64,000 nt of DNA, taken from the NCBI GenBank assembly GCA_029262065.1, contig JAJDAC010000027.1, forward strand, positions 310,001 through 374,000. The letters run 5' to 3'. The notes below the pieces were generated by a model. The model was not told where the DNA came from and did no database searches. It saw only the letters and a program-made list of their open reading frames with translations. The position numbers and the translations under genes were made by a program. Source of the DNA: Candidatus Krumholzibacteriota bacterium (lineage in GTDB: Bacteria > Krumholzibacteriota > Krumholzibacteriia > JAJRXK01). This document shows, piece after piece, positions 1 to 64,000 of the stretch (the stretch's first letter is position 1; each line of letters opens with the position of its first letter).

Positions 1-74
1 TGGCCAAGCCCTATACGCAGACAGAACTCGCGGTGGCCATACGGGACGTTCTGGACGCAAGCAAGCGCGCATGA
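1..74 (+). CDS. C-terminal end of a probable response-regulator receiver domain (partial)
   Basis: Only the last 23 codons are in the window, read in the frame starting at base 3 and ending at TGA 72-74. The peptide begins AKPYTQTELAVAIRDVLD. The Lys-Pro followed by an amphipathic helix is the usual end of a CheY-like receiver domain (beta5-alpha5, with Lys as the conserved switch residue). The stop overlaps the ATG of the next gene (ATGA), so the two are probably translationally coupled. The phosphoacceptor Asp and any output domain lie outside the window, so the call rests on a short match. Confidence 0.5.
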   Translation, partial: AKPYTQTELAVAIRDVLDASKRA

Positions 75-1108
75 AAGCGCTATGGTACGATAAATTCCGC
101 GGCCCAATCGAACTGCGCGAGCTGGATGGGCCAACCCCATCGGCCAACGGAGCTGTACTACGCGTGGAGGCCAGCGGCCTTTGCCGTAGCGACTGGCACG
201 GCTGGCAGGGAAGCGACCCCGACATCGTGCTACCGCATGTGCCGGGCCACGAACTGGTGGGTGTGGTGGTAGCGGCCGGCCCGAACGTGCATGGAGCCGC
301 GGTGGGGCAGCGCGTAACGGTTCCGTTTTGTTGTGGTTGTGGTACCTGCTCGCAATGCATGCACGGCTTTCCGAATGTTTGTGACAACCACTTCCAACCC
401 GGCTTCACCGCGTGGGGATCCCACGCCGAATATGTCGCCATCGACTACGCCGACGCGAATCTGGTGCCGCTGCCGGATGAACTCGACTCGGTAACCGCGG
501 CCGCCCTGGGGTGCCGCTTCGCTACCGCCTACCGAGCGGTCGTAGAGCAGGGAGGCGTGCGCGAAGGTCAGTGGGTGGCGGTATACGGGTGCGGCGGAGT
601 GGGGCTGTCGGCCGTAATGATCGCCGTGGCCGCGGGGGCACGCGTGGTAGCCGTGGATGTGAACCCGGCTGCGCTGCAGCGGGCCAGGGCCATGGGAGCG
701 TCCCATGTCGTCCTGGCCAAAGACGCACCCGACGCCGTCGTCGAGCACACGGCCGGAGCGCACGTATCACTGGATTGCCTTGGCCGAGCGGAAACTGTGC
801 GCTCCTCGGTCATGTCGCTTCGCAAGCGGGGCCGCCACGTGCAGGTGGGACTTCTGCCCGCGAGCGAATCGCTGGCCGGTGTACCATTCGAGCGTGTAGT
901 CGCCTTCGAACTGGAGCTGGTGGGAAGTCACGGAATCGCGGCCTCGCGTTACCCAGAGATCCTGCGCCGGGTGGCCGACGGCATATACGACCTGAAGGAT
1001 CTGGTGGGCGAAACCATCGCGCTAAAGGAAGCCCCGGCCCGCCTCATGGCCCTGGGCGAGGCACAACCGGTTGGCATGACGGTCATCGATCTGACCCGTG
1101 CTCGTTGA
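71..1108 (+). CDS. zinc-dependent alcohol dehydrogenase (MDR family)
   Basis: 345 residues, the normal length for a medium-chain dehydrogenase/reductase. These enzymes oxidise alcohols or reduce aldehydes with NAD(P) in the cytoplasm. Visible features are the catalytic-zinc residues Cys38 (GLCRSDWHG) and His60-Glu61 (PGHELVGVV). The structural-zinc lobe has four cysteines at 90, 93, 96 and 104. The Rossmann motif is YGCGGVGLSAV. The start is fixed by the ATGA overlap with the upstream receiver fragment. The substrate cannot be inferred from sequence; the cysteine spacing resembles the Zn-ADH/threonine-dehydrogenase-like branch. The DUF72 gene follows after 31 nt. Confidence 0.88.
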   Translation: MKALWYDKFRGPIELRELDGPTPSANGAVLRVEASGLCRSDWHGWQGSDPDIVLPHVPGHELVGVVVAAGPNVHGAAVGQRVTVPFCCGCGTCSQCMHGFPNVCDNHFQPGFTAWGSHAEYVAIDYADANLVPLPDELDSVTAAALGCRFATAYRAVVEQGGVREGQWVAVYGCGGVGLSAVMIAVAAGARVVAVDVNPAALQRARAMGASHVVLAKDAPDAVVEHTAGAHVSLDCLGRAETVRSSVMSLRKRGRHVQVGLLPASESLAGVPFERVVAFELELVGSHGIAASRYPEILRRVADGIYDLKDLVGETIALKEAPARLMALGEAQPVGMTVIDLTRAR

Positions 1109-1139
1109 ACCCACGTACAGCCTGCGTTAGCCTCATGGC

Positions 1140-1850
1140 ATGGAACTACATGTAGGCACCAGCGGCTACAGCTACAAGGAATGGAAGGGCTCCTTCTATC
1201 CCGACAAGATGCCCGCCAAGGACATGTTGGCGTTCTACGGCCAGCACTTCTCCACCGTCGAAATCAACAACACGTTCTACCGTCTACCGCGCGCCGACGT
1301 GCTGGAAAGCTGGGCTTCTCAGGTTCCCGATTCGTTTCGGTTTTCCGTGAAGGCATCGCGCCGGATCACCCACCTGAAACGACTCAAGGAAGTAGAAGAA
1401 CCCACGGCCTACCTCATGAAGACGCTGGAAACGCTGGGCGACAAGCTGGGTATCGTGTTGTTCCAGTTGCCTCCTTTTTCCAAGAAGGACATGGAACGAC
1501 TACAGGCCTTCCTGGCCATCTTGCCACCAAACGTGCCCGCGGCGCTGGAGTTCCGCAACGAGACATGGTTCGACGACGAGGTGTACGACGCCCTCCGGGC
1601 CAGCGGGTGTTCGTTGTGCGTGGCCGACACCGAAGATGACGACACGATCGACATCGTTCGCACGGCCGACGTGGGTTATCTGCGGTTGCGCAAATGCGAG
1701 TATTCAGACGCAGAGTTGTCTTCGTGGGGTGATGCAATACGCGCACAGAAGTGGAGCCGTGCGTTCGTATACTTCAAACACGAAGACGAGGGCACCGGGC
1801 CGGCCCTGGCCAAGCGCTTTCTGGAAGCCTGGGACTCTTCCCCGTCGTGA
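1140..1850 (+). CDS. DUF72 (YecE-like) TIM-barrel protein
   Basis: 236 residues, full length for the DUF72/YecE family, whose biochemical role is unknown. The family hallmarks are present: the N-terminal VGTSGYSYKEWKGSFYP segment, the FSTVEINNTFYRLP strand, FRFSVKASRRITH, and a C-terminal FVYFKHEDEGTGPALA that matches the usual FNNT/NH-GA ending. DUF72 proteins form a TIM barrel with conserved acidic and aromatic residues in the pocket. The stop codon overlaps the GTG of the rhodanese gene (GTGA), so the two are probably co-expressed. No function is assigned beyond the family. Confidence 0.85.
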   Translation: MELHVGTSGYSYKEWKGSFYPDKMPAKDMLAFYGQHFSTVEINNTFYRLPRADVLESWASQVPDSFRFSVKASRRITHLKRLKEVEEPTAYLMKTLETLGDKLGIVLFQLPPFSKKDMERLQAFLAILPPNVPAALEFRNETWFDDEVYDALRASGCSLCVADTEDDDTIDIVRTADVGYLRLRKCEYSDAELSSWGDAIRAQKWSRAFVYFKHEDEGTGPALAKRFLEAWDSSPS

Positions 1851-2377
1851 AATTCCGTCTCGTCCTACCGTTCGCGTTGGTCCTGTTTCTGGTGGCTTTC
1901 GCGCTGGCGATTCGCGCCTACGAAAAGCCTTTTGACGAAGTACGCGCCCAGATTCGAATGGAATACGCCGACGTACAACAGGTGCAGACGATCACGCTCC
2001 AGCAGTGGATGACATCGGGTACCGACAATCCTCTGGTCCTCGACGTCCGTACCGCGCCGGAGTTCGCAGTAAGCCACCTACCCCACGCGATTCACACTCC
2101 CACCACTGAACAGGCCCTTGCAGCCATCGGCAACGCCACCTCCGACCAGCCGGTGGTTGTGTATTGTTCCATCGGAGCCCGCTCTTCCGAGTTTGCACGT
2201 GAGTTGGCCAAGCACACCAACCACAACGTGTACAATCTGGATGGTTCCATCTTCGCCTGGGCCAACCAGGGTCAGACCGTGGTTCGCAACGGAGAGCCCG
2301 TCGCCGCCGTACATCCGTACAATTGGTGGTGGGGACGCCACCTTCGTCCGTCGCTCAGAACTCGCTCGGTGGAGTAG
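1847..2377 (+). CDS. membrane-anchored rhodanese-like sulfurtransferase
   Basis: 176 residues from GTG 1847, which overlaps the DUF72 stop; the longer frame from 1751 would run inside that gene and is rejected. Residues 2-25 form a hydrophobic signal anchor (VLPFALVLFLVAFALAI). A single rhodanese domain follows: LDVRTAPEFAVSHLPHAIH, then the active-site loop YCSIGARSSEFA with the persulfide-carrying Cys, then a YNLDGSIFAWANQG ending. It probably acts as a periplasm-facing single-domain rhodanese in sulfur or redox transfer. The acceptor is not evident from neighbours. Confidence 0.85.
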   Translation: MKFRLVLPFALVLFLVAFALAIRAYEKPFDEVRAQIRMEYADVQQVQTITLQQWMTSGTDNPLVLDVRTAPEFAVSHLPHAIHTPTTEQALAAIGNATSDQPVVVYCSIGARSSEFARELAKHTNHNVYNLDGSIFAWANQGQTVVRNGEPVAAVHPYNWWWGRHLRPSLRTRSVE

Positions 2378-2381
2378 GTAC

Positions 2382-3029
2382 ATGTCGATTGAACTGAAGA
2401 TCCACGAACACCCGACGCTCGAACTGGCCGCGTTCGTCACCCAGTTCCCTGCCCCACTGGGTGAGGTGCCGTCTCCGCCCTGGCTGCTGGAACACCTCGC
2501 ACTCGATGCTCCCGCTCCCTTCGAACGCAGCGACGAACTTCGCGCCGCGGTGCGAGACATGATGCGCCACGGCGGCTACAAGCCCACCGGACGCGGCAAG
2601 CCGGCCTCGGAATACCTGGTCCGCGCGGTCAGCGAGGGGAAGCTGGGAAGCATCAACCTGGCCGTGGATGCGTGCAACGTGGCGTCGCTACACAGCGGCC
2701 TGCCAATCAGCGTGATCGACCTGGATCTGGCCACGCCACCATTGTCCGTTGCGTTGGCCGCACCGGACACGAGCTACGTGTTCAACGCGTCGGGCCAGGA
2801 GATGAACATCGCGGGGCTGGTGTGCCTGCACGACGCCCAGGGACCGTGCTCCAACGGCGTTAAGGATTCACAGCGCACCAAAACGCACGACGGTACCCAG
2901 CGGACACTGTCGGTGGTGTGGGGAACCAAGGCCGCCGCCTCGCTAGCGGCCCGGGTAGCCACCTGGTACCAAAAGCTACTAGCGAGGGCGGGCGCCAAGA
3001 CTACCGGAGTTTCAGCTACTTCGCCGTAG
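2382..3029 (+). CDS. stand-alone B3/B4 tRNA-binding-domain protein
   Basis: 215 residues from ATG 2382, 4 nt after the rhodanese stop. The middle matches the B3/B4 domain of the phenylalanyl-tRNA synthetase beta subunit: MMRHGGYKPTGRGKPASEYL, then INLAVDACNVASLHSGLP, then ISVIDLDLA. The rest of PheT is absent, so this is a free-standing member of the PF03483-type family. In PheT the domain edits mischarged tRNA-Phe. Free-standing proteins may edit or bind tRNA or other small ligands, but this is not established here. It shares 18 bp tail-to-tail with the convergent secreted-protein gene. Confidence 0.75.
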   Translation: MSIELKIHEHPTLELAAFVTQFPAPLGEVPSPPWLLEHLALDAPAPFERSDELRAAVRDMMRHGGYKPTGRGKPASEYLVRAVSEGKLGSINLAVDACNVASLHSGLPISVIDLDLATPPLSVALAAPDTSYVFNASGQEMNIAGLVCLHDAQGPCSNGVKDSQRTKTHDGTQRTLSVVWGTKAAASLAARVATWYQKLLARAGAKTTGVSATSP

Positions 3030-3701
3030 GTGGAACGACGGGCGACGACCATGGCCAAGCCCGACCAGAACCAACAGCGCCGAGAGAATCAGCATCGACC
3101 ACGTTTGCAGCGAAGGGATGCCCACGCCGCTGAGTTCGAGCTCCACGTCATCTATGGCAATGTGGGCTTGGTTGGCCGCGAAGATGAGGTAGTCGAAGTC
3201 AAAGGCGCCGTACGCGGTGATGGGCACCGTCGCCTGCTCCCATTGTTGTGACGAGACCTGAACGCAACCCAGATAGGCTGCCCCCGAAAGAGACGGGCTG
3301 CCGTTGCCATACAACTCAAGACACCCCGAAGGGGAGGCGTCCGCCAGGGCCACCGACAGCGTCAGCGAACCCGCCACGGGACTCTGCACGACTATGGGCG
3401 CGGCCAACGCCTGCGAAAGAGGCCCCGGCTTCACGGACGCGAAGCGAAGACCACTCGCCGCCGAGCCCAACAGCGTGAACTGGTTCAGGAACGTCAGCGG
3501 CAAGCCGGCAGCCTGTGCACAGTCTTCGGAGAAGACGGCAGGATTGCCTTGCGCCTTCGTCCAGGTGTCGATGAACGCTCCCTCGCCGCAGCCGGCGACG
3601 AAGCCCTGCTCGAAGCCAGGGTCGACGATGAGATTCTGCGCCCAGGATGGGCCAGAAAATGAGACCAACAGGATAAGAATCGGTACGGCACGGAACAACA
3701 C
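3012..3701 (-). CDS. secreted protein with IPTL-CTERM-like C-terminal sorting signal
   Basis: 229 residues from GTG 3701, chosen because a GGGGG ribosome-binding sequence precedes it and because the signal peptide (AVPILILLVSFSGPSWAQ) starts there; the frame runs on upstream to 3962 without support. The mature part begins NLIVDPGFEQG, the usual start of a PEP-CTERM or carbohydrate-binding-like beta-sandwich. The C-terminus is IPSLQTWSMLILSALLVLV followed by a basic GRRP tail. This closely resembles the IPTL-CTERM tripartite signal (IPxL..W, hydrophobic helix, Arg cluster) processed by exosortase-type enzymes. No exosortase lies in the window. Confidence 0.6.
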   Translation of the reverse strand: MLFRAVPILILLVSFSGPSWAQNLIVDPGFEQGFVAGCGEGAFIDTWTKAQGNPAVFSEDCAQAAGLPLTFLNQFTLLGSAASGLRFASVKPGPLSQALAAPIVVQSPVAGSLTLSVALADASPSGCLELYGNGSPSLSGAAYLGCVQVSSQQWEQATVPITAYGAFDFDYLIFAANQAHIAIDDVELELSGVGIPSLQTWSMLILSALLVLVGLGHGRRPSFHLRRSS

Positions 3702-3805
3702 GGATGAACCCCCAGGAATGGACGCGAACTTGGGCGGCAGGGAGTCACCGTTTCGCCAATTATACCACGGGTCTGCGCTCCCGGACGATATTGCTTCGGC
3801 TTCGA

Positions 3806-3830
3806 TGCCGGCAGGTGACTCCAGCCGGCA
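3806..3830. promoter_or_regulatory. inverted repeat upstream of fabI (possible operator)
   Basis: TGCCGGC and GCCGGCA form a perfect 7-bp inverted repeat separated by 11 bp, ending about 50 bp before the fabI ATG. It lies in the divergent gap between the IPTL-CTERM gene and fabI. It could be an operator or a transcript hairpin. No known binding motif is recognised. Confidence 0.3.
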
Positions 3831-3879
3831 AACACCGTACACTCCGAACCGCAAGCAGCGAAACACGTTGGAGGGTGAC

Positions 3880-4656
3880 ATGTCGAAGTTGTTGATGGCA
3901 GGCAAAAAGGGAATCGTACTGGGGGTCGCGAACAAGCGGTCGATAGCGTGGGCTATTGCCAAAGCCTGTTCCGAAGCGGGGGCGGAGGTTGCATTTACCT
4001 ACCAGGGCGAGAAGCTCAAGCCACGGGTCGAAGAGCTCGTGAAGACGCTTCCGGGTGATCCACCGCTCTACGAGTGCGACGTCACGAACGACGAGGACAT
4101 CGCCTCGGTCGGCGCATCGTTGGCCAAGGACTTCGGCACCATCGACTTCCTCGTGCACTCGCTGGCCTTCGCGGACAAGGCCGATCTCGAGGGCAACTTC
4201 GTGGATACATCGCGCCGCGGCTATCTCATGGCCCAGGAAATCAGTTCCTACTCGCTTACCGCTTTGGCCCGCATGGCCGCGCCACTCATGGAGACCGGTG
4301 GCAGCATCGTCACCATGACCTACCTGGGTGGCGAGCGTGTCGTACGCAACTACAACGTCATGGGCGTGGCCAAAGCCGCGCTCGAATCCAGCGTGGGCTA
4401 CCTGGCCGCGGGGCTGGGTGAACGCGCCATTCGCGTCAATGCTGTTTCGGCGGGACCGCTCAACACGCTCGCGGCGCGTGGCGTGGCCGGATTCACCACC
4501 ATTCTCAAGGACGTTGCCGACAAGGCTCCCCTGCGCCGCAACGTCGAACTCGAAGAAGTTGCCAACGCGGGACTGTTTCTGTTGAGCGATATGTCGTCGG
4601 GCATCACCGGCGAAGTGCTCTACGTCGATTGCGGTTACAACATCCTGGGAATGTAG
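3880..4656 (+). CDS. fabI: enoyl-[acyl-carrier-protein] reductase (NADH), FabI type
   Basis: 258 residues, matching FabI length. FabI catalyses the last reductive step of type II fatty-acid elongation in the cytoplasm. The N-terminus KKGIVLGVANKRSIAWAIA is the FabI variant of the Rossmann glycine motif. DFLVHSLAFADK, the catalytic-dyad region YNVMGVAKAALE (Tyr-x6-Lys) and VNAVSAGPLNTLAARG are all canonical. The start at ATG 3880 has a strong GGAGGGTGA ribosome-binding site; the frame stays open upstream to 3304 but is non-coding there. It is probably monocistronic or co-transcribed with the small membrane protein 6 nt downstream. Confidence 0.95.
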   Translation: MSKLLMAGKKGIVLGVANKRSIAWAIAKACSEAGAEVAFTYQGEKLKPRVEELVKTLPGDPPLYECDVTNDEDIASVGASLAKDFGTIDFLVHSLAFADKADLEGNFVDTSRRGYLMAQEISSYSLTALARMAAPLMETGGSIVTMTYLGGERVVRNYNVMGVAKAALESSVGYLAAGLGERAIRVNAVSAGPLNTLAARGVAGFTTILKDVADKAPLRRNVELEEVANAGLFLLSDMSSGITGEVLYVDCGYNILGM

Positions 4657-4662
4657 GCCGTC

Positions 4663-5265
4663 ATGTTGCGTCCGGGCCGAACCCTCCGCGGCGAACAGTT
4701 TGCGCGGCCAGCGCGGCTGGTGATCCTGGAGTCATTCCTCATTGCCCTGAGTATCGTGTTGGCCCTGTTCGCCCACCGCTGGCAAGAGGGTCGTGAGAAT
4801 GCCCAACTGGCTGAACGCGCCATGCGCGGGATCCAGGATGAGCTGACCATGAACCGGAAGGCGGCCCAGGAGTCGCTCGACTATCACAGCGGACTCCTAC
4901 AACTCCTCATGAGGCCCGGCGCGACACAGCCCACCAGCGCCGAGTTTCCACGCGGCTTCGTCATGCCCGCGCAGCTGCTTTCCACGGGGTGGGATACCGC
5001 GGTCGCCACCGACGCCGTCTCGCATTTCGACTACGAAGACGTGCTATCCGTTTCGAGGGTCTACTCCGACCAGGAGCGCTACGATACGCAGTCGCTGGCC
5101 GTGAGCCAGATCATCTACAGCGAGCTCTACACCAGAGGCCACGAGGGTTTTCTGGAGAACTACGCAAACCTGGCCAGCATCATCGGTACCTTCGCGTACC
5201 GAGAGCGGCAGCTAGTAGAGCTATACGACGCGACACTTTCTGACATCACTGCTGCCACCCCCTGA
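4663..5265 (+). CDS. single-span membrane protein of unknown function (DUF6090-like)
   Basis: 200 residues. One transmembrane helix near residues 23-42 (LVILESFLIALSIVLALFAHRW) is preceded by a basic N-terminus and followed by an outside domain rich in helix-forming residues. The ESFLIALSIVLALF...WQEGREN pattern resembles DUF6090-type proteins, which have one N-terminal helix and a soluble domain of unknown role. It starts 6 nt after fabI and ends 15 nt before the SMR exporter, so it may belong to that transcription unit. No catalytic motif is visible. Confidence 0.6.
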   Translation: MLRPGRTLRGEQFARPARLVILESFLIALSIVLALFAHRWQEGRENAQLAERAMRGIQDELTMNRKAAQESLDYHSGLLQLLMRPGATQPTSAEFPRGFVMPAQLLSTGWDTAVATDAVSHFDYEDVLSVSRVYSDQERYDTQSLAVSQIIYSELYTRGHEGFLENYANLASIIGTFAYRERQLVELYDATLSDITAATP

Positions 5266-5280
5266 GTTCGGAGGAACGCC

Positions 5281-5604
5281 ATGGCGTGGGTGACTCTCTA
5301 TGCCGCCGGTGTGCTCGAAGTGGCGTGGGCCGTCGGGCTCAAGTACACCGATGGATTCACTCGACTTGTGCCCAGCCTGCTCACACTGGCGGCCATGGCG
5401 GCCAGCATGTTTCTTCTGGCCCAGGCGGTTCGCACCATTCCCGTGGGCACCGGGTACGTGGTGTGGACCGGAATCGGCGCGGTCGGAACCGCCATCTTGG
5501 GGGTGGTGTTGTTCCAGGAAACGGTCAACCCCATGCGGGTCGGCAGCATGGTGTTGATCCTCCTGGGAATCGTGGGGCTGAAGCTGGCCACCGTGGAGTC
5601 CTGA
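5281..5604 (+). CDS. gdx: SMR-family exporter, Gdx/SugE type
   Basis: 107 residues with four predicted membrane helices, the size of small multidrug resistance proteins. The sequence follows the guanidinium-exporter (Gdx, formerly SugE) subgroup: GVLEVAWAVGLKYTDGFTR with the essential membrane Glu in helix 1, then IPVGTGYVVWTGIGAVG, then NPMRVGSMVLILLGIVGLK. Gdx proteins exchange guanidinium for protons as antiparallel dimers. A GGAGG ribosome-binding site precedes the ATG. No guanidine riboswitch is recognisable in the 15-nt gap upstream. The tag gene starts 2 nt downstream. Confidence 0.85.
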   Translation: MAWVTLYAAGVLEVAWAVGLKYTDGFTRLVPSLLTLAAMAASMFLLAQAVRTIPVGTGYVVWTGIGAVGTAILGVVLFQETVNPMRVGSMVLILLGIVGLKLATVES

Positions 5605-5606
5605 TC

Positions 5607-6185
5607 ATGGCCAAGGAGATCTATCGTTGCGAGTGGGCCCGCACCGACTCCGAACGCGACTATCACGATCACGAGTGGGGCGTACCGGTGCGGGACGAAC
5701 ACCGCATGTTCGAGTTCCTGATACTCGAGGGCGCGCAGGCCGGCCTGAGCTGGTCGACCATCCTGAACAAGCGCGACAACTACCGAAAGGCGTTCGCCCA
5801 GTTCGAGCCCGAAAAGGTGGCCCGGTTTACCGAAGCCAAGCAACAGAAACTGCTACTGAATCCGGGCATCGTGCGCAACCGGCTGAAGGTGTCCTCCGCC
5901 GTTACAAATGCCAAGATCTGGGTGGCCATGAAACGGGCCGGCGAAGACCCCCTGGATCACCTGTGGTCCTTCGTGGGCGGAAAGCCGCGACAGAATTCAT
6001 TCCACGCGCTGTCGGACATTCCGGCCAAGACCGAACAGGCCGAAGCCATGAGCCGCGACCTGCGCAAGCGGGGTTTCAAGTTCGTGGGCCCCACCATCTG
6101 CTATGCATTGATGCAGGCGGCCGGCCTGGTGAACGATCACGAGACGCGATGTTTTCGGTACAAGGCCGTAAAGAAGCTGCGCTGA
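5607..6185 (+). CDS. tag: DNA-3-methyladenine glycosylase I
   Basis: 192 residues, the standard Tag size. The enzyme excises 3-methyladenine from alkylated DNA to start base-excision repair. The start is the ATG 2 nt after the SMR stop; the frame from 5286 lies inside that gene. Signature segments are RCEWA, YHDHEWGVPV, FEFLILEGAQAGLSWSTIL with the catalytic Glu, a GIVRNRLK segment, GFKFVGPTICYALMQAAGLVND, and the C-terminal HETRCF. The Cys and His residues at both ends (YRCEW; NDHETRCF) form the structural zinc site of the family. Confidence 0.93.
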   Translation: MAKEIYRCEWARTDSERDYHDHEWGVPVRDEHRMFEFLILEGAQAGLSWSTILNKRDNYRKAFAQFEPEKVARFTEAKQQKLLLNPGIVRNRLKVSSAVTNAKIWVAMKRAGEDPLDHLWSFVGGKPRQNSFHALSDIPAKTEQAEAMSRDLRKRGFKFVGPTICYALMQAAGLVNDHETRCFRYKAVKKLR

Positions 6186-6210
6186 CCAATCAACCGGGGA
6201 TGCACGAGCG

Positions 6211-7581
6211 GTGGATGATCGTTTCCAAAAGATTGCGCGACGCATTCGCGACGAGGGTGGCCGTGCGCTCGTGGTGGGCGGGTTCGTGCGCGACCACATC
6301 CTGGGGCAGGATTCCAAGGACGTGGACATCGAGGTCTACGGATTGGACCTGGTTTCACTCCGTAACGTGCTCGAGGAGTTTTCATCGGTGGCCGAGGTGG
6401 GTCAGTCTTTCGGGGTCTTCCGCCTCAAGGGGCTGAACGCCGACTTCTCGCTTCCCCGCCGCGACAACAAGACCGGAACCGGACACCGCGGGTTCGAGGT
6501 TCAGGTGGATCCACACCTCGACTACACGCAGGCCGCGCGCCGCCGCGACCTCACCATCAACAGCATGGCCATGGATCCACTCACCGACGAGATCCTCGAC
6601 CCGTTTGACGGACGCGGCGATCTGACGCGCAAGGTGCTACGTGCCACCGATGCCCGCTACTTTGGCGAGGACCCCCTGCGCGCGGTGCGCGTGGCCCAGT
6701 TCGTCGCCCGTCTGGAAATGGAACCCGACGAAGAACTGGCGACCTTGTGCGCGGCGCAGGACCTGTCCGAACTATCGGGCGAGCGCATGTTCGGCGAGCT
6801 CGAGAAGCTGCTCCTGAAAGGCCGGCGCCCTTCGGCGGGATTCGAATTTCTGCGACGAACGGGGCTATTGCGTTTCTTCCCGGAAGTACAGGCCCTGGTG
6901 GGAGTGCCGCAGGACCCACGCTGGCACCCCGAGGGAGATGTCTACGTCCACACGCTCATGGTGATCGACGAGGCCGCGGCCCTGCGCCGCGGTGACCGCG
7001 ACGACCTGGCGTTGATGTTTGGAGCGCTGTGCCACGACTTTGGCAAGCCAGCGACCACCCGGGTCGAGACCGACCGCATAAGCTCCAATGCGCACGACGT
7101 TGTGGGAGTCCCGCTGGCCGAGGCCTTTCTCAAGCGATTGCGCGCGTCGACCCGGCTCACATGTCAGGTGGCGGCCCTTGTCGCACATCACCTGGCTCCT
7201 GCGCAGTTCCACCGCGGCGGCGCCAAGCCTCGCGCGTTCCGACGGCTTGCCCGCAAGCTGAACGCGGCCGATGTAGGAATGGAGCTCTTGCTGCGCGTAG
7301 CCCGCGCCGACCACATGGGCCGCACCACGACCGACGCGTTGGCGCGGGAGTTTCCCGCGGGTGAACACTTCTTGCAGCAGGTCCAGGCCTTCGACCTTTC
7401 GACCCCAAAGCACGATGTGGTACGAGGTCGCGACCTGATCGCACGCGGCTTCCAACCGGGGCCGGAGTTCCGTGATATCCTGACGGCTTGCCGCGACATC
7501 CAGGACGAAACCGGATGGACCGATCCTGTCCACGTACTCGATGAAGCACTACGACGCCGCTCCGGGGCTTCGGATTCTTGA
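6211..7581 (+). CDS. cca: CCA-adding-type tRNA nucleotidyltransferase with HD domain
   Basis: 456 residues from GTG 6211. Class II nucleotidyltransferase head: LVVGGFVRDHILG, the metal-binding DVDIEVYG (DxD), RRDLTINSMA and DPFDGRGDL. Neck and tail regions follow (DPLRAVRVAQF, ERMFGELEKLL). A C-terminal HD phosphohydrolase-like domain contains HTLMVIDEA and ALCHDFGKP. The family adds or repairs the 3'-CCA of tRNA; HD-bearing versions often have phosphatase/phosphodiesterase activity too. Sequence alone cannot exclude a poly(A) polymerase or A-adding subtype. It is downstream of tag in the same direction, with a 25-nt gap. Confidence 0.85.
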   Translation: MDDRFQKIARRIRDEGGRALVVGGFVRDHILGQDSKDVDIEVYGLDLVSLRNVLEEFSSVAEVGQSFGVFRLKGLNADFSLPRRDNKTGTGHRGFEVQVDPHLDYTQAARRRDLTINSMAMDPLTDEILDPFDGRGDLTRKVLRATDARYFGEDPLRAVRVAQFVARLEMEPDEELATLCAAQDLSELSGERMFGELEKLLLKGRRPSAGFEFLRRTGLLRFFPEVQALVGVPQDPRWHPEGDVYVHTLMVIDEAAALRRGDRDDLALMFGALCHDFGKPATTRVETDRISSNAHDVVGVPLAEAFLKRLRASTRLTCQVAALVAHHLAPAQFHRGGAKPRAFRRLARKLNAADVGMELLLRVARADHMGRTTTDALAREFPAGEHFLQQVQAFDLSTPKHDVVRGRDLIARGFQPGPEFRDILTACRDIQDETGWTDPVHVLDEALRRRSGASDS

Positions 7582-7601
7582 GACCAGAAAGAACCACAAG
7601 C

Positions 7602-8267
7602 ATGGCCGAACTTCTTTCCTGCGTTGAGATCGTTCCCTCGGGCACGGCCCGACGCGCCGTCATCTGGATGCACGGCCTGGGCGCGGACGGCCACGACTTT
7701 GAGCCCATCGTGCCCGAGTTGGGGCTGGACGACCTGGATATTCGTTTCGTGTTTCCGCACGCGCCGCCCATGCCGGTAACCATCAACGGCGGCTTCGTCA
7801 TGCCCTCATGGTATGACATCAAGCAGATGGACCTTCAGCGCGAGCACGACCGTGAGGGTATCGCGGTGTCGGCCGCGCGTATTACGCAGCTCATCGAGCG
7901 AGAGAACGAGCGAGGTATCGCCTGCGACGACATCGTGCTGGCGGGTTTTTCGCAGGGTGGCGCCATGGCGTTGCACGTAGGCCTTCGACACACCGAGCCG
8001 CTGGCCGGCATTGCCGCGCTATCGACGTATCTGGTGAACGAAGATGATTTGGAGAAAGAGCGCTTGTCGGCCAACGCCGGCGTCGCGATATTCCAGGGAC
8101 ACGGAACGCTCGACCCCATGGTTCCCATAGCTCGCGGCGAGGCCGCGCGCGATCAGCTGCAACGGTTGGGGCACACGGTGGAGTGGCACACGTATCCCAT
8201 GCCGCACTCGGTGCACCCAAAGGAAATCCAGGACGTTGCCGTTTGGTTCAGGAAGGTGTTCGCCTAG
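7602..8267 (+). CDS. alpha/beta-hydrolase carboxylesterase (phospholipase/carboxylesterase family)
   Basis: 221 residues from ATG 7602. The order of motifs is that of the acyl-protein thioesterase/carboxylesterase family (PF02230): AVIWMHGLGADGHDF (oxyanion loop), FVFPHAPPMPVTINGG, SWYDI, the nucleophile elbow LAGFSQGGAMAL, IFQGHGTLDPMVPI with the acid Asp, and YPMPHSVHPKE with the catalytic His. It probably hydrolyses carboxyl esters in the cytoplasm; no signal peptide is present. It follows the cca gene by 20 nt and overlaps the convergent secreted-protein gene by 4 nt. Confidence 0.9.
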   Translation: MAELLSCVEIVPSGTARRAVIWMHGLGADGHDFEPIVPELGLDDLDIRFVFPHAPPMPVTINGGFVMPSWYDIKQMDLQREHDREGIAVSAARITQLIERENERGIACDDIVLAGFSQGGAMALHVGLRHTEPLAGIAALSTYLVNEDDLEKERLSANAGVAIFQGHGTLDPMVPIARGEAARDQLQRLGHTVEWHTYPMPHSVHPKEIQDVAVWFRKVFA

Positions 8268-8875
8268 AAGCGAGCCTTGATGGTTCCCCAGGAGTGAGCT
8301 TCCACGGGAACCAGGCTTCCCCAAACCACGTCTCGCGTAATCAGCCACTGGCAGGGATCCAGGCCCTCGCCCTTCGCAATGTTGCCGAAGTGGATGATGC
8401 TTTCGGCCAGGCCGTTCCAGTTCTGCACGGGGCCCTCGCCGAAAACCGGAATGGTGTTGGCGTCGCCATCCGCGTGCTTGGGAAAGGCCTCCAACTCCGC
8501 CTTGGTTGTCGGGGCCTTTGAAGGTCCCAGGTGCCAGAAATGCACGGATATGTTCTGCGTGCTGCCATCGCCCAGATCGGCGCGGCGGTCCTCGCCCATG
8601 TAGCGCACGCTCAGCCGCCCGTCGACCATGGCCTCACGGATACTCGGATCGAGAAATACAAACCCACTGGGGTCATTGCTGTCGAACTGGCCCACGAGTT
8701 CGGTGCCGTCGAACCACACCTGGAACTGGACCGCGGGAAGATCCTGCGGCGCCGTGTCATCGCATTCTTCGTTGCCGCAGCCGCAGATGAAATCGGCCAC
8801 GCACGGTGGCGCGGCAAGCAGTGTCAATATGGCCACCAGGCCCAGAACAGGAAGTGTTCGCATGATGAACTTCAC
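8264..8875 (-). CDS. secreted protein of unknown function
   Basis: 203 residues from GTG 8875 (ATG 8863 is an alternative, 199 residues). A signal peptide (TLPVLGLVAILTLLAAPPCVA) is clear. The mature protein starts with a Cys-rich piece (FICGCGNEECDD) and continues with mixed beta-rich sequence including SVHFWHLGPSKAPTT and ESIIHFGNIAKGEG. I do not recognise the family. The four early cysteines could form disulfides or bind metal. It is convergent with the esterase gene (4-bp overlap) and 42 nt downstream of the HD gene's stop. Confidence 0.6.
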   Translation of the reverse strand: MKFIMRTLPVLGLVAILTLLAAPPCVADFICGCGNEECDDTAPQDLPAVQFQVWFDGTELVGQFDSNDPSGFVFLDPSIREAMVDGRLSVRYMGEDRRADLGDGSTQNISVHFWHLGPSKAPTTKAELEAFPKHADGDANTIPVFGEGPVQNWNGLAESIIHFGNIAKGEGLDPCQWLITRDVVWGSLVPVEAHSWGTIKARF

Positions 8876-8917
8876 GGAGAGGGTCGCGCACGTCTTCCAT
8901 AGGATAACAGGAATGGC

Positions 8918-10153
8918 CTACTGCGCCGCAAGCCAGTACACCCGATGAACCACGAGTCGCTCCGAAAGTGCCTTGATGGTTGGGCTTACATCGGTGATAT
9001 CGACCAGGCCGTTGTGCGTTTCCACGCGGAGTCCCTTGGTTCCCTCGCGTGGCGAATAGGGGCGGTAGGGAACGTCGGTGGCCGCATCCTTCCACACCGC
9101 GGTTTCCGGGTCGAGCCCCGCCGCGAGAGCTTGCTCTCGACGCTCGCTGACCTCTCGATTCATGCCGGACAGGTCAATACGGTAGGTGTGCTGGCGCAGC
9201 GGCCGTCGCCCAACAATGCTCTGGGCCAACGCGGCGACGGTGGCGTCATCGTGACTCACGAGGGCCGTGAGTTCGTAGCGAAACGCATTGTCGGACAATC
9301 CCAGGAAACGCTCCACGCTCAACGGGGATTCGAACAACGCCGAGAACGCGCGACTGTCAGCGGGAATGGCGTCGCGGCCCAGCGATACCAGTCGTTCGCA
9401 CAAGTGACGGAAGGCCGTTTCGAATCCACGCGACGTCTTGTGGAGGTAGACGTTCTGAAACATGTGGTAGCGACCAATGAGATATTGTTCGACCGCGCTA
9501 CGGCCCTTCGATGCCACCACGATGGCATCGCCTTCGGCCGTTGGCTTGATTTCACGAATCAGCCAGTCACGATCAAACGTACCGTACTGGGCGCCCGTGT
9601 ACAGAGCGTCGCGGCGCAGGTAGTCCATGCGGTCGCAGTCGAGCGCGCTCGACACCAGGTCGGTCAGGTACTGCAACTCGGGCACGACGATGCGTCCGGT
9701 AAGCAGATCAAGCACGCGACCGGCCATGCCGCCGCGAATATCCTCCATGGCCTGCCCAATGGCGGGCCCCGAGCGCATGATGTCGGTGGTCAACGACTCG
9801 TGACTCACCCGCGTGACCGCTTCGAACGTGTGGCTGAAGGGACCGTGCCCCAGGTCGTGCACGAGACACGCCAGACAGGTGGCTATGAACCACTCGTCGG
9901 GGATGTCGTGTCCGCTGAGTCGTAGGTGGTTGAGCGTACGTTGCGCGCCCTGGAACGCCCCGAGCGAATGGGCGAATCGCGTGTGCGTGGCCCCCGGGTA
10001 GACCAGCTCGGTGAACCCCAGCTGCTTTATGGAACGCAGGCGCTGCAGCTCCGGGGCATCTATCACCCGACGCACCTGGGCGGCGCCTACGCCGGGAAGC
10101 CGGTCGAGGTCGATGATGCCCTCTACGGGGCACTTGATTTTCGTCGTGGCCAT
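8918..10153 (-). CDS. HD-domain phosphohydrolase (dNTPase/SAMHD1-like)
   Basis: 411 residues from ATG 10153, which has a GAGGAG ribosome-binding site; the open frame extends to 10267 without one. It belongs to the COG1078-type HD proteins: TRFAHSLGAF (first His), LVHDLGHGPFSHTFE (HD pair), then DCDRMDYLRRDALYTG (metal-binding Asp and substrate loop). Relatives hydrolyse deoxynucleoside triphosphates, so a role in nucleotide-pool control is likely. It is divergent from the rhodanese-methyltransferase gene, with 100 bp between starts. Confidence 0.85.
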   Translation of the reverse strand: MATTKIKCPVEGIIDLDRLPGVGAAQVRRVIDAPELQRLRSIKQLGFTELVYPGATHTRFAHSLGAFQGAQRTLNHLRLSGHDIPDEWFIATCLACLVHDLGHGPFSHTFEAVTRVSHESLTTDIMRSGPAIGQAMEDIRGGMAGRVLDLLTGRIVVPELQYLTDLVSSALDCDRMDYLRRDALYTGAQYGTFDRDWLIREIKPTAEGDAIVVASKGRSAVEQYLIGRYHMFQNVYLHKTSRGFETAFRHLCERLVSLGRDAIPADSRAFSALFESPLSVERFLGLSDNAFRYELTALVSHDDATVAALAQSIVGRRPLRQHTYRIDLSGMNREVSERREQALAAGLDPETAVWKDAATDVPYRPYSPREGTKGLRVETHNGLVDITDVSPTIKALSERLVVHRVYWLAAQ

Positions 10154-10253
10154 TGACGCTCCTCGGGGATACGGAGACGTTGCAAGAAAGCTACCGTAGT
10201 TTGTCCTTCGCTGCACGATCTGACGATTCGCTCTCCCGTGGTATGGTCTGCTG

Positions 10254-11141
10254 ATGCCCTCACCCACATCACCCCCGCTCTATTCTCCCGAATGGGCGCT
10301 GGCCCACGGCCAGCGCGATTGCCGCCGTGTGTTTGGCTGCACACTGCTGGATACACGCGTCTTGCCGGTCGTCGACCACATCCCGGGTTCGGCCCGTATT
10401 CCGGTGGAAGACGCGACCCAACCGGCGGAATTGGTGGCCGCCCGCATGGGAACCAGATCCCAGTTGGTCGTGGTTTGCGACCAGGAACCGGTGCGGGCAC
10501 GCGACATCGCCCAACACCTGTTCGATCGCGGACATGACGTGGGGTGGCTGCGCGAGGGGGTGCCGCCCGCCATGATCGAGCCCGGCCCGCGCAAGGGCGT
10601 GCTGTGGAATCCCGATCCGTATGTTCTGGATTGTCTGCCCCAGTTGCCAGGACCGTCGGCCGGAGGCGTGGTTGATCTGGGCGGTGGATCGGGTCGGGAC
10701 GGCGTGTTTCTGGCCCACCACGGGTACGACGTGCTGTCGATCGACCGACTGGCCGATGCCGGAACGCTGGCCCGGCGACGCGCGGCCGAATTGGGAGTGA
10801 CCATCGAGACCCTCGCCGCGGACCTACGCGAACCGGGCTCGATTCCCGCGGCTCGCAAATTCTCGGTGGCCCTGAACGTGCGTTTCCTGCACCGTCCCCT
10901 GCTGATCGGCCTGGCCCCGTTCATGGCCCCCAACGGCGTACTGCTTCTTTCCACCTTCGGGCCCATCGACGAGGGCCAGCCCGCCCATGGACCAACGAAC
11001 CCACAGCATCGGCTGGGACTGGGCGAGGTGCGCGACCTGCTGCCCCCGCCAACCTGGAACATGCTGCGAGGACCCGCCCTGGTCCGCGAGCGCAGCGATC
11101 CTCCCCTGACCTGGATCCGCCTGCTCGCACGTCGGACGTGA
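10254..11141 (+). CDS. rhodanese-like domain fused to a SAM-dependent methyltransferase
   Basis: 295 residues. Residues 1 to about 105 look like a rhodanese fold (LLDTRVLPVVDHIPGSARIP, then LVVVCDQEPVRARDIAQHL) in which the active-site Cys is followed by an atypical loop. Residues about 110-295 are a class I methyltransferase: motif I is VVDLGGGSGRDGVFLA and acidic motif II is VLSIDRL. An FSVALNVRFLHRPLL segment resembles the TehB/tellurite-type family. The substrate is unknown. The rhodanese half may have lost sulfurtransferase activity and act as a binding module. Confidence 0.75.
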   Translation: MPSPTSPPLYSPEWALAHGQRDCRRVFGCTLLDTRVLPVVDHIPGSARIPVEDATQPAELVAARMGTRSQLVVVCDQEPVRARDIAQHLFDRGHDVGWLREGVPPAMIEPGPRKGVLWNPDPYVLDCLPQLPGPSAGGVVDLGGGSGRDGVFLAHHGYDVLSIDRLADAGTLARRRAAELGVTIETLAADLREPGSIPAARKFSVALNVRFLHRPLLIGLAPFMAPNGVLLLSTFGPIDEGQPAHGPTNPQHRLGLGEVRDLLPPPTWNMLRGPALVRERSDPPLTWIRLLARRT

Positions 11142-11214
11142 AGTGTGACCTGGCGTTACAGCCTGGTGTCCGGATCGGGCTCTACGAGAACATGCGCAGC
11201 GAATGGCAGTGCGT

Positions 11215-12138
11215 TCAGCGGTGGGTCTTGCGTCGCCCGCGCTTGGGGTCGAACAGGCGCACATCCCCTGAAAAGCTCTGGATATGGAGATCGGTTCCGC
11301 CGCGCCCCATCTGGAAACGAATGCGCTTCGCATCGGACTTCTCTTCGAGATCAACGGGGAAGTCGGGCTCGAACGTGCCCCTGAAATTCGCGATCGTCAC
11401 ATTCAGGTTGGACTCGGGGTCGACACGCACGGACACGTCACCGTCGTGGGTACTGAAGTAGTAGTCGCCGCCCTCGATGAGTTCACCGTCATACAGAATG
11501 TCACCGTTCACGGTGGAAACATCGACCTCGTCGGTGACCACGTTCTGAAGCCGAACGTTCCCGTTCACGGTTTCCACCAACAGCGAGCCCTTGCAGTCCA
11601 CGGCCGTGATGTTCTCGTTGAGCGAGTGCAGCTCGATGTGGCCCGAGGCATCTTCGACTTCGACTTCGCCCTGCATCGATTTGAGGTAGACGTCATCGCG
11701 ACCGCCTAGCAGAAACACGTCACCGTCTACCGCTTGGAGTTCAACCGGAGCATAGATGCCTTCCACCGTAATGTCGGTGTGGTGGCCGCGGATCTGGATC
11801 TCGGTGCCAACGGGAGCCTTGATCTCGTAGTCCACCGAGTTGTCCTTCTCTTTGCCACCTTCGAAGAGCGAAACCCGATCTGGGCGCGTCCGTGCCTGGA
11901 TTTCGATGTCGCTACGGTGCCGGGCTCGCACATGGATCTCGTTCTTGTCCCAGCCACGCACGAAAATGGAACCGCTATGGCTCTCGATCTGGAGAAGTCC
12001 ATCGCTGGAAATCTTGAACGTCTGCTCGAACAGTTCGGCCATGGCCACGCGTGGCGTCGAGAAGGTCGCCAGGCAGAACAGTATGCAGGCTGGCCCAATC
12101 GAGGCGGCCACGGACCGATGCTGGGAGCGTTGGAACAC
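11215..12138 (-). CDS. secreted DUF4097 beta-helix-like protein
   Basis: 307 residues from GTG 12138, 4 nt after the anti-sigma stop. A signal peptide (IGPACILFCLATFSTPRVAMA) is followed by repeated short beta strands of the DUF4097/adhesin-like type: LQIESHSGSIFVRGWDKNE, EVEDASGHIELHSLNENI and VETVNGNVRLQNV. Such proteins form a right-handed beta-helix-like stack and are often encoded with an ECF sigma and anti-sigma, as here. A role in envelope-stress sensing or as regulon target is inferred from position only. Confidence 0.8.
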   Translation of the reverse strand: MFQRSQHRSVAASIGPACILFCLATFSTPRVAMAELFEQTFKISSDGLLQIESHSGSIFVRGWDKNEIHVRARHRSDIEIQARTRPDRVSLFEGGKEKDNSVDYEIKAPVGTEIQIRGHHTDITVEGIYAPVELQAVDGDVFLLGGRDDVYLKSMQGEVEVEDASGHIELHSLNENITAVDCKGSLLVETVNGNVRLQNVVTDEVDVSTVNGDILYDGELIEGGDYYFSTHDGDVSVRVDPESNLNVTIANFRGTFEPDFPVDLEEKSDAKRIRFQMGRGGTDLHIQSFSGDVRLFDPKRGRRKTHR

Positions 12139-12142
12139 GGTT

Positions 12143-12874
12143 CTAGATCTTGTTCACGGGGATCTGGGTAGCCTGCGTCAGCACGCGAACCTTCATGAGC
12201 ATGGAATCGGTGAGGTGGGCCAACAGGTATTCGCTTTCGGGTTCATGGCGAAGCGCGACCCGCGCTTCGTCGATGGCGTCGTCGATCATGACGATACTGT
12301 CGGCCAGGTTGGCCAGCGTTTCTGGATCCATGGTGGCCGCACGGGCACGCAACTCGTCCTGGAGGGCAGTGATGCGCTTGTCGAAACCACGCAGCGCGGC
12401 GGCTACCGTGGCCGCGCCGGGGCCGCCAACGGGAATGATGTCCGGCTGCCGTTCCACGCCGCGCAAAGGCTCGGGGTCGATCGATCGGATGCTCTCGTCC
12501 GCAAAATGCCCGGAATTGGAATCGGCCGGGCCCGTCGACCCCAGGATCCAACCCATCGCCCCAGAGAACACCATGATGGCCAGACACGCGGCCAACAGTT
12601 GCGCAGCCGAGAACTGAAATGCACCCGGGCGCGCTTCTTCCAGCGAAACCACCTTGGCCAACGGCTTCACGTGCTGTGCAATACCCTCCCACAGATCTCG
12701 TGGTGGGTAGTGGTCTTCCAAAGTCCCGGCGCTCTCCACCACCGCGCGCAGTTCACGCAGGGTGTGCGAACAGTTGTGGCACTCGGAAAGATGCGCTTCG
12801 AGGTCTGCGCGATCTTCCGACGCCAACTCGTCATCGATGTACTCGGACAGGCGGTGTACCCATACGTCACTCAT
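12143..12874 (-). CDS. zinc-binding anti-sigma factor (ZAS type), membrane-anchored
   Basis: 243 residues. The N-terminal zf-HC2 anti-sigma domain has the His28-x3-Cys32-x2-Cys35 zinc motif (EAHLSECHNCSHTL). A single membrane helix lies near residues 92-112 (LLAACLAIMVFSGAMGWILG). The C-terminal part is a helical, probably coiled-coil, sensor domain outside the cytoplasmic membrane. ZAS proteins hold their cognate ECF sigma inactive until a signal or proteolysis releases it. The start is 9 nt after the sigma stop, and DUF4097 follows after 4 nt, so the three are one operon. Confidence 0.88.
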   Translation of the reverse strand: MSDVWVHRLSEYIDDELASEDRADLEAHLSECHNCSHTLRELRAVVESAGTLEDHYPPRDLWEGIAQHVKPLAKVVSLEEARPGAFQFSAAQLLAACLAIMVFSGAMGWILGSTGPADSNSGHFADESIRSIDPEPLRGVERQPDIIPVGGPGAATVAAALRGFDKRITALQDELRARAATMDPETLANLADSIVMIDDAIDEARVALRHEPESEYLLAHLTDSMLMKVRVLTQATQIPVNKI

Positions 12875-12883
12875 GGCAAACTC

Positions 12884-13468
12884 CTAGGCTCGGCCTTCGC
12901 TTCGCAGCACCTTGCGAAGCATCATTCGAGCCCGATGCAATTGGGACTTCGATGTTCCCACTGTGATCTCCAGCATGCCGGCGATCTCCTGGTGCTTGTA
13001 ACCCTCTGCGTCGTGCAACACAAAAACCTCTCGCGCCCCCATGGGCAAGCTTCGCATGGCGACTTCCAGATCCATCCGGATGTCGGTACCGGCGGGCCGG
13101 GCCGGCATGTCGACCATTAGGTCGTCGCCCGTCTGCTCTCGGCTACGCCGTCGGTTCAAATTGGCGCGTCGCGTGAGAATGTGGTTGATGCCAAGTCGAA
13201 ACAGCCAGGTGCCGAAGGCCGAGTTTCCCTTGAAGCTGCTCAACTTCTCCCACGCTCGTATGAATATCTCCTGAGTAAGTTCCTCAGCTTCGTCGGGGCC
13301 GGCCATTCGTATGGCCAAGCTATATATACGCGGGACGTGCCCGCGGTACAGCCGCTCGAAGGCACCCGCGTCTCCCGCGCTGGCCAACGCCGCATCCACC
13401 GAATCGCCCGCGGGGGGCCGGTTGCGTTTCTGGCCGTTCAGCTCTTTGTCTCCCAGGTCGATTCGCAT
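12884..13468 (-). CDS. ECF-type RNA polymerase sigma factor
   Basis: 194 residues. Region 2 is FERLYRGHVPRIYSLAIRMAG, with DEAEELTQEIFIRAWEKLSSF (the -10 recognition helix). Region 4 is LPMGAREVFVLHDAEGYKHQEIA followed by LEITVGTSKSQLHRARMML (the -35 recognition helix-turn-helix). This layout is typical of ECF sigma factors released by a ZAS anti-sigma. The cognate anti-sigma and a DUF4097 target follow in the same operon. An imperfect palindrome at 13504-13523 lies in the promoter region. Confidence 0.92.
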   Translation of the reverse strand: MRIDLGDKELNGQKRNRPPAGDSVDAALASAGDAGAFERLYRGHVPRIYSLAIRMAGPDEAEELTQEIFIRAWEKLSSFKGNSAFGTWLFRLGINHILTRRANLNRRRSREQTGDDLMVDMPARPAGTDIRMDLEVAMRSLPMGAREVFVLHDAEGYKHQEIAGMLEITVGTSKSQLHRARMMLRKVLRSEGRA

Positions 13469-13503
13469 GGCCCTCGAAGACTTGGACCACGGTGGGGCAT
13501 ATA

Positions 13504-13523
13504 AGGTTGGTATCTACTAACCT
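13504..13523. promoter_or_regulatory. short palindrome in the sigma/MbnP divergent gap
   Basis: AGGTT and AACCT form a 5-bp inverted repeat (imperfectly extendable inward) 36 bp upstream of the sigma ATG. It lies where an operator or autoregulatory sigma promoter would be expected. This is position-based only. Confidence 0.25.
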
Positions 13524-13537
13524 ACGCGGGCTTTGAG

Positions 13538-13543
13538 TATAAT
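13538..13543 (+). promoter_or_regulatory. possible -10 element for the MbnP gene
   Basis: A perfect TATAAT lies about 124 bp upstream of the MbnP start, in the divergent gap. No good -35 match is present at 16-18 bp, so a housekeeping promoter is only tentatively supported. Confidence 0.3.
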
Positions 13544-13666
13544 GGAATGGTGCTCGTCTCTCCTGGGGCGCGTCCACGCCGGGCCACCTTCCGCCGGGCC
13601 ATCGTTTGGCATAACCCCCATATTTGCAATTGTTTATCCAGGTCTTCGACTTGGAAGAGGAGCGGC

Positions 13667-15229
13667 ATGAGCGTTCAGAGAGTCCAACTCGGCAGCCTGA
13701 TCCTACTTGCTCTGGCGGCCGGCTGCGGCAGCGATCCGGTCAGCGAAACCCCGTTCGCGGGCCCGGGCACGGTTCGGGTCAACATATCGTTCGAGTCTGG
13801 GGGTATCCCCCTGGAAAGATTGGGTCCCTCGGCCACGGCCCCGTTCGACTATTTCAACGCGGCGGGAAACAACTTTGGTGTCGAAAAGTTCGAGGCCCTG
13901 ATCAGCAACGTGAGGCTCGTGGGAATCGACGGAACGGAAACCAACGAGCACGTCCTGAGTGACGCGTTCTACGCCAATGCCTTCGAGAACTCCACGAACT
14001 CATTTGAGAACGACGAGGTGCCATCGGGCACCAAGTTCCAGAACCTGGTGTTTCATTGGGGCATCGAAGAGGCCAACAACACACCCAACTTCCTGGATAC
14101 CTCGTTCGATGGAATGGAATGGCCCGACATCAACGGCGGCGGCTACCACTGCATGCGCTTCGAAGGCCGCTGGGTCGATGACAGCGATACCGAAACCGGT
14201 TTCGCTCTGCACACCGGCCGGCTCGACCGCGAAGGCCAGGTAACCGACGGAACGTTCGAAGTAACACTCGCGCTCACTGCTGACGCAACGAACTACACCC
14301 TCATTGCCAACGAAACACGCGAGATCAACCTGACCATCGACGTACAGAAATGGATGGATGGTCCACTGTACGACATGAACGTGGTGCTCGACTCCGAGAC
14401 CGTGGGCGACCTGCCTCTCAGTGGGCCCGTCATGCCCAGCCATCCCGCTCAACAGTTACTGAAGGACAACGGCGTCAACGTGTTCTGCACTGTCGACTGT
14501 CCCGAAGACCTGGGTGGTTTTCGCCTGGACCTGAACTACATGGTGGGCAACGAAGTCCTACAACCGTTACCCCCGGTGCCAACGCCACCGTTTCCGTACA
14601 CGAACCTCGCGGGCAACGAGTTTGGCGTAAGCAGGTTCGAGTACATCATGACCGACGTACGTTTGACGAGCGACGATGGCACCTCGACGGTCGTCGCCCC
14701 CGCGTTCTACTCCGATGCTTTCGTGGGCGAACAGGTGCTGGACGCCCAGGATGTCGCCGTGGGCGTATATACGGGGTTGTCGTTCCAATGGGGTGTGCGC
14801 GGGAGCAACAACGTGAGCAACTTCCTGTCCATGGACTACGACGGCATGCTATGGCCCGACGTGAACGGCGGCGGCTATCACTGCATGCGTTTCGAAGGCC
14901 GATGGATCGACGACCAGGCGGCCGAAGGCGGTTTCGCGCTGCACACCGGGCGGCTGGACCGTGCGGGTACCGTGACCAACGGCTCGTTTGAAGTGAACCT
15001 CGTTCTGCCCTCGGCGATCACCATTACCGACGGCGCCACGCTTGGGGCAGTGCTCACGATCGATCTGCTGAATTGGATGAACGACCCACTCTATGACTTC
15101 AACCAGGTGCTCGATTCAGGCACCGTGGGCGACCTTCCGCTGTCCGGGCCCGTCATGCCGAGCCACCCGGCCCAACAACTGTTGTTGGACAACGGCGATG
15201 ATGTGTTCTCGGTGGATATTCCGGAGTAG
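13667..15229 (+). CDS. lipoprotein with two MbnP-family domains
   Basis: 520 residues from ATG 13667 with a GGAAGAGGAG ribosome-binding site. The signal peptide ends in a lipobox (LALAAGC, Cys20). Two homologous domains follow, about residues 33-285 and 293-520. Each has the order FDYFNAAGNNFGVEKFE or FPYTNLAGNEFGVSRFE, VFHWGIEEANN or SFQWGVRGSNN, GGGYHCMRFEGRW in both, then WMxxPLYDxN. This matches the MbnP family (AZL_007950 type). In characterised MbnP a Trp is oxidised to kynurenine by the di-haem enzyme MbnH and the product binds copper. The next gene, 4 nt downstream, is such an enzyme. Usual members have one domain, so the duplication is notable. Confidence 0.82.
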   Translation: MSVQRVQLGSLILLALAAGCGSDPVSETPFAGPGTVRVNISFESGGIPLERLGPSATAPFDYFNAAGNNFGVEKFEALISNVRLVGIDGTETNEHVLSDAFYANAFENSTNSFENDEVPSGTKFQNLVFHWGIEEANNTPNFLDTSFDGMEWPDINGGGYHCMRFEGRWVDDSDTETGFALHTGRLDREGQVTDGTFEVTLALTADATNYTLIANETREINLTIDVQKWMDGPLYDMNVVLDSETVGDLPLSGPVMPSHPAQQLLKDNGVNVFCTVDCPEDLGGFRLDLNYMVGNEVLQPLPPVPTPPFPYTNLAGNEFGVSRFEYIMTDVRLTSDDGTSTVVAPAFYSDAFVGEQVLDAQDVAVGVYTGLSFQWGVRGSNNVSNFLSMDYDGMLWPDVNGGGYHCMRFEGRWIDDQAAEGGFALHTGRLDRAGTVTNGSFEVNLVLPSAITITDGATLGAVLTIDLLNWMNDPLYDFNQVLDSGTVGDLPLSGPVMPSHPAQQLLLDNGDDVFSVDIPE

Positions 15230-15233
15230 ACCA

Positions 15234-16316
15234 ATGCGTGGAGATATACTGAAACAAGCTCCGCGATTCGTATTGGTGCTTGCCCTGTCGTGGGGCTGGG
15301 CTGCGTGCGGAAGCGACTCCACCGCTCCGCCACCGGAGTCAGGCCCAACTCCGTTTTCCTTCAACCTGGATGGCCTACCCGACGCCGAAGCTTTTCTGCC
15401 CGCCTCGAACCCCACGACGGTGGAAGGAGTCGCGCTGGGACGTAGGTTGTTCTACGACCAACGGCTGTCGGGAGATGAAACCCAGTCCTGCGGCAGTTGC
15501 CATCAGCAGGCGTTTGCCTTCACCGACGGCGGTCGCCGCTTCAGCCTGGGCATCGACGGAATCGAGGGCACCACCAACGCTCCCGCGATCATCAACGCAC
15601 TCTACATCCCGGATCTGTTCTGGGATGGACGTTCGGCCACGCTCGAGGAGCAGGCGTTGGAACCGGTCCCCAACCCCATAGAAATGCATGTCGAATGGGA
15701 TGTGGCGGTGGCCAGATTGCAGGCCGACGAAGAACTGGTTGACGATTTCGAAAGCGCTTTCGGTACCCGCACCGTTACCAAGGAGTTGGTCGTGCGGGCC
15801 ATCGCCCAGTTCGAGCGCACGCTGGTTTCAAACAACTCGCGGTTCGACAAGTACGTTCGCGGCGAACTGGAGCTGACGCCGCAGGAACTGCGTGGCTTCG
15901 ACCGCTACAAGTTCGAGAACGAGGGAGACTGTTTCCACTGTCACGCGTTGGGCGGGCTCTTCACGCACAATGTGTTCGCGAACAACGGGCTGGACGCTGA
16001 CCCCGACCCGGGAAGATTCGCCAACACGGGCGACGAGTTTGACATGGGGAAATTTCGCGCGCCGACGCTACGAAACATCGAGGTTACCGGACCGTACATG
16101 CACGACGGTCGTTTCGATACGCTGGAACAGGTGCTCGATCACTATGGTGGCGGCATGCAGGACGGACCCAACTTCGACTCGAAGTTGTTCCTTCATCTTA
16201 CGCAGGGCCGGACGTTCTCGACGCAGGCGAAGGCAGACATCATCGCGTTCCTGAAAACGTTGACCGACGAAGAATTCCTGACGAATCCCGATTTCGCCGA
16301 TCCGAACGAGAAATGA
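15234..16316 (+). CDS. di-haem cytochrome c peroxidase family protein (MbnH-like)
   Basis: 360 residues from ATG 15234; the frame open from 15093 is inside the MbnP gene. A lipobox ends at Cys25 (GWAAC). Two c-type haem motifs are present, CGSCH (86-90) and CFHCH (233-237), with LRNIEVTGPYMHDGRF typical of the MauG/CcpA family near the C-terminus. With an MbnP partner directly upstream, the likely role is MbnH-type oxidation of a protein tryptophan. A conventional H2O2-reducing peroxidase remains possible. It acts outside the cytoplasmic membrane. Confidence 0.88.
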   Translation: MRGDILKQAPRFVLVLALSWGWAACGSDSTAPPPESGPTPFSFNLDGLPDAEAFLPASNPTTVEGVALGRRLFYDQRLSGDETQSCGSCHQQAFAFTDGGRRFSLGIDGIEGTTNAPAIINALYIPDLFWDGRSATLEEQALEPVPNPIEMHVEWDVAVARLQADEELVDDFESAFGTRTVTKELVVRAIAQFERTLVSNNSRFDKYVRGELELTPQELRGFDRYKFENEGDCFHCHALGGLFTHNVFANNGLDADPDPGRFANTGDEFDMGKFRAPTLRNIEVTGPYMHDGRFDTLEQVLDHYGGGMQDGPNFDSKLFLHLTQGRTFSTQAKADIIAFLKTLTDEEFLTNPDFADPNEK

Positions 16317-16579
16317 GCCTCGGGCGAAAGCCAACAGACGCTTCATGGACCCGCCCAGTGCCGCGCAACCGGAGTCGATACGACCGGACCCATCGAAGAC
16401 GTCGTCGACTTTCGCCGAGGCGACCGGATTTTGCGCCCACGCGTCTCTCCGTGTGCTGCCAGAATGGCAACCGGTGGGTGCGGCCTCCGTGGTCAAAGGT
16501 GCTGGTTCAGCCACCCGCTGATACCGGCCCAGTTGTTAAGTATTTGTAACGCCGAAGCCAAACAGAAGGCCCCACACCC
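16317..16579. other. intergenic gap without a recognisable gene
   Basis: 263 bp between the peroxidase and the next secreted protein. A 78-codon frame overlaps the peroxidase stop (ATGA at 16313), but its Arg/Pro-rich product resembles no protein. No terminator hairpin with a T-tract was seen. Confidence 0.5.
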
Positions 16580-18472
16580 ATGCTGAAACCATCTATCTTG
16601 TTGTCGATTATTGCGTTAGCTGTAGTGGCCGCGCGCGTGGCCAGCGGCGCCACGACTCCCCTCGTACCCCACGATCAGGTTGTCCACGAGGTCTACGGAT
16701 TCCTGGTCAGCGACGTGGGCACCAACGGGATCCTCACCGAGGACAACGATCCGCTGGGCGATCCCGTGCCGCCGTACTTCTACCATTACGCGATCTGGCA
16801 CACGAACAATCTCGAGAGCAGCCTGGTTGGATACCCCGGCTACGCCAGCATCAGCTACCCCGGGTACACCATGAGCATCGCCATAGACGCCTTCCTGGCG
16901 TACTGGGCGTACAGCGGGAACCCGCAGGCGTTGGCCAGGGCTCGCCAGGCCGCCGACTGGTTGCTGCCACGTCGTACGCCGGCCGCCGATACCTACGGTA
17001 ATTGGGTATACAGCACTCAGACCGACGGCGTCATGGGCGGCGGCTTCGACGGTGAAGCCATCATGAGTGACAAGTCCGGTATGTTCGGACGCCGGTTGCT
17101 ACGGTTGTTCGATGCCACCGGCGAAATCGCCTACTTCAACACCGCGGTGGAGATCGCCGACACGTACGTGGCCACTCAGCTTACCGGGGGAGTTGAAGAC
17201 GACGGCCGCTGGCCGTATCGCGTTCGCCCTGCCGATGGCCTGGTCATCCAGGACTACACCAGCCATCTGATTCCGGCCACGCGACTGCTGGAAGAACTCG
17301 AGCTGCGACTGCCCGGCAACGGTTACGGTCTGGCGGCGCAACGCGCCTGGGACTGGTTGCTGAACAACCCCCTCGAGCCCACCAGCGCCGACTACATGCA
17401 CTGGGAAGGCTTCTACGAAGACATCGGTACGGCCTCGGTCGGGTTGCACGACCACTACGGCGCCGAGAGCACGCTGGCCGAGTTGGTGCTACGCAACCAA
17501 CCCGGCGACCTAGACCTGGCCATCGACATACTGAATTGGTCCACGAATCGATACCTGGCCCCCAACGGCTTGATGGACGGTGGCGGATTGTATGCGCCCG
17601 CCTTGCTCGAATGGGATGCATGGCTCAACTCCACGTACGCCGCCACCGGACAGTGGGGCTACGTAAATCTCCTGCTCGATCGCGCTACCGAAGGCACTCC
17701 GCTGCACGATCCGTCGTGGCGCACGGACGGGCTGCAGGCATTGCACAACCTCACCTACGGACAGGAGGTTCCGCCTCCCGGTGACGATGGCCGCATGCTT
17801 ACGACCATTCGCGAGCTGATCGAACCCAGCTTCGGGCGCGAAACCTGGTACGAGCAGAATTTCAACACGCTCATCTACCTGTTGTGGTCCATGCCGCTCG
17901 CGCCGGAGCTGGCCCCCAACGACGAGAGCCACCTGATTGGCTTCACCGGCGGAGAACTACAGGCCATCGATTACCAGACGGTGCGCATCAACACGCGATG
18001 GTCGGGCGCCGGAGTCGCTACCTTCAAGCTGTCGCAGATTCCGGTAAGCGTGCGCTTGGGATCGCAGTGGCATGCAATTCCGCAGGCTGGCGTGTGGTCG
18101 TGGGATGCCGCCACGAGTGTGCTGGTTGTGGAACATGCCGGCGGCGAAGTCGAGATCGCGCTGGGCGGATTGACCACCACCGACATCCCCTCGCAGGTAG
18201 CGCAGTGGTCGGCTCCGTATCCCAATCCGTTCAATCCCCGGATCACCTTCGAGGTATCGCTGAAGCGAGCCAGCGATGTGGACGTTTCGATCTTCGATGC
18301 CCGGGGACGGTTGGTGCGTCGGTTGGCAAGGAACGAGTTGTCGCCCGGCACCCACCAGATTGTCTGGAACGGAGCCACCCCGACCGGCGTCGAGGTGGCA
18401 AGTGGTGTGTACCGTGTGGTTCTGTCGGCGGGCGACGGCCGGGAAACGCGAACGATATCGTTGGTGCGCTAG
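16580..18472 (+). CDS. secreted alpha-toroid (six-hairpin-like) protein with FlgD-like sorting domain
   Basis: 630 residues. A signal peptide (LLSIIALAVVAARVASGA) is followed by about 400 residues of helical repeats with aromatic-rich turns (YHYAIWHTNN, WAYSGNPQALARARQAADWLL, YFNTAVEIADTYVATQL). These resemble the (alpha/alpha)6 barrels of six-hairpin glycosidases and C5-epimerases. About residues 550-630 form a FlgD-like Ig domain: PYPNPFNPRITFEV, then FDARGRLVRRL, then SGVYRVVLSAGD. This type of domain is a C-terminal sorting signal in FCB-type bacteria. A carbohydrate-active function is inferred from fold only; no catalytic residue is assigned. Confidence 0.65.
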   Translation: MLKPSILLSIIALAVVAARVASGATTPLVPHDQVVHEVYGFLVSDVGTNGILTEDNDPLGDPVPPYFYHYAIWHTNNLESSLVGYPGYASISYPGYTMSIAIDAFLAYWAYSGNPQALARARQAADWLLPRRTPAADTYGNWVYSTQTDGVMGGGFDGEAIMSDKSGMFGRRLLRLFDATGEIAYFNTAVEIADTYVATQLTGGVEDDGRWPYRVRPADGLVIQDYTSHLIPATRLLEELELRLPGNGYGLAAQRAWDWLLNNPLEPTSADYMHWEGFYEDIGTASVGLHDHYGAESTLAELVLRNQPGDLDLAIDILNWSTNRYLAPNGLMDGGGLYAPALLEWDAWLNSTYAATGQWGYVNLLLDRATEGTPLHDPSWRTDGLQALHNLTYGQEVPPPGDDGRMLTTIRELIEPSFGRETWYEQNFNTLIYLLWSMPLAPELAPNDESHLIGFTGGELQAIDYQTVRINTRWSGAGVATFKLSQIPVSVRLGSQWHAIPQAGVWSWDAATSVLVVEHAGGEVEIALGGLTTTDIPSQVAQWSAPYPNPFNPRITFEVSLKRASDVDVSIFDARGRLVRRLARNELSPGTHQIVWNGATPTGVEVASGVYRVVLSAGDGRETRTISLVR

Positions 18473-18498
18473 CGCCGCACCCAGCACGGTCGAAGCAA

Positions 18499-19935
18499 CT
18501 AACGAAGCACGGTGATCTTCGACTTTACCTGCAGTGTGCTCGATCGCAGGCTGGCGAAGTAGGTGCCGGCGCTCACTGTGCGGCCTAGGTCGTCTCGCCC
18601 GTCCCACGACAGTTCATGGAGTCCGGCTTCAAACTGACGGCTGGCGAGGCTTCGAACGCGTCGACCCTTCAGGTCAAAGATGTCCACGCTGGCGTCCGCG
18701 CCTACGCTCAACGAAAAGGCCAGGGTGGTGCGCCCACTGGTGGGGTTTGGCGCCACCAGGAGGGACCGCGTCACCGCAAGGACCGGTGCCGAAGTAACCT
18801 GGCAGGCATCGCCCGTGCCGTCGCCGTCGGTATCGGTTTGGTCGGGGTTGTACGTGCTGGGGCAATTGTCACACTCCGAGCCCAGGGCGTCGTCGTCGGG
18901 ATCGAGCCGGTCGGGACACAGCAGTGGGAAGCAGTTGTCCGGGGGCGTGGTTTCGACAGAAGCGAAGGTCCCGTCGAACACGACCTGGTTGCTTCCCAGG
19001 GTCGCGCCGTTGACGCGCAAGCGGATCTCGTACGGTGGTATGAGGCCGGGGTCGACGACTCGTATCTCGACTGCACCGATCGACGACAGGTGCGGGAACG
19101 CCGAGAAACGCTCCAGGAACCAATTGGTGGGTACGTCGACGAAGTTGCCGTCGCAGGTATTCGATGCCTCAACCACCAACGTGGAGAACGACGGAATGAC
19201 CGCGCGAATATCCAGCCCGAACTCGTCGGCACGCTCTATTTCGTGGATGAACGCAAAGGGCTCGCTCGACGAGTATCCGTGCGCCAGGCCCAGAAAGTCG
19301 CCGTCGAACGAATCCGTGCCTACATCAACCGCGGTTATCTGCAGGAAGCCCATGCTTCGCCCGCCGTTCAGCGGTGGGAAGAGATAGTCGGCCAATGGCA
19401 GATTGATTTCTTCCATCGGCAGGATACTACCGACCGTCCACTTACCCGACGCGACCATTCCGTAGGCGCCCTGACTGGAAATGCTCATCGTCAGGTGGGT
19501 CACCTCGGCATTCACGCTTGTGTACGCGGTGCGCGTCAGGTCACTGAATGTAAGAATGGGCCCCGGGGTCTTCTTCCAACCCGCGTCGGCCAGTTGTTGG
19601 ATGATGTAGGCGGTGGCTTGGTTCACCGACGTGGGAACAGGCCCGGTAAAGCTCGTGCCGGGAAACGTCTTGGCAATCTTGATCGCCTTTTCGATGCCAC
19701 AGGCCGTCAGTGCCTTGTGGATCTTCTCGATTTCCGCATAGGCCCAGGGATCGTTGGTGGCCGGTGCGAAGTTGCGAATTGCAGACGCGTCGTCCACGTA
19801 GTCGACACAGTCGAGTGCGTCGCAGAAAAACCAGATGGCTTGAGCCGGGGTTGTCGCCAGCACGAGTGCGACAATCAACTTCAGGGGGACAAGTAGCAGA
19901 GCGATGCGCGGGGATCGTTCGAAGGAGGGATGCAT
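18499..19935 (-). CDS. secreted protein with Ca-binding thrombospondin-type-3-like repeat and FlgD-like sorting domain
   Basis: 478 residues from ATG 19935, preceded by GGAGGA. Signal peptide residues are LLVPLKLIVALVLATTPAQA. The N-terminal 330 residues match no family I know. They are followed by an Asp-rich segment (RLDPDDDALGSECDNCPST, then NPDQTDTDGDGTGDACQ), the pattern of calcium-binding thrombospondin type 3 repeats. The C-terminal 80 residues are a FlgD-like sorting domain (VAPNPTSGRTTLAF, FDLKGRRVRSL, SAGTYFASL). It probably sits at the cell surface. It converges on the preceding toroid-protein gene with a 26-nt gap. Confidence 0.65.
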   Translation of the reverse strand: MHPSFERSPRIALLLVPLKLIVALVLATTPAQAIWFFCDALDCVDYVDDASAIRNFAPATNDPWAYAEIEKIHKALTACGIEKAIKIAKTFPGTSFTGPVPTSVNQATAYIIQQLADAGWKKTPGPILTFSDLTRTAYTSVNAEVTHLTMSISSQGAYGMVASGKWTVGSILPMEEINLPLADYLFPPLNGGRSMGFLQITAVDVGTDSFDGDFLGLAHGYSSSEPFAFIHEIERADEFGLDIRAVIPSFSTLVVEASNTCDGNFVDVPTNWFLERFSAFPHLSSIGAVEIRVVDPGLIPPYEIRLRVNGATLGSNQVVFDGTFASVETTPPDNCFPLLCPDRLDPDDDALGSECDNCPSTYNPDQTDTDGDGTGDACQVTSAPVLAVTRSLLVAPNPTSGRTTLAFSLSVGADASVDIFDLKGRRVRSLASRQFEAGLHELSWDGRDDLGRTVSAGTYFASLRSSTLQVKSKITVLR

Positions 19936-20239
19936 GGGTCCTCCAGGGGTTTGGGATGTGCCGACGGCTGGCCCGCCGTATCGGCAAGCCATATTGTAAA
20001 CGCATGTAATCTTCATTGCAATAAAATACGAATCAAGGAAGTACTTTCAAGCTTGTAATCTTAGGTGTTTCGCCCATAAGCCATCCCACGGCTGCCGGAG
20101 TAAAGGGCTATGAATAAATGCCTTACCGGGTCACGTGTGGGAGGGGCCAGGACACCATTTGGACGTATCAAATAGCCCCTCCGGCCGCACCTTTGGTTCG
20201 ACAGGTGCGGTAACTGACTCGGTCCGGGGGATGCGACCA
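19936..20239. other. divergent intergenic region with hairpins
   Basis: 304 bp between two divergent secreted-protein genes. It holds an AT-rich segment with two GTAATCTT direct repeats and an 8-bp inverted repeat GGAGGGGC/GCCCCTCC (20140-20147 and 20175-20182). A perfect hairpin CCGCACCT/AGGTGCGG lies at 20185-20210. The segment 20158-20210 resembles 33626-33684; see the separate entries. Confidence 0.5.
20158..20210. repeat. conserved intergenic element, copy A
   Basis: This stretch aligns with 33626-33684. The two share TTTGGA, a CGT-TATCA block, AGCCCC, then CCGCACCTT-GGT-TCGACAG and GTGCG. The 3' half forms a perfect 8-bp hairpin. Both copies lie in gaps between divergent genes, one of which encodes a FlgD-domain exported protein. 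It may be a cis-regulatory RNA, a protein-binding site or a dispersed repeat. The orientation of action is unknown. Confidence 0.45.
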
Positions 20240-21418
20240 ATGTTTCTGAGATGGAAGTGGCTGGGCTTGGCCGTTGTTCTGGCCGGGGCGGCCTGCAGCG
20301 AAGACACGACCGGCCCGGGGGATCCGGGGCCCATCGTCGAGACTTCCGGCGCGCTCCAGCTCGAGCGCTTTCGAGAGGGTGGAACCGGCAACATCGTGCC
20401 CGTGTTCGCAGAGTCGGGTACCGGGTTCGATGCGGCTGAAGTCGACAGTCCGGCGGCGGTGAACGATCCCAATCGCGTCGATCCCTTTCTCTTGTACTAC
20501 GAGGCAAGCAGTTCGCAGTCGGTTTCGACCATTGGTCTGATCACCGCCGGTGACCCAACATTGCAAACCATCGTCACGAGCCGCATGCAGGTGGTGGGGT
20601 TGGGAGACCCGGGGTCGCCCTACGCACTGGGAGCCACCGACCCGACAGTGGTGGTGGACGCGCGCGCATCGGAGAACCCGCCGGTGCGCGGAGCAAGATA
20701 CAAGATGTGGTTCGAGGGCCGCGGCGGCGTCGGCGGTGATGAAAGTACGATCATGTTCTCCACTTCCGCTGATGGTGTTACCTGGGGTGAATTCTTTCCC
20801 TGCTCGGGGTTTTCCAACGTTGGCTTCGCTTCGGTTCGGGTAGCCGACCCCACCGTGGTTCTCGAGAACAACGTCTTCAAGATGTGGTTCGAGGCCATCG
20901 ATTCGCGCGAGGGAAACAGCGATGGACCCGGCACCATTGGTTACGCCGAGTCCGCGAATGGGCTCACATGGACGATCCGGGATGCGGCGGGCAACGAGGG
21001 CGCGGCCGCGGGGCCGGTTTTCAGTGCCGATGGAACCGGCTTCGACGCGCTGGGCGTCAACGCGCCGGGCGTGTTCGTGGATACCAACGCGAAGACACCA
21101 GGTGAACGCTACCTCATGATGTACGAGGCGGCCGCATCGAGCGTGGATCGCGAAAACCGTCTGGGGTTGGCCACGAGCAGCGACGGATTGACCTGGTCGC
21201 GTTTGGACCTTCCGGTACTCACGCCAAGTTCAGACAATCTGAGTCCCCTGCCGTTTGACTCCGGCGACCTGGAACACCCTTGCCTGCTGATCGACCCCGC
21301 GCTTGATTCTGCCGACAGCCGCTGGATGACGCTGTACTACACCGGCGATGGAGAGTCCGGTGGTTCGCCCAACCGAATCGGTTTGGCGTTCGGTCGAAGA
21401 CAGTTGGACGCGGAGTAG
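20240..21418 (+). CDS. lipoprotein with GH32/GH43-like beta-propeller repeats
   Basis: 392 residues from ATG 20240, chosen because a GGGGG sequence is correctly spaced for it and not for ATG 20231. The lipobox is LAGAAC. The mature part has repeated blade-like segments: GTGFDAAEVDSPAAVND / GTGFDALGVNAPGVFVD, DPTVVVDARA / DPTVVLENNVFKMWFEA, and YKMWFEGRGG. These resemble the five-bladed propellers of GH32/43/117-type proteins. No complete catalytic triad is identified, so a glycan-binding or structural role is as likely as hydrolysis. Confidence 0.6.
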   Translation: MFLRWKWLGLAVVLAGAACSEDTTGPGDPGPIVETSGALQLERFREGGTGNIVPVFAESGTGFDAAEVDSPAAVNDPNRVDPFLLYYEASSSQSVSTIGLITAGDPTLQTIVTSRMQVVGLGDPGSPYALGATDPTVVVDARASENPPVRGARYKMWFEGRGGVGGDESTIMFSTSADGVTWGEFFPCSGFSNVGFASVRVADPTVVLENNVFKMWFEAIDSREGNSDGPGTIGYAESANGLTWTIRDAAGNEGAAAGPVFSADGTGFDALGVNAPGVFVDTNAKTPGERYLMMYEAAASSVDRENRLGLATSSDGLTWSRLDLPVLTPSSDNLSPLPFDSGDLEHPCLLIDPALDSADSRWMTLYYTGDGESGGSPNRIGLAFGRRQLDAE

Positions 21419-21450
21419 AAAACCTCCGCGCGCGCCTGCCCGCCGAGCCC

Positions 21451-22146
21451 CTACCAGGGCACGAGTGTACGGTCGCGAAACATGAGGCCGGTGGGACCAT
21501 CGTCGGGCAACGTAGCCAGCCAGATGGGCGTGTCAGCGCCCTCTTCTGGCGTGCGCGTTGCGCTGGCGCCACCCATGCGGGTGCGAACCCAGCCTGGCCC
21601 GGCCGCGTTGACCTTGACCGCTGGACCCAACCATTGCGCCAACGTCAGGGTGACGGCATTCAACGTGGCCTTGCTGATGGAGTAGGCGGGCGGCCCGGTG
21701 AGGCCTTCTTCGAAGGAACCCCATCCGGACGAGACATTCACCACGCGCCCCCACCCACGCTCCTTCATGCCGGCCCCCAGTTCCTGAACCAAAGCAAACG
21801 GTGCGACGGCGTTCACCGCCAGAGAGCGCTCGAGGTCCTCGATGCTCACATCGGCCCCGTAGTGATCGATCAGGACCCCGGCATTGTTTACAAGGATGTC
21901 CACCGGACCATGCTCGGCCTCTATTTCACGAACGCGGACTCGCGCTTCGTCCGGTGAAGAAAGGTCCAGAGCCACTCCCACCGTGCCGCGACCGATATCG
22001 GACGCACACGCCACGGCATCGTCGGCCAGTCGAGCCGCCGCGAGCAGCATGATGTCGCCGCGCGCGGCCAAGCCCTTCGCGATGGCCAGGCCAATACCTC
22101 GGTTGGATCCGGTTACGAGCGCCGTGCGGCGGTGCTTTGTACTCAT
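21451..22146 (-). CDS. short-chain dehydrogenase/reductase (SDR)
   Basis: 231 residues. Classical SDR motifs: cofactor-binding VTGSNRGIGLAIA (TGxxxGIG), DILVNNAGV (NNAG), VVNVSSGWG with the catalytic Ser, and YSISKATLN (YxxxK), followed by NAAGPGWVRTRMGG. It is probably NADP-dependent given the Asn-Arg after TGS. The substrate is unknown; the shape is that of carbonyl-reductase-like SDRs. Convergent with the propeller lipoprotein (32-nt gap); its start lies 31 nt downstream of the AlgE-like gene's stop, so it may be the last cistron of the long leftward operon. Confidence 0.9.
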   Translation of the reverse strand: MSTKHRRTALVTGSNRGIGLAIAKGLAARGDIMLLAAARLADDAVACASDIGRGTVGVALDLSSPDEARVRVREIEAEHGPVDILVNNAGVLIDHYGADVSIEDLERSLAVNAVAPFALVQELGAGMKERGWGRVVNVSSGWGSFEEGLTGPPAYSISKATLNAVTLTLAQWLGPAVKVNAAGPGWVRTRMGGASATRTPEEGADTPIWLATLPDDGPTGLMFRDRTLVPW

Positions 22147-22177
22147 TGGATTTCCTGCGATTCGAGCCGTGGTCCCC

Positions 22178-23929
22178 CTAGAATTCCCAACGCACCTGTA
22201 GCCGCTGTCCCAGCGCCCGGGAAGGGTCGCCCAGGAACGCCGCGCCGGGTCGGAAGTAGCCTAGACGATACGTCAGATGCAGGCTTTCGAACACTTCGCG
22301 GATTCCCACTGCAACGTCGAGCGCCCAACCCAGATTCGCGGTGTCGCCATCGAGCGGTTTTTCCACAACGCGCAGGTCACTGCGATCGAATTCGTCGATC
22401 ACACGGTGTTGCGAGTAGCCGTGCCAGATCGCGTCGAATGACACTCGTCGGAAAGGAAGCATTCCCGCACCCACCGACACCACTTCGATGTTGGCCAACT
22501 CGGGATCGAGGACTTCGCCGAAGTGTTGGAAATTCGAATGCCCCCATAGTCGAGACGAGTTGTCCTGGTAGCCGGTCTGGCGAAACCCTTCTGAGTTCTG
22601 GGTATCCGGGTCGTCCCCGGAGCCACGCGCGTAGCCAGCCCACAGCCAGGGGGAGAGCGGCAGATCAAAGCGTCTGCCGAGACCCAGATCAACGGCGTAG
22701 CCGCGCTGCGGCCGGTCCTTGTCCTCGCCCCGCAGTAGGCTGGCAATGGTCCAGACGTGCCAATCGCCCCCCAGGCGACTGTGCGCGGCCACGCCGAAGT
22801 AGACGGGCTCGCGATTGCGTGCGTCGGAGTCCCAACGGCGCATCGCGAAAACCGAAGCATGGTCGTGGTCGGTGGCAATGGCATGGACCTGAACCAGTAG
22901 ATCGGTCCAGGTCTTGATGCGTTCCTTCAACGGCACGACGGGAGCCACGAACGTGCCCTCCAGCACGAACGGGCGAGCCTGGTACAGATACAAGCGCGCC
23001 GCATCCACGTAGTCATCGAACAGGAATTCGCGCTCGTCGCGCAGGCGTTGCTTGCCCACGCGGTACCCCAGGCGTCGGCCAGCTACGTCCTGGTGGGCTA
23101 CGTAGAACTGGCGCAGCTCACCCTGAACATCGTTGCTCACGCCTTCGGTGGCCGGCTCACGCTGGTAGAGGTAGCTCGCGCTCAGATTCGCCTGGGTGAA
23201 GAACTTCAGATTGGGGCGTAGCGTCACCAGCGATTCCAGTCGCAAACTGGGCTCGGTAGTTCCCGTTCGTTCCTTGTTGTCCAGGGAATAGCCCGACTCC
23301 TCGCGCACGTCTTCGCGCACGCTGCCCGAAAGGAATGCGCTGTCCCCAAGGCGAATGGTGTAGTTGCCATCCGCCACATCGTCCTCGCTTTTGAGGTCGT
23401 CGAAGAGAAGCTTCAGGAGGTCGTCCTCTTCGGTGGCGAAACCCGTTGCCTCGGCCACGCGAACCAACCGCCCCCCTATGTAGAACCCGTCCGGCGGCAA
23501 CACGCGCTCTGCCGTGCCCTTGATCTTCACGCTGGGTTTTACGTCCTCCGTTTCGACCCGTCGCGCCAACCAGACGCCGCCGCTACGCTCGCGTACCGTA
23601 ACTTCAACCCATTCACCGACAAGCCGCGGCAGCATCGACGCCGTGCCCGAACCAGAAAACTCGGTCTTCCTGGTCACGGCGAGGCGCCAGCCCAACAATT
23701 CCAGGTAGTCCTCGCCAACCGCCCGCAGGCGCCCTCGCAGCTTCAGGCTCCGCGGCTTCAATAGCAACTCGACGTCGCTGGCCACGAATACGCCCGCCGA
23801 ATCCAGGTCGCCCTCGATTTCCACACCGCGCCCCTCGACCAGCCCCGCCGGCATTTCGGCCACGGCCGCACCCGCCATCGCGGCTATGAGCCAGAACAGA
23901 GCGAATGTTGTTCGTGCCGTTCTGCTCAT
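22178..23929 (-). CDS. outer-membrane beta-barrel, alginate-export (AlgE)-like, with DUF5666-like N-terminal part
   Basis: 583 residues with a signal peptide (TTFALFWLIAAMAGAAVA). Residues about 25-170 contain two small OB-like beta domains (GDLDSAGVFVASDVELL, WVEVTVRERSGGVWLARRVE) of the DUF5666 kind. From about 190 onward the pattern is an alginate_exp-type barrel: VTLRPNLKFFTQANLSA, LGYRVGKQRLRDEREFLFDD, WLWAGYARGSGDDPDTQNS with FRQTGYQDNSSRLWG, and a terminal aromatic (VRWEF). It probably forms the outer-membrane exit for a polymer made by the operon. Its ATG overlaps the stop of the phosphotransferase gene. Confidence 0.78.
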   Translation of the reverse strand: MSRTARTTFALFWLIAAMAGAAVAEMPAGLVEGRGVEIEGDLDSAGVFVASDVELLLKPRSLKLRGRLRAVGEDYLELLGWRLAVTRKTEFSGSGTASMLPRLVGEWVEVTVRERSGGVWLARRVETEDVKPSVKIKGTAERVLPPDGFYIGGRLVRVAEATGFATEEDDLLKLLFDDLKSEDDVADGNYTIRLGDSAFLSGSVREDVREESGYSLDNKERTGTTEPSLRLESLVTLRPNLKFFTQANLSASYLYQREPATEGVSNDVQGELRQFYVAHQDVAGRRLGYRVGKQRLRDEREFLFDDYVDAARLYLYQARPFVLEGTFVAPVVPLKERIKTWTDLLVQVHAIATDHDHASVFAMRRWDSDARNREPVYFGVAAHSRLGGDWHVWTIASLLRGEDKDRPQRGYAVDLGLGRRFDLPLSPWLWAGYARGSGDDPDTQNSEGFRQTGYQDNSSRLWGHSNFQHFGEVLDPELANIEVVSVGAGMLPFRRVSFDAIWHGYSQHRVIDEFDRSDLRVVEKPLDGDTANLGWALDVAVGIREVFESLHLTYRLGYFRPGAAFLGDPSRALGQRLQVRWEF

Positions 23930-25011
23930 GACGCCACCGCCTGCAAGAGCTCCCGACTCTCGTCAGCCAACTGCTCGCAAAGCCACTTCCACTGGGGCCG
24001 ACGCGCGTACACGGCGGCCAAGCGAGCCCGCACCATCCCGCGCCACGCAATCTGATCGTGGGGCGGCCTGTGATGGGGCGGTCTGTCATAGGGCGGCCCG
24101 GCTGCCCGCGAATCCGGGCGCAGGGTTCGCAACCTGAAGTGTTCTTCCAGATTGATGGCGTCGCAACGCGTATCGCCAAGGCTTGCCCCCTCCCAGTCGA
24201 TCAAGGTCCAGCGGCCTTCGGACACGAAGATCTGCTTTTCGTGCAGGTCCCGATGAAGGAAGCCCTCCTGGGTCGTGGGTTCAAACGTCGCCTCGGAAAC
24301 CAACTCTTTCAGATCACGAACGGCCGGTGACACCACCGACGCCTTGTGCAGGAGACGGAGGGTGGCTTCGCGTTCGGAATCCGCGTCGTGACGCGGCAAC
24401 GCCGCGGCCTCGAGCGCCGCCAGGGCCGCCAATGGTGGCCTCGCGTGCACCATGGTATGCAGTTCGTGTCGTTGCCAGAGCGCCTGGCCGGGGCACTCCG
24501 CGGTGGCGAACGCGTTCGCCTCGGGCCAGATAACCGTGGGTCGGGCAAACGCGATCAAGCCGTCCACGGGCAACTGATCCAGCACCGAGAGTGCGCGGCG
24601 AAAGGCGTTTGGCCGGATGAATTTCACATACACGTTGGCCCCACTCGAAAGCTGCACCCGCGCGACCAGGCGTCGGCCTGGCCGGTAGGCCACGGTGACG
24701 CACGACCGGGTCTCATTGTCCAATCTGTCATTCAGCGATCCGTCGGTGAGCATCGCCACTCCCGGCAACCGGGCATCGCAAGCAGGATCGAGCGGATCGA
24801 GGCCAAACCCGCGCGGCCCCTCGACCAGGCGGTAGGCTCCGGCGGTTGTGTCGCCGCGCCGCACCAGGACCCCCACGCTTCCATCGCGCAGGTCGTCCAC
24901 CAGGACTTCGTGTGCCGATGGCTCTCGCGACTTCATTACGCCGGCCCAACCACCGTCCTTGACCAATCTGGTAAAGGTCTCCTCCGCGTACTTCACGGCC
25001 GGCGCGTTCAC
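23926..25011 (-). CDS. APH-fold phosphotransferase, copy 1
   Basis: 361 residues. Aminoglycoside-phosphotransferase/choline-kinase-like fold: YVKFIRPN supplies the nucleotide-lobe Lys, the catalytic loop is LHRDLHEKQIFV, and the metal site is TLIDWEGASLGD (Asp-Trp-Glu in place of Asp-Phe-Asp/Gly). The usual loop Asn is Gln. Placed between glycosyltransferases, an ABC exporter and an outer-membrane channel, it more probably phosphorylates a sugar, polyol or lipid intermediate than an antibiotic. It overlaps both neighbours by 4 nt. The substrate is unknown. Confidence 0.75.
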   Translation of the reverse strand: MNAPAVKYAEETFTRLVKDGGWAGVMKSREPSAHEVLVDDLRDGSVGVLVRRGDTTAGAYRLVEGPRGFGLDPLDPACDARLPGVAMLTDGSLNDRLDNETRSCVTVAYRPGRRLVARVQLSSGANVYVKFIRPNAFRRALSVLDQLPVDGLIAFARPTVIWPEANAFATAECPGQALWQRHELHTMVHARPPLAALAALEAAALPRHDADSEREATLRLLHKASVVSPAVRDLKELVSEATFEPTTQEGFLHRDLHEKQIFVSEGRWTLIDWEGASLGDTRCDAINLEEHFRLRTLRPDSRAAGPPYDRPPHHRPPHDQIAWRGMVRARLAAVYARRPQWKWLCEQLADESRELLQAVAS

Positions 25012-26252
25012 GCATGCACCTCGCGCTCTTCAACCCGATCGAGCTGTCGCTCGAGTGCGGCGGGCCAATCGTATTGCACCCGTCGGAACGGCTGCGTGAC
25101 GGTGGCCAACAGAGACCATCGTTTGTGCCACTGCAGTTCAAGGGCCGACGGTAGAGCTCGAAGCGTGGCGTAACCCCGCTCCAGTTCGTACATACGAGCT
25201 TCCCAACCAGGCTGGTTGGCGAGCGCCAGGTGTGCGTAGAACCAACCGAGATCCTGGGCCGGGAAGCCCGTGCCCGCGCGATCGAAATCTACGACGGCCG
25301 GTCGTTCGTCGCCGCGCGGCACGATCTGTTGCACGTGAAAGTCGCCATGCACCAGCGTGCGCTCGCGCGACGGGCACGGTCCCAGCGCGCAGAGAAGCTC
25401 CTGGGCTCGTTTTCCCAAGTGAGGTGCCAGTTGCGCCAGCGCGCGTATCTCGACGGGCGCGGACTCTAGATACGCCGTGGCCGCGTCATGCGTCCCTTGC
25501 CATGCGATGGAATGCAGTCGGGCCAGCTCGGCTCCAACACGCGCGAGATCGACGTTGGGCAACGAAGGTCCGACCGAACTCTCCACCGATACGCGTGCCG
25601 TGGGCTGAGCAACAACCCGTGGAACACACAGGCCCGCGGCGTTCGCGGCGTGCAGGGCCGCCGACCGGTCGGGCGAGAATCCCACCGCGCTGCAACGAAC
25701 GAAGAGTTCTTCGCTGAACTTTTTTTCGTGTTCGTCGGCCCAAGAAAGCGAGGCCCTCAGCACCGCACGACGCTCGGGTTTGTAGCGCACCACCTGCATG
25801 TGGCTCTTGCGCTTGCGTAGGCGAAGAGCCTCGTAGCGGGATTCGTGCTGAATAAGCACGCGTCGCAGTTTGCGCAGGTCCAACGCGGACTCAACCTCGC
25901 CCAGGTAGCGGTCATTGGGAAAGCAAAGCAGCAACAGCGACGCATCGGCCGCGAGGACCAGGGGGGGCAGCCCGGCCGAGTTGGCCGCGGGTGCGGCAAA
26001 TCGGGCGGCTTCCTGGCGCAGACGTTCCGGCTCGGCTGCGCGCGTGTACGCCCATACCGTGCCTCGGTTGGTTTCAACCTCGTAGGCCACCACCGTGCCG
26101 TGCAATTTCTTGTAACGAATGTATCGTGCTCGTACCGATTCGATTCGTGTCCCATTGTTGGCCTGCGTCTCCAGAAGCTGGCGTACGTCGACGGGCGAGA
26201 GCGCACGCCGGACAGCTTCGGGGGCGTCCACCGGCAACGGGAACGTACTCAC
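25008..26252 (-). CDS. APH-fold phosphotransferase, copy 2
   Basis: 414 residues from GTG 26252, with GGAGG 7 nt upstream and a 4-nt overlap with the ABC transporter gene. The open frame reaches 26297 but lies inside that gene. The catalytic loop is LVHGDFHVQQIV and the metal site is AVVDFDRAGTGFPAQDLGW. The N-terminal lobe is long (about 200 residues). As in copy 1, Gln replaces the usual loop Asn. Adjacent, diverged phosphotransferases suggest two successive or alternative phosphorylations in one pathway. Not recognised as any characterised resistance enzyme. Confidence 0.75.
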   Translation of the reverse strand: MSTFPLPVDAPEAVRRALSPVDVRQLLETQANNGTRIESVRARYIRYKKLHGTVVAYEVETNRGTVWAYTRAAEPERLRQEAARFAAPAANSAGLPPLVLAADASLLLLCFPNDRYLGEVESALDLRKLRRVLIQHESRYEALRLRKRKSHMQVVRYKPERRAVLRASLSWADEHEKKFSEELFVRCSAVGFSPDRSAALHAANAAGLCVPRVVAQPTARVSVESSVGPSLPNVDLARVGAELARLHSIAWQGTHDAATAYLESAPVEIRALAQLAPHLGKRAQELLCALGPCPSRERTLVHGDFHVQQIVPRGDERPAVVDFDRAGTGFPAQDLGWFYAHLALANQPGWEARMYELERGYATLRALPSALELQWHKRWSLLATVTQPFRRVQYDWPAALERQLDRVEEREVHA

Positions 26253-28039
26253 GATCGGACCTCCACCGGGAGCAGGCCTGAGTGGCGATCGATCCACGCC
26301 CGCGCCTGGGCCGGCGGGCCATCGGCAACCACGCGACCTCGGTCAAGCACGATCACGCGTTCGAGGGCCTCGACCGATGGCCAATGGTGGGTAATGAGAA
26401 GAACGGTTACGCCATCCAACCCGTCCAGGAGTTGGCGGTCGAACATGACGGCGGAGCTGGCATCGAGCGAGGCCGCTGGCTCGTCGAGCAAAAGGGTCGG
26501 GGCACGCCGCACCAAGGCCCTTGCCAGGGCGACGCGCTGACGCTCTCCACCCGACAATGCCTGTCCTGAGGCACCTACCGCGGTGTCGAGCCCATCGCGC
26601 AAGCGACTCACCATGGTGGCAACACCCGAGCGAGCCAAGGCCTCATCGATTGCTTCCGGCGATGCGTCTGGTGATCCCAGCAGCACGTTTTCACGGATTG
26701 AGCCGTCGAACAACACGCTGTCCTGGAACACGACACCAAACTGACGACGCATGAAGTCGAGGTCGAACTGTCGAACGTCGTGACCGTCGAGGCGCACCAC
26801 TCCCGATGTGGGGTCGACCAGCCGGGGAAGCAGAGCCGCCAGCGTGCTCTTGCCCGCGCCGTTGTGACCCCAAACGGCGACGCGTTCGCCGGGTTCGATG
26901 CTCAGGGAAACACCGCGCAACACGGGGTGGCCGGGTGAGTATTCGTGCCACACATCGTTCAGTTCGATTTGTCCACGCACGCCAGAGACCTTCAGCGGGT
27001 GTTCGGGCGATACCAGGTCGGGCGTGGTCTGGAGAATCTCCAGTACTCGCTGCCCGGCCGCGGCCGACTTCAGGACACGCGCCGAACGCGTGCTGAGTCG
27101 ACGCATGGGCTTGTAGAAAGCCCGCACGTAGGACACGAAAACGATCAACTCTCCCGCCGTGAGCCGTCCGTCCAGCACCTGCCGGGCGCCGAAGAAAAGG
27201 AGGCTCGCGGTTCCCGCGGCAATCGCGATTTCAGTCCAGCGGCTCATCGAGCCCTCGAGCCGCGCGGCGCGCACGCCGGCGTTCTTGCTGCTTCGATTGC
27301 GCTCACGAAACCAACGCGACGCCTGCTGGTGAAGGGAGTACGCCTGGATCACGCTGACCGCCGACAACGCCTCGTTGGCCACGTTGCCGATCTCGCCTTC
27401 CTTCTTCCGCTGCTTCTGCGCCGCCCGCTTCAATCGCCGGCCGTAATGCGTAACGATCCAGGCGGCCGCCGGCACGGTGACCGAAGCAATGAGGGCAAGC
27501 CTCCAGTCGAGCAGCAGCATCACCAGCAATACGCCCACGATCAGGATGAGCTCCTGCGCCAACGCGAAGATGCCCTCCACCAGGAGCGTCTTCATTGCCG
27601 TGGCGTCACCAGTCAAACGAACCAGCAGGTCGCCACGCGAGTGTTTTCCGTGGAAGCCACCGGACATGCGCAAGAGGCGCTTGTAGAGATCCTTGCGAAT
27701 GTCAGCCACGACCGCATGGCCGGCCTGGGCCAATAGCACAGTCCGTGCGTAGGCAAGCACGCCGGACAGCGTGGCCAACAGAAGCAGGGCCACACACGAA
27801 ACCGCCAGCAACAGCATGGGATTCCGGCTGAGTGCGGCGGGAATTACGGTCCACGGCTCGCCCAGGATCACCTGATCGATCACGATCTTCACCGGCCAGG
27901 GCCGAGCCAGATCGACGACCACGAAGAACAGCGTGCACACCGACGCGGAAAAGAACGTTCGCCGATGAGGGCGCGTATACGGGAACAATTGGCGTGCGAC
28001 CGAACTCGCCGCACGGGCTTTCGGCCAACGCAACCTCAT
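26249..28039 (-). CDS. ABC exporter, fused membrane and ATPase domains (MsbA/lipid-A-exporter type)
   Basis: 596 residues. An N-terminal six-helix exporter domain (FFSASVCTLFFVVVDLARPW, PMLLLAVSCVALLLLATL, LILIVGVLLVMLLLDW and more) is followed by an ATPase domain. Motifs are Walker A WGHNGAGKSTLAALLP, signature LSGGERQRVALARALV, Walker B TLLLDEPAASLD and the switch region LLITHHWPS. The half-transporter should work as a homodimer in the inner membrane. In this operon it probably flips a lipid-linked glycan or glycolipid, though a peptide or drug substrate cannot be excluded. Four-nt overlaps on both sides. Confidence 0.88.
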   Translation of the reverse strand: MRLRWPKARAASSVARQLFPYTRPHRRTFFSASVCTLFFVVVDLARPWPVKIVIDQVILGEPWTVIPAALSRNPMLLLAVSCVALLLLATLSGVLAYARTVLLAQAGHAVVADIRKDLYKRLLRMSGGFHGKHSRGDLLVRLTGDATAMKTLLVEGIFALAQELILIVGVLLVMLLLDWRLALIASVTVPAAAWIVTHYGRRLKRAAQKQRKKEGEIGNVANEALSAVSVIQAYSLHQQASRWFRERNRSSKNAGVRAARLEGSMSRWTEIAIAAGTASLLFFGARQVLDGRLTAGELIVFVSYVRAFYKPMRRLSTRSARVLKSAAAGQRVLEILQTTPDLVSPEHPLKVSGVRGQIELNDVWHEYSPGHPVLRGVSLSIEPGERVAVWGHNGAGKSTLAALLPRLVDPTSGVVRLDGHDVRQFDLDFMRRQFGVVFQDSVLFDGSIRENVLLGSPDASPEAIDEALARSGVATMVSRLRDGLDTAVGASGQALSGGERQRVALARALVRRAPTLLLDEPAASLDASSAVMFDRQLLDGLDGVTVLLITHHWPSVEALERVIVLDRGRVVADGPPAQARAWIDRHSGLLPVEVRS

Positions 28040-29181
28040 GCCACTGCCGCCCGGGCCTCGTCCACGATGTCATCCAGTTCGCGGGCGCGCTCGTCCCAGG
28101 TATGACACCGCAAGGCGTACTCGCGAGCTGCTTCTCCCAGCTCACGCCGCTTTGTTTCATCGGCCGCCAGCCGCGTGGCCAGGGACAGGAAGCCATCGCC
28201 GTCGCCGGCGTCGAAACGATGGATCCAGTCGGAAAACGAATCGGTGGCCGCGGTGCGGCTGGCCAACACGGGACACCCGGCGGCCATGGCCTCGACAACT
28301 TTCAGAGGACAGAAATAGGTGGGACTGTGTTCGGTGTACGGCGCCACGGCCATGTCCGCGCTCGCAAGCACGCCGGGAATGTCTTCATGCGGCAACTGTC
28401 CCGTCCACGCCACGCGGTCAGGGAACCGCGCCACGGCGCGCTCGACCGTGGAAGCCAGGGGGCCGTCGCCGACGATCCAGAGCCCAAGGTCGCTGTCCTT
28501 TGGCAAGCGAGCGAAGTTCTCCAGCAAGAACTCCACGCCGTGCCAGGGTTTTAGAGAACCAACAAACACCACGCAGGTCTTTGCCTGCAACGAAGCCGGC
28601 CGTGCGATCTTCGCGGGCGAAAGAAACCGATCGCGGGCGACACCGTTGGGAAACACCTGCAGGCGATCGGGGTCGACACCAAACGCTTCCAGTTGCTCAG
28701 CCAGCACGGACGATACCGCCAGCACACGGTCGGCATGGGCAAACAGGTCGCGCGCCAAACCGCGGGCCACGTGCTGCAATTGCAGGTTCCGGTAGCGCGC
28801 CGCCTCTTCCCACAGCGGCGCGTTGACTTCGACGATCAGCGGGATGCCCTGCTCCTGGGCGTAGGCGAGCCCCGCCAGGCCAAACAACGAGTACCGCTCG
28901 TACACGGCGTCGTGCTTACCACCCGCCTGAATGACCGTGGTCGCGGCGCGCTGGTCAATGAGCTGAACCAGTTCGCGCCCCAGTTCCGTTGGCGACGCCG
29001 GGCATCCGAACGAGCGGGTCTGGAAGGTTCCCGTACGGGCCGCGCGCGCCGTACAGGCATCGACCGTCCACCCGGCCCGCGCGAGCGCGAGGCCGAACTC
29101 CCGAAAGTGGATCGATGCGCCTTTCGTCCCGTCGGGCGGAATACCCGGGTCGCCACATATGTACGCGAGCTTGCGACTCAT
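28036..29181 (-). CDS. glycosyltransferase family 4 enzyme
   Basis: 381 residues. A GT-B fold is indicated by the N-terminal LAYICGDPGIPPDGTKGASIHFREFGLALA loop, the central FVGSLKPWHGVEFLLENFA and LWIVGDGPLASTV segments, and the C-terminal donor site FCPLKVVEAMAAGCPVLAS (the E-x7-E-like motif in variant form). It probably adds a sugar to a lipid-linked glycan at the cytoplasmic face. It overlaps the flanking genes by 4 nt, so expression is tightly coupled to the exporter. Donor and acceptor cannot be told from sequence. Confidence 0.85.
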   Translation of the reverse strand: MSRKLAYICGDPGIPPDGTKGASIHFREFGLALARAGWTVDACTARAARTGTFQTRSFGCPASPTELGRELVQLIDQRAATTVIQAGGKHDAVYERYSLFGLAGLAYAQEQGIPLIVEVNAPLWEEAARYRNLQLQHVARGLARDLFAHADRVLAVSSVLAEQLEAFGVDPDRLQVFPNGVARDRFLSPAKIARPASLQAKTCVVFVGSLKPWHGVEFLLENFARLPKDSDLGLWIVGDGPLASTVERAVARFPDRVAWTGQLPHEDIPGVLASADMAVAPYTEHSPTYFCPLKVVEAMAAGCPVLASRTAATDSFSDWIHRFDAGDGDGFLSLATRLAADETKRRELGEAAREYALRCHTWDERARELDDIVDEARAAVA

Positions 29182-30443
29182 GCCATGGCTCGCAATCCGT
29201 CAGAAGAAGCCATCGCGTCGGCGAAGGCCGCCCGTAGGGTCGCGACGTTCTTACGCAGGTCGAACTGGTCTTCCGCCCGCTGCCGTCCCTTTCGCGCCAG
29301 ATCCTCACGACGCGCGGGGTTGCTCAGCAGCTCGCCCATGGCCTCGGCCAGCGCCAACGAATCGCGTTCTGGCACCAACACGCCCGCGTCACCGTTGGCC
29401 ACGATCTCATCGATTCCGACGACCGACGTGGTGACGACGGGAACCCCCGAGGCCAACGCTTCCAGCAACACGGTAGGCAAGGCGTCGCGGTTGCCGTCTT
29501 CTCCTATGACGCACGGCTGCACCACCATGGAAGCCCCCGCCAGCAAGCGCTGGACTTCCTCCTGGGGCAGCGCGCCCATCAGGTGAACGTTCCGCAGCGC
29601 CAGTTCATCGACGCGCGCCTGCAGCTGCGCGAATTCGCGGCCACCGCCCACGATACGACATGGCGCCTCCACGCCACGCCGTCGCAGCTCGGCCATGGCT
29701 TCCACCAGGTAGCCGAAACCCTTTTTCTCAACCAGTCGGCCCACCGCGAGAATATGACCGGAATTGTCGCCCACTGGTCCCGCGGATGCTCGCGCCGAAC
29801 CCGGTTCGGTGGGACAAAAGCGTTCCAGGTCCACGCCGTTGTAGATCACGTGAAGTTGAGGACAAACGCGGCCCACAACCTCTTCTTCCAGAAACCGTTG
29901 GTTCTCCTTGCACACCGTGACCACCAGGTCGGCGTCGTCCAGGGTCCGCGCCAGGCGCTGTCGATCCACTGCTTCGTGGTAGATGTCTTTTGCGTGACAG
30001 GTGAAACCGTAGGGGATGCCCGCGATCGCAGCCGCGTCGCGGGCTACCTGCGCCGAGGTGTTCGCGAAGTGCGCATGCAGGCGATCTACCTGGTGCAGAT
30101 TGGCCAGGATCGCGACCTCCAGCGCCCAGCGACACCGCTTGAATGCGTCGCGGTCGCCGTGCGCAAGGGTCGCGAACAGCGCGTCGAAAATAGCCTCGCT
30201 ACGTTCTCGAAGCATGGGTTGGTGTTGCACGAGCGCGGCTGCCAGCTCGCTCGACTTGCCGGCTCCCACGTAGTGCACCGGGGCGCGAAGTTGACATACG
30301 GCGCGGTGGAACTTCCCTTCGTCAGGCAGGCCCAGTGCGTACACCACTACTTCCACGCCCTGCCGTTCCAGCTCCAGCATTTCGTGCAGGATGAACGTTT
30401 CCGACAGCTTGGGGAACTTGTTCAGCACATAGGCAACACGCAT
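29178..30443 (-). CDS. glycosyltransferase family 4 enzyme (WcaL/exopolysaccharide type)
   Basis: 421 residues from ATG 30443, 1 nt after the preceding stop (TAAGATG); the frame running to 30599 is inside the upstream gene. The N-terminus RVAYVLNKFPKLSETFILHE is characteristic of colanic-acid/exopolysaccharide transferases of the WcaL kind. RLHAHFANTSAQVARDAA, then NGVDLERFCP, GHILAVGRLVEKKGFGYL and LPTVLLEALASGVPVVTT complete the GT-B motif set. It probably transfers a sugar from a nucleotide donor during polymer assembly in the cytoplasm. Confidence 0.87.
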   Translation of the reverse strand: MRVAYVLNKFPKLSETFILHEMLELERQGVEVVVYALGLPDEGKFHRAVCQLRAPVHYVGAGKSSELAAALVQHQPMLRERSEAIFDALFATLAHGDRDAFKRCRWALEVAILANLHQVDRLHAHFANTSAQVARDAAAIAGIPYGFTCHAKDIYHEAVDRQRLARTLDDADLVVTVCKENQRFLEEEVVGRVCPQLHVIYNGVDLERFCPTEPGSARASAGPVGDNSGHILAVGRLVEKKGFGYLVEAMAELRRRGVEAPCRIVGGGREFAQLQARVDELALRNVHLMGALPQEEVQRLLAGASMVVQPCVIGEDGNRDALPTVLLEALASGVPVVTTSVVGIDEIVANGDAGVLVPERDSLALAEAMGELLSNPARREDLARKGRQRAEDQFDLRKNVATLRAAFADAMASSDGLRAMA

Positions 30444-30444
30444 C

Positions 30445-31662
30445 TTAAGCTTCCTCTGCGGCCAACGCCGCTTGCAACGAGGTATGGGATGCCCCGTGGG
30501 CCAGGGCCAGAATACGCTGGGCGGCGCGAACTCCGCCGTCAAACACGAGGCCGCGATCGCGGGGCTGGGGCGGAGCCCCTTGCAGCATGGCCACCACACG
30601 AGCGTGAATGCGACGGGGCTCGATCAGATCGTTTTCGCGCAGAACCCCCGCAAGCCCCATACTCTCCAGTCGGCGAGCTCGCTCGTCCTGTTCGCGGCGG
30701 GGGTACGTGCGCGGGTGGATCAGGAGCTTCTTCTCCTGGCAAAGAACTTCGTAGACCGAGTTGTAGCCGCCCATGGCTACCACCAGGTCGGACCGGCGTA
30801 TGTGCCCCTCCATGGAAGGCGTCGTGCTCAGAAACTCCACGCGCGCGTCGTCGGCGACGGCGGTGGCGATCGACAGTTTGTGCTCATCGTCCATGAGCGG
30901 TCCGCCGACGATTGTGACCTGGTCAAACGGAGACTGCGCACTGCACACGTAGTTCGCCATCGATTGCAATAGGAACATCCCGTCTTCACCGCCCCCCGCG
31001 TGAACCAGCAGATGCTTTCTTCCGGTTCCGTTGGGTGCGGATCGCACCGGGTGTTCGCCGGCGCCGTGACACGCGTACCCCACGTACCGTATTTTCTCGC
31101 CAATGTCCGGGGGTAGCTCACACTCGCGCTCGAAGTCGAACACGCGGCGATCGCCGTAGACGATAATGCGGTGGTACAGTTCACGAAGAACCGGGTCTAT
31201 CTTGGCCTGCAGCTCGGCCTTGGCTCGCGATGGCGAGTCCAGGATATCGCGCATGCCCAACATCACGGCCGTGTCACCCTGACGGTGAACCGTTTCCAGG
31301 GCGGGTAGAAGTTCGTCGCCAATACCGGTTGGCGCATGATCGACCAGGAAGACATGCGGTCGAAACGACGCGCATACCGACTTGATGGCCTGGCCTCTTA
31401 TCTCCAGCACGGGCTGGAGGCGGCCCCCCAGATCACGGGGTACGTAGTGGCCGTTCTCGTCCTTCGTAATGCTGGGCAGTTTCACCGTGTCCACGCCGGG
31501 TGCGGCCGGAAAAAGATCCGGGCGTGGCGACCCGGTCAAGCACAGCACGTTGACCTCGGGACTGGCCTGCACCAGGCTTCGCGCGATGTTCATGTTACGG
31601 CGCAAGTGGCCCAAGCCAAACGAGTCGTGGCTATAGAGCAGAATGCGCACCGGATCCTTCAC
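30445..31662 (-). CDS. predicted GT-B glycosyltransferase (COG4671/MurG-like)
   Basis: 405 residues. The N-terminus ILLYSHDSFGLGHLRRNM is the hallmark of COG4671 predicted transferases. Later segments are LLVHAGGGEDGMFLLQ and SDLVVAMGGYNSVYEVLCQ with LLIHPRTYPRREQDERA, which match the MurG/GT28 donor-binding half. It follows the repeat-protein gene by 4 nt and precedes the WcaL-like gene by 1 nt. An early step of the operon's glycan assembly is plausible but unproven. Confidence 0.8.
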   Translation of the reverse strand: MKDPVRILLYSHDSFGLGHLRRNMNIARSLVQASPEVNVLCLTGSPRPDLFPAAPGVDTVKLPSITKDENGHYVPRDLGGRLQPVLEIRGQAIKSVCASFRPHVFLVDHAPTGIGDELLPALETVHRQGDTAVMLGMRDILDSPSRAKAELQAKIDPVLRELYHRIIVYGDRRVFDFERECELPPDIGEKIRYVGYACHGAGEHPVRSAPNGTGRKHLLVHAGGGEDGMFLLQSMANYVCSAQSPFDQVTIVGGPLMDDEHKLSIATAVADDARVEFLSTTPSMEGHIRRSDLVVAMGGYNSVYEVLCQEKKLLIHPRTYPRREQDERARRLESMGLAGVLRENDLIEPRRIHARVVAMLQGAPPQPRDRGLVFDGGVRAAQRILALAHGASHTSLQAALAAEEA

Positions 31663-31666
31663 GGAG

Positions 31667-33547
31667 TCACCTCGTAAGTACCAATTTGCGGGTGTCGGTA
31701 CCGAGGCGCGTCCGCGCCTGTACGAAGTAGGTACCGCTGGAAAGCGGTTGGCGATGCTCGTCTGTCCCGTCCCAGATAATCTGTGTAGCTGGCGCGAAAC
31801 CGGACTTAGTCAGTGTTCGTACGCGACGACCGCGCAGGTCGAAGATGCTTACGGCAACAGGGCCCGTTGCCGTTGCACGCAGGCCGATGGCCACTCGCGC
31901 CGAGAATGGATTGGGGTAGGGCGCCTCCAACAAGAATAGGGGTGCGATGGGTTCGGTCGCCGTGGCACCAAGCAACGGTAGCGAGAAATCAATGTTCGCG
32001 GTATCGCCGGTGCCCGTCACGACGACCGTGGTCGCTTGGGCCAGGTCCGGCGCGTTGTCGTAGTACCGAAGTCCGTAGCCCGAAGCAGGCAGCGGCTCGG
32101 CCCGTATCAGATAACTGCCCGGCGGCAACGCGCCAATGGCGTAGGCGCCGCTCAGATCGGAGTCACCATCTACCGACAGGATGGCCTCGCCCGTCAGCGA
32201 GAACACATCCAGATCGACGCCGGAAAGAGGCATGGCATTGTTCGCGGCCCGCACCGTTCCCACGATGTTGACGCCCGCCGACAGTTGAAAGTCTATTCCC
32301 GGAATCGACGCTCCGGCCACCACGATGGCGCCCGCCGATGAGGGAAGGAATGCACCCGGGTGATACCGGTCCACCCATCCCTGCGCCTGGGTGGCGTCAG
32401 CCCGCAGGTAATACGTCCCGTTGGGTACGGGACCGATGATGTAGGTGCCGTCGGGCGCGGTGTGGTCGTCCAGGCCCGGAATGGAAACCAGGTTGGTATC
32501 CAGCAAATCCAGATCGATGCTTGGTAGCGGCGTACCAACACCGGCTTGCGTGATTTGACCGCTGATGAACGAGAACGGCGAGAGGTCCACATCAATGCCC
32601 ACCGTATTCGTCGACTCGGCCACGGTGACCAGCGTGGCGCCCTCGATCACCACGGCCGCGGGAAAGAACGTGTTGAAGTAGGGCTGGTCGATGTCGGGGT
32701 CGGCCAGTACGTAGTACGAGCCAGGCGGCAACGAGCCCAACGTGTAGGTGCCATTGGCTTCGGTCGCGGCATCGACGTAGAGAACTTCCTGGAACGTCAG
32801 ATCGAATATGTCGATGTCGATATCTTCCACCGGAAGCCCCGACGTGGCGTCGCGCACGATACCGCTGATGGTTCCGCCGCGCGGCGGCGCGAGGTTCACG
32901 TCGACAACCGGCGTCGCGCCCACGACGATTGGCGTGGCGGACGCCAGGTCCGGCACGCTGGCCCAGTACTGGTCCACGTAGAACTGGGCGAGCAGCGGGT
33001 CGGCATCAAAACGCACGAAGTACGAACCCGCGCCGACGGCACCCAGCGAGTAGGTGCCGTCGGCGGCGGTGGTCGCGTCGATACTGGCGAGAAGTGTTCC
33101 ATCGGTCGCAACGAGGTCCATGTCGTAGCCAGCCAGAGGAGCGCCGCTGACGGGGTCAACGACGGTGCCCGAAATCGTCGTCCCCAAGCTCAGATCGAAA
33201 TCGATGCCCGTCACGACGCTTGCGCTGCCCACTGAAATCGTCACGGCCGACGACGGAAACGGTGTGCCCGGGTAGTACTCGTCTACGTAGCCCTGCGCCG
33301 GCGTCGCATCGATGCGAACGAAGTACAGGCCGTCGTTCAGCCCGGCGATGGAATACGTTCCGTCGATCGCCGTGATATCGTTGGATGTCCCCACCGGTCG
33401 CAGGCGATCGTCCAGGATGTCCACATCGAAGCCCGCGAGAGGAAGCAATGTGGATTGGTCGCGGACGGTTCCCTGGATCGTGCCGCCTTCGGCGGCCGAA
33501 ACCACACTCGCAAGTATCGATACAACCATCAGCGCGATCGTCTTCAT
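31667..33547 (-). CDS. secreted protein with five carboxypeptidase-regulatory-like repeats and FlgD-like sorting domain
   Basis: 626 residues from ATG 33547, with a GGAGAG ribosome-binding site. A signal peptide (MKTIALMVVSILASVVSA) is followed by five tandem repeats of about 100 residues. Each runs GTIQGTVRD (or variant), DVDILD, DGTYSIAGL, YFVRIDA, YVDEYYPG. These are transthyretin-like carboxypeptidase-regulatory/Cna-B-like beta-sandwiches. The C-terminus (YPNPFSARVAIGL, FDLRGRRVRTL, SSGTYFVQA) is a FlgD-like sorting domain. It is likely a rod-shaped surface protein. It is the first cistron of the glycan operon (4-nt gap to the next gene). Confidence 0.78.
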   Translation of the reverse strand: MKTIALMVVSILASVVSAAEGGTIQGTVRDQSTLLPLAGFDVDILDDRLRPVGTSNDITAIDGTYSIAGLNDGLYFVRIDATPAQGYVDEYYPGTPFPSSAVTISVGSASVVTGIDFDLSLGTTISGTVVDPVSGAPLAGYDMDLVATDGTLLASIDATTAADGTYSLGAVGAGSYFVRFDADPLLAQFYVDQYWASVPDLASATPIVVGATPVVDVNLAPPRGGTISGIVRDATSGLPVEDIDIDIFDLTFQEVLYVDAATEANGTYTLGSLPPGSYYVLADPDIDQPYFNTFFPAAVVIEGATLVTVAESTNTVGIDVDLSPFSFISGQITQAGVGTPLPSIDLDLLDTNLVSIPGLDDHTAPDGTYIIGPVPNGTYYLRADATQAQGWVDRYHPGAFLPSSAGAIVVAGASIPGIDFQLSAGVNIVGTVRAANNAMPLSGVDLDVFSLTGEAILSVDGDSDLSGAYAIGALPPGSYLIRAEPLPASGYGLRYYDNAPDLAQATTVVVTGTGDTANIDFSLPLLGATATEPIAPLFLLEAPYPNPFSARVAIGLRATATGPVAVSIFDLRGRRVRTLTKSGFAPATQIIWDGTDEHRQPLSSGTYFVQARTRLGTDTRKLVLTR

Positions 33548-33802
33548 GCTGCTCTCCAGACGGGGGAATCCGCAAAGATCACGCAAAGGTGAGAACCCAT
33601 GGCCCGGTTGATACACGCGTCACAGTTTTGGATCCGTGTATCAGGCGAGCCCCCAGACCGCACCTTGGTATCGACAGCGGTGCGCTCGTCGATTCAGCCG
33701 ACGAACGCCATAGCCAAGTAACTGTCGATAACGGTTGGACTTGTGGACGCGTTCGCTTGAGTCCGCGGCAAGGTAGGCGCTACGATGGGAGGGCCCGGAG
33801 CT
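33548..33802. other. divergent control region between the glycan operon and the CHAT operon
   Basis: 255 bp with no gene. It contains a 9-bp inverted repeat TGATACACG/CGTGTATCA (33609-33617, 33635-33643), element copy B, and a further hairpin TCGTCG/CGACGA at about 33686-33704. Promoters for both operons must lie here or nearby. No confident -35/-10 pair was identified. Confidence 0.5.
33626..33684. repeat. conserved intergenic element, copy B
   Basis: This segment is the counterpart of 20158-20210. The common blocks are TTTGGA, TATCA, AGCCCC, CCGCACCTT, a GGT-TCGACAG loop and GTGCG. The terminal hairpin is conserved as CGCACC/GGTGCG with a similar loop. It lies about 120 bp before the sigma gene and about 80 bp before the exported repeat-protein gene on the other strand. 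Confidence 0.45.
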
Positions 33803-34390
33803 ATGCAGCTTCCCTCAAGCCCTCGGCCGACCATGACCCACAAGGATTCTGACGGTAGCGACGATGTGGTCCTGGTGGATCGGTGTCGCCGCGGAGACGA
33901 GCGGGCCTGGGCCCAGCTGGTAAAGAAGTATCGCTCGCTGGTCTACTCGGCGGCGCTGCGTACCGGCCTTGATGAAGAGGGCGCGAACGAGGTTTTTCAG
34001 TTGGTCTGGACAGAAGTGTTTCAGTCTCTGCATCGCATTCGCGACGCACAGGCGTTGCCCCGGTGGTTGGTGGTCACGTCGCGCCGTATTGCGTACAAGC
34101 AGGCACTCGCCGGATCGAAGATGGTCGAAGGCGTGTTCGATGACATGGTCGACCCCGATCGCCTCCCCGACGACGAGCTTGAATCCCTGCAACAACGCCT
34201 GGCCATTGAGGGCTTCCTCGATCGGCTGCGCAAGCCTTGCCCCCAGTTACTCCGCCTTCTGTTTCTGAATACGAGCGAGCCCTCGTACGACGAGGTGTCA
34301 GATGCGTTGGCCATTCCCATTGGTTCGATTGGTCCCACGCGTTCCCGCTGTCTGAATCAATTGCGCCGTGTCATGGAGGAAGAGTCATGA
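33803..34390 (+). CDS. sigma-70-family (ECF-like) RNA polymerase sigma factor of the CHAT operon
   Basis: 195 residues from ATG 33803, which has a GGGAGGG sequence upstream; ATG 33785 and 33833 are in-frame alternatives. Region 2 is LVDRCRRGDERAWAQLVKKYRSLVY, with EVFQLVWTEVFQSLHRI and the -10 helix LPRWLVVTSRRIAYKQ. Region 4 is LRLLFLNTSEPSYDEVSDALAIP, with a recognition helix GSIGPTRSRCLNQLRRVM. No classical zinc anti-sigma is adjacent. Its stop overlaps the ATG of the next gene. It may control its own operon or carry the output of the protease system. Confidence 0.85.
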   Translation: MQLPSSPRPTMTHKDSDGSDDVVLVDRCRRGDERAWAQLVKKYRSLVYSAALRTGLDEEGANEVFQLVWTEVFQSLHRIRDAQALPRWLVVTSRRIAYKQALAGSKMVEGVFDDMVDPDRLPDDELESLQQRLAIEGFLDRLRKPCPQLLRLLFLNTSEPSYDEVSDALAIPIGSIGPTRSRCLNQLRRVMEEES

Positions 34391-34875
34391 AACGACCGCG
34401 CCCCGACGCGTCGCCTCAGGAATGGGCCCAGTTCATGGCCGGGCTGGGCACATGGAAGGGCCCGCCCGAAGATGTTCTCGATGCCGCGGCGCGGCTACCG
34501 GGAGTCGACCCACCCGGTCGGGCCGATGAAGCGATAGCCGTCGAGTGGTCCGCGCCCGATGTTCGCGGCGCGGGACCGGCGCTGGCCGGAGAGGCCCAGG
34601 TGATCGCCCGCTCGTGTCCGGGGGCAGACCTGAGCGTCATGGCCATCCCCCCGGTGGGTGACGGCGAATGGCGCATCGAGGGCCGCGTCTGGCTGCGCGA
34701 GCCCAGCCCCAGGGCCATTCGGGTGGTATTGGTGCACGAGGATCATGTGCTGGTGCAAACGACCTTGCAAGACGGCGGACGGTTTCGTCTGCGAGAGCTG
34801 CTACCGGTGAATTGGACGCTTGAATTCCATCTGCCCGATGGAACCACGCTCGCACTGGAGGATCCGTTCGCGTGA
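34387..34875 (+). CDS. uncharacterised protein between sigma factor and CHAT protease
   Basis: 162 residues from ATG 34387, overlapping the sigma stop and then the CHAT start by 4 nt each. There is no signal peptide or membrane helix, so it should be cytoplasmic. The N-terminal third (PQEWAQFMAGLGTWKGPPEDVLDAAARLPG) is probably helical. The C-terminal 70 residues (EWRIEGRVWL, VVLVHEDHVLVQTTLQDGGRF, WTLEFHLPDGTTLALE) look like a small beta-sandwich of the transthyretin/regulatory-like sort. The family is not recognised. Its position suggests a sigma regulator or a CHAT substrate. Confidence 0.7.
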   Translation: MKRPRPDASPQEWAQFMAGLGTWKGPPEDVLDAAARLPGVDPPGRADEAIAVEWSAPDVRGAGPALAGEAQVIARSCPGADLSVMAIPPVGDGEWRIEGRVWLREPSPRAIRVVLVHEDHVLVQTTLQDGGRFRLRELLPVNWTLEFHLPDGTTLALEDPFA

Positions 34876-37640
34876 GTTCGACGCAGTCAGCCATCGATCG
34901 CTTGCTGGCGCTTCCCGCGCGCGGCAACCTGCTTGCGAGTTGGCAGGAGGGTGACGCCGACGCCGTTTTCGAAGCGGCGCGGATCGCCATTCTCAGTCAT
35001 TCCGAGTCGAACCCGACGCAGGCCCTCCTCGCGGCTGAACACCTGGACCGCGCGGTGGGAAAATCCCTCGACCCGTTGTCCCGTGCCCACCTCGACCGAT
35101 TGCTGGCGCATGCGCTGCGGGATAACGGGCGCGTGAAGGACTCTGAACGTAGGTACAAGTCGGCCTACACCACATTTCGCCGCAAGCGCGCATACAAGGA
35201 AATGGGCCAAACCGTCGTTGGCTGGGTCGATACCCTGGGACTGTTGGGCCGGGCAAAACAAGCGTCCACCATTGCGCGCGGTGCCAGAGAGCTTCTGGTT
35301 CGACGTGCGCCGGCCTCGCTCGCAAGGCTCGAGGCCAACCTTGGAAACGCATGGTACCTGGCGGGAAATCTGCGCTTGGCCCGTGCGTCATACAAGAAAG
35401 CCCTCCGGTACTTTGAACGACATGACTTTCCTTTTGACGCTTCGGTCTGCGCATTCAATCTGGCCAACCTGCTTGTACTCGACGGTAAGCTCCCGCGGGC
35501 CCGCGCTCACTACGAACAGGCTCAGAGCACATTCGAGCAAATGGATCGAGCCGTGTTCCGACTCCGGGCGGAGTACGCATTGGCCTCGCTCGACCTCGTG
35601 CAGGGCAAGTGGGATACCGCGCTCGCCCAGCTCGAACGGGTTCGCAGCGAACTCAAGGATCTTGGCGACTTGCGCGGAGACGCGGTGGTCGCCGAGGAAA
35701 TGGGACGACTGTTCGCGGGGTTGGGCGCACCCGAGCTAGCCGAGAAGCCCACCGCCCAGGCGTGCTCCACCTACGAGATGCTGGGGTTGAGTGAGGAGGG
35801 CGCCCGCGCCGCGTGCGTTCATGCGCGCATTCTGGCCGCGATGGATCGCCATCACGATGCCAGCCATCGATTCCGTGGAGCCGAGAGAGTGTGGCTGGCG
35901 TCGAAGAACACGCGTGCCCGCCGCCTGGCCCAGGTGGATCAGGCGCGGCAACTGATACGGCGAGGACGGCTGGCCGACGCGCAGAAAATGCTGCGCGCCG
36001 CGCAGCCCTATCTCGACAAGCACGACGCCGGCGGCATGGGTGCAGTGTGTCGTGGCCTACGCGCCGACTTGGCCCTGGCCCGTGGCCAGAAATCACGTGC
36101 CGCCGACCTTGCCCGCGCCGCACACCGCGCCGCTCGCCGCTACCCGGCCACATTGGAGCGACCGCACATCGCCATCACGCTGGCGCGCGCGCTGCAAGCC
36201 AGTGGTCAGCCGACGCTAGCCGTGCGCTGGTGCCGAAAGGCAGTCGGTGAGTACGAGGGCGTGGTCACGCGCCTGGGACGTTCGCACCGCGCGGGTATAG
36301 AGGGTGCGCGATCCCAGCTCTACCGAAAGGCGGTAGACGTGGTCCTGGCGGCCGGCGGAAAAAAAGCATCGGCCACGGCATTGGACCTGATAAGCGTCGC
36401 GCGATCCCCGGCTTTGATAGAAGACCTTCTCCATGGTCAGTCCAGCCGCGTCGAGGGCGATTTGCGGCATGCCATTACGCAGCTCCGCGATAGGATCCTG
36501 TCGGCCGGCCAGTCCGGTCCCGACGACGTGCGTTATCTAACCCTGCGCACCGAAGCCGAGCGGCTCGAAAAACGCATCGACACCACGCCCAAGCAGTATC
36601 CAAAACTGGTCCGTCGCGCCATGGCGTCGCGTCGGTTGGAAGAATGGGCGCCGCGCCTCAAGGGACGATCGCTGGTGCTGTTCGATCGCGGCGAACGCAC
36701 CTGGCGCGCATTTATCGTGGGCCCTGAGGGCGTGCGGCACGTGAATCTACCCGACGCCAACGACGCCATCGACGAGCACTGGTTGCCCACCCGAATGTCC
36801 TTGGAGGCCCTGGCTCACGTTCCGCGAGAGTTTCGCGGTTCGCTGCTCGATCGCACACGGGACGAGGCCGAAGAAACACTCAGGGTAATCCGCCGCGCAT
36901 TCTGGCGACCGTTGGAGCTGGAGTGTCCAATGGCCATCGTGGTTCCAGCCGGGCCACTGGCCGGCCTACCCATCGAGGCCGCCGCCGAGTTCGAGGCCCA
37001 GGGTCAACTACCGGTGTTTACCCGTATTCCACATCCAGCGTTGGTGCGGGCGGACCGGGCCAAGCGGCGGGAGCGCGCTCTCCTATTGCAGGGCATGGTG
37101 CCTGGGGCGTCCAACGAGATCGACGCGGTGGCCGCCTCGCTGAGAACAGCCGGTTACCAGGTTGATGTACGTTCGGAACGCAAGGACCTGCTGGAACAGA
37201 ATGAGCGCCTTGGTGTGCTGCACGTGGCCGCGCACGGAACCATTCACCGGCGCAATTGGATGGCGTCGGGAATCCAGCTGGGAGACGGCTGGATCGGATT
37301 TGAACAACTCGACCGCAAAGTGCTTGAAGACTCCCTCCTGTTCTTCAACACGTGCGAGTCGGGGTTGGGCATGGAAGTGCCCGGCGCCGAGCTCGACGGG
37401 TGGATGTGCGCCGGGCTTGGTGCGGGCGCCCGTGAACTGGTTCTGTCGCTGTGGAAGGTTGATGACGCTTCGGCGACTGCCCTGGCGTCCGCGTTCTATC
37501 CCGGGTGGGGTTCCTCGAATGCGCCCGTTGCCGTCCGCGAGGCACGGGCAAGCGTACGGGAAATTCATCCCCATCCCTTTTCCTGGGCACCGCTGGTCGC
37601 AGTAGGTGCATCTCCGTTCTCCGTGGAGCGTGAGTCATGA
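34872..37640 (+). CDS. TPR-CHAT protease (caspase-fold peptidase with tetratricopeptide repeats)
   Basis: 922 residues from GTG 34872 (GTGA overlap). Residues about 20-480 are tetratricopeptide-like helical hairpins (ASLARLEANLGNAWYLAGN, ASVCAFNLANLLVLDGKLP, RAEYALASLDLVQGKWDTA). Residues about 600-915 form a CHAT domain: LVLFDRGERTWRAFIVGP, VVPAGPLAGLPIEAAA, then the catalytic His788 in VLHVAAHGT and Cys828 in FFNTCESG, both intact. AGARELVLSLWKVDD is the usual late CHAT strand. CHAT proteases are caspase relatives activated through partner sensing, as in separase-like and Craspase systems. There is no signal peptide, so it is cytoplasmic. Its stop overlaps the subtilase start. Confidence 0.92.
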   Translation: MSSTQSAIDRLLALPARGNLLASWQEGDADAVFEAARIAILSHSESNPTQALLAAEHLDRAVGKSLDPLSRAHLDRLLAHALRDNGRVKDSERRYKSAYTTFRRKRAYKEMGQTVVGWVDTLGLLGRAKQASTIARGARELLVRRAPASLARLEANLGNAWYLAGNLRLARASYKKALRYFERHDFPFDASVCAFNLANLLVLDGKLPRARAHYEQAQSTFEQMDRAVFRLRAEYALASLDLVQGKWDTALAQLERVRSELKDLGDLRGDAVVAEEMGRLFAGLGAPELAEKPTAQACSTYEMLGLSEEGARAACVHARILAAMDRHHDASHRFRGAERVWLASKNTRARRLAQVDQARQLIRRGRLADAQKMLRAAQPYLDKHDAGGMGAVCRGLRADLALARGQKSRAADLARAAHRAARRYPATLERPHIAITLARALQASGQPTLAVRWCRKAVGEYEGVVTRLGRSHRAGIEGARSQLYRKAVDVVLAAGGKKASATALDLISVARSPALIEDLLHGQSSRVEGDLRHAITQLRDRILSAGQSGPDDVRYLTLRTEAERLEKRIDTTPKQYPKLVRRAMASRRLEEWAPRLKGRSLVLFDRGERTWRAFIVGPEGVRHVNLPDANDAIDEHWLPTRMSLEALAHVPREFRGSLLDRTRDEAEETLRVIRRAFWRPLELECPMAIVVPAGPLAGLPIEAAAEFEAQGQLPVFTRIPHPALVRADRAKRRERALLLQGMVPGASNEIDAVAASLRTAGYQVDVRSERKDLLEQNERLGVLHVAAHGTIHRRNWMASGIQLGDGWIGFEQLDRKVLEDSLLFFNTCESGLGMEVPGAELDGWMCAGLGAGARELVLSLWKVDDASATALASAFYPGWGSSNAPVAVREARASVREIHPHPFSWAPLVAVGASPFSVERES

Positions 37641-38851
37641 ATCGTTTCTCCTGGTCGCTGTTGCTGACCATAGCGTTCGCCGCAATACTCGTAGGTTGTT
37701 CCCAAGATGTGGTGGCCCCCGACCACGAAGCGTGGTCGCGCACAAAGTCTGTCGCTGCTTCGCAATTTTGTTTGCTGCTCCACGAGGGTAGCGACATGGA
37801 TGCCGTCGTGGCCGACTACGGGCTCACCGTCATCGAAACCTTCGGCAACGATATCCTGCTACTGACCCAAGGCACCCCCGATCTCGCGGCCCTCGCCCTT
37901 GACGAGCGGGTGCGAGAGGTGCAGCAAAACGGCCTATCGGTGTTGAGCAGTCCTGTCGACATCACGCTGGGGTTCTACGAAGGCGATTGGGATGACGTGG
38001 TTCTTGGACAACAGACCGCCTTTTCGTCGCTGCAGCTCGACCGCATGCATACGATCGCCAGAGGCGATGGCGTGACGGTGGCCGTGCTGGACACGGGAAT
38101 CGACCCCAACCACCCGATGCTCGCATCGCATGTACAGCTTCTGCCGCCAGGAGTGCTTAGTTCGCTGGAAGACCCCAACGGCGTGGACGATGACGGTGAC
38201 GGCTTGATCGACGAAGCGTTCGGGCACGGCACCCATGTGGCCGGTATCGTCTCGCAGATTGCCCCCGGCGCTACGATTCTTCCCATTCGTGTATTGAACG
38301 CGGACGGTTTCGGCAGCGCATTCGAACTGGCCATGGGCTTGTACACGGCGTACGAGCAGGGTGCACAGATAGTGAACCTGAGTCTCGTGCTCAGCGGCGA
38401 ATCAAACCTCATCGAGCGAGTCCTGCGAGACGTGACCGATGGCGGAATGCTCGTGGTGGGAGCCGCGGGGAACCAGCCGGGCCCGGCGTTCTTCCCGGCC
38501 GACGACTCGCACGTGCTGTCCGTGGCCGCCATGGACGCCTGGAACATCGCGACATTCTCGGCGAGTGAAGATGTTCGCCTCGGCGCACCGGGAACCGGGA
38601 TCATCAGCACGTATCCGAGCAATGGCGCCGCCGTCGCCTCGGGGACGTCCATGGCCTGCGCCGTGGTCTCGGGCTCGGCTGCGGTCATCCGCCAACTGGT
38701 TGGCGGAGAACGCGTTGAACATCTCTTACGAGCCACTTCGCGGCCCCGTCCACCGTTGAAGGACGGCAGCATCCGCCCATTGGCTGCGCTGCGTGAGGCT
38801 CTCAGAACTCCGGTGTTGCCGCCATACCCCCAAGATGAGGTCGACCGCTAG
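37637..38851 (+). CDS. subtilisin-like (S8) protease lipoprotein, copy 1
   Basis: 404 residues; the ATG overlaps the CHAT stop. The lipobox LVGC places the mature N-terminus at Cys21. A propeptide-like region (residues 40-105) ends in PVDITLGFYEGD, shared with copy 2. The catalytic triad is complete: Asp152 (VAVLDTGID), His197 (GHGTHVAG) and Ser338 (SGTSMA), with oxyanion Asn279 (GAAGNQ). A GVDDDGDGLIDEAFG loop just before the His motif looks like a calcium site. The enzyme should act on the outside of the membrane, anchored by lipid. Confidence 0.93.
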   Translation: MNRFSWSLLLTIAFAAILVGCSQDVVAPDHEAWSRTKSVAASQFCLLLHEGSDMDAVVADYGLTVIETFGNDILLLTQGTPDLAALALDERVREVQQNGLSVLSSPVDITLGFYEGDWDDVVLGQQTAFSSLQLDRMHTIARGDGVTVAVLDTGIDPNHPMLASHVQLLPPGVLSSLEDPNGVDDDGDGLIDEAFGHGTHVAGIVSQIAPGATILPIRVLNADGFGSAFELAMGLYTAYEQGAQIVNLSLVLSGESNLIERVLRDVTDGGMLVVGAAGNQPGPAFFPADDSHVLSVAAMDAWNIATFSASEDVRLGAPGTGIISTYPSNGAAVASGTSMACAVVSGSAAVIRQLVGGERVEHLLRATSRPRPPLKDGSIRPLAALREALRTPVLPPYPQDEVDR

Positions 38852-38933
38852 GGGTTCGCCCCGGTTGCAGTACAGGTCTCCGACCGGATATCCTGAATGT
38901 CTGGGCGTTGATCCCCCCTCTTCGGGAGTTCCC

Positions 38934-40127
38934 GTGGCTATGCGTCGATATCTCCTGCTCCTTCTGTTGTTTGGTCTTACTGCGTGCGAGGTGGCCACTT
39001 CGCCGGAAGAAAACAACAACGAGCCTCCGCCTCCCGGATGGCATCCGCAGGCCAACCCCGACCATCTGGTCGTCGTTCTCAACGACGTGGACACGGCCGA
39101 AGGTCTGGCTGCGGATTTCGAACTCGAAGTCATTCAGATCAAGGAAGACAGCCGGCTGGTCCTGTACAACGGATGCGCACCCGCCTCGGCGGTAAGAGAA
39201 GACCCGCGTACACAGTTCGTTCAGCGCAACGGGTTGCTGCTGCTTGCGAATCCGGTGGACATCACGCTGGGGTTCTACGAAGGCGACTTCGTTGACGGAT
39301 CTTTCGCCCAGCAAGACGCGTTCGCCGACTTCAATCTTCCTCTGGTACATCCGCATACGACCGGTGGCGCGGTGCGAATCGCCGTGCTCGATACCGGCGT
39401 CGACCCTTCGCACCCGGCGTTTGCCGGTCGCCTGGAGTTGGTGGACCCTAACATTACCTGGCTGCACTCCGATGAGTTCGCCAATGGCATCGACGACGAC
39501 AACGATGGTGAGATCGACGAGGCGTACGGCCACGGCACCCACGTGGCTGGCATCATCGCGTCCATCGCGCCCAACGCCACCATCATTCCAATTCGCGTGC
39601 TCGACTCCGATGGCAACGGCACCGCTTTCGATCTGGCCGCCGGAATGCTATTGGCGAAAGACATGGGCGCACACGTAATCAACCTGAGCCTGGTTCTCGA
39701 GGACGAAGTGGACGTTATCGAAGACATTTTGCGCGAACTCGATGACGACGGCGTGGTGGTCGTGGCCGCGGGCGGAAACCAGCCGGGCAAGGCACGATTC
39801 CCGGCTTCGGACTCGCACGCTTTTGGTGTGGGTGCCTGCACCGAAAACGTCATCGCGCCCTTTTCCGCCTCCGAAGACGTGCGCATCTTCGCCCCGGGTG
39901 TGGGGATTGAAAGCAGCTACCCCGACGAGCGCCTCGCGGTAGCCTCGGGCACGTCGATGTCCTGCGGCGTCGTGAGCGCCTGTGCGGCCTTGCTCATGGC
40001 CGCGGGCATGGACGCCGACGACGCCACCGGACTGTTGCGCAACACCGCGGCAGAGTTGCCCGGCGCAAGTGAAGGAATCGTATCGCCCTACGAAGCTGTA
40101 CTCGAGTGGCTGGACAGTTCCAGGTAG
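38934..40127 (+). CDS. subtilisin-like (S8) protease lipoprotein, copy 2
   Basis: 397 residues from GTG 38934, correctly spaced after GGGAG; ATG 38940 is two codons later. Lipobox FGLTAC gives Cys18. The triad is Asp153 (IAVLDTGVD), His200 (GHGTHVAG) and Ser341 (SGTSMS), with oxyanion Asn in AAGGNQ. The same PVDITLGFYEGD block precedes the catalytic domain, and a GIDDDNDGEIDEAYG calcium-like loop precedes the His motif. It is clearly a tandem paralogue of copy 1, 82 nt downstream. It is probably in the same transcription unit, although the gap could hold a second promoter. Confidence 0.92.
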   Translation: MAMRRYLLLLLLFGLTACEVATSPEENNNEPPPPGWHPQANPDHLVVVLNDVDTAEGLAADFELEVIQIKEDSRLVLYNGCAPASAVREDPRTQFVQRNGLLLLANPVDITLGFYEGDFVDGSFAQQDAFADFNLPLVHPHTTGGAVRIAVLDTGVDPSHPAFAGRLELVDPNITWLHSDEFANGIDDDNDGEIDEAYGHGTHVAGIIASIAPNATIIPIRVLDSDGNGTAFDLAAGMLLAKDMGAHVINLSLVLEDEVDVIEDILRELDDDGVVVVAAGGNQPGKARFPASDSHAFGVGACTENVIAPFSASEDVRIFAPGVGIESSYPDERLAVASGTSMSCGVVSACAALLMAAGMDADDATGLLRNTAAELPGASEGIVSPYEAVLEWLDSSR

Positions 40128-40131
40128 TGAT

Positions 40132-40707
40132 CTAGCCTTTCAGCTTCATGGTGCGAATCTCCACGGGCGCACCGGTGTCGTCATCGAATTCCACGGCTGC
40201 ATCAAGTGCGCCGCTGGCGATCTCCTTGGCGCTACGCTTGGTATCGTACAAAGCATGCATTGCGCCCATGGCCACTCTGGCCCCCGTGCCGAACGCCCAG
40301 AACTTCGAAAACTGATCGACCGACCGCAGCTCGTAGAGTCCGAAGATCCCGTGCGCGTTCGCAATGCCGACCGAGAGTTGTGACGTTTCGAATTCGTCTT
40401 TCTCGTCGTCCTTCGGGTTCAGGAAATACTCTTCCTTGAGAACCTTGTGCAGGTCCTTGGCGAAGGCATAGATCGCGGCCGGCGTATTGAACACCGGCAA
40501 CGGCTCCTTGCGCTGATTGACGTAGTGGTCCAGCAACAACGCCCAGGAAGCTTCGCCGGTGAGTCCAATCCAGTTGGGGCCCAGCTTCAACAGCTTGGTG
40601 TGGTTCTCGATGAATCGGGCTGACTGTTTCGTGTATCCGTGCTTGGTCAGGGTGTCGCCACCTATCGCTACGGTGGAGCCCTTCTTTACAACGACGATCG
40701 TCGACAT
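40132..40707 (-). CDS. proteasome/HslV-like Ntn hydrolase (BPH-like)
   Basis: 191 residues from ATG 40707 with a GGGAGAAG ribosome-binding site. After Met removal the chain starts STIVVVKKGSTVAIGGDTLT, aligning with the TTIVSV and GD17 motifs of HslV and proteasome beta subunits. The predicted nucleophile is therefore Ser1, not Thr1. Asp17 is kept, and the HTKLLKL Lys appears to match catalytic Lys33 after a 4-residue insertion. It resembles the beta-proteobacterial proteasome homologue (BPH) group. It converges on the subtilase pair with a 4-nt gap. No ATPase partner is nearby. Confidence 0.72.
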   Translation of the reverse strand: MSTIVVVKKGSTVAIGGDTLTKHGYTKQSARFIENHTKLLKLGPNWIGLTGEASWALLLDHYVNQRKEPLPVFNTPAAIYAFAKDLHKVLKEEYFLNPKDDEKDEFETSQLSVGIANAHGIFGLYELRSVDQFSKFWAFGTGARVAMGAMHALYDTKRSAKEIASGALDAAVEFDDDTGAPVEIRTMKLKG

Positions 40708-40761
40708 GTTCTTCTCCCTGGCAATACCATGCTCAGCGGCAAGACGGTGCCCATGATATGA

Positions 40762-40796
40762 CAAGCCCCCAGACGAAATATTTCGCTGGGGGCTTG
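40762..40796 (-). terminator. long hairpin terminator after the histone-like gene
   Basis: CAAGCCCCCAG and CTGGGGGCTTG form a perfect 11-bp stem, extended inward by CGAAAT/ATTTCG with one bulged A. It lies 40 bp beyond the stop of the leftward histone-like gene and before the Ntn-hydrolase ATG. The following bases on the minus strand are only moderately T-rich, so termination strength is uncertain. Confidence 0.7.
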
Positions 40797-40835
40797 AATT
40801 GTTGTGATGGCCACGACGCTGGCCAGGGCCTTCGG

Positions 40836-42077
40836 CTACGCGAGGTAGCGCTTGCCCTGACGAACCAGTTCGCGAATGCCATCGGTAGGGAGGGCATCGA
40901 GTGAACGAAGCACCACGTGGCGAATGCTCTTGCCCGAGCCTTCAAGAAGGCCGCGCGGATCCGACAGGTGGGCTCCGTGCGTCAGGTAGAAGTTGCAGCG
41001 ATCACCCGCGGGCTGAATCCCGCAGATTTCGGTGGGATCGCGATACAAGGCGATGTTCTTGTGCACGTCTTCAACTGCGTTGGGCAGTTCGTGATGAATG
41101 ATATCGCGCAGTTTGTGCGCAATCGCCTGCACCTCGATGGACTGACCCACAAACAGCGCATCGAACGAGGAAGCGTCACCGAAGGCCGACGACGGTTCGG
41201 CCGGCTCGTCGGCGATGCTTATCGTGTCGATGACCCGCGGCGGCTTGGGAGGCGGCGGGGGAGGCGCGGCCTCGGTAACCACCGGTGGTGCCGGTATGGC
41301 CTTGGGCTTGGGCTCGGCCGCGATAGGCTCGGGCTTCGGCTTCGGCTTCGGCTTCGGGCGTGGCTTCGTTGGTGCCTTCTTCGCCGGGGCCTTGCTGGCC
41401 GACTTCTTCTTGGAAGCCGACTTCTTCTTCGTTACGCGCTTCTTGGCCGTGGCCTTCTTTTTGGTCGTACGCTTTTTGGCGACCGCCTTTTTCTTCGTAG
41501 TGCGCTTCTTCGCAGTACGCTTCTTGGCGCTGGCCTTCTTTTTCGTAGTCCGCTTCTTCGCGGTGCGCTTCTTGGCAGTAGCCTTTTTCTTGGTAGTCCG
41601 CTTTTTCGCCGTACGCTTCTTGGCCGTGGCCTTCTTCCTGGTAGTCCGTTTCTTCGCGGTGCGCTTCTTGGCCGCGGACTTCTTTTTGGTAGTGCGCTTC
41701 TTTGCGGTGCGCTTCTTCGCGGCGGACTTCTTTTTCGTAGTCCGCTTCTTCGCGGTACGCTTCTTGGCGGCGGACTTCTTCTTGGTAGTCCGCTTCTTCG
41801 CGGTACGCTTCTTGGCGGCGGACTTCTTCTTGGTAGTCCGCTTCTTCGCGGTACGCTTCTTGGCCGCGGACTTCTTCTTGGTAGTCCGCTTCTTCGCGGT
41901 TCGCTTCTTGGCCGCGGACTTTTTCTTGGTTGTCCGCTTCTTCGTCGCGCGCTTCTTCGTCGTGCGCTTCTTGGCGGTAGACCGCTTCTTCGCCGTCGCC
42001 TTTTTCTTGGTGGTTCGCTTCTTCTTGGCGGCGCTCTTTTTGCGACTTGCCCTCTTTTTGGTCGCCTTCTTCGCCAT
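40836..42077 (-). CDS. histone-H1-like Lys/Arg repeat protein fused to a DUF1801 domain
   Basis: 413 residues from ATG 42077, preceded by GGGAG. Residues 1 to about 215 are nearly all Lys, Arg, Ala, Thr and Ser in a 16-residue tandem repeat (KKRTAKKRTTKKKSAA), as in bacterial histone-H1-like (HctA/AlgP-type) tails that bind DNA. A Pro/Lys-rich linker (about 215-295) follows. The last 115 residues match DUF1801 (YdhG-like): IAHKLRDIIHHELPNAVEDVHK, CNFYLTHGAHLSDP, then LLEGSGKSIRHVVLRSLD. It probably binds the nucleoid. The DUF1801 partner function is unknown. Hairpin terminator downstream. Confidence 0.85.
   Translation of the reverse strand: MAKKATKKRASRKKSAAKKKRTTKKKATAKKRSTAKKRTTKKRATKKRTTKKKSAAKKRTAKKRTTKKKSAAKKRTAKKRTTKKKSAAKKRTAKKRTTKKKSAAKKRTAKKRTTKKKSAAKKRTAKKRTTKKKSAAKKRTAKKRTTRKKATAKKRTAKKRTTKKKATAKKRTAKKRTTKKKASAKKRTAKKRTTKKKAVAKKRTTKKKATAKKRVTKKKSASKKKSASKAPAKKAPTKPRPKPKPKPKPEPIAAEPKPKAIPAPPVVTEAAPPPPPPKPPRVIDTISIADEPAEPSSAFGDASSFDALFVGQSIEVQAIAHKLRDIIHHELPNAVEDVHKNIALYRDPTEICGIQPAGDRCNFYLTHGAHLSDPRGLLEGSGKSIRHVVLRSLDALPTDGIRELVRQGKRYLA
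41440..42070. repeat. 48-bp tandem repeat array inside the histone-like gene
   Basis: The Lys-rich tail is encoded by near-identical 48-bp units, for example those starting at 41760 and 41808. Units nearest the middle are almost identical and the flanking ones more diverged, as expected for expansion by slippage or recombination. Copy number probably varies between strains. Boundaries are approximate. Confidence 0.8.
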
Positions 42078-42187
42078 GGATGCTCCCCCTGGTCTTGACC
42101 GGTTAGCTGCGCTCGATTTCGGCGCAAAAGCTACCACGCGAAACGCGCGCAGCAAACCGAAAGATCAGCAAAGCCTCTGGCGTTATT

Positions 42188-43018
42188 TCATTTGGGCTCA
42201 GCGAGACCCAGAATGGCTCGAATCTGGTCAGTCGAGGGCTCGCCAAACGCGGCGTAGGACCCCTTATCGCGCAAGGAAATAGCCGAGTCCCGAAGGGCGG
42301 CCAAGGCTGCGCGAAGCCATCCCGGCCCCAGGCTCACGCGACTCACTCCGGCTTGTCCCAGATCATCTGGGGAAGGACAGCCGGGGTGGCCAAACACGTT
42401 CAGCGGTAGCCCCACCTGGTCGCGTAGCGCCCGCAACGCCGACAGACTCTCCAGGGTAATGGGGTAGAGACAGTCCGCGCCGGCTTCCCGGTAGGCGGTG
42501 GCCCGCTCCAGAAGCTCCTCCCAGCGCTGCTCGTCGGTTGTCTCATCGTCGCGCAGATAGATATCGATGCGGGCGTTGATGACCAACGGCGTGTTTCCCG
42601 CCGCCTCGCGTATCCGCTCGATACGACGCACCTGCTGCCGCAGCGATCGAAGCTCGCCGCCCTCGGTCAGGCTGTCCTCGATGTTGACGCCAGCGACGCC
42701 GGCAGCGACCACTCGCTTGATGTTGTCGGCCAGCTCGTCTGGATCGTCAGCGTAGCCCGCTTCGATATCGGCCGTCACGGGGACGTCGACGGCCTGGGCG
42801 ATGCTTCGAATTGCCTCGAGCATCGTCTCGAACGGGAGGTCCTGGCCGTCGTCCACGCCCCGCGAGTAGGCGATCGCCGCGCTGGCCGTGGCCACGGCGG
42901 GGAAACCCAATGATTGCAGCAGGCGGGCGCCCAGCGGATCCCACACGTTGGGCAGCAGCAATACAGCGGGCTCATGGTGCAACTCCAGCAGGCGCTTGGC
43001 CTTGGCCACCACACTCAT
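42188..43018 (-). CDS. isocitrate lyase/PEP mutase-family protein
   Basis: 276 residues from ATG 43018, with GGGGAG upstream; the frame open to 43198 crosses the terminator of the next gene and is rejected. TIM-barrel lyase signatures are LLPNVWDPLGARLLQSLGF, ASAAIAYSRGVDDGQ, VTADIEAGYADDPDEL (metal-binding Asp/Glu), VNIEDSL and VINARIDIYLR. The KKCGH catalytic loop of isocitrate lyase is absent, so it belongs with PEP-mutase, oxaloacetase or methylisocitrate-lyase-like relatives. The reaction is undetermined. It probably works on a small oxo-acid in the cytoplasm. Confidence 0.85.
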   Translation of the reverse strand: MSVVAKAKRLLELHHEPAVLLLPNVWDPLGARLLQSLGFPAVATASAAIAYSRGVDDGQDLPFETMLEAIRSIAQAVDVPVTADIEAGYADDPDELADNIKRVVAAGVAGVNIEDSLTEGGELRSLRQQVRRIERIREAAGNTPLVINARIDIYLRDDETTDEQRWEELLERATAYREAGADCLYPITLESLSALRALRDQVGLPLNVFGHPGCPSPDDLGQAGVSRVSLGPGWLRAALAALRDSAISLRDKGSYAAFGEPSTDQIRAILGLAEPK

Positions 43019-43041
43019 GCCGACTCCCCGTTCTTGCTCGC

Positions 43042-43078
43042 ACAAAAAGACGCCCACGGCGCAGCCTACGCCGTGGGC
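43042..43078 (-). terminator. intrinsic terminator of the DUF3078 gene
   Basis: GCCCACGGCG and CGCCGTGGGC form a perfect 10-bp stem with a 7-nt loop. Read leftward, the stem is followed by GTCTTTTTG. It lies 35 bp beyond the stop of the leftward outer-membrane-protein gene, so it should end that transcript before the PEP-mutase-family gene. Confidence 0.85.
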
Positions 43079-43112
43079 TCTGTTTGCTCCATCAAAACCG
43101 CTTGGGGGCGGC

Positions 43113-44171
43113 CTAGAAGAAACGGTAGGTGATGCCGATGGCCAAGGTCTGCTTGAGTTGGCCAGCCTTGCGAATACCCGCGCCAACATCGGCCACATTG
43201 GTCAGCTCGCCCGTGTCGGCGTCGATCAGAGGCTTCACGGAGTCATCGTACTTGTCGTACAACCAGCGCAAGTACAGTTGCACCGAAATGACACTGGTGA
43301 TCTGGCTGGTGAAGACGTTCTCGAAATCGATATCCGCCGTCTTGGCGAAATCGCGAAGGTCGGTATCCAGCCCGGCCGCGGTGAACTGTGCGGCGGTGAG
43401 CATGTCGAATTCATCGGCGACGCTCGAGAACACAGGCTGGAAGAGCGTTAGCTTCGAAGTCCACGAAACCCGGTCTTCCAACACTTTCGCCTTGTAGTCA
43501 GTCACCCACTCGAAGCCTCCATCGTTGGTGCCTTCGCTTTCGGTGTCCGCGAGCAGTCCGTCGGTTGGGTCCTGGTCGGTGAAAAGCTTCCGTTTGAACT
43601 GACGTATGGTGAAACCCACACGCGATAGCAACGACCGGTTCTCTTCGTCGATGATTTTTCTCGCCAAACCAGCCGATTCCTTGATGCGCAGCGGGTTGAA
43701 CATCAGATTGCGCCCGAACTGATCCGAGGCATCCTGGAATTGTGTCTCGAAACGCGCTGAAACGAACGGATCGACCGGCCAGCCCTGCGTGAAGCGGAAG
43801 ATCGTTTCGTAGTCGATCTGGTCGGTCGACTTGAGGGGCTTCTCCCACCTTCGCGTACCGTCGTTGTTCTGCCGTTGCTGATGTGTTTGTCCGAAGGCCA
43901 ACTTGAGCGTGTTGTTCCAGTGGACGCGCGGCTTCAGTTGACTCTCGAGGCCGGCGTTGGCAATGCCCGTCCACACCACCGAGCCCTGATCGCCACCCGC
44001 CCAGTTGTCACTGAAGGCGCTCTGCGTGATCGTCACGCCACTCTCGAACGTCGGGTAGAACTTCCCGGGTTCCAACACTCTCTCTTCTTCTTCGTCCTGC
44101 GCCGAAGCAGGAAGTGCGAGGCACAGAACCATCGCGAGTAGACACAATGATCCTGGCTTTACCTTGGTCAT
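43113..44171 (-). CDS. outer-membrane beta-barrel protein, DUF3078 type
   Basis: 352 residues from ATG 44171, with a GGAG ribosome-binding site. A signal peptide (LCLLAMVLCLALPASAQ) is followed by an acidic stretch and then a barrel pattern. FESGVTITQSAFSDNWAGGDQGSVVWTG is the characteristic DUF3078 start, followed by HWNNTLKLAFGQ. The chain ends in a terminal aromatic (GITYRFF), as used for outer-membrane assembly. The cargo or role is unknown. It has its own terminator downstream. Confidence 0.82.
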   Translation of the reverse strand: MTKVKPGSLCLLAMVLCLALPASAQDEEEERVLEPGKFYPTFESGVTITQSAFSDNWAGGDQGSVVWTGIANAGLESQLKPRVHWNNTLKLAFGQTHQQRQNNDGTRRWEKPLKSTDQIDYETIFRFTQGWPVDPFVSARFETQFQDASDQFGRNLMFNPLRIKESAGLARKIIDEENRSLLSRVGFTIRQFKRKLFTDQDPTDGLLADTESEGTNDGGFEWVTDYKAKVLEDRVSWTSKLTLFQPVFSSVADEFDMLTAAQFTAAGLDTDLRDFAKTADIDFENVFTSQITSVISVQLYLRWLYDKYDDSVKPLIDADTGELTNVADVGAGIRKAGQLKQTLAIGITYRFF

Positions 44172-44219
44172 GGTAGCTCCTGAGTACATAAGATTTTTGG
44201 AGGGTTCTGGGGTTGAAAT

Positions 44220-45914
44220 CTAGGGCTTCAGTCGCAGCACGCGATTGGTCACGCTGTACTGGCCCACTTCGAAGTTCACGTAGTAGGCACCGGCCGCCAC
44301 GCTTCGTCCTTGCTCATCACTACCATCCCATGACACAGAAAACTCGCCCTGGTCACGTATAGTTTCCTCAAGGATGCGAATGAGCTGTCCGCTCACGTTA
44401 TACACCCTCACTCGTACCGTGGGGCTGGTGCCAAAGGGAGGGGGCGCCTCCAGGTCGAGCGCGGTGGCCCGAAGGTCTTCGAAATCGAAGGCCTCTCCCA
44501 GCGTCGTGGGCACACGGTAGCGGATCGTGGTTGTTTGTTGAAATGGATTTGGATAGGCGTGGAGCAGCCGGGGCGATAGGTGGGTGGGGAAATCCGCTTC
44601 GGACTCAGGATCCATGGCGGCGATCTCTTCCCGTAGCGCCATGGAAACCTCGGTTTGGACCTGAACCGGCTCGACTTCGATGCCGGAGGTCATGAGCACG
44701 CTGGCTTTCTGACCGCCCGATCGCGCAAAGTCCAGAAGGTGCCTGGACAGCTCGGTGCCTCGACTCACCCGGTATCGTGCCCCGTCATGGCCGCCGCTCA
44801 TGAACACGGACCCCAACGACGCACCTCGAACGCGCAGACCCTCGTGGCTTACCTGCAGATGGTCATCTAGATCGGTGTACTTCACGTCGAGCAGAATCTC
44901 GTCGTCGCTGGCATCAAAGCGCAGCTTCAGCTGGGAAACCCCAGCTTCCTGACAGCGGCCGCACAGGGGCGGGACGGTCCAGCGTCCGGATGTGCCGTCT
45001 TGACCGAAGGCCACGAGAGCCTGGGCCGCGTCGTGACGTAGCACTTCGAGTGTGGGTGCCGTGAGAATGGCGATCGGCCAGTGGGCGCGATCGGCTGGTT
45101 TCCATTCAACGGTAGATGCCGCGTCCGTACCGTCGAGCCGCAGACCGTCCAGTCTCAGCGCGGCCAGGTACAGGCGCTCACCATTGCGTTCCACGCGCGC
45201 GTAGGGTGCGCGGACCCGCACTCGCTTGCCCCGTCCGGCCGAAGACACCGATGGCAGGGTCTCATCCAATTCGGCGCCGGGAACCACCGTGCTCCAGCGT
45301 GCCGCCACCGCGAACCGACGAGGTTGCATCATCTCGAATCGCGTGGACAGGAACACGGTTCGCTTCAGGTGGTAGTAGGACCAGTGGTGGGCCGCGGGGC
45401 GCAGGTGAACGCCGCTCAGACCCAGGGGAGTCAGGTCGGCGTACGACACGCGCATGTCCGACCCCACGGCGGCGAAGTCTTCGTCGACCTGCCCGTCGCC
45501 GTCGTTGTCCAATAGGTCGAACGGGTCTTCGTCGTACCGGCCGTCCTGATCATCGTCTCCGTAGCGCGATCCGCGCATACCGTTGGCCTGGCCCTCCATG
45601 AGGCGAACCTGGCCGATGCGATCGTCGACCAGTCGTGCACCCTGGTCGCCCGTCAGTATGAACTCACGCCCGAGGCCATCGGGATGGTCTTCGCGTAGGA
45701 CCAGTTCGAGTTGGGCGACCACTTCGTCGTGCCAGAGAACCTGCGCCAACCCCGCGCCATCGAAATCCACACGAACACCACGAGGCAGTTCGAAGCCATA
45801 CGCGGTGGACGGCATGGGCGACGCAAGTGGCTGGGCACTACTCTGGCGCACGGCGACGGTCGTCGCGACAAGCACGAGAGCAGTGGCAAGAATGCAACGG
45901 TCCAAGTGCTTCAT
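44220..45914 (-). CDS. secreted protein with Asp-rich Ca-site and FlgD-like sorting domain
   Basis: 564 residues. The signal peptide is LATALVLVATTVAVRQSSAQ. The N-terminal part contains an EF-hand-like Asp-rich stretch (DDDQDGRYDEDPFDLLDNDGDG). A long beta-rich middle domain matches no family I recognise. The C-terminal domain starts YPNPFQQTTTIRYRV and has VYNVSGQLIRIL and AAGAYYVNFEV, the FlgD-like sorting module, here with a loop insertion. It starts 39 nt beyond the gyrA stop, so it may be read through from the replication operon. It is probably exported and surface-attached. Confidence 0.68.
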   Translation of the reverse strand: MKHLDRCILATALVLVATTVAVRQSSAQPLASPMPSTAYGFELPRGVRVDFDGAGLAQVLWHDEVVAQLELVLREDHPDGLGREFILTGDQGARLVDDRIGQVRLMEGQANGMRGSRYGDDDQDGRYDEDPFDLLDNDGDGQVDEDFAAVGSDMRVSYADLTPLGLSGVHLRPAAHHWSYYHLKRTVFLSTRFEMMQPRRFAVAARWSTVVPGAELDETLPSVSSAGRGKRVRVRAPYARVERNGERLYLAALRLDGLRLDGTDAASTVEWKPADRAHWPIAILTAPTLEVLRHDAAQALVAFGQDGTSGRWTVPPLCGRCQEAGVSQLKLRFDASDDEILLDVKYTDLDDHLQVSHEGLRVRGASLGSVFMSGGHDGARYRVSRGTELSRHLLDFARSGGQKASVLMTSGIEVEPVQVQTEVSMALREEIAAMDPESEADFPTHLSPRLLHAYPNPFQQTTTIRYRVPTTLGEAFDFEDLRATALDLEAPPPFGTSPTVRVRVYNVSGQLIRILEETIRDQGEFSVSWDGSDEQGRSVAAGAYYVNFEVGQYSVTNRVLRLKP

Positions 45915-45953
45915 CGAGGTCCGGCGTTACGAGTTGCTGGGCAACGCGTGAAA

Positions 45954-48422
45954 CTATTCCGTGGACTCTTCGTCGAGCTCCGGGCTGCTCGCAATGGGTG
46001 CCACCGTCGAAACGGTATCGCCATCGTCCAGGTTGATGAGCTTCACGCCCTGTGTATTGCGACCCATGGTCGAGATATTCGACACTGCCATCCGAATGAT
46101 GATGCCTCCGCGTGTGATCACCATGAGCTCGTCATCGCCACCCACGGGCTTGATGCCCACGACCTGGCCGTTACGACCGGTGGTCTTCATGGTGATGATG
46201 CCCTTGCCTCCCCGATGCTGGAGACGGTACTCACTGAGCGGGGTTCGCTTGCCGTAGCCGCGTTCGGTGACGGACAGCACCTCGGCGCTTTCGTCACTGC
46301 TGTCGACCACGAACATGCCCACCACGCCGTCGTCCGCGGCGGCCAATTCAATACCCTTCACACCCCGTGCGGTACGGCCCATGGCACGTACGTCGTCGAT
46401 GTGAAAGCGGATGGCCTTTCCGGATCGCAGGGCCAAGATCGCGTCTTGCTCGCCTTGCGTCAACCTGACATCCATGAGGAAATCGCCCTCCACCAACTCG
46501 ATGGCGCGGATTCCACCACGGCGAATATTCGTGAACTGATCAAGACTGGTACGTTTCACCGTTCCCTTGCTCGTGGCGAACATCAGGTACCGATCCGAAC
46601 TGAAATCGCCACTCACTCGTACGAAGGTCGAGACCTTCTCGTCGGGATTGAGCTGCAACAAGTTAACGATGGACTTGCCGCGAGCCATGCGTCCCGCTTC
46701 CGGAATCTGATAGACCTTGATCATCAGGACGCGGCCGGTGTTCGTAAAGAACAGGACGTTGTCGTGGGTGTTGGCCACGAACAACTGTTCGACCCAATCT
46801 TCTTCTTTCATGCGGGCGCCGGCGACGCCCCGGCCGCCCCGGCCCTGGCTCTTGTAGGCGGTAACCGGTAGACGCTTGATGTACTGCTGGTGGCTCATGG
46901 TCACCACCGTCTCGTGCTCGGCAATGAGATCCTCCATGGAGATCTCGTCGCCTTCCTGTTCGACGATGGTGGTGCGGCGGGGGTCAGCGAACTTCTCGCG
47001 GATCTCCAGCAATTGATCGCGGATGATCTGCATCTGAAGTTCGCGACTGGCCAAAATGCTCTTCAGCCGTTCGATCTCCTGGATCAGTGCCGTGTACTCG
47101 GCCTCGATCTTTTCGCGCTCGAGCCCCGTCAGTCGCTGTAGACGAAGATCCAGGATCGCCTGCGCCTGTATTTCGCTGAGGGCGAACTTCGCAACCAAGC
47201 CCATGCGCGCCGTGGGTGCGTCGGCACTGTTGCGAATGAGCTCGATGACCTCGTCCAGGTTGTCCAGGGCGATGCGGTAGCCTTCGAGAATATGCGCGCG
47301 TTCCTCGGCCTTGCGCAGCTCGTAGCGCGTCTTGCGCACCAGGACGACTTCACGGAAGTCCAGGTACTGCTGCATCGAGTCCTTCAGCGTGAGCGTCTTG
47401 GGTTGGCTTCCCACCAACGCCAGGTTGTTCACACCGAACGTGCTTTGCATGGCCGTGTGCTTGTACAGGCGGTTCAACACCACCTGGCCTGGCGCGTCGC
47501 GCTTTAGCGTGACTACGATACGCATACCCTTGCGATCGCTCTCGTCGGCCAGATCGGCAATGCCGGTAAGGACGCCCTCGCGGACCAGCGCCGCGATCTT
47601 CACAATGAGTTCGGCTTTGTTCACATAGTACGGAATCGCCGATACGACGATCGCCTCGCGACCGCTCTTCAGTTCTTCAAAGTCGCAGTCGGCCCGCATG
47701 ATGACTTTGCCGCGGCCGGTCGTGATGTATTCGTAGATTCCCTTGCGACCGTAGATGGTGGCGCCGGTGGGAAAGTCGGGGCCCTTGACGAAGTCGAGCA
47801 TCCGTTCTGGCGCCATGTCGGGCTCGTCGAGAACCGCGATCAGTCCGTCGACGATCTCGCCCAGGTTGTGGGGCGGACAGTTGGTCGCCATGCCCACCGC
47901 GATACCCGTGGTTCCGTTGATCAGCAAGTTGGGAACCGCGGCCGGCAGAACCGACGGCATCTCGCGCGAGCCATCGTAGTTGGGAACGTAGTCCACGGTT
48001 TCGCTGTCGATGTCGCGTAGCATCTCCATCGCCAACGGCGTCAGGCGGGCTTCGGTGTATCGCTCGGCGGCGGGAGAGTCGCCGTCAATGCTACCGAAGT
48101 TGCCCTGGCCGTCGACCAGCGGATAGCGCAGCGAGAAGTCCTGCGCCATGCGCACCAACGTGTCGTATACCGCGGCCGTACCATGCGGGTGATAGTTACC
48201 CGTGGTGTCACCAGTGATCTTGGCGCTCTTGCGGTAGGGCCGGTTGGGCGCCAGGTTCAGATCGTTCATGGCCGTGAGCACGCGGCGATGTACCGGCTTC
48301 AGGCCGTCACGTACGTCGGGCAACGCACGCGCTACGATCACGCTCATGGAGTACTCGAGATACGAGGACTTCATCTGGTCCTCGACGTCTACGTCTCTCA
48401 CTCGATTAGGGCTATCGGACAC
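45954..48422 (-). CDS. gyrA: DNA gyrase subunit A
   Basis: 822 residues from GTG 48422 with GAGGAA upstream. Gyrase A cuts and passes DNA to introduce negative supercoils. The catalytic Tyr122 is in [10 protein letters not shown]-terminal numbering coincides with E. coli, so the quinolone-determining region can be read directly: GTAAVYD gives Thr82, Ala83 and Asp87. The C-terminal pinwheel domain carries the GyrA-box QHRGGKG, which separates it from ParC, and the chain ends in an acidic tail. gyrB is immediately upstream (44-nt gap). Confidence 0.98.
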
Positions 48423-48466
48423 GATGATTCCTCAGCAGCTGAAAAGTTGTGGGCGTAAACCGGCGA

Positions 48467-50410
<1,944 letters not shown>

Positions 50411-50426
50411 TCAAGAGAGGCGTGTC

Positions 50427-50723
50427 TTACACGCGGCTGGAGCGGAAGCGAACCTCGCGTACGCGTCCCGATCCCAGCTTCTGGTCGATGGTTTCCTGGA
50501 TGTGGGGGGTCAGGAACACCAGCTCCTGCGCCCATACACTTCCGTCTACTTCTACCCAAAGCACACCGTCGGCCAGAGACACCGCGCGGCTGTGTTGTGC
50601 AATCTGTTCGCCCACGATTTCTGACCACTCGTTCAGGACTTCCTGACCGCGCACGCCTTCGGCCAGGTTGCCCCCATCGAGCATGCCCGCCACAATGCTG
50701 TCGATCTTCTTGAACGCGTCCAC
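50427..50723 (-). CDS. DUF721 / DciA-like protein
   Basis: 98 residues from GTG 50723, start uncertain (a TTG 12 nt upstream is possible). The sequence KIDSIVAGMLDGGNLAEGVRG, VLNEWSEIVGEQIAQHS and LWVEVDGSVWAQEL is the DUF721 KH-like fold. DciA proteins of this family load or assist the replicative helicase DnaB in bacteria without DnaC/DnaI. The place between recF and gyrB is typical of the family. It follows the recF stop by 16 nt. Confidence 0.8.
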   Translation of the reverse strand: MDAFKKIDSIVAGMLDGGNLAEGVRGQEVLNEWSEIVGEQIAQHSRAVSLADGVLWVEVDGSVWAQELVFLTPHIQETIDQKLGSGRVREVRFRSSRV

Positions 50724-50739
50724 CGTGCTACGCAACTCC

Positions 50740-51897
50740 CTAGTTTTCCAGATACGCCTGTGCGCGCTGGAGGTCATCGACTTCGGTCAGACCTCCGTCG
50801 CGAATAATCCACGTGCGAGCCTTCGACCACTGTTCCATGCCGCGCACGTCGTCTATACGCGCCGTCGCCACGAACAACTGGTGGCGACGATGGAGCCACT
50901 TCTGCAGCGCCTCCGTACGGGTACGGTCGAGTTCGCTGAAAATGTCGTCCAGAAAGACCGCGGGGCGCTCGTCGGTCTGACGGTATATCAATTCGGCCTG
51001 GGCCAATTTGAGCGCAATCGATGCGCTTCGGTTTTCGCCCTGGCTGCCGTAGGTGCGTATCGGTCGCGCGCGCAGATCAACCTCGAGGTGATCTCGGTGG
51101 GGCCCAACCAGGCTGTGACGCGCCAGCCGCTCTTTCGGCCGCAGCCGCTCGAGTGACTTGCGAAAGGCCTGCTCGATTTCGTCCAGCTCTCGCACCGGAG
51201 TCTGACTCACCGTGGTCTCGATGGACAACGACAGGGCGCCGCCTTCGGGCGCCAACGCCTCGTAGCTTTCAGCTGCCGCGTGTTCGAGTGGTGCCAGAAT
51301 TTCCATGCGCGCCTGTATGAGAGGGGAACCGAAACGAATCAATTCTTCATCCCACACCTCGAGCTCATCGGCAGCGGAGGAGTGAGAACCGTAATGCTTG
51401 AGGAAGCGATTCTTCTGGGCCAGGGCTCGGCGATAGGAAAGGAGTTGCCGAAAATATTCCTTCGACCCAATGCTCAGTGTGTAATCCAGAAACCGTCGTC
51501 GATGATCGGGGCTGCCCTTGGTCAGATGAACTTCGTCGGGATCGAAATGAACGATCGACAGATGTCCCACCAGATCAGAGCGACGGGGAACCGCCTGCCC
51601 ATCCAACTTCAGCTTCTTTTTTCCCTCACGGGGCACCGCCGCGTCCAGCCGAAATGGATCGGATTGGGAGTCTTCTCCCACGATCCCAACATGGGCTATT
51701 TCGGCATCGAACCGGATGATGTCCCTATCGAGACTACCTCGGTGGGAACGGCCAAGGGCCAGGTAGCTCAGACCCTCCAACAGGTTGGTCTTGCCCTGTC
51801 CATTCCGTCCTAGAAAGATATTGATCTGGGGAGAAACGTCCAGCTCAATTTTGTCTAAGTTTCGAAAGTTATTCAGTTTAACCGATTTCAGGAGCAA
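50740..51897 (-). CDS. recF: recombination/replication repair protein RecF
   Basis: 385 residues, TTG start at 51897. SMC-like ATPase: Walker A FLGRNGQGKTNLLEGLSYL, then LSIVHFDPDEVHLTKG with RRFLDYTLS (RecF signature), and the C-terminal half PHRDHLEVDLRARPIRTYGSQGENRS with Walker B PAVFLDDIFSELD. RecF loads RecA at gaps with RecO/RecR. It starts 12 nt after dnaN and lies in the dnaA-dnaN-recF-gyrB order common to many bacteria. Confidence 0.95.
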   Translation of the reverse strand: MLLKSVKLNNFRNLDKIELDVSPQINIFLGRNGQGKTNLLEGLSYLALGRSHRGSLDRDIIRFDAEIAHVGIVGEDSQSDPFRLDAAVPREGKKKLKLDGQAVPRRSDLVGHLSIVHFDPDEVHLTKGSPDHRRRFLDYTLSIGSKEYFRQLLSYRRALAQKNRFLKHYGSHSSAADELEVWDEELIRFGSPLIQARMEILAPLEHAAAESYEALAPEGGALSLSIETTVSQTPVRELDEIEQAFRKSLERLRPKERLARHSLVGPHRDHLEVDLRARPIRTYGSQGENRSASIALKLAQAELIYRQTDERPAVFLDDIFSELDRTRTEALQKWLHRRHQLFVATARIDDVRGMEQWSKARTWIIRDGGLTEVDDLQRAQAYLEN

Positions 51898-51909
51898 CGT
51901 TTCGCGGCT

Positions 51910-53034
51910 TCAATCGTTCAGCCGAAGGGGCATGAGGAGGCACAGATCCTCACTCGCCAGTACGTCGCTCTTGGCGTCCTCGCCTGGTACGAAAATGGCC
52001 GCTGAGTCCGGTCGATCCAAAGCGATGACCAGGTTCTCACCCCTCATGTGCTTGAGGACATCCTCCACGTAGTTGTGGTTGAAACCAATGAGGATGGGCT
52101 CGCCCCCGTACTCGACTTCGAGTTCGTCCTCGGCCCGGCTACCCTCGGTTCCACTGGCCGCCAGAGTCAGCTGCGTCCCGTCGAGTCCAAACCGAACCTG
52201 GTTGGTCACCCGGTCCGCCGAGATCTTCACGCGCCGGATACGCCCGGCCAGGGTCTCACGATCGCATACCACGCGACGCTCGTTGCCCTTGGGAATTACC
52301 TGCTCGTAGTTGGGAAAAACGCCCTCAACCAACCGGGTATGCACCGTGGTGTCACCCATCTCGAAACTCAGCTGGTGCTCACCCAGGTAGATTTTCACGG
52401 TATCAACGGCCTCAGCGAGTCGCATGACCTGCTGGAGTCCCGCTGAACTGGCGATGAGTTTGCGTGTTTCCTTCACTCCCGTTTTCACTTCTCGGTGAAC
52501 CCGGGCCAAACGATGACCATCGGTCGCAACCATCGTGAACCGCTTGGGAGTGAGTTCCCACAGTACGCCCTGCAAAGCGGGTCGCGTCTCATCGCGGGAA
52601 ATAGCGTAGATGCTGTTGCGGATCATCTCGACGATGACAGGACCGGGCATTTCGAAGGCTTCGGCGTCTTCGACCTTGGGCAAGGCAGGAAAGTCCTCGG
52701 GGGCCATGCACGGCTCTTCCATGCGAGCCTTTCCACTGCGCACGCTCACGTGTTCGCCCGAAAGTTGGATCTTCACCGGGTCCGAGGGCAGCGTTCGCAC
52801 GAAGGGAACGAACTTCGCGGCCGGAACCGCCGCCTTCCCCTTTTTTTCAACCTGCACTTCCGAAAGCCTGGTTACCACGGATACGTCAAGATCCGTGGCT
52901 GACAGGGTCAGGCTGTCCTTGTCGGCCTCGAACAGGATGGTCGAAAGAATCGGTAGAGTGGTCTTGCTGCTGACGACATTCGCCACCGCACCGAGTGCAC
53001 GTGCGAGGTCCGTCTGCTGGACTTGGATCTTCAC
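51910..53034 (-). CDS. dnaN: DNA polymerase III beta subunit (sliding clamp)
   Basis: 374 residues from GTG 53034. Three-domain clamp: the start KIQVQQTDLARALGAVANVV, the FEMPGPVIVEMIRNSIYAIS middle, EGVFPNYEQVIPKGNERRV, and the C-terminal FNHNYVEDVLKHM with a terminal MPLRLND (the MPMRL ending of all clamps). The ring tethers polymerase III and repair proteins to DNA. It is downstream of dnaA, separated by the putative oriC. Confidence 0.97.
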   Translation of the reverse strand: MKIQVQQTDLARALGAVANVVSSKTTLPILSTILFEADKDSLTLSATDLDVSVVTRLSEVQVEKKGKAAVPAAKFVPFVRTLPSDPVKIQLSGEHVSVRSGKARMEEPCMAPEDFPALPKVEDAEAFEMPGPVIVEMIRNSIYAISRDETRPALQGVLWELTPKRFTMVATDGHRLARVHREVKTGVKETRKLIASSAGLQQVMRLAEAVDTVKIYLGEHQLSFEMGDTTVHTRLVEGVFPNYEQVIPKGNERRVVCDRETLAGRIRRVKISADRVTNQVRFGLDGTQLTLAASGTEGSRAEDELEVEYGGEPILIGFNHNYVEDVLKHMRGENLVIALDRPDSAAIFVPGEDAKSDVLASEDLCLLMPLRLND

Positions 53035-53451
53035 CGTGGGGCCTTTCTGAAGGGTCGGTGGAGTCGAATTTGGGGCTCGGATGCTCGTTTAATTTGGGGC
53101 TACATGCTAGCGCACGGCCAACATCGCTACAAGAGCGTGGGGCCATTATCCCAGCTGTGCCGGATCTGCTCTTCTATTCTTATAAGATATATATATTCAG
53201 TAGTAGTAAGCAGTACATGGGGATATGTGGACAACTCATGCCTTTCGCAACAGAAGACGTTGGTAACCATACCGATAGGGCTTCGAGTGCTTTGGGGATG
53301 AACTCGGGATAAGCATTTCGCCTATCAACACCCAAACGCGCACTTTCCGTTTTTCCCCAGAATCTGTGAGCATCTGTCCTCAGCTATCCACAGGGTTATG
53401 CCCATCATTCACGGACGCAATTTGCTTGAATTCCAAGCGTGTGGACGCCGT
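53035..53451. other. candidate replication origin, dnaN-side part
   Basis: 417 bp between dnaA and dnaN with no gene. It contains an AT-rich stretch at 53171-53198 (TATATATAT core) and triplets TAG-TAG-TAA at about 53200-53210 that resemble DnaA-trios. DnaA-box-like 9-mers are TGTGGACAA (53226-53234) and CTATCCACA (53384-53392), each one mismatch from consensus. Weaker matches lie at 53145-53153 and 53440-53448. Genes on both sides point away from this locus, as expected for an origin. The triplet/box orientation was not verified. Confidence 0.7.
53171..53234. other. possible basal unwinding element of oriC
   Basis: From left to right there is an AT-rich tract, a run of TAG/TAA triplets, a short G-rich CATGGGG and a DnaA-box-like TGTGGACAA. 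The same order of parts is described for bacterial unwinding elements. Opening could be expected within 53171-53198. Confidence 0.5.
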
Positions 53452-54834
53452 TCAGATATTCGATGTCACTTCTTGTTGCAGGTCACGAAGCTCACCGCGA
53501 AAGCCGGGATCACTTTCGTTCAGGTTGCCGATCTTCTGCCACGCGTGGTGCACGGTAGTGTGATCGCGATTGCCGAACTTCCGGCCGATCTGAGTCAACG
53601 ACGCCTTGGTGTTTTCGCGACAGAGATACATCGCAACCTGACGTGCGTGCGCGACAGGTTTGGTTCGCAACCTTGATCGCAGCAGGTCCAACGAAACACC
53701 GTAGTAGATCGAAACCAGTTTGACGATCTCAGCCAGCGAAGGCTCTTTGTTGGGGCGACGTCGGCTGATGAACGTGCCCAACACCTCTCGCGCCATGTCC
53801 AGGTGGATCTCGCTGCCGGTCAGGCTGGCAAAGGCCAGCAAGCGGATAAGGGCGCCTTCAAGCTCGCGAATGTTGTTTTTCACGCTTTCCGCGATCAGAA
53901 CCAACACGTCGTCGGGAATGAAGATATCTTCCTTCTCCACCTTCTTCTTCAGGATCGCTATTCGCGTTTCCAGGTTCGCTGGTTGGAGATCGGTGATCAG
54001 CCCCCATTCGAAGCGACTGCGGAGACGTTCTTCCAGCGTGGGAATTTCGCGTGGGGGACGGTCGCTGGTGACGACCATTTGCTTGTTCGCATCGTAGAGC
54101 GCATTGAACGTGTGAAAGAATTCCTGCTGCGTGCTTTCCTTGCCCGCGAGAAACTGCACGTCATCGATCAACAAAACGTCGACGTTGCGATAGCGATCCT
54201 TGAACTCGAAGGTGCGGCTCGTCCGAATGGACTGGATGAGTTCGTTCATGAAGTTCTCGGCCGAAACGTAGTGCACGACCGCGCGCGGATTCTGACGCAA
54301 CACGCGGTTGCCGATTGCCTGCATGAGATGGGTCTTGCCCAGACCCACGCCGCCGTAGAGAAACAAAGGGTTGTAGGCCTGCGCCGGGTTCTCGGCCACC
54401 GCCTGGCAAGCTGCATGGGCCAGGCGATTGTTGTCGCCTACCACGAAGTTGCGAAAGACGTAGCGTGGGTTCAGGCCGGCATCTCGCGGCTGGCGCAGGA
54501 CCGGCTCGTCACGCACCTCGGGCGCGGGCGCGGTGGCCGCGGGCACCGTATCGAAGCTGGACATGGCCGTGGCGTTCTCGGTCCCGACCTGGATATCGAC
54601 ACTGACCGTCTCGCCCAACGTGCTCTGGGCACACCCCGCCAGGGTGTCGAAATGGTGTTCGGTAAGCCAGTCCACGAAGAACTGATTGGGCCCCTCGATC
54701 GCCAGCGTCTGGCCGTCGAACGAAACAAACCTAGTCTGCGCGAACCAGGTCTGGAAAGTCTGTTCGTTGACTTTTTGTCGGACGGTGGTGAGAACTCTAT
54801 CCCAAACCGTCGATGGTTGTTCTTTGGGGCTCAT
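53452..54834 (-). CDS. dnaA: chromosomal replication initiator protein DnaA
   Basis: 460 residues from ATG 54834. Domain I (TVWDRVLTTVRQKVNEQTFQTWF) leads through a short linker to the AAA+ ATPase: Walker A LYGGVGLGKTHLMQAIGN and Walker B VDVLLIDDVQFLAGK. Domain IV has the DnaA-box-binding helix-turn-helix and the signature RDHTTVHHAWQKI. DnaA opens oriC. Its own upstream gap also carries DnaA-box-like sites, suggesting autoregulation and a bipartite origin. Confidence 0.98.
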   Translation of the reverse strand: MSPKEQPSTVWDRVLTTVRQKVNEQTFQTWFAQTRFVSFDGQTLAIEGPNQFFVDWLTEHHFDTLAGCAQSTLGETVSVDIQVGTENATAMSSFDTVPAATAPAPEVRDEPVLRQPRDAGLNPRYVFRNFVVGDNNRLAHAACQAVAENPAQAYNPLFLYGGVGLGKTHLMQAIGNRVLRQNPRAVVHYVSAENFMNELIQSIRTSRTFEFKDRYRNVDVLLIDDVQFLAGKESTQQEFFHTFNALYDANKQMVVTSDRPPREIPTLEERLRSRFEWGLITDLQPANLETRIAILKKKVEKEDIFIPDDVLVLIAESVKNNIRELEGALIRLLAFASLTGSEIHLDMAREVLGTFISRRRPNKEPSLAEIVKLVSIYYGVSLDLLRSRLRTKPVAHARQVAMYLCRENTKASLTQIGRKFGNRDHTTVHHAWQKIGNLNESDPGFRGELRDLQQEVTSNI

Positions 54835-55377
54835 AACCGGGTCTCATATCGAAATGAATGCATGGAATACGTCTTAGACACACGAGACCGCCGTCCACAA
54901 ATGTGGAAAAGTCCCTAAACCACTTTAATTTAACGAATTACGCAGCCGGACACGGGGTTTTCACAGTACTTATCCCCACACGGTCTGGGCGGGGAAAACC
55001 GGGCGTCAGCGGAAGCAAGTTATCCCCGACGGCCAGGCGGCAAACGGTATCACCGGCCTCGCGAGGCGAGCAAGACCCATTTTCCCGAGCCCTCCAGGTG
55101 GGTCATAAGGACTTGAAAAACATAGCATTAAGGAAAAAAGAAAATCGTCCTGCGGGGTCTGTAGGGGTGCCCCCTCTGGGCAGGTATACATAGACTTCAA
55201 AATGGGTTGACGCCAAGTTCTGCTCGACCTAGTGTGTATCGGTTCTATGTGGAAACATACATATATAGATCTCTGACTTCCGAACGACTAACGGGTGAAG
55301 ATCAGAGTCGACGTACTTCGAGATGGCCGTAAAAAGGTCGTCGAAAACACCGCCGAAATAGGCGGCTTGGAGCTATC
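54835..55377. other. dnaA-rpmH intergenic region, second part of the candidate origin
   Basis: 543 bp between divergent dnaA and rpmH with no gene. DnaA-box-like sites are TGTGGAAAA (54902-54910) and TTATCCCCA (54970-54978), one mismatch each. TTATCCCCG (55020-55028) and TGTGGAAAC (55248-55256) have two. AT-rich DNA lies at about 55113-55146. A CCTG/CAGG hairpin with an inner AGGGG/CCCCT stem spans about 55149-55184. A frame within this region on the minus strand is not credible. Confidence 0.65.
55207..55235 (+). promoter_or_regulatory. putative promoter for rpmH
   Basis: TTGACG (55207-55212), 17 bp, then TAGTGT (55230-55235): five of six and four of six matches to the sigma-70 hexamers. 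It is oriented toward rpmH, about 140 bp upstream of its start. A DnaA-box-like TGTGGAAAC lies just downstream. Confidence 0.4.
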
Positions 55378-55512
55378 GTGAAGCGTACCTACCAACCCAG
55401 CAGAATCAAGCGGAAGCGCGATCATGGCTTTCGCAAGCGGATGTCGACCAAGAGTGGTCGCGCCGTGTTGAACCGACGTCGCGCCAAGGGGCGGAAGAAG
55501 CTCAGCGCCTGA
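55378..55512 (+). CDS. rpmH: 50S ribosomal protein L34
   Basis: 44 residues from GTG 55378, with GGAG 6 nt upstream. The sequence starts [20 protein letters not shown], and the rest ([20 protein letters not shown]) matches L34 along its whole length. It is the first gene of the rightward rpmH-rnpA-yidD-yidC unit that flanks dnaA in most bacteria. Confidence 0.97.
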
Positions 55513-55567
55513 TCGCCGACTTCATAATCCCCGTCGATCTGCCCTCTGTCGATCCGCCGCAGGCACC

Positions 55568-55921
55568 GTGAACGGTACGATCAAGACCCGAGGTCAATTC
55601 CAGCGGGTTTACAACTCGGGCAACAAATCGGTCGGCCGTTACCTTGTGGTATTCGCTCTTCCTTCCCCCGACATAGACGGCGACGGGTCCGAGCTCTTGG
55701 TCGGGGTGGTCGCGAGTCGCAAGGTGGGAAACGCCGTCAGGCGGAACCGGGCCAAGCGTCGCCTCCGCGCGGCCTTCAGGTCGGTTCGGTCGAGCATAGT
55801 ATCGCCAGCGTGGGTCGTTTTGGTTTCACGCGCGGCCGCGGCCGACGAAGTAGCCAATTCGAAAGACGTGGCCGAGGAAATGGATCGTCTGTTGCGCAAA
55901 ATGGGGCTCGTTCAGTGTTGA
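55568..55921 (+). CDS. rnpA: ribonuclease P protein component
   Basis: 117 residues from GTG 55568. RnpA binds the catalytic RNase P RNA and helps mature the 5' ends of tRNAs. The conserved features are FQRVYNSGNKSVGRYLVVFA, VGVVASRKVGNAVRRNRAKRRLRAAFR with the RNR motif, and WVVLVSRAAA. It follows rpmH by 55 nt and its stop overlaps the yidD start. RNase P RNA itself is not in the window. Confidence 0.95.
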   Translation: MNGTIKTRGQFQRVYNSGNKSVGRYLVVFALPSPDIDGDGSELLVGVVASRKVGNAVRRNRAKRRLRAAFRSVRSSIVSPAWVVLVSRAAAADEVANSKDVAEEMDRLLRKMGLVQC

Positions 55922-56190
55922 ACCGTTGGCTCACGCGTCTTCTGCTTACGTTGATCGGTGTGTATCGCGCTGTACTTTCACCTTTGCTTGGCCCCACCTG
56001 TCGCTACGTGCCCTCTTGTTCGTCGTATGCGGCAACGGCAATTGAGCGTTTCGGTCCTTTTCGTGGAACCCGGATGGGTATTGGGCGAGTGTTCCGGTGT
56101 CATCCCTGGGCAAAGGGCGGCGATGATCCGGTACCACCGCAGTCACCTACGCCATCGCCCGAGCAATCGATCCTACGTTCTGGTCACTGA
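55915..56190 (+). CDS. yidD: membrane protein insertion efficiency factor YidD
   Basis: 91 residues if started at GTG 55915 (TTG 55918 is equally possible); the frame is open to 55810 within rnpA. The core YRAVLSPLLGPTCRYVPSCSSYA and ATAIERFGPFRGTRMGIGRVFRCHPWAKGG is fully conserved, including the three Cys. YidD helps Sec/YidC membrane insertion at the inner membrane. It overlaps the rnpA stop and precedes yidC by 18 nt. Confidence 0.93.
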   Translation: MLNRWLTRLLLTLIGVYRAVLSPLLGPTCRYVPSCSSYAATAIERFGPFRGTRMGIGRVFRCHPWAKGGDDPVPPQSPTPSPEQSILRSGH

Positions 56191-56208
56191 CCCGAGGAAA
56201 CCTGCTTA

Positions 56209-58014
56209 ATGGACAAGCGGACTCTGCTGGCTTTCGCGCTCATGTTCGTGGTGCTCATCGGATGGAATCTGGTGTTTTCGCCGCCGCCGCCCGAAACGGA
56301 CGATCAATCGGCGCCGTCAGAGGTGCCAACCGAACAGTTCGAAGCGCCTCCAACTGTTTCCCAGACAACGCCTGCGACCCCACCCGAGACCACCACCACG
56401 GTTGAGCCACCGGTCGAGCGCGTGGTGCAGGGCGGACAGGGTTCGTTCGTGCCCGCCAGCGCCGAGATCGGCGTGCCTATCCAGGTCCACACCGATCTCT
56501 TCACCGCGCAGATCGATCCCGTGGGTGGCGACATTCTGGGATGGCAGCTCGCGCAGTTCGCACTGGCCGATGGTTCGGCGGTCGACCTGGTCCCGTCGCG
56601 GTCTCTGTTGTCGAATACCGAACGAGCGCATGCGCTTGCGGTGTTGTTCGACGATCGTCGAGTGGACCTTGGCCGCGTGGAATTTCGCGTCAACCGCCGT
56701 TCGATTGCTCTGAGCGTCGACGAACCCCAGGCGCAGCTGGTTCTCGAGGCCGACGCACCAAACGGTGACCGTGTGCGATTGGTGTACGAATTCGATAACA
56801 GCCGCTACGGCTTCGACGTGGACTTTCAGTACGAATCGAAGGATGCCCTGGTGTCACCGCGAGGGCTGGAGGTTGCCTGGCCCGGCGGTATCTCCAACAC
56901 CGAACCCGATAGCTCGCGTGAGTACCAGGAGTTCAAGGCCGCGGCCCGCGTCGGCGAAGACGTGCACAAGAAGAAGTTCGGCGACCTACGCAAGGACGGT
57001 GGGGCGAAGGGTCGCGCGCAGTACGAAGGCTCGTTGGGTTGGGCCGGTGTGCTCAGCCAATACTTCCTGTCGCTCGTGGTGCCCAGTGAATCCAAGCCTG
57101 GGGTCGTGCGTTTCGACGGTGACGCGGCGCGACACATCCAGACGTTCTCGGCCGAGATGAGCATGGCGCGTTCGCCGCAGTCTTCGGTTTCCTACGGCGT
57201 GTTCATGGGACCTATCGACGTAGACGCGCTGGCCCACTTCGATCAGGACCCGTTTAACGCCCAGGTGGCTTCCGGCGTCGTCGACATGGGCTTTGCATTG
57301 TTTCGGCCGGTGTCCATGGGTGTGCTGGTCGCGCTCAAGTTTCTGTACGGCATCATTCCGAACTACGGATTCGTCATCATCATTTTCTCGGCGCTCACCA
57401 AGCTGCTGTTCTACCCGCTTACCAAGAGCAGCACGCAGAGCATGAGAAAGATGCAGGACATCCAACCCCAGTTGGCGCGGCTGAAGGAAAAGCACAAGGA
57501 CGATCAGCAGGCGCAAAGCCAGGAGATGCTGAGGCTCTATAAAGAGAACGGCATCAATCCCGCCGGCGGCTGTCTTCCCTTGCTGGTGCAGATGCCGGTG
57601 TTCTGGGCGCTGTTCACGATTCTGCGCAAGACCATCGAGCTACGCCAGGCCGACTTCATGCTATGGATGACCGACCTGAGTCAGCCCGATGTCCTGGCGC
57701 GACTTCCGTTTTCGCTGCCGATCCTGGGAGACAAGCTTTGCTTGCTACCGTTCCTGATGGCCGCGGGTATGTGGTGGCAGACGAAGATCTCCTCGTCGGG
57801 CACGCCGGCCGTCGGTGGTGGCATGATGGCGCAGCAGGCGAAGATGATGGGAACGCTCATGCCCATCATGATGTTCGTCATGTTCTACAACAGTCCATCG
57901 GGGCTGGTGTTGTACTGGTTTGTGAACACCGTGCTCACGGCGGCGCAAACGTGGCGCATACAAAGCAAGATGAAGAACCCGGTAGATCTCACCCCGCAGG
58001 CCGAGCCGGCCTGA
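56209..58014 (+). CDS. yidC: membrane protein insertase YidC
   Basis: 601 residues with a GAGG ribosome-binding site. The N-terminal helix (TLLAFALMFVVLIGWNLVF) is followed by the large periplasmic beta-sandwich domain of Gram-negative YidC (about residues 75-350). The C-terminal five-helix insertase region includes YGIIPNYGFVIIIFSALTKL, FYPLTKSSTQSMRKMQDIQP and GGCLPLLVQMPVFWALF, then YNSPSGLVLYW. The periplasmic domain supports a diderm organism. It inserts membrane proteins with or without SecYEG. Confidence 0.97.
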   Translation: MDKRTLLAFALMFVVLIGWNLVFSPPPPETDDQSAPSEVPTEQFEAPPTVSQTTPATPPETTTTVEPPVERVVQGGQGSFVPASAEIGVPIQVHTDLFTAQIDPVGGDILGWQLAQFALADGSAVDLVPSRSLLSNTERAHALAVLFDDRRVDLGRVEFRVNRRSIALSVDEPQAQLVLEADAPNGDRVRLVYEFDNSRYGFDVDFQYESKDALVSPRGLEVAWPGGISNTEPDSSREYQEFKAAARVGEDVHKKKFGDLRKDGGAKGRAQYEGSLGWAGVLSQYFLSLVVPSESKPGVVRFDGDAARHIQTFSAEMSMARSPQSSVSYGVFMGPIDVDALAHFDQDPFNAQVASGVVDMGFALFRPVSMGVLVALKFLYGIIPNYGFVIIIFSALTKLLFYPLTKSSTQSMRKMQDIQPQLARLKEKHKDDQQAQSQEMLRLYKENGINPAGGCLPLLVQMPVFWALFTILRKTIELRQADFMLWMTDLSQPDVLARLPFSLPILGDKLCLLPFLMAAGMWWQTKISSSGTPAVGGGMMAQQAKMMGTLMPIMMFVMFYNSPSGLVLYWFVNTVLTAAQTWRIQSKMKNPVDLTPQAEPA

Positions 58015-58037
58015 CCCTCCAACGCGGAAGAACTTTC

Positions 58038-58664
58038 ATGAGGCGCAGAGTCCGACGTACGTACACTCGACCATCACCCAAGCCAACAGTGGTGATCGCT
58101 GAGAACAAGCCAACAGCCGTGGAGCCCATTGCGAGAATGGGGATCGAGCCGTCCCGGGCGAAACCGCGGCAGGAGTACGTGCCCACCGAAAGCGACAACG
58201 ACGCAATCGTCGATGTCGTCACCCGTGTGCTCGATGCGTTGGATGTGGGTTATGAGGTGGAGTTCGAACACGAGTCGTACCAGCGTGTGTTCATCTCGTT
58301 GGAGCGAGGCGAGGCGGGCATGCTTATCGGCCGTCGGGGTAACGCCATCGAGGCCCTGGAACATCTCCTGGGGCGGATGGTGTCGCAGGTGGTTGGGCAT
58401 CTGGTACCCGTGCAGGTCGACGTGAACGAATATCGCCAGAAGCTCGAAGAAGAGATGCAGCAGATGGCCCGCGATATCGCCGCCAAGGTTCTTGAGCTCG
58501 GCGAAGACCATCACCTCGAACCCATGAACTCCCGCGATCGTCGCACGGTCCACCTGGCGATCGAAGACATCGAGGGAGTCGAGACGTTTACCCTGGGCGA
58601 AGGGGCCGCGCGACACATCGTGGTGGCTCGCCTGGACGACGCATCGAATTCGTCCGATGAATAG
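58038..58664 (+). CDS. jag: Jag/KhpB RNA-binding protein (KH and R3H domains)
   Basis: 208 residues from ATG 58038; the frame runs open to 57663 within yidC. The KH domain has MLIGRRGNAIEALEHLLGRM (GxxG loop); the R3H domain has MNSRDRRTVHLAIEDIEGV and TFTLGEGAARHIVVA. The N-terminal Jag_N domain of firmicute proteins is missing and replaced by a basic, Pro-rich tail. KhpB proteins bind RNA and affect cell shape and division. It follows yidC by 23 nt; rsmG comes next with no mnmE between. Confidence 0.93.
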   Translation: MRRRVRRTYTRPSPKPTVVIAENKPTAVEPIARMGIEPSRAKPRQEYVPTESDNDAIVDVVTRVLDALDVGYEVEFEHESYQRVFISLERGEAGMLIGRRGNAIEALEHLLGRMVSQVVGHLVPVQVDVNEYRQKLEEEMQQMARDIAAKVLELGEDHHLEPMNSRDRRTVHLAIEDIEGVETFTLGEGAARHIVVARLDDASNSSDE

Positions 58665-58717
58665 CGGCGTCGACTGAGCGCCGTCTTTTTCACCAAAATA
58701 GTTGTAGGTACCAACCA

Positions 58718-59368
58718 TTGACCGGTGATCCGGGGCTACGGGCAGCAATCGAGGGTTGTGGTCGCGTGGCGCCTGACCTGGTGGATCGGTTGGTGTCGTA
58801 CGGTGAGGATCTTCTGCGTTTCAACCGCGGGCAGAACCTGATCAGTCGGCGCCTGTCGACAGCTGCCGTGGCCAAGATCGTGGTGGAGCCGGCGCTGGCC
58901 GCCCTTGCCCTCTCGGGCGAGTTTCCCATTTCCGATGGTGATCACGTCCTGGACCTCGGTTCTGGTGCGGGTTTGCCTGGAATTCCTTTCGCCATGTCGC
59001 GCCCGGATGTTGTCGTCGTCCTGCTTGAGCGACGGGCGAGCCGGTGCCAGTTCCTGAATCGCGAAAAGATGGCCTTGGCGCTCGACAACACGTCGGTTCT
59101 CTGTGGCGATGCCGTCGACCTGGGCTCGATCGAGCCCTGGGTAGGTTCGTTCGCGGCAGTATTCATGAAGGCGCTGGCCCCACGACCAGCCGCGCTATCG
59201 ATGGCCCGGCCGTTCCTGGCGGCCAATGGCCTGGCGGTAATCTTCTCTTCGGCCGAGTCTGCCGCCACGGACAGCGAAGAATCCCACGACGGTTGGGGCG
59301 GCGTGACCACCGTATCGGTGGAGGGGTCCGACACTGTTCTCGAGGTCTGGCCCGCCCGGTCCGCCTAA
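58718..59368 (+). CDS. rsmG: 16S rRNA (guanine527-N7)-methyltransferase
   Basis: 216 residues from TTG 58718, a rare start; no ATG or GTG fits the N-terminus better. Motifs are FNRGQNLISRR near the N-terminus, DLGSGAGLPGIPFA (SAM-binding motif I), LLERRASRCQFLN, then FMKALAPRPAAL with a Lys in the active-site region. RsmG (GidB) methylates G527 of 16S rRNA. It sits next to parAB, as in many genomes, and is followed by the parS array. Confidence 0.93.
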   Translation: MTGDPGLRAAIEGCGRVAPDLVDRLVSYGEDLLRFNRGQNLISRRLSTAAVAKIVVEPALAALALSGEFPISDGDHVLDLGSGAGLPGIPFAMSRPDVVVVLLERRASRCQFLNREKMALALDNTSVLCGDAVDLGSIEPWVGSFAAVFMKALAPRPAALSMARPFLAANGLAVIFSSAESAATDSEESHDGWGGVTTVSVEGSDTVLEVWPARSA

Positions 59369-59417
59369 GGCGCCCTGTTGGCATTTCAGACTGGAACACA
59401 ACGCCCCCCCAGGCCAA

Positions 59418-59637
59418 CGTTTCACGTGAAACATTGTTCGGAAGGGCGATGTTTCTCGTGGAGCATTGTTCGGCAGGGCCATGTTTCACGTGGAACATTG
59501 TTCCGCGTGGCGATGTTTCACGTGGAACATTGTGCCCCCGCCCGGGGCTCGTCGGTCGATGTTTCACGTGGAACATTGTGCCGCATGTTTCACGTGAAAC
59601 ATGAGAGGTGGGGCAACCCGGTGTTCCACGTGAAACC
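59418..59637. repeat. parS centromere array (seven ParB-binding-site-like 16-mers)
   Basis: Compared with TGTTTCACGTGAAACA, sites lie at 59418-59433 (1 mismatch), 59450-59465 (3), 59482-59497 (1), 59514-59529 (1), 59560-59575 (1), 59586-59601 (exact) and 59622-59637 (2). Spacings of the centres are 32, 32, 32, 46, 26 and 36 bp. The first part is a 32-bp direct repeat including an ATTGTTCxGxxxGGC spacer. It lies directly upstream of parA. ParB would spread from here for chromosome segregation. Frames crossing it are repeat artefacts. Confidence 0.95.
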
Positions 59638-59796
59638 ACCGCGGGACCCGGGCCGGACAACGGAAGGCCAGCTCGACAGGTCGACGGCTCCTGTTGCTAC
59701 GCAATGACTTGGTAAATTGCGCGCCGATAGTATTGCCGCGGCAAAGACCTCTGTGCTCCACTCTCGTCCGTCACCGCAGTCCGACGGAGGAATTCC

Positions 59797-60570
59797 ATGG
59801 GAAAGATCATCGCCATCTCCAACCAAAAGGGTGGAGTGGGGAAGACAACAACGGCGGTAAATCTTGCCGCCAGTCTCGCTGTGAGCGAGTACCGAGTCCT
59901 TCTCCTGGACTTCGACCCCCAGGGCAACGCGACCAGCGGGATAGGCCTGGAAAAGGGCGCGGGGGCAACCAGCTACGAACTTCTGCTCGGCCAAACAAAC
60001 CTTGAGCAGACGCGTCGGGAGACCGGCATTCCCTATTTAGACGCGGTTTCGGCCGATCAGCGCCTTTCTGGCGCCGAAATCGAGCTGGTAGATATGGACC
60101 GGCGAGAGTATTTCCTGTCTCGTGCCCTGGCTCCGATTCAAGCCAAGTACGACTTCATCATCATGGACACACCGCCCAGCCTTGGACTCCTGACCATCAA
60201 TGCACTCACGGCTGCCCAGTCGGTCATGATCCCGATCCAATGCGAATACTACGCCCTTGAGGGCCTGACCCAACTTCTCAACACCGTGCACCTGGTACAG
60301 CGGGGAACGAATCCGGGCCTGCGCATCGAGGGAGTTCTTCTGACGATGTACGACCAACGACTTCGGCTGAGCAATCAGGTGGCAACTGAAGCAAAGGACT
60401 ACTTCGGCGAGACGGTGTACGAAACTGTCATCCCGCGGAACGTGACCCTGAGTGAGAGCCCGAGCTTCGGCAAGCCAGTTATCCTTCACGACGTTCAAAG
60501 CAAGGGCGCGCAGAGCTATCTGCAGTTGGCCCGGGAGGTGATCAAGAATGGCGAAGCGTGCGTTGGGTAG
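59797..60570 (+). CDS. parA: chromosome-partitioning ATPase ParA (Soj)
   Basis: 257 residues. Deviant Walker A KGGVGKTTTAVNLAASLA, Walker B FIIMDTPPSLGLLT, and the segment VMIPIQCEYYALEGLTQLL typical of chromosomal ParA/Soj. It binds DNA non-specifically as an ATP dimer and is released by ParB, moving origins apart. A GGAGG ribosome-binding site precedes the ATG. Its 3' end overlaps parB by 23 bp. Confidence 0.97.
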   Translation: MGKIIAISNQKGGVGKTTTAVNLAASLAVSEYRVLLLDFDPQGNATSGIGLEKGAGATSYELLLGQTNLEQTRRETGIPYLDAVSADQRLSGAEIELVDMDRREYFLSRALAPIQAKYDFIIMDTPPSLGLLTINALTAAQSVMIPIQCEYYALEGLTQLLNTVHLVQRGTNPGLRIEGVLLTMYDQRLRLSNQVATEAKDYFGETVYETVIPRNVTLSESPSFGKPVILHDVQSKGAQSYLQLAREVIKNGEACVG

Positions 60571-61492
60571 GGGACTTTCGGCCCTTCTGGGAGATGCCGT
60601 TACTCCACAACCAATGAACCAGATGCCCACCGGCGAGGGCCCGGTCCCCATGGGGCCGCCTATGCTGGGAGACCGCGAAGCGCTTACGCTGCCCCTTGAG
60701 AGCGTTTCAGGCAATCCCGATCAGCCCCGTAAAGCCTTCGATGACAATGCATTGGAAGAGCTTGCGCAAAGCATCCGAGCCAACGGAATTCTCCAGCCCA
60801 TCCTGGTCCGGCGAAAAAGGCCAGGAAGCGGCACCAGCTACGAGGTGATCGCCGGAGAGCGAAGGCTCCGTGCGGCACATCTCGCGGGCCTGGACGTAAT
60901 ACCGGCCCTTGTCTGCAGCATGGAGGAGCAGGAGGCGTTCAAGCTGGCCCTGCTCGAGAACATCCAGCGCGAGGATCTGAACGCGATCGAGGAAGCGGAG
61001 GCCTATCGCCGGCTGATGGATGACCTGGGGGCGACCCACCAGGAAATGGCGGACATGCTCGGCAAGAATCGCAGCACGATTACCAACATTCTGCGCCTTC
61101 TCACGCTGGAAGAACCCATCAGGGAACTGGTCAAAACCGAGCAACTGTCCATGGGCCATGCGCGATGCCTACTAGCTGTTAGTGAGCCCACGGACCGATT
61201 GAGCCTGGCCAAGGAAGTCGTCAGTTCCGGCATTCCAGTGCGCATGCTCGAAAAACGGATCCAGAAATTGCTTGGAGACAATCGTCCCGGAGGATCCGGC
61301 AAATCCCGCCGAAAGACAAACTCCGCGGAGGCCGTGGCCGTAAGGGAATTCGAGACTCGGTTGGAGCACCATCTTGGCAGCCCGGTGTCGATTCAGCGGC
61401 GCGCCAAAAAGGGAAAGATCGAGATTCGTTTCTTCTCTGATGAGGAGCTGGAAAGAGTGCTGGAGCGTTTGGGAATCTCCAGCCAGTTGTAG
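60548..61492 (+). CDS. parB: chromosome-partitioning protein ParB (Spo0J)
   Basis: 314 residues. The N-terminus AKRALGRGLSALLGD is diagnostic. The CTPase/ParB domain has DQPRKAFDDNALEELAQSIRANG, then VIAGERRLRAAHLAGLD (the GERRxRA motif), followed by LALLENIQREDLNAIEEAEAYRRL. The helix-turn-helix TIAD-like segment is MADMLGKNRSTITNILRLL. The C-terminal dimer domain is short and Lys-rich. It acts on the parS array just upstream of parA. Confidence 0.97.
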   Translation: MAKRALGRGLSALLGDAVTPQPMNQMPTGEGPVPMGPPMLGDREALTLPLESVSGNPDQPRKAFDDNALEELAQSIRANGILQPILVRRKRPGSGTSYEVIAGERRLRAAHLAGLDVIPALVCSMEEQEAFKLALLENIQREDLNAIEEAEAYRRLMDDLGATHQEMADMLGKNRSTITNILRLLTLEEPIRELVKTEQLSMGHARCLLAVSEPTDRLSLAKEVVSSGIPVRMLEKRIQKLLGDNRPGGSGKSRRKTNSAEAVAVREFETRLEHHLGSPVSIQRRAKKGKIEIRFFSDEELERVLERLGISSQL

Positions 61493-61605
61493 ATGGTGTG
61501 GACAATGCGAAAACGTTATAACTCATTATCAAATAACAACTTTCTGCTACAACACGGCAGATATACCCATGTTATCCACGCTCTTCCCCAACGCGAAATA
61601 CGCCC
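61493..61605. promoter_or_regulatory. AT-rich gap between parB and the LytM-like gene
   Basis: 113 bp that are clearly more AT-rich than the surroundings, with TTATAAC-type stretches and a one-mismatch DnaA-box-like TTATCCACG at 61572-61580. It probably carries the promoter of the LytM-like/bactofilin pair. No strong ribosome-binding site precedes ATG 61606. Confidence 0.4.
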
Positions 61606-62400
61606 ATGTTGAGCAAGAGCGGCACCTACAGCGTGATTATTGTTCCCGGCGATCACTCGGGAACGCGACAGTACCGAGTGAGCCGACGGCTGATCATCGG
61701 CGCCATCGCGGCGGCGGTAATCACCATCTTGACCTTCATTTTCTTCGTGGCGACCTATGGCAGCGTCCTTTCGAAGTCGCGCCGGGTTTCAGGCCTCGAG
61801 CAGGAGAACCAGGAACTCCGAAGTCAGGTGGTCATGATCAATCAGCTGAACGATGAGCTGGAGAACATCACCGCCCTGAGGGCTCAGCTCGTGGAGATGC
61901 TGGGCGAGACACCACGGCCCGACTTTGACGAGGTGCTGGGCACGGACCACTCGGCCCGGCTGGCCTCCCTGGACGCCGACGCGCTGGACCATCTGCGCGC
62001 CGCGCAGTTGCTACGTGAATATTCGCCAACCGCCTGGCCGATCGACGGCCTGGTTCGGCGAGAGTTTGTACCTGGCGAAGACCGTCACCCCGGGCTGGCC
62101 ATCGATGCTGCAGCCGAATCCGCGGTTCAGGCCGCGGGTCGCGGACGGGTGATCGAGGTCGGTCACAACGAGAAACTGGGCAATTTTGCCGTTCTCGACC
62201 ACGGATTCGGATTTACCACGGTTTACGCCCGCGCGGAACGGATCGTGGTCGAGCCTCATCAGAGGGTGGATCGTGGCCAGATCATCGCCTATCTTGGTAC
62301 TTCCAATCTGGGTAGTGAGGCCCAGCTCTACTTCGAGATCCGGGTGGATGGCGAGCCCGTGAATCCTCGGAGCTACTTGAGAACCGAGAACAGTCGCTGA
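61606..62400 (+). CDS. membrane-anchored LytM/M23-fold protein, catalytic residues degenerate
   Basis: 264 residues. One membrane helix at about 29-51, a coiled coil at about 63-100, then a LytM (M23) domain at about 150-255. His161 and Asp167 of the first metal motif (HPGLAIDAA) are kept. The second motif reads VYARA with Arg209 where the family has His, and the HxH strand reads QLYFE (Gln240, Tyr242). It therefore probably cannot hydrolyse peptidoglycan and, like EnvC or NlpD, may bind or activate another enzyme. It is followed by a bactofilin, a pairing known from shape-determining systems. Confidence 0.85.
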   Translation: MLSKSGTYSVIIVPGDHSGTRQYRVSRRLIIGAIAAAVITILTFIFFVATYGSVLSKSRRVSGLEQENQELRSQVVMINQLNDELENITALRAQLVEMLGETPRPDFDEVLGTDHSARLASLDADALDHLRAAQLLREYSPTAWPIDGLVRREFVPGEDRHPGLAIDAAAESAVQAAGRGRVIEVGHNEKLGNFAVLDHGFGFTTVYARAERIVVEPHQRVDRGQIIAYLGTSNLGSEAQLYFEIRVDGEPVNPRSYLRTENSR

Positions 62401-62435
62401 GCGCCCCACGGCCGGCTCAGCAGGAGGCATACGCG

Positions 62436-62891
62436 ATGTTTGGCAAGGATCAGGAACAGGGCGGCGCGCCGGCAGCCAGCGACACCCGCAGCACATCCAT
62501 TTTGGCCCAGGGCTGCAAGTTCAAGGGCGAGGTCGAGGTGCAGGGGACCTTCCGCATTGAAGGCGAGTTCGAGGGAACCATCAGCAAGCCCAGCTCGCTG
62601 GTGGTTGGTAAGACCGGCGTCGTGAAGGCCAGCGTGAAGGTCAAGAGCGCGATCATCGGCGGCAAGGTCTTCGGCGACATCGAGGCCGAAGACAAGATCG
62701 AGCTGCAGGGTGGAAGCCACGTCGAGGGCGATATCAAAACCCGTCGATTGGTTATTGATGAGGGTGTGTTCTTCGAGGGGAACTGCTCCATGGGCAGCGC
62801 CGAGCAGCGCAAAGCCGCCCACGCAAGCCGCGCGGAGTCCCAGGTGGGCACTCCCAGCAGCAAGCAGCAGAAGACCGCAACGGGCGTGTAG
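62436..62891 (+). CDS. bactofilin (polymer-forming cytoskeletal protein)
   Basis: 151 residues. The short N-terminal tail (FGKDQEQGGAPAASDTRS) leads to a right-handed beta-helix of the DUF583/bactofilin type: ILAQGCKFKGEVEVQGTFRIEG, then EFEGTISKPSSLVVGKTGVVKA, and IIGGKVFGDIEAEDKIEL. A disordered Ala/Ser/Lys tail ends it. Bactofilins form non-polar filaments under the membrane and recruit peptidoglycan enzymes and, in Myxococcus, ParABS components. The LytM-like neighbour 35 nt upstream and the adjacent parAB fit both roles. An intrinsic terminator follows. Confidence 0.95.
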   Translation: MFGKDQEQGGAPAASDTRSTSILAQGCKFKGEVEVQGTFRIEGEFEGTISKPSSLVVGKTGVVKASVKVKSAIIGGKVFGDIEAEDKIELQGGSHVEGDIKTRRLVIDEGVFFEGNCSMGSAEQRKAAHASRAESQVGTPSSKQQKTATGV

Positions 62892-62920
62892 CCCGCCAAA
62901 TCAACTTTGGTTGATATGAA

Positions 62921-62953
62921 AGCGGCGGTCCCAGAAGGGGCCGCCGTTTTCTT
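62921..62953 (+). terminator. intrinsic terminator after the bactofilin gene
   Basis: CGGCGGTCCC and GGGGCCGCCG form a 10-bp stem with one G-T pair, an AGAA tetraloop, then TTTTCTT. It lies 31 bp after the bactofilin stop and closes the origin-proximal rightward gene block. Confidence 0.92.
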
Positions 62954-62955
62954 GG

Positions 62956-63672
62956 TTATCCATCAATCGAAATGCGTGGGACGTGAGGTTCAAGGTCGTC
63001 CAGACAGCTCCTGTAGAGGCCAACGGCGGCCGAGAAGCTGGAGTGGTCGGGAGTCGTCTTCAACGCCCTCAGCATACGCAGGCAGTCCGCCGACTGGCCC
63101 AGGTGGGCGTAGTTGGCCGCGGCCAGAACCACGACTTCGCCCGAGTCGGGAAAGCGGTCCCTCAACGGTGCCAGCTGGAGCAGGCTGTCCAGGAAGGCGC
63201 CTTGCTCGAGAAGATTGGCCGCCCAAAGCAGACGCAACCCGGGGTGGGTCGGGTCTTCCCGCAGCTCTCGACGGACTCCATCGGCGGCAACAGGCACGTC
63301 GCCAGCCAATCTTTCGAGCAGCCCCGGTCTAGCCTTCCGACGTAGTTGCCACACCCGCAACGCCAGCGCGGTCGGCGCAATGATCAGCGTCGTGATCGCG
63401 CCACCGAACAACAGAAACGACGCGCAGAACAGCGCCACGAGCACCGGCGCGACGATCCTACCCGTGGGTCTTTCCGCGCGGAACGCCACGGGCAACAACT
63501 CAACCCAATTGGAAACGCCGAAGTCTTCCGGGCGCCGGGGCAGGACGCGCGGAGCACGGGCTCTTCCCCGCGCCGCCAGTTCCAGGACATGCGAAGCCAG
63601 CGGGCTGTTGGGGCCACGTCGGGCGGAAATACGAGGGCCAGCGATGGCCCGAAGGGTCACCGAACGGTGCAT
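62956..63672 (-). CDS. membrane protein with TPR-like C-terminal region, function unknown
   Basis: 238 residues from ATG 63672, favoured because GGGAGG stands 7 nt upstream; the frame is open to 63759. Two membrane helices are predicted near residues 95-140 (PVLVALFCASFLLFGGAI and TTLIIAPTALALRVWQL). The last 100 residues form helical hairpins like degenerate TPRs (LRLLWAANLLEQGAFLDSLLQL, VVLAAANYAHLGQSADCLRML). No family is recognised. It is convergent with the bactofilin unit, just beyond its terminator. Confidence 0.65.
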   Translation of the reverse strand: MHRSVTLRAIAGPRISARRGPNSPLASHVLELAARGRARAPRVLPRRPEDFGVSNWVELLPVAFRAERPTGRIVAPVLVALFCASFLLFGGAITTLIIAPTALALRVWQLRRKARPGLLERLAGDVPVAADGVRRELREDPTHPGLRLLWAANLLEQGAFLDSLLQLAPLRDRFPDSGEVVVLAAANYAHLGQSADCLRMLRALKTTPDHSSFSAAVGLYRSCLDDLEPHVPRISIDG

Positions 63673-64000
63673 GTGCATACCTCCCATTGTCCATCGCGGG
63701 GCAGGGAGGAACCCGCGTGTTGTGCGGGACGGGTCGGGCCGTGCGGAGCTGGACTCCACGCAGGGACGGAGAGAGATGGTGCGCTAGGCCAGACCGAACG
63801 ATGGACTACCCACTAAACATGGTGAATCGGCCGGATCGGCGCAAGGGGAACACCCACAACGTGAAGATTGGGCGTATGCGACCGTGTGGATCACGGATTT
63901 GAGGTGGTCGAAGATTACCCAACGGATGACGTCAACGTCGTGGACAGCCTATAATCAGCGGAGGTGCCGGGCCTCTCCCGCGGTCGTCCGACGGGACGAC
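63673..64000. other. right-end intergenic sequence
   Basis: 328 bp without a convincing gene. A 71-codon rightward frame (63687-63902) has no family resemblance or ribosome-binding site. A promoter-like sequence near the right end suggests a gene starting beyond the window. Confidence 0.5.
63926..63955 (+). promoter_or_regulatory. putative promoter reading out of the window
   Basis: ATGACG (63926-63931) with 18 bp to a perfect TATAAT (63950-63955), pointing right. GGAGG at 63960-63964 is too close to serve as a ribosome-binding site for a leadered gene. The gene driven lies beyond base 64000. Confidence 0.35.

Follow-up and report, generated by a model that had tools for sequence, protein, structure and literature searches.

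The window, i.e. the whole stretch of 64,000 nt that was analysed, contains an array of parS-like sites at 59418-59637 in the gene order dnaA (reverse), yidC, jag, rsmG, array, parA, parB, M23 peptidase and bactofilin. The dnaA gene is located at 53452..54834 on the minus strand (TIGR00362, 545 bits), and the upstream neighbour of the array is rsmG (gidB; 58718..59368, plus strand, PF02527). Downstream of the array and on the same strand are parA (59797..60570, PF13614), encoding a Walker-type partition ATPase, and parB (60548..61492), the product of which contains the domains ParB_N, HTH_ParB and ParB_C (PF02195, PF17762 and PF23552) and a GERRLRA motif. The interval between rsmG and parA comprises 428 bp, and the array ends 159 bp upstream of the parA start. 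Neither a sigma70-like promoter nor a terminator was found in this interval, though the promoters of this lineage may differ. The distance between the array and dnaA is 4-5 kb. Since the GC skew switches sign near dnaA (at about 52-56 kb in the composition profile), the replication origin is placed there, a few kb from the array. A full-length smc is also encoded in the genome. The M23 peptidase and bactofilin genes downstream of parAB (61606-62891) form an arrangement which recurs in much of the class; in Myxococcus xanthus, the bactofilin gene bacM at the equivalent place is reportedly dispensable for ParABS positioning (PMC5703909).

The window was scanned with TGTTTCACGTGAAACA, allowing 0-3 mismatches. 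Seven matches, a count that depends on the assembly across a short tandem repeat, start at 59418, 59450, 59482, 59514, 59560, 59586 and 59622. They are located within 220 bp, with centre-to-centre spacings of 32, 32, 32, 46, 26 and 36 bp. The motif search thus reproduced the seven parS-like sites and the 32-bp run of four described in the initial annotation; the strict phasing also described there is exact for the first four sites but does not extend to the later three spacings. Outside the array, the window contains one weak match (25327, three mismatches), which is at chance level, and dinucleotide-shuffled versions of the window had a mean of 0.15 sites and a maximum of 2. The genome-wide search that had been proposed as a check (5.77 Mb, up to two mismatches) revealed eight sites, six of which are inside the array. 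The two others, C16:2855 with a CCCGTG core and C17:212157, agree with the approximately 1.5 chance sites expected genome-wide according to an estimate from base counts. A candidate for an eighth, decayed site at 59382-59398 (CATTTCAGACTGGAACA) gave p=0.045 upon shuffling, yet 9% of random window pieces equalled it, and it was rejected as chance-like.

All seven sites are read on the plus strand. Sites 3 (59482..59497), 4 (59514..59529) and 5 (59560..59575) have the sequence TGTTTCACGTGGAACA and fully fit the degenerate consensus TGTTYCACGTGRAACA, which is also matched without mismatch by site 6 (59586..59601). The latter reads TGTTTCACGTGAAACA and is the perfect palindrome that had been noticed among the irregularly spaced sites. 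One terminal mismatch to TGTTYCACGTGRAACA is present in site 1 (59418..59433, CGTTTCACGTGAAACA) and in site 7 (59622..59637, TGTTCCACGTGAAACC), and the half-sites of site 7 are ordered opposite to those of sites 2-5. Site 2 (59450..59465, TGTTTCTCGTGGAGCA) has two mismatches, A7>T and A14>G; the first hits the CACGTG core, and this is the only site with a damaged core. Site 2 should be the weakest of the seven, because changes in the core of Pseudomonas parS cost most affinity (PMC4368675). The mismatches of 0 to 3, from which a gradation of site strength had been proposed, are correct as counts against TGTTTCACGTGAAACA, but they are partly an artefact of a consensus allowing TTTCAC only, which overstates the differences beyond site 2. 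A gradation in strength is plausible for site 2 and, on account of their terminal changes, for sites 1 and 7, but not for the others. In the relatives, TTTCAC and TTCCAC half-sites interchange freely, and one family has mostly TGTTCCACGTGGAACA.

The closest PDB structures to the ParB of the window are ParB, Spo0J and Noc. Mapped on Caulobacter ParB, its specificity residues R175 and G203 correspond to R173 and G201; the set R173/N178/G201 specifies parS rather than NBS (PMC7383237; for residue roles see also PMC7333895). The CTP motif GERRxRA is present together with these parS-specific residues, and 47 ParBs of the class show no variation in the GERR motif or in the equivalents of R173/N178/G201. 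An identity as Noc with its NBS was rejected: the NBS TATTTCCCGGGAAATA is not matched, the sites are parS-type, and the Noc residues Q173, K179/K184 and R201 are absent, the ParB having R173, G201, I179 and T184 (Caulobacter numbering). The parS palindrome TGTTYCACGTGRAACA is matched fully by 4/7 sites, with one terminal mismatch by 2/7 and with two mismatches by 1/7. As is typical for chromosomal parS, the sites are origin-proximal and concentrated in the array, and parA and parB follow directly downstream, as in chromosomal ParABS systems. The sites, the neighbouring parAB and the domains and residues of ParB all support the initial view that these are the parS sites of the adjoining parAB.

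Tandem Repeats Finder detected a tandem duplication at 59419..59533 (plus strand), with 3.6 copies of a 32-bp unit consisting of a site and a 16-bp spacer (86% match). The three 16-bp spacers between sites 1-4 show pairwise identities of 88, 75 and 75%, in comparison to 28-29% after shuffling (p<=0.001). These values confirm that the direct repeat takes in the spacer, and because the spacers are 75-88% identical copies, we regard the run as the outcome of tandem duplication. One site with its 16-bp spacer would have been duplicated in tandem, giving rise to the four-site run, and substitutions and indels would have come afterwards. The 32-bp spacing would then be a legacy of the duplication rather than a sign of a conserved helical rule. 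Sites 4 and 5 have identical flanks (ATTGTGC), though the spacings are altered to 46 and 26 bp. Tandem arrays with homologous spacers arise independently elsewhere, for example in Lachnospiraceae (L058, approximately 58.5 bp) and in the phage contig L307 (38 bp). Judged from the sequence, the array is thus very probably the origin-proximal parS cluster of a canonical chromosomal ParABS system, with a 32-bp run that originated by tandem duplication and a spacing that was inherited with it. It is an ordinary, somewhat dense segregation site of low novelty.

For comparison, we used loci from the genomes of 49 relatives of the same phylum. In nearly all of them parS precedes parA, the usual place being the interval from rsmG to parA. 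The number of sites is between 1 and 12; two sites are commonest, and one, three, four, six (G001), eight (G006) and twelve (G004) also occur. The spacings range from 24 to about 150 bp. In the sister genus G001, six parS at L085:3709-3982 are separated by 51, 52, 52, 51 and 52 bp. None of the other genomes of the phylum that were examined showed three intact sites in a 32-bp run, and an integral-turn spacing is not conserved across the relatives. Unphased and single sites are found among the relatives, a result which, according to the initial annotation itself, would reduce the phasing to a product of recent duplication. The proposal that it is unusual for a dense cluster to lie next to parAB is not supported either: pairs and small arrays at this place are common in named loci of Clostridia, Coriobacteriia and Actinobacteria, and the parS cluster of M. 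xanthus, about 4 kb upstream of parA, comprises 22 sites in about 3.05 kb (PMC3899335).

Several relatives deviate from the usual arrangement. Two families of the class have a lipoprotein-like ORF of 407-446 aa (L096:4303-5538, L109:4250-5473, L135:4174-5514) between parS and parA, which are 1.3-1.9 kb apart there. Some parS of L090 and L091 (G006 and G010) seem to lie inside or before the region matched by rsmG, and the centromere may overlap coding sequence there. Two contigs of G002 (L086 and L087) end within its parS array and overlap there by 46 bp, comprising a site and a spacer; in G002, a tandem repeat with a larger number of copies has probably been collapsed.

Based on studies in other bacteria, ParB dimers would bind the 16-bp palindromes, close as CTP-dependent clamps and slide to the flanking DNA. 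A partition complex would form, which would be moved by ParA and would aid SMC loading. Binding to parS, the CTP clamp, sliding, condensation of flanking DNA, movement by ParA and SMC recruitment are all described for ParB (PMC7333895). Seven sites in 220 bp would chiefly multiply the ParB loading points at one place. In magnetic tweezers, the condensation force of ParB grows with parS number and at least 5-7 sites are needed (PMC8299390); therefore, a seven-site array would be expected to act as a strong loading platform.

Three other explanations were weighed against this one. The array could be a helically phased centromere, in which 32 bp (approximately three turns) align ParB dimers on one face of the DNA for cooperative clamp loading or bridging and are kept by selection. 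Three such spacings in succession fit this idea, as do the regularity of the six sites in G001 (51-52 bp, approximately 4.9 turns), the spacers of which are mostly unrelated, and the fact that equal spacing is slightly commoner than expected among non-homologous spacers (p=0.02). However, the spacers in the window are duplicated copies, and its remaining spacings of 46, 26 and 36 bp fall near half turns. Further, an in-phase preference at 10.5 bp is not seen among 64 spacings of the class. When each genus is represented by a single value, the spacings even tend towards half turns (at 10.5 bp, mean phase 184 degrees; p=0.007, post hoc), a tendency due to one family in which they are near 27, 37 and 47. 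The half-turn direction was fixed after this result and then tested in other loci; it was weak for the named loci from other phyla (p=0.07), and a phase preference was absent in 121 independent, de-duplicated spacings of viral contigs (R=0.06, p=0.60). A preference for opposite faces was therefore also rejected as a general rule, being post hoc in the class, weak elsewhere and absent in viral spacings. There is no general rule that sets the sites on the same face or on opposite faces. Since the spacers are duplicated, the spacings of relatives differ and an in-phase preference is lacking, the claim that the 32-bp phasing sets ParB on one face of the DNA is not supported, and we consider a helically phased centromere very unlikely.

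Alternatively, the array could chiefly be an operator, with ParB bound 160 bp upstream of parA repressing or tuning parAB transcription. Its position in the 428-bp interval, shortly before the parA start, is in line with this, while no sigma70-like promoter was found in the interval (with the reservation made above for this lineage). In addition, proximity to the promoter is not conserved, because parS is distant from parA in the two families mentioned, where a gene lies between them. An operator as the main role is thus improbable. To the same extent we doubt a neutral repeat expansion or an assembly artefact, meaning that fewer than seven sites exist or matter. Assembly errors are frequent at short tandem repeats, as illustrated by the broken contigs of G002 with their 46-bp overlap, and in Pseudomonas a single high-affinity parS can suffice for segregation (PMC4368675). 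On the other hand, the copies in the window differ by substitutions and indels, which argues against a simple collapse or expansion; several genera have multi-site arrays; and ParB condensation needed at least 5-7 sites in magnetic tweezers (PMC8299390). Thus, the origin-proximal parS cluster with an inherited spacing is the reading we prefer.

The puzzle of regular spacing concerns other arrays, not the 32-bp run of the window. In all loci examined, there are 31 consecutive spacing pairs equal within 1 bp, 20 of which have homologous spacers. Among loci with non-homologous spacers, equal spacing was found in 7/37, compared to 3.1 expected (p=0.02), and spacing may not be entirely neutral. The strongest case is G001, where spacers 1, 2 and 3 are mutually unrelated and spacer 4 is identical to spacer 1; recent duplication accounts only in part for this regular spacing. 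A CRISPR-like reading of these equal-length spacers was rejected, since parS next to parAB constitute the repeats and two of the spacers are identical. The phage contig L238 has near-equal spacings of 35, 36 and 36 bp, with no detectable spacer homology. Arrays of the G001 type may be old duplicates with selection against indels, or may in part be due to chance. That the spacing of neighbouring parS is under selection in some lineages, regardless of helical phase, is a speculation to which we give little credence. If true, the spacing would be kept and the spacer sequence would be free to vary, via steric or cooperative rules of adjacent ParB clamps.

Chromosomal parS are the subject of the Livny 2007 survey, to the extent that it is reported in PMC3899335. 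Like the ParABS systems of Bacillus, Pseudomonas and Caulobacter, the locus has a 16-bp palindrome with a CACGTG core near dnaA, adjacent parAB, and a ParB with the GERR motif and parS-type residues. In contrast to many model species, where the sites are spread over kilobases, seven sites are found within 220 bp and four of them are tandem-duplicated. The window shares with M. xanthus the many clustered parS upstream of parAB and the bactofilin gene downstream, but its spacings are 26-46 bp and not about 145 bp on average. In the F plasmid, sopC/parSF has twelve 43-bp tandem repeats and ten 16-bp palindromes (PMC6238139). The tandem unit with one 16-bp ParB-binding palindrome is a common feature, with binding being predicted for the window; however, sopC is on a plasmid with SopA/SopB, has a different palindrome and goes with a protein of the SopB family, whereas the array of the window is chromosomal and has four regular units followed by irregular spacing. 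An F-type plasmid centromere was rejected based on the unit of 32 instead of 43 bp, the contig with dnaA and rsmG, and the chromosomal-type ParB.

Even spacing of this kind would reflect growth of parS clusters by tandem duplication of site plus spacer, with no helical rule. Why parS number and clustering vary is an open question according to a review (PMC7333895), and for this question the relatives provide a natural series of arrays that range from 1 to 12 sites in size and from 24 to 150 bp in spacing. The value of the array in the window is that of one member of this comparative series.

Close-spaced pairs or arrays of full chromosomal-type parS were also present in 169/181 stretches of IMG/VR contigs (L143-L323), for example at L307:6138-6404, at L238:7103-7223 and in L149 near 2838-2933. 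In 180/181 of these stretches, which are not always whole contigs, ParA, ParB and RsmG were not detected by tblastn. L307, L238 and L149 are phages, because the first two encode a terminase and the third a phage-type clamp loader and SbcCD. Phage parS arrays may hitch-hike on the host ParB or act as decoys for it, and those without detectable parAB may merit more attention. Last, a lysine-rich histone H1-like protein with 16-residue repeats is encoded at 40836-42155 on the minus strand of the window. The corresponding 48-bp tandem repeat is located at 41467-41993, and by eye the C-terminal part of the protein is DUF1801-like.
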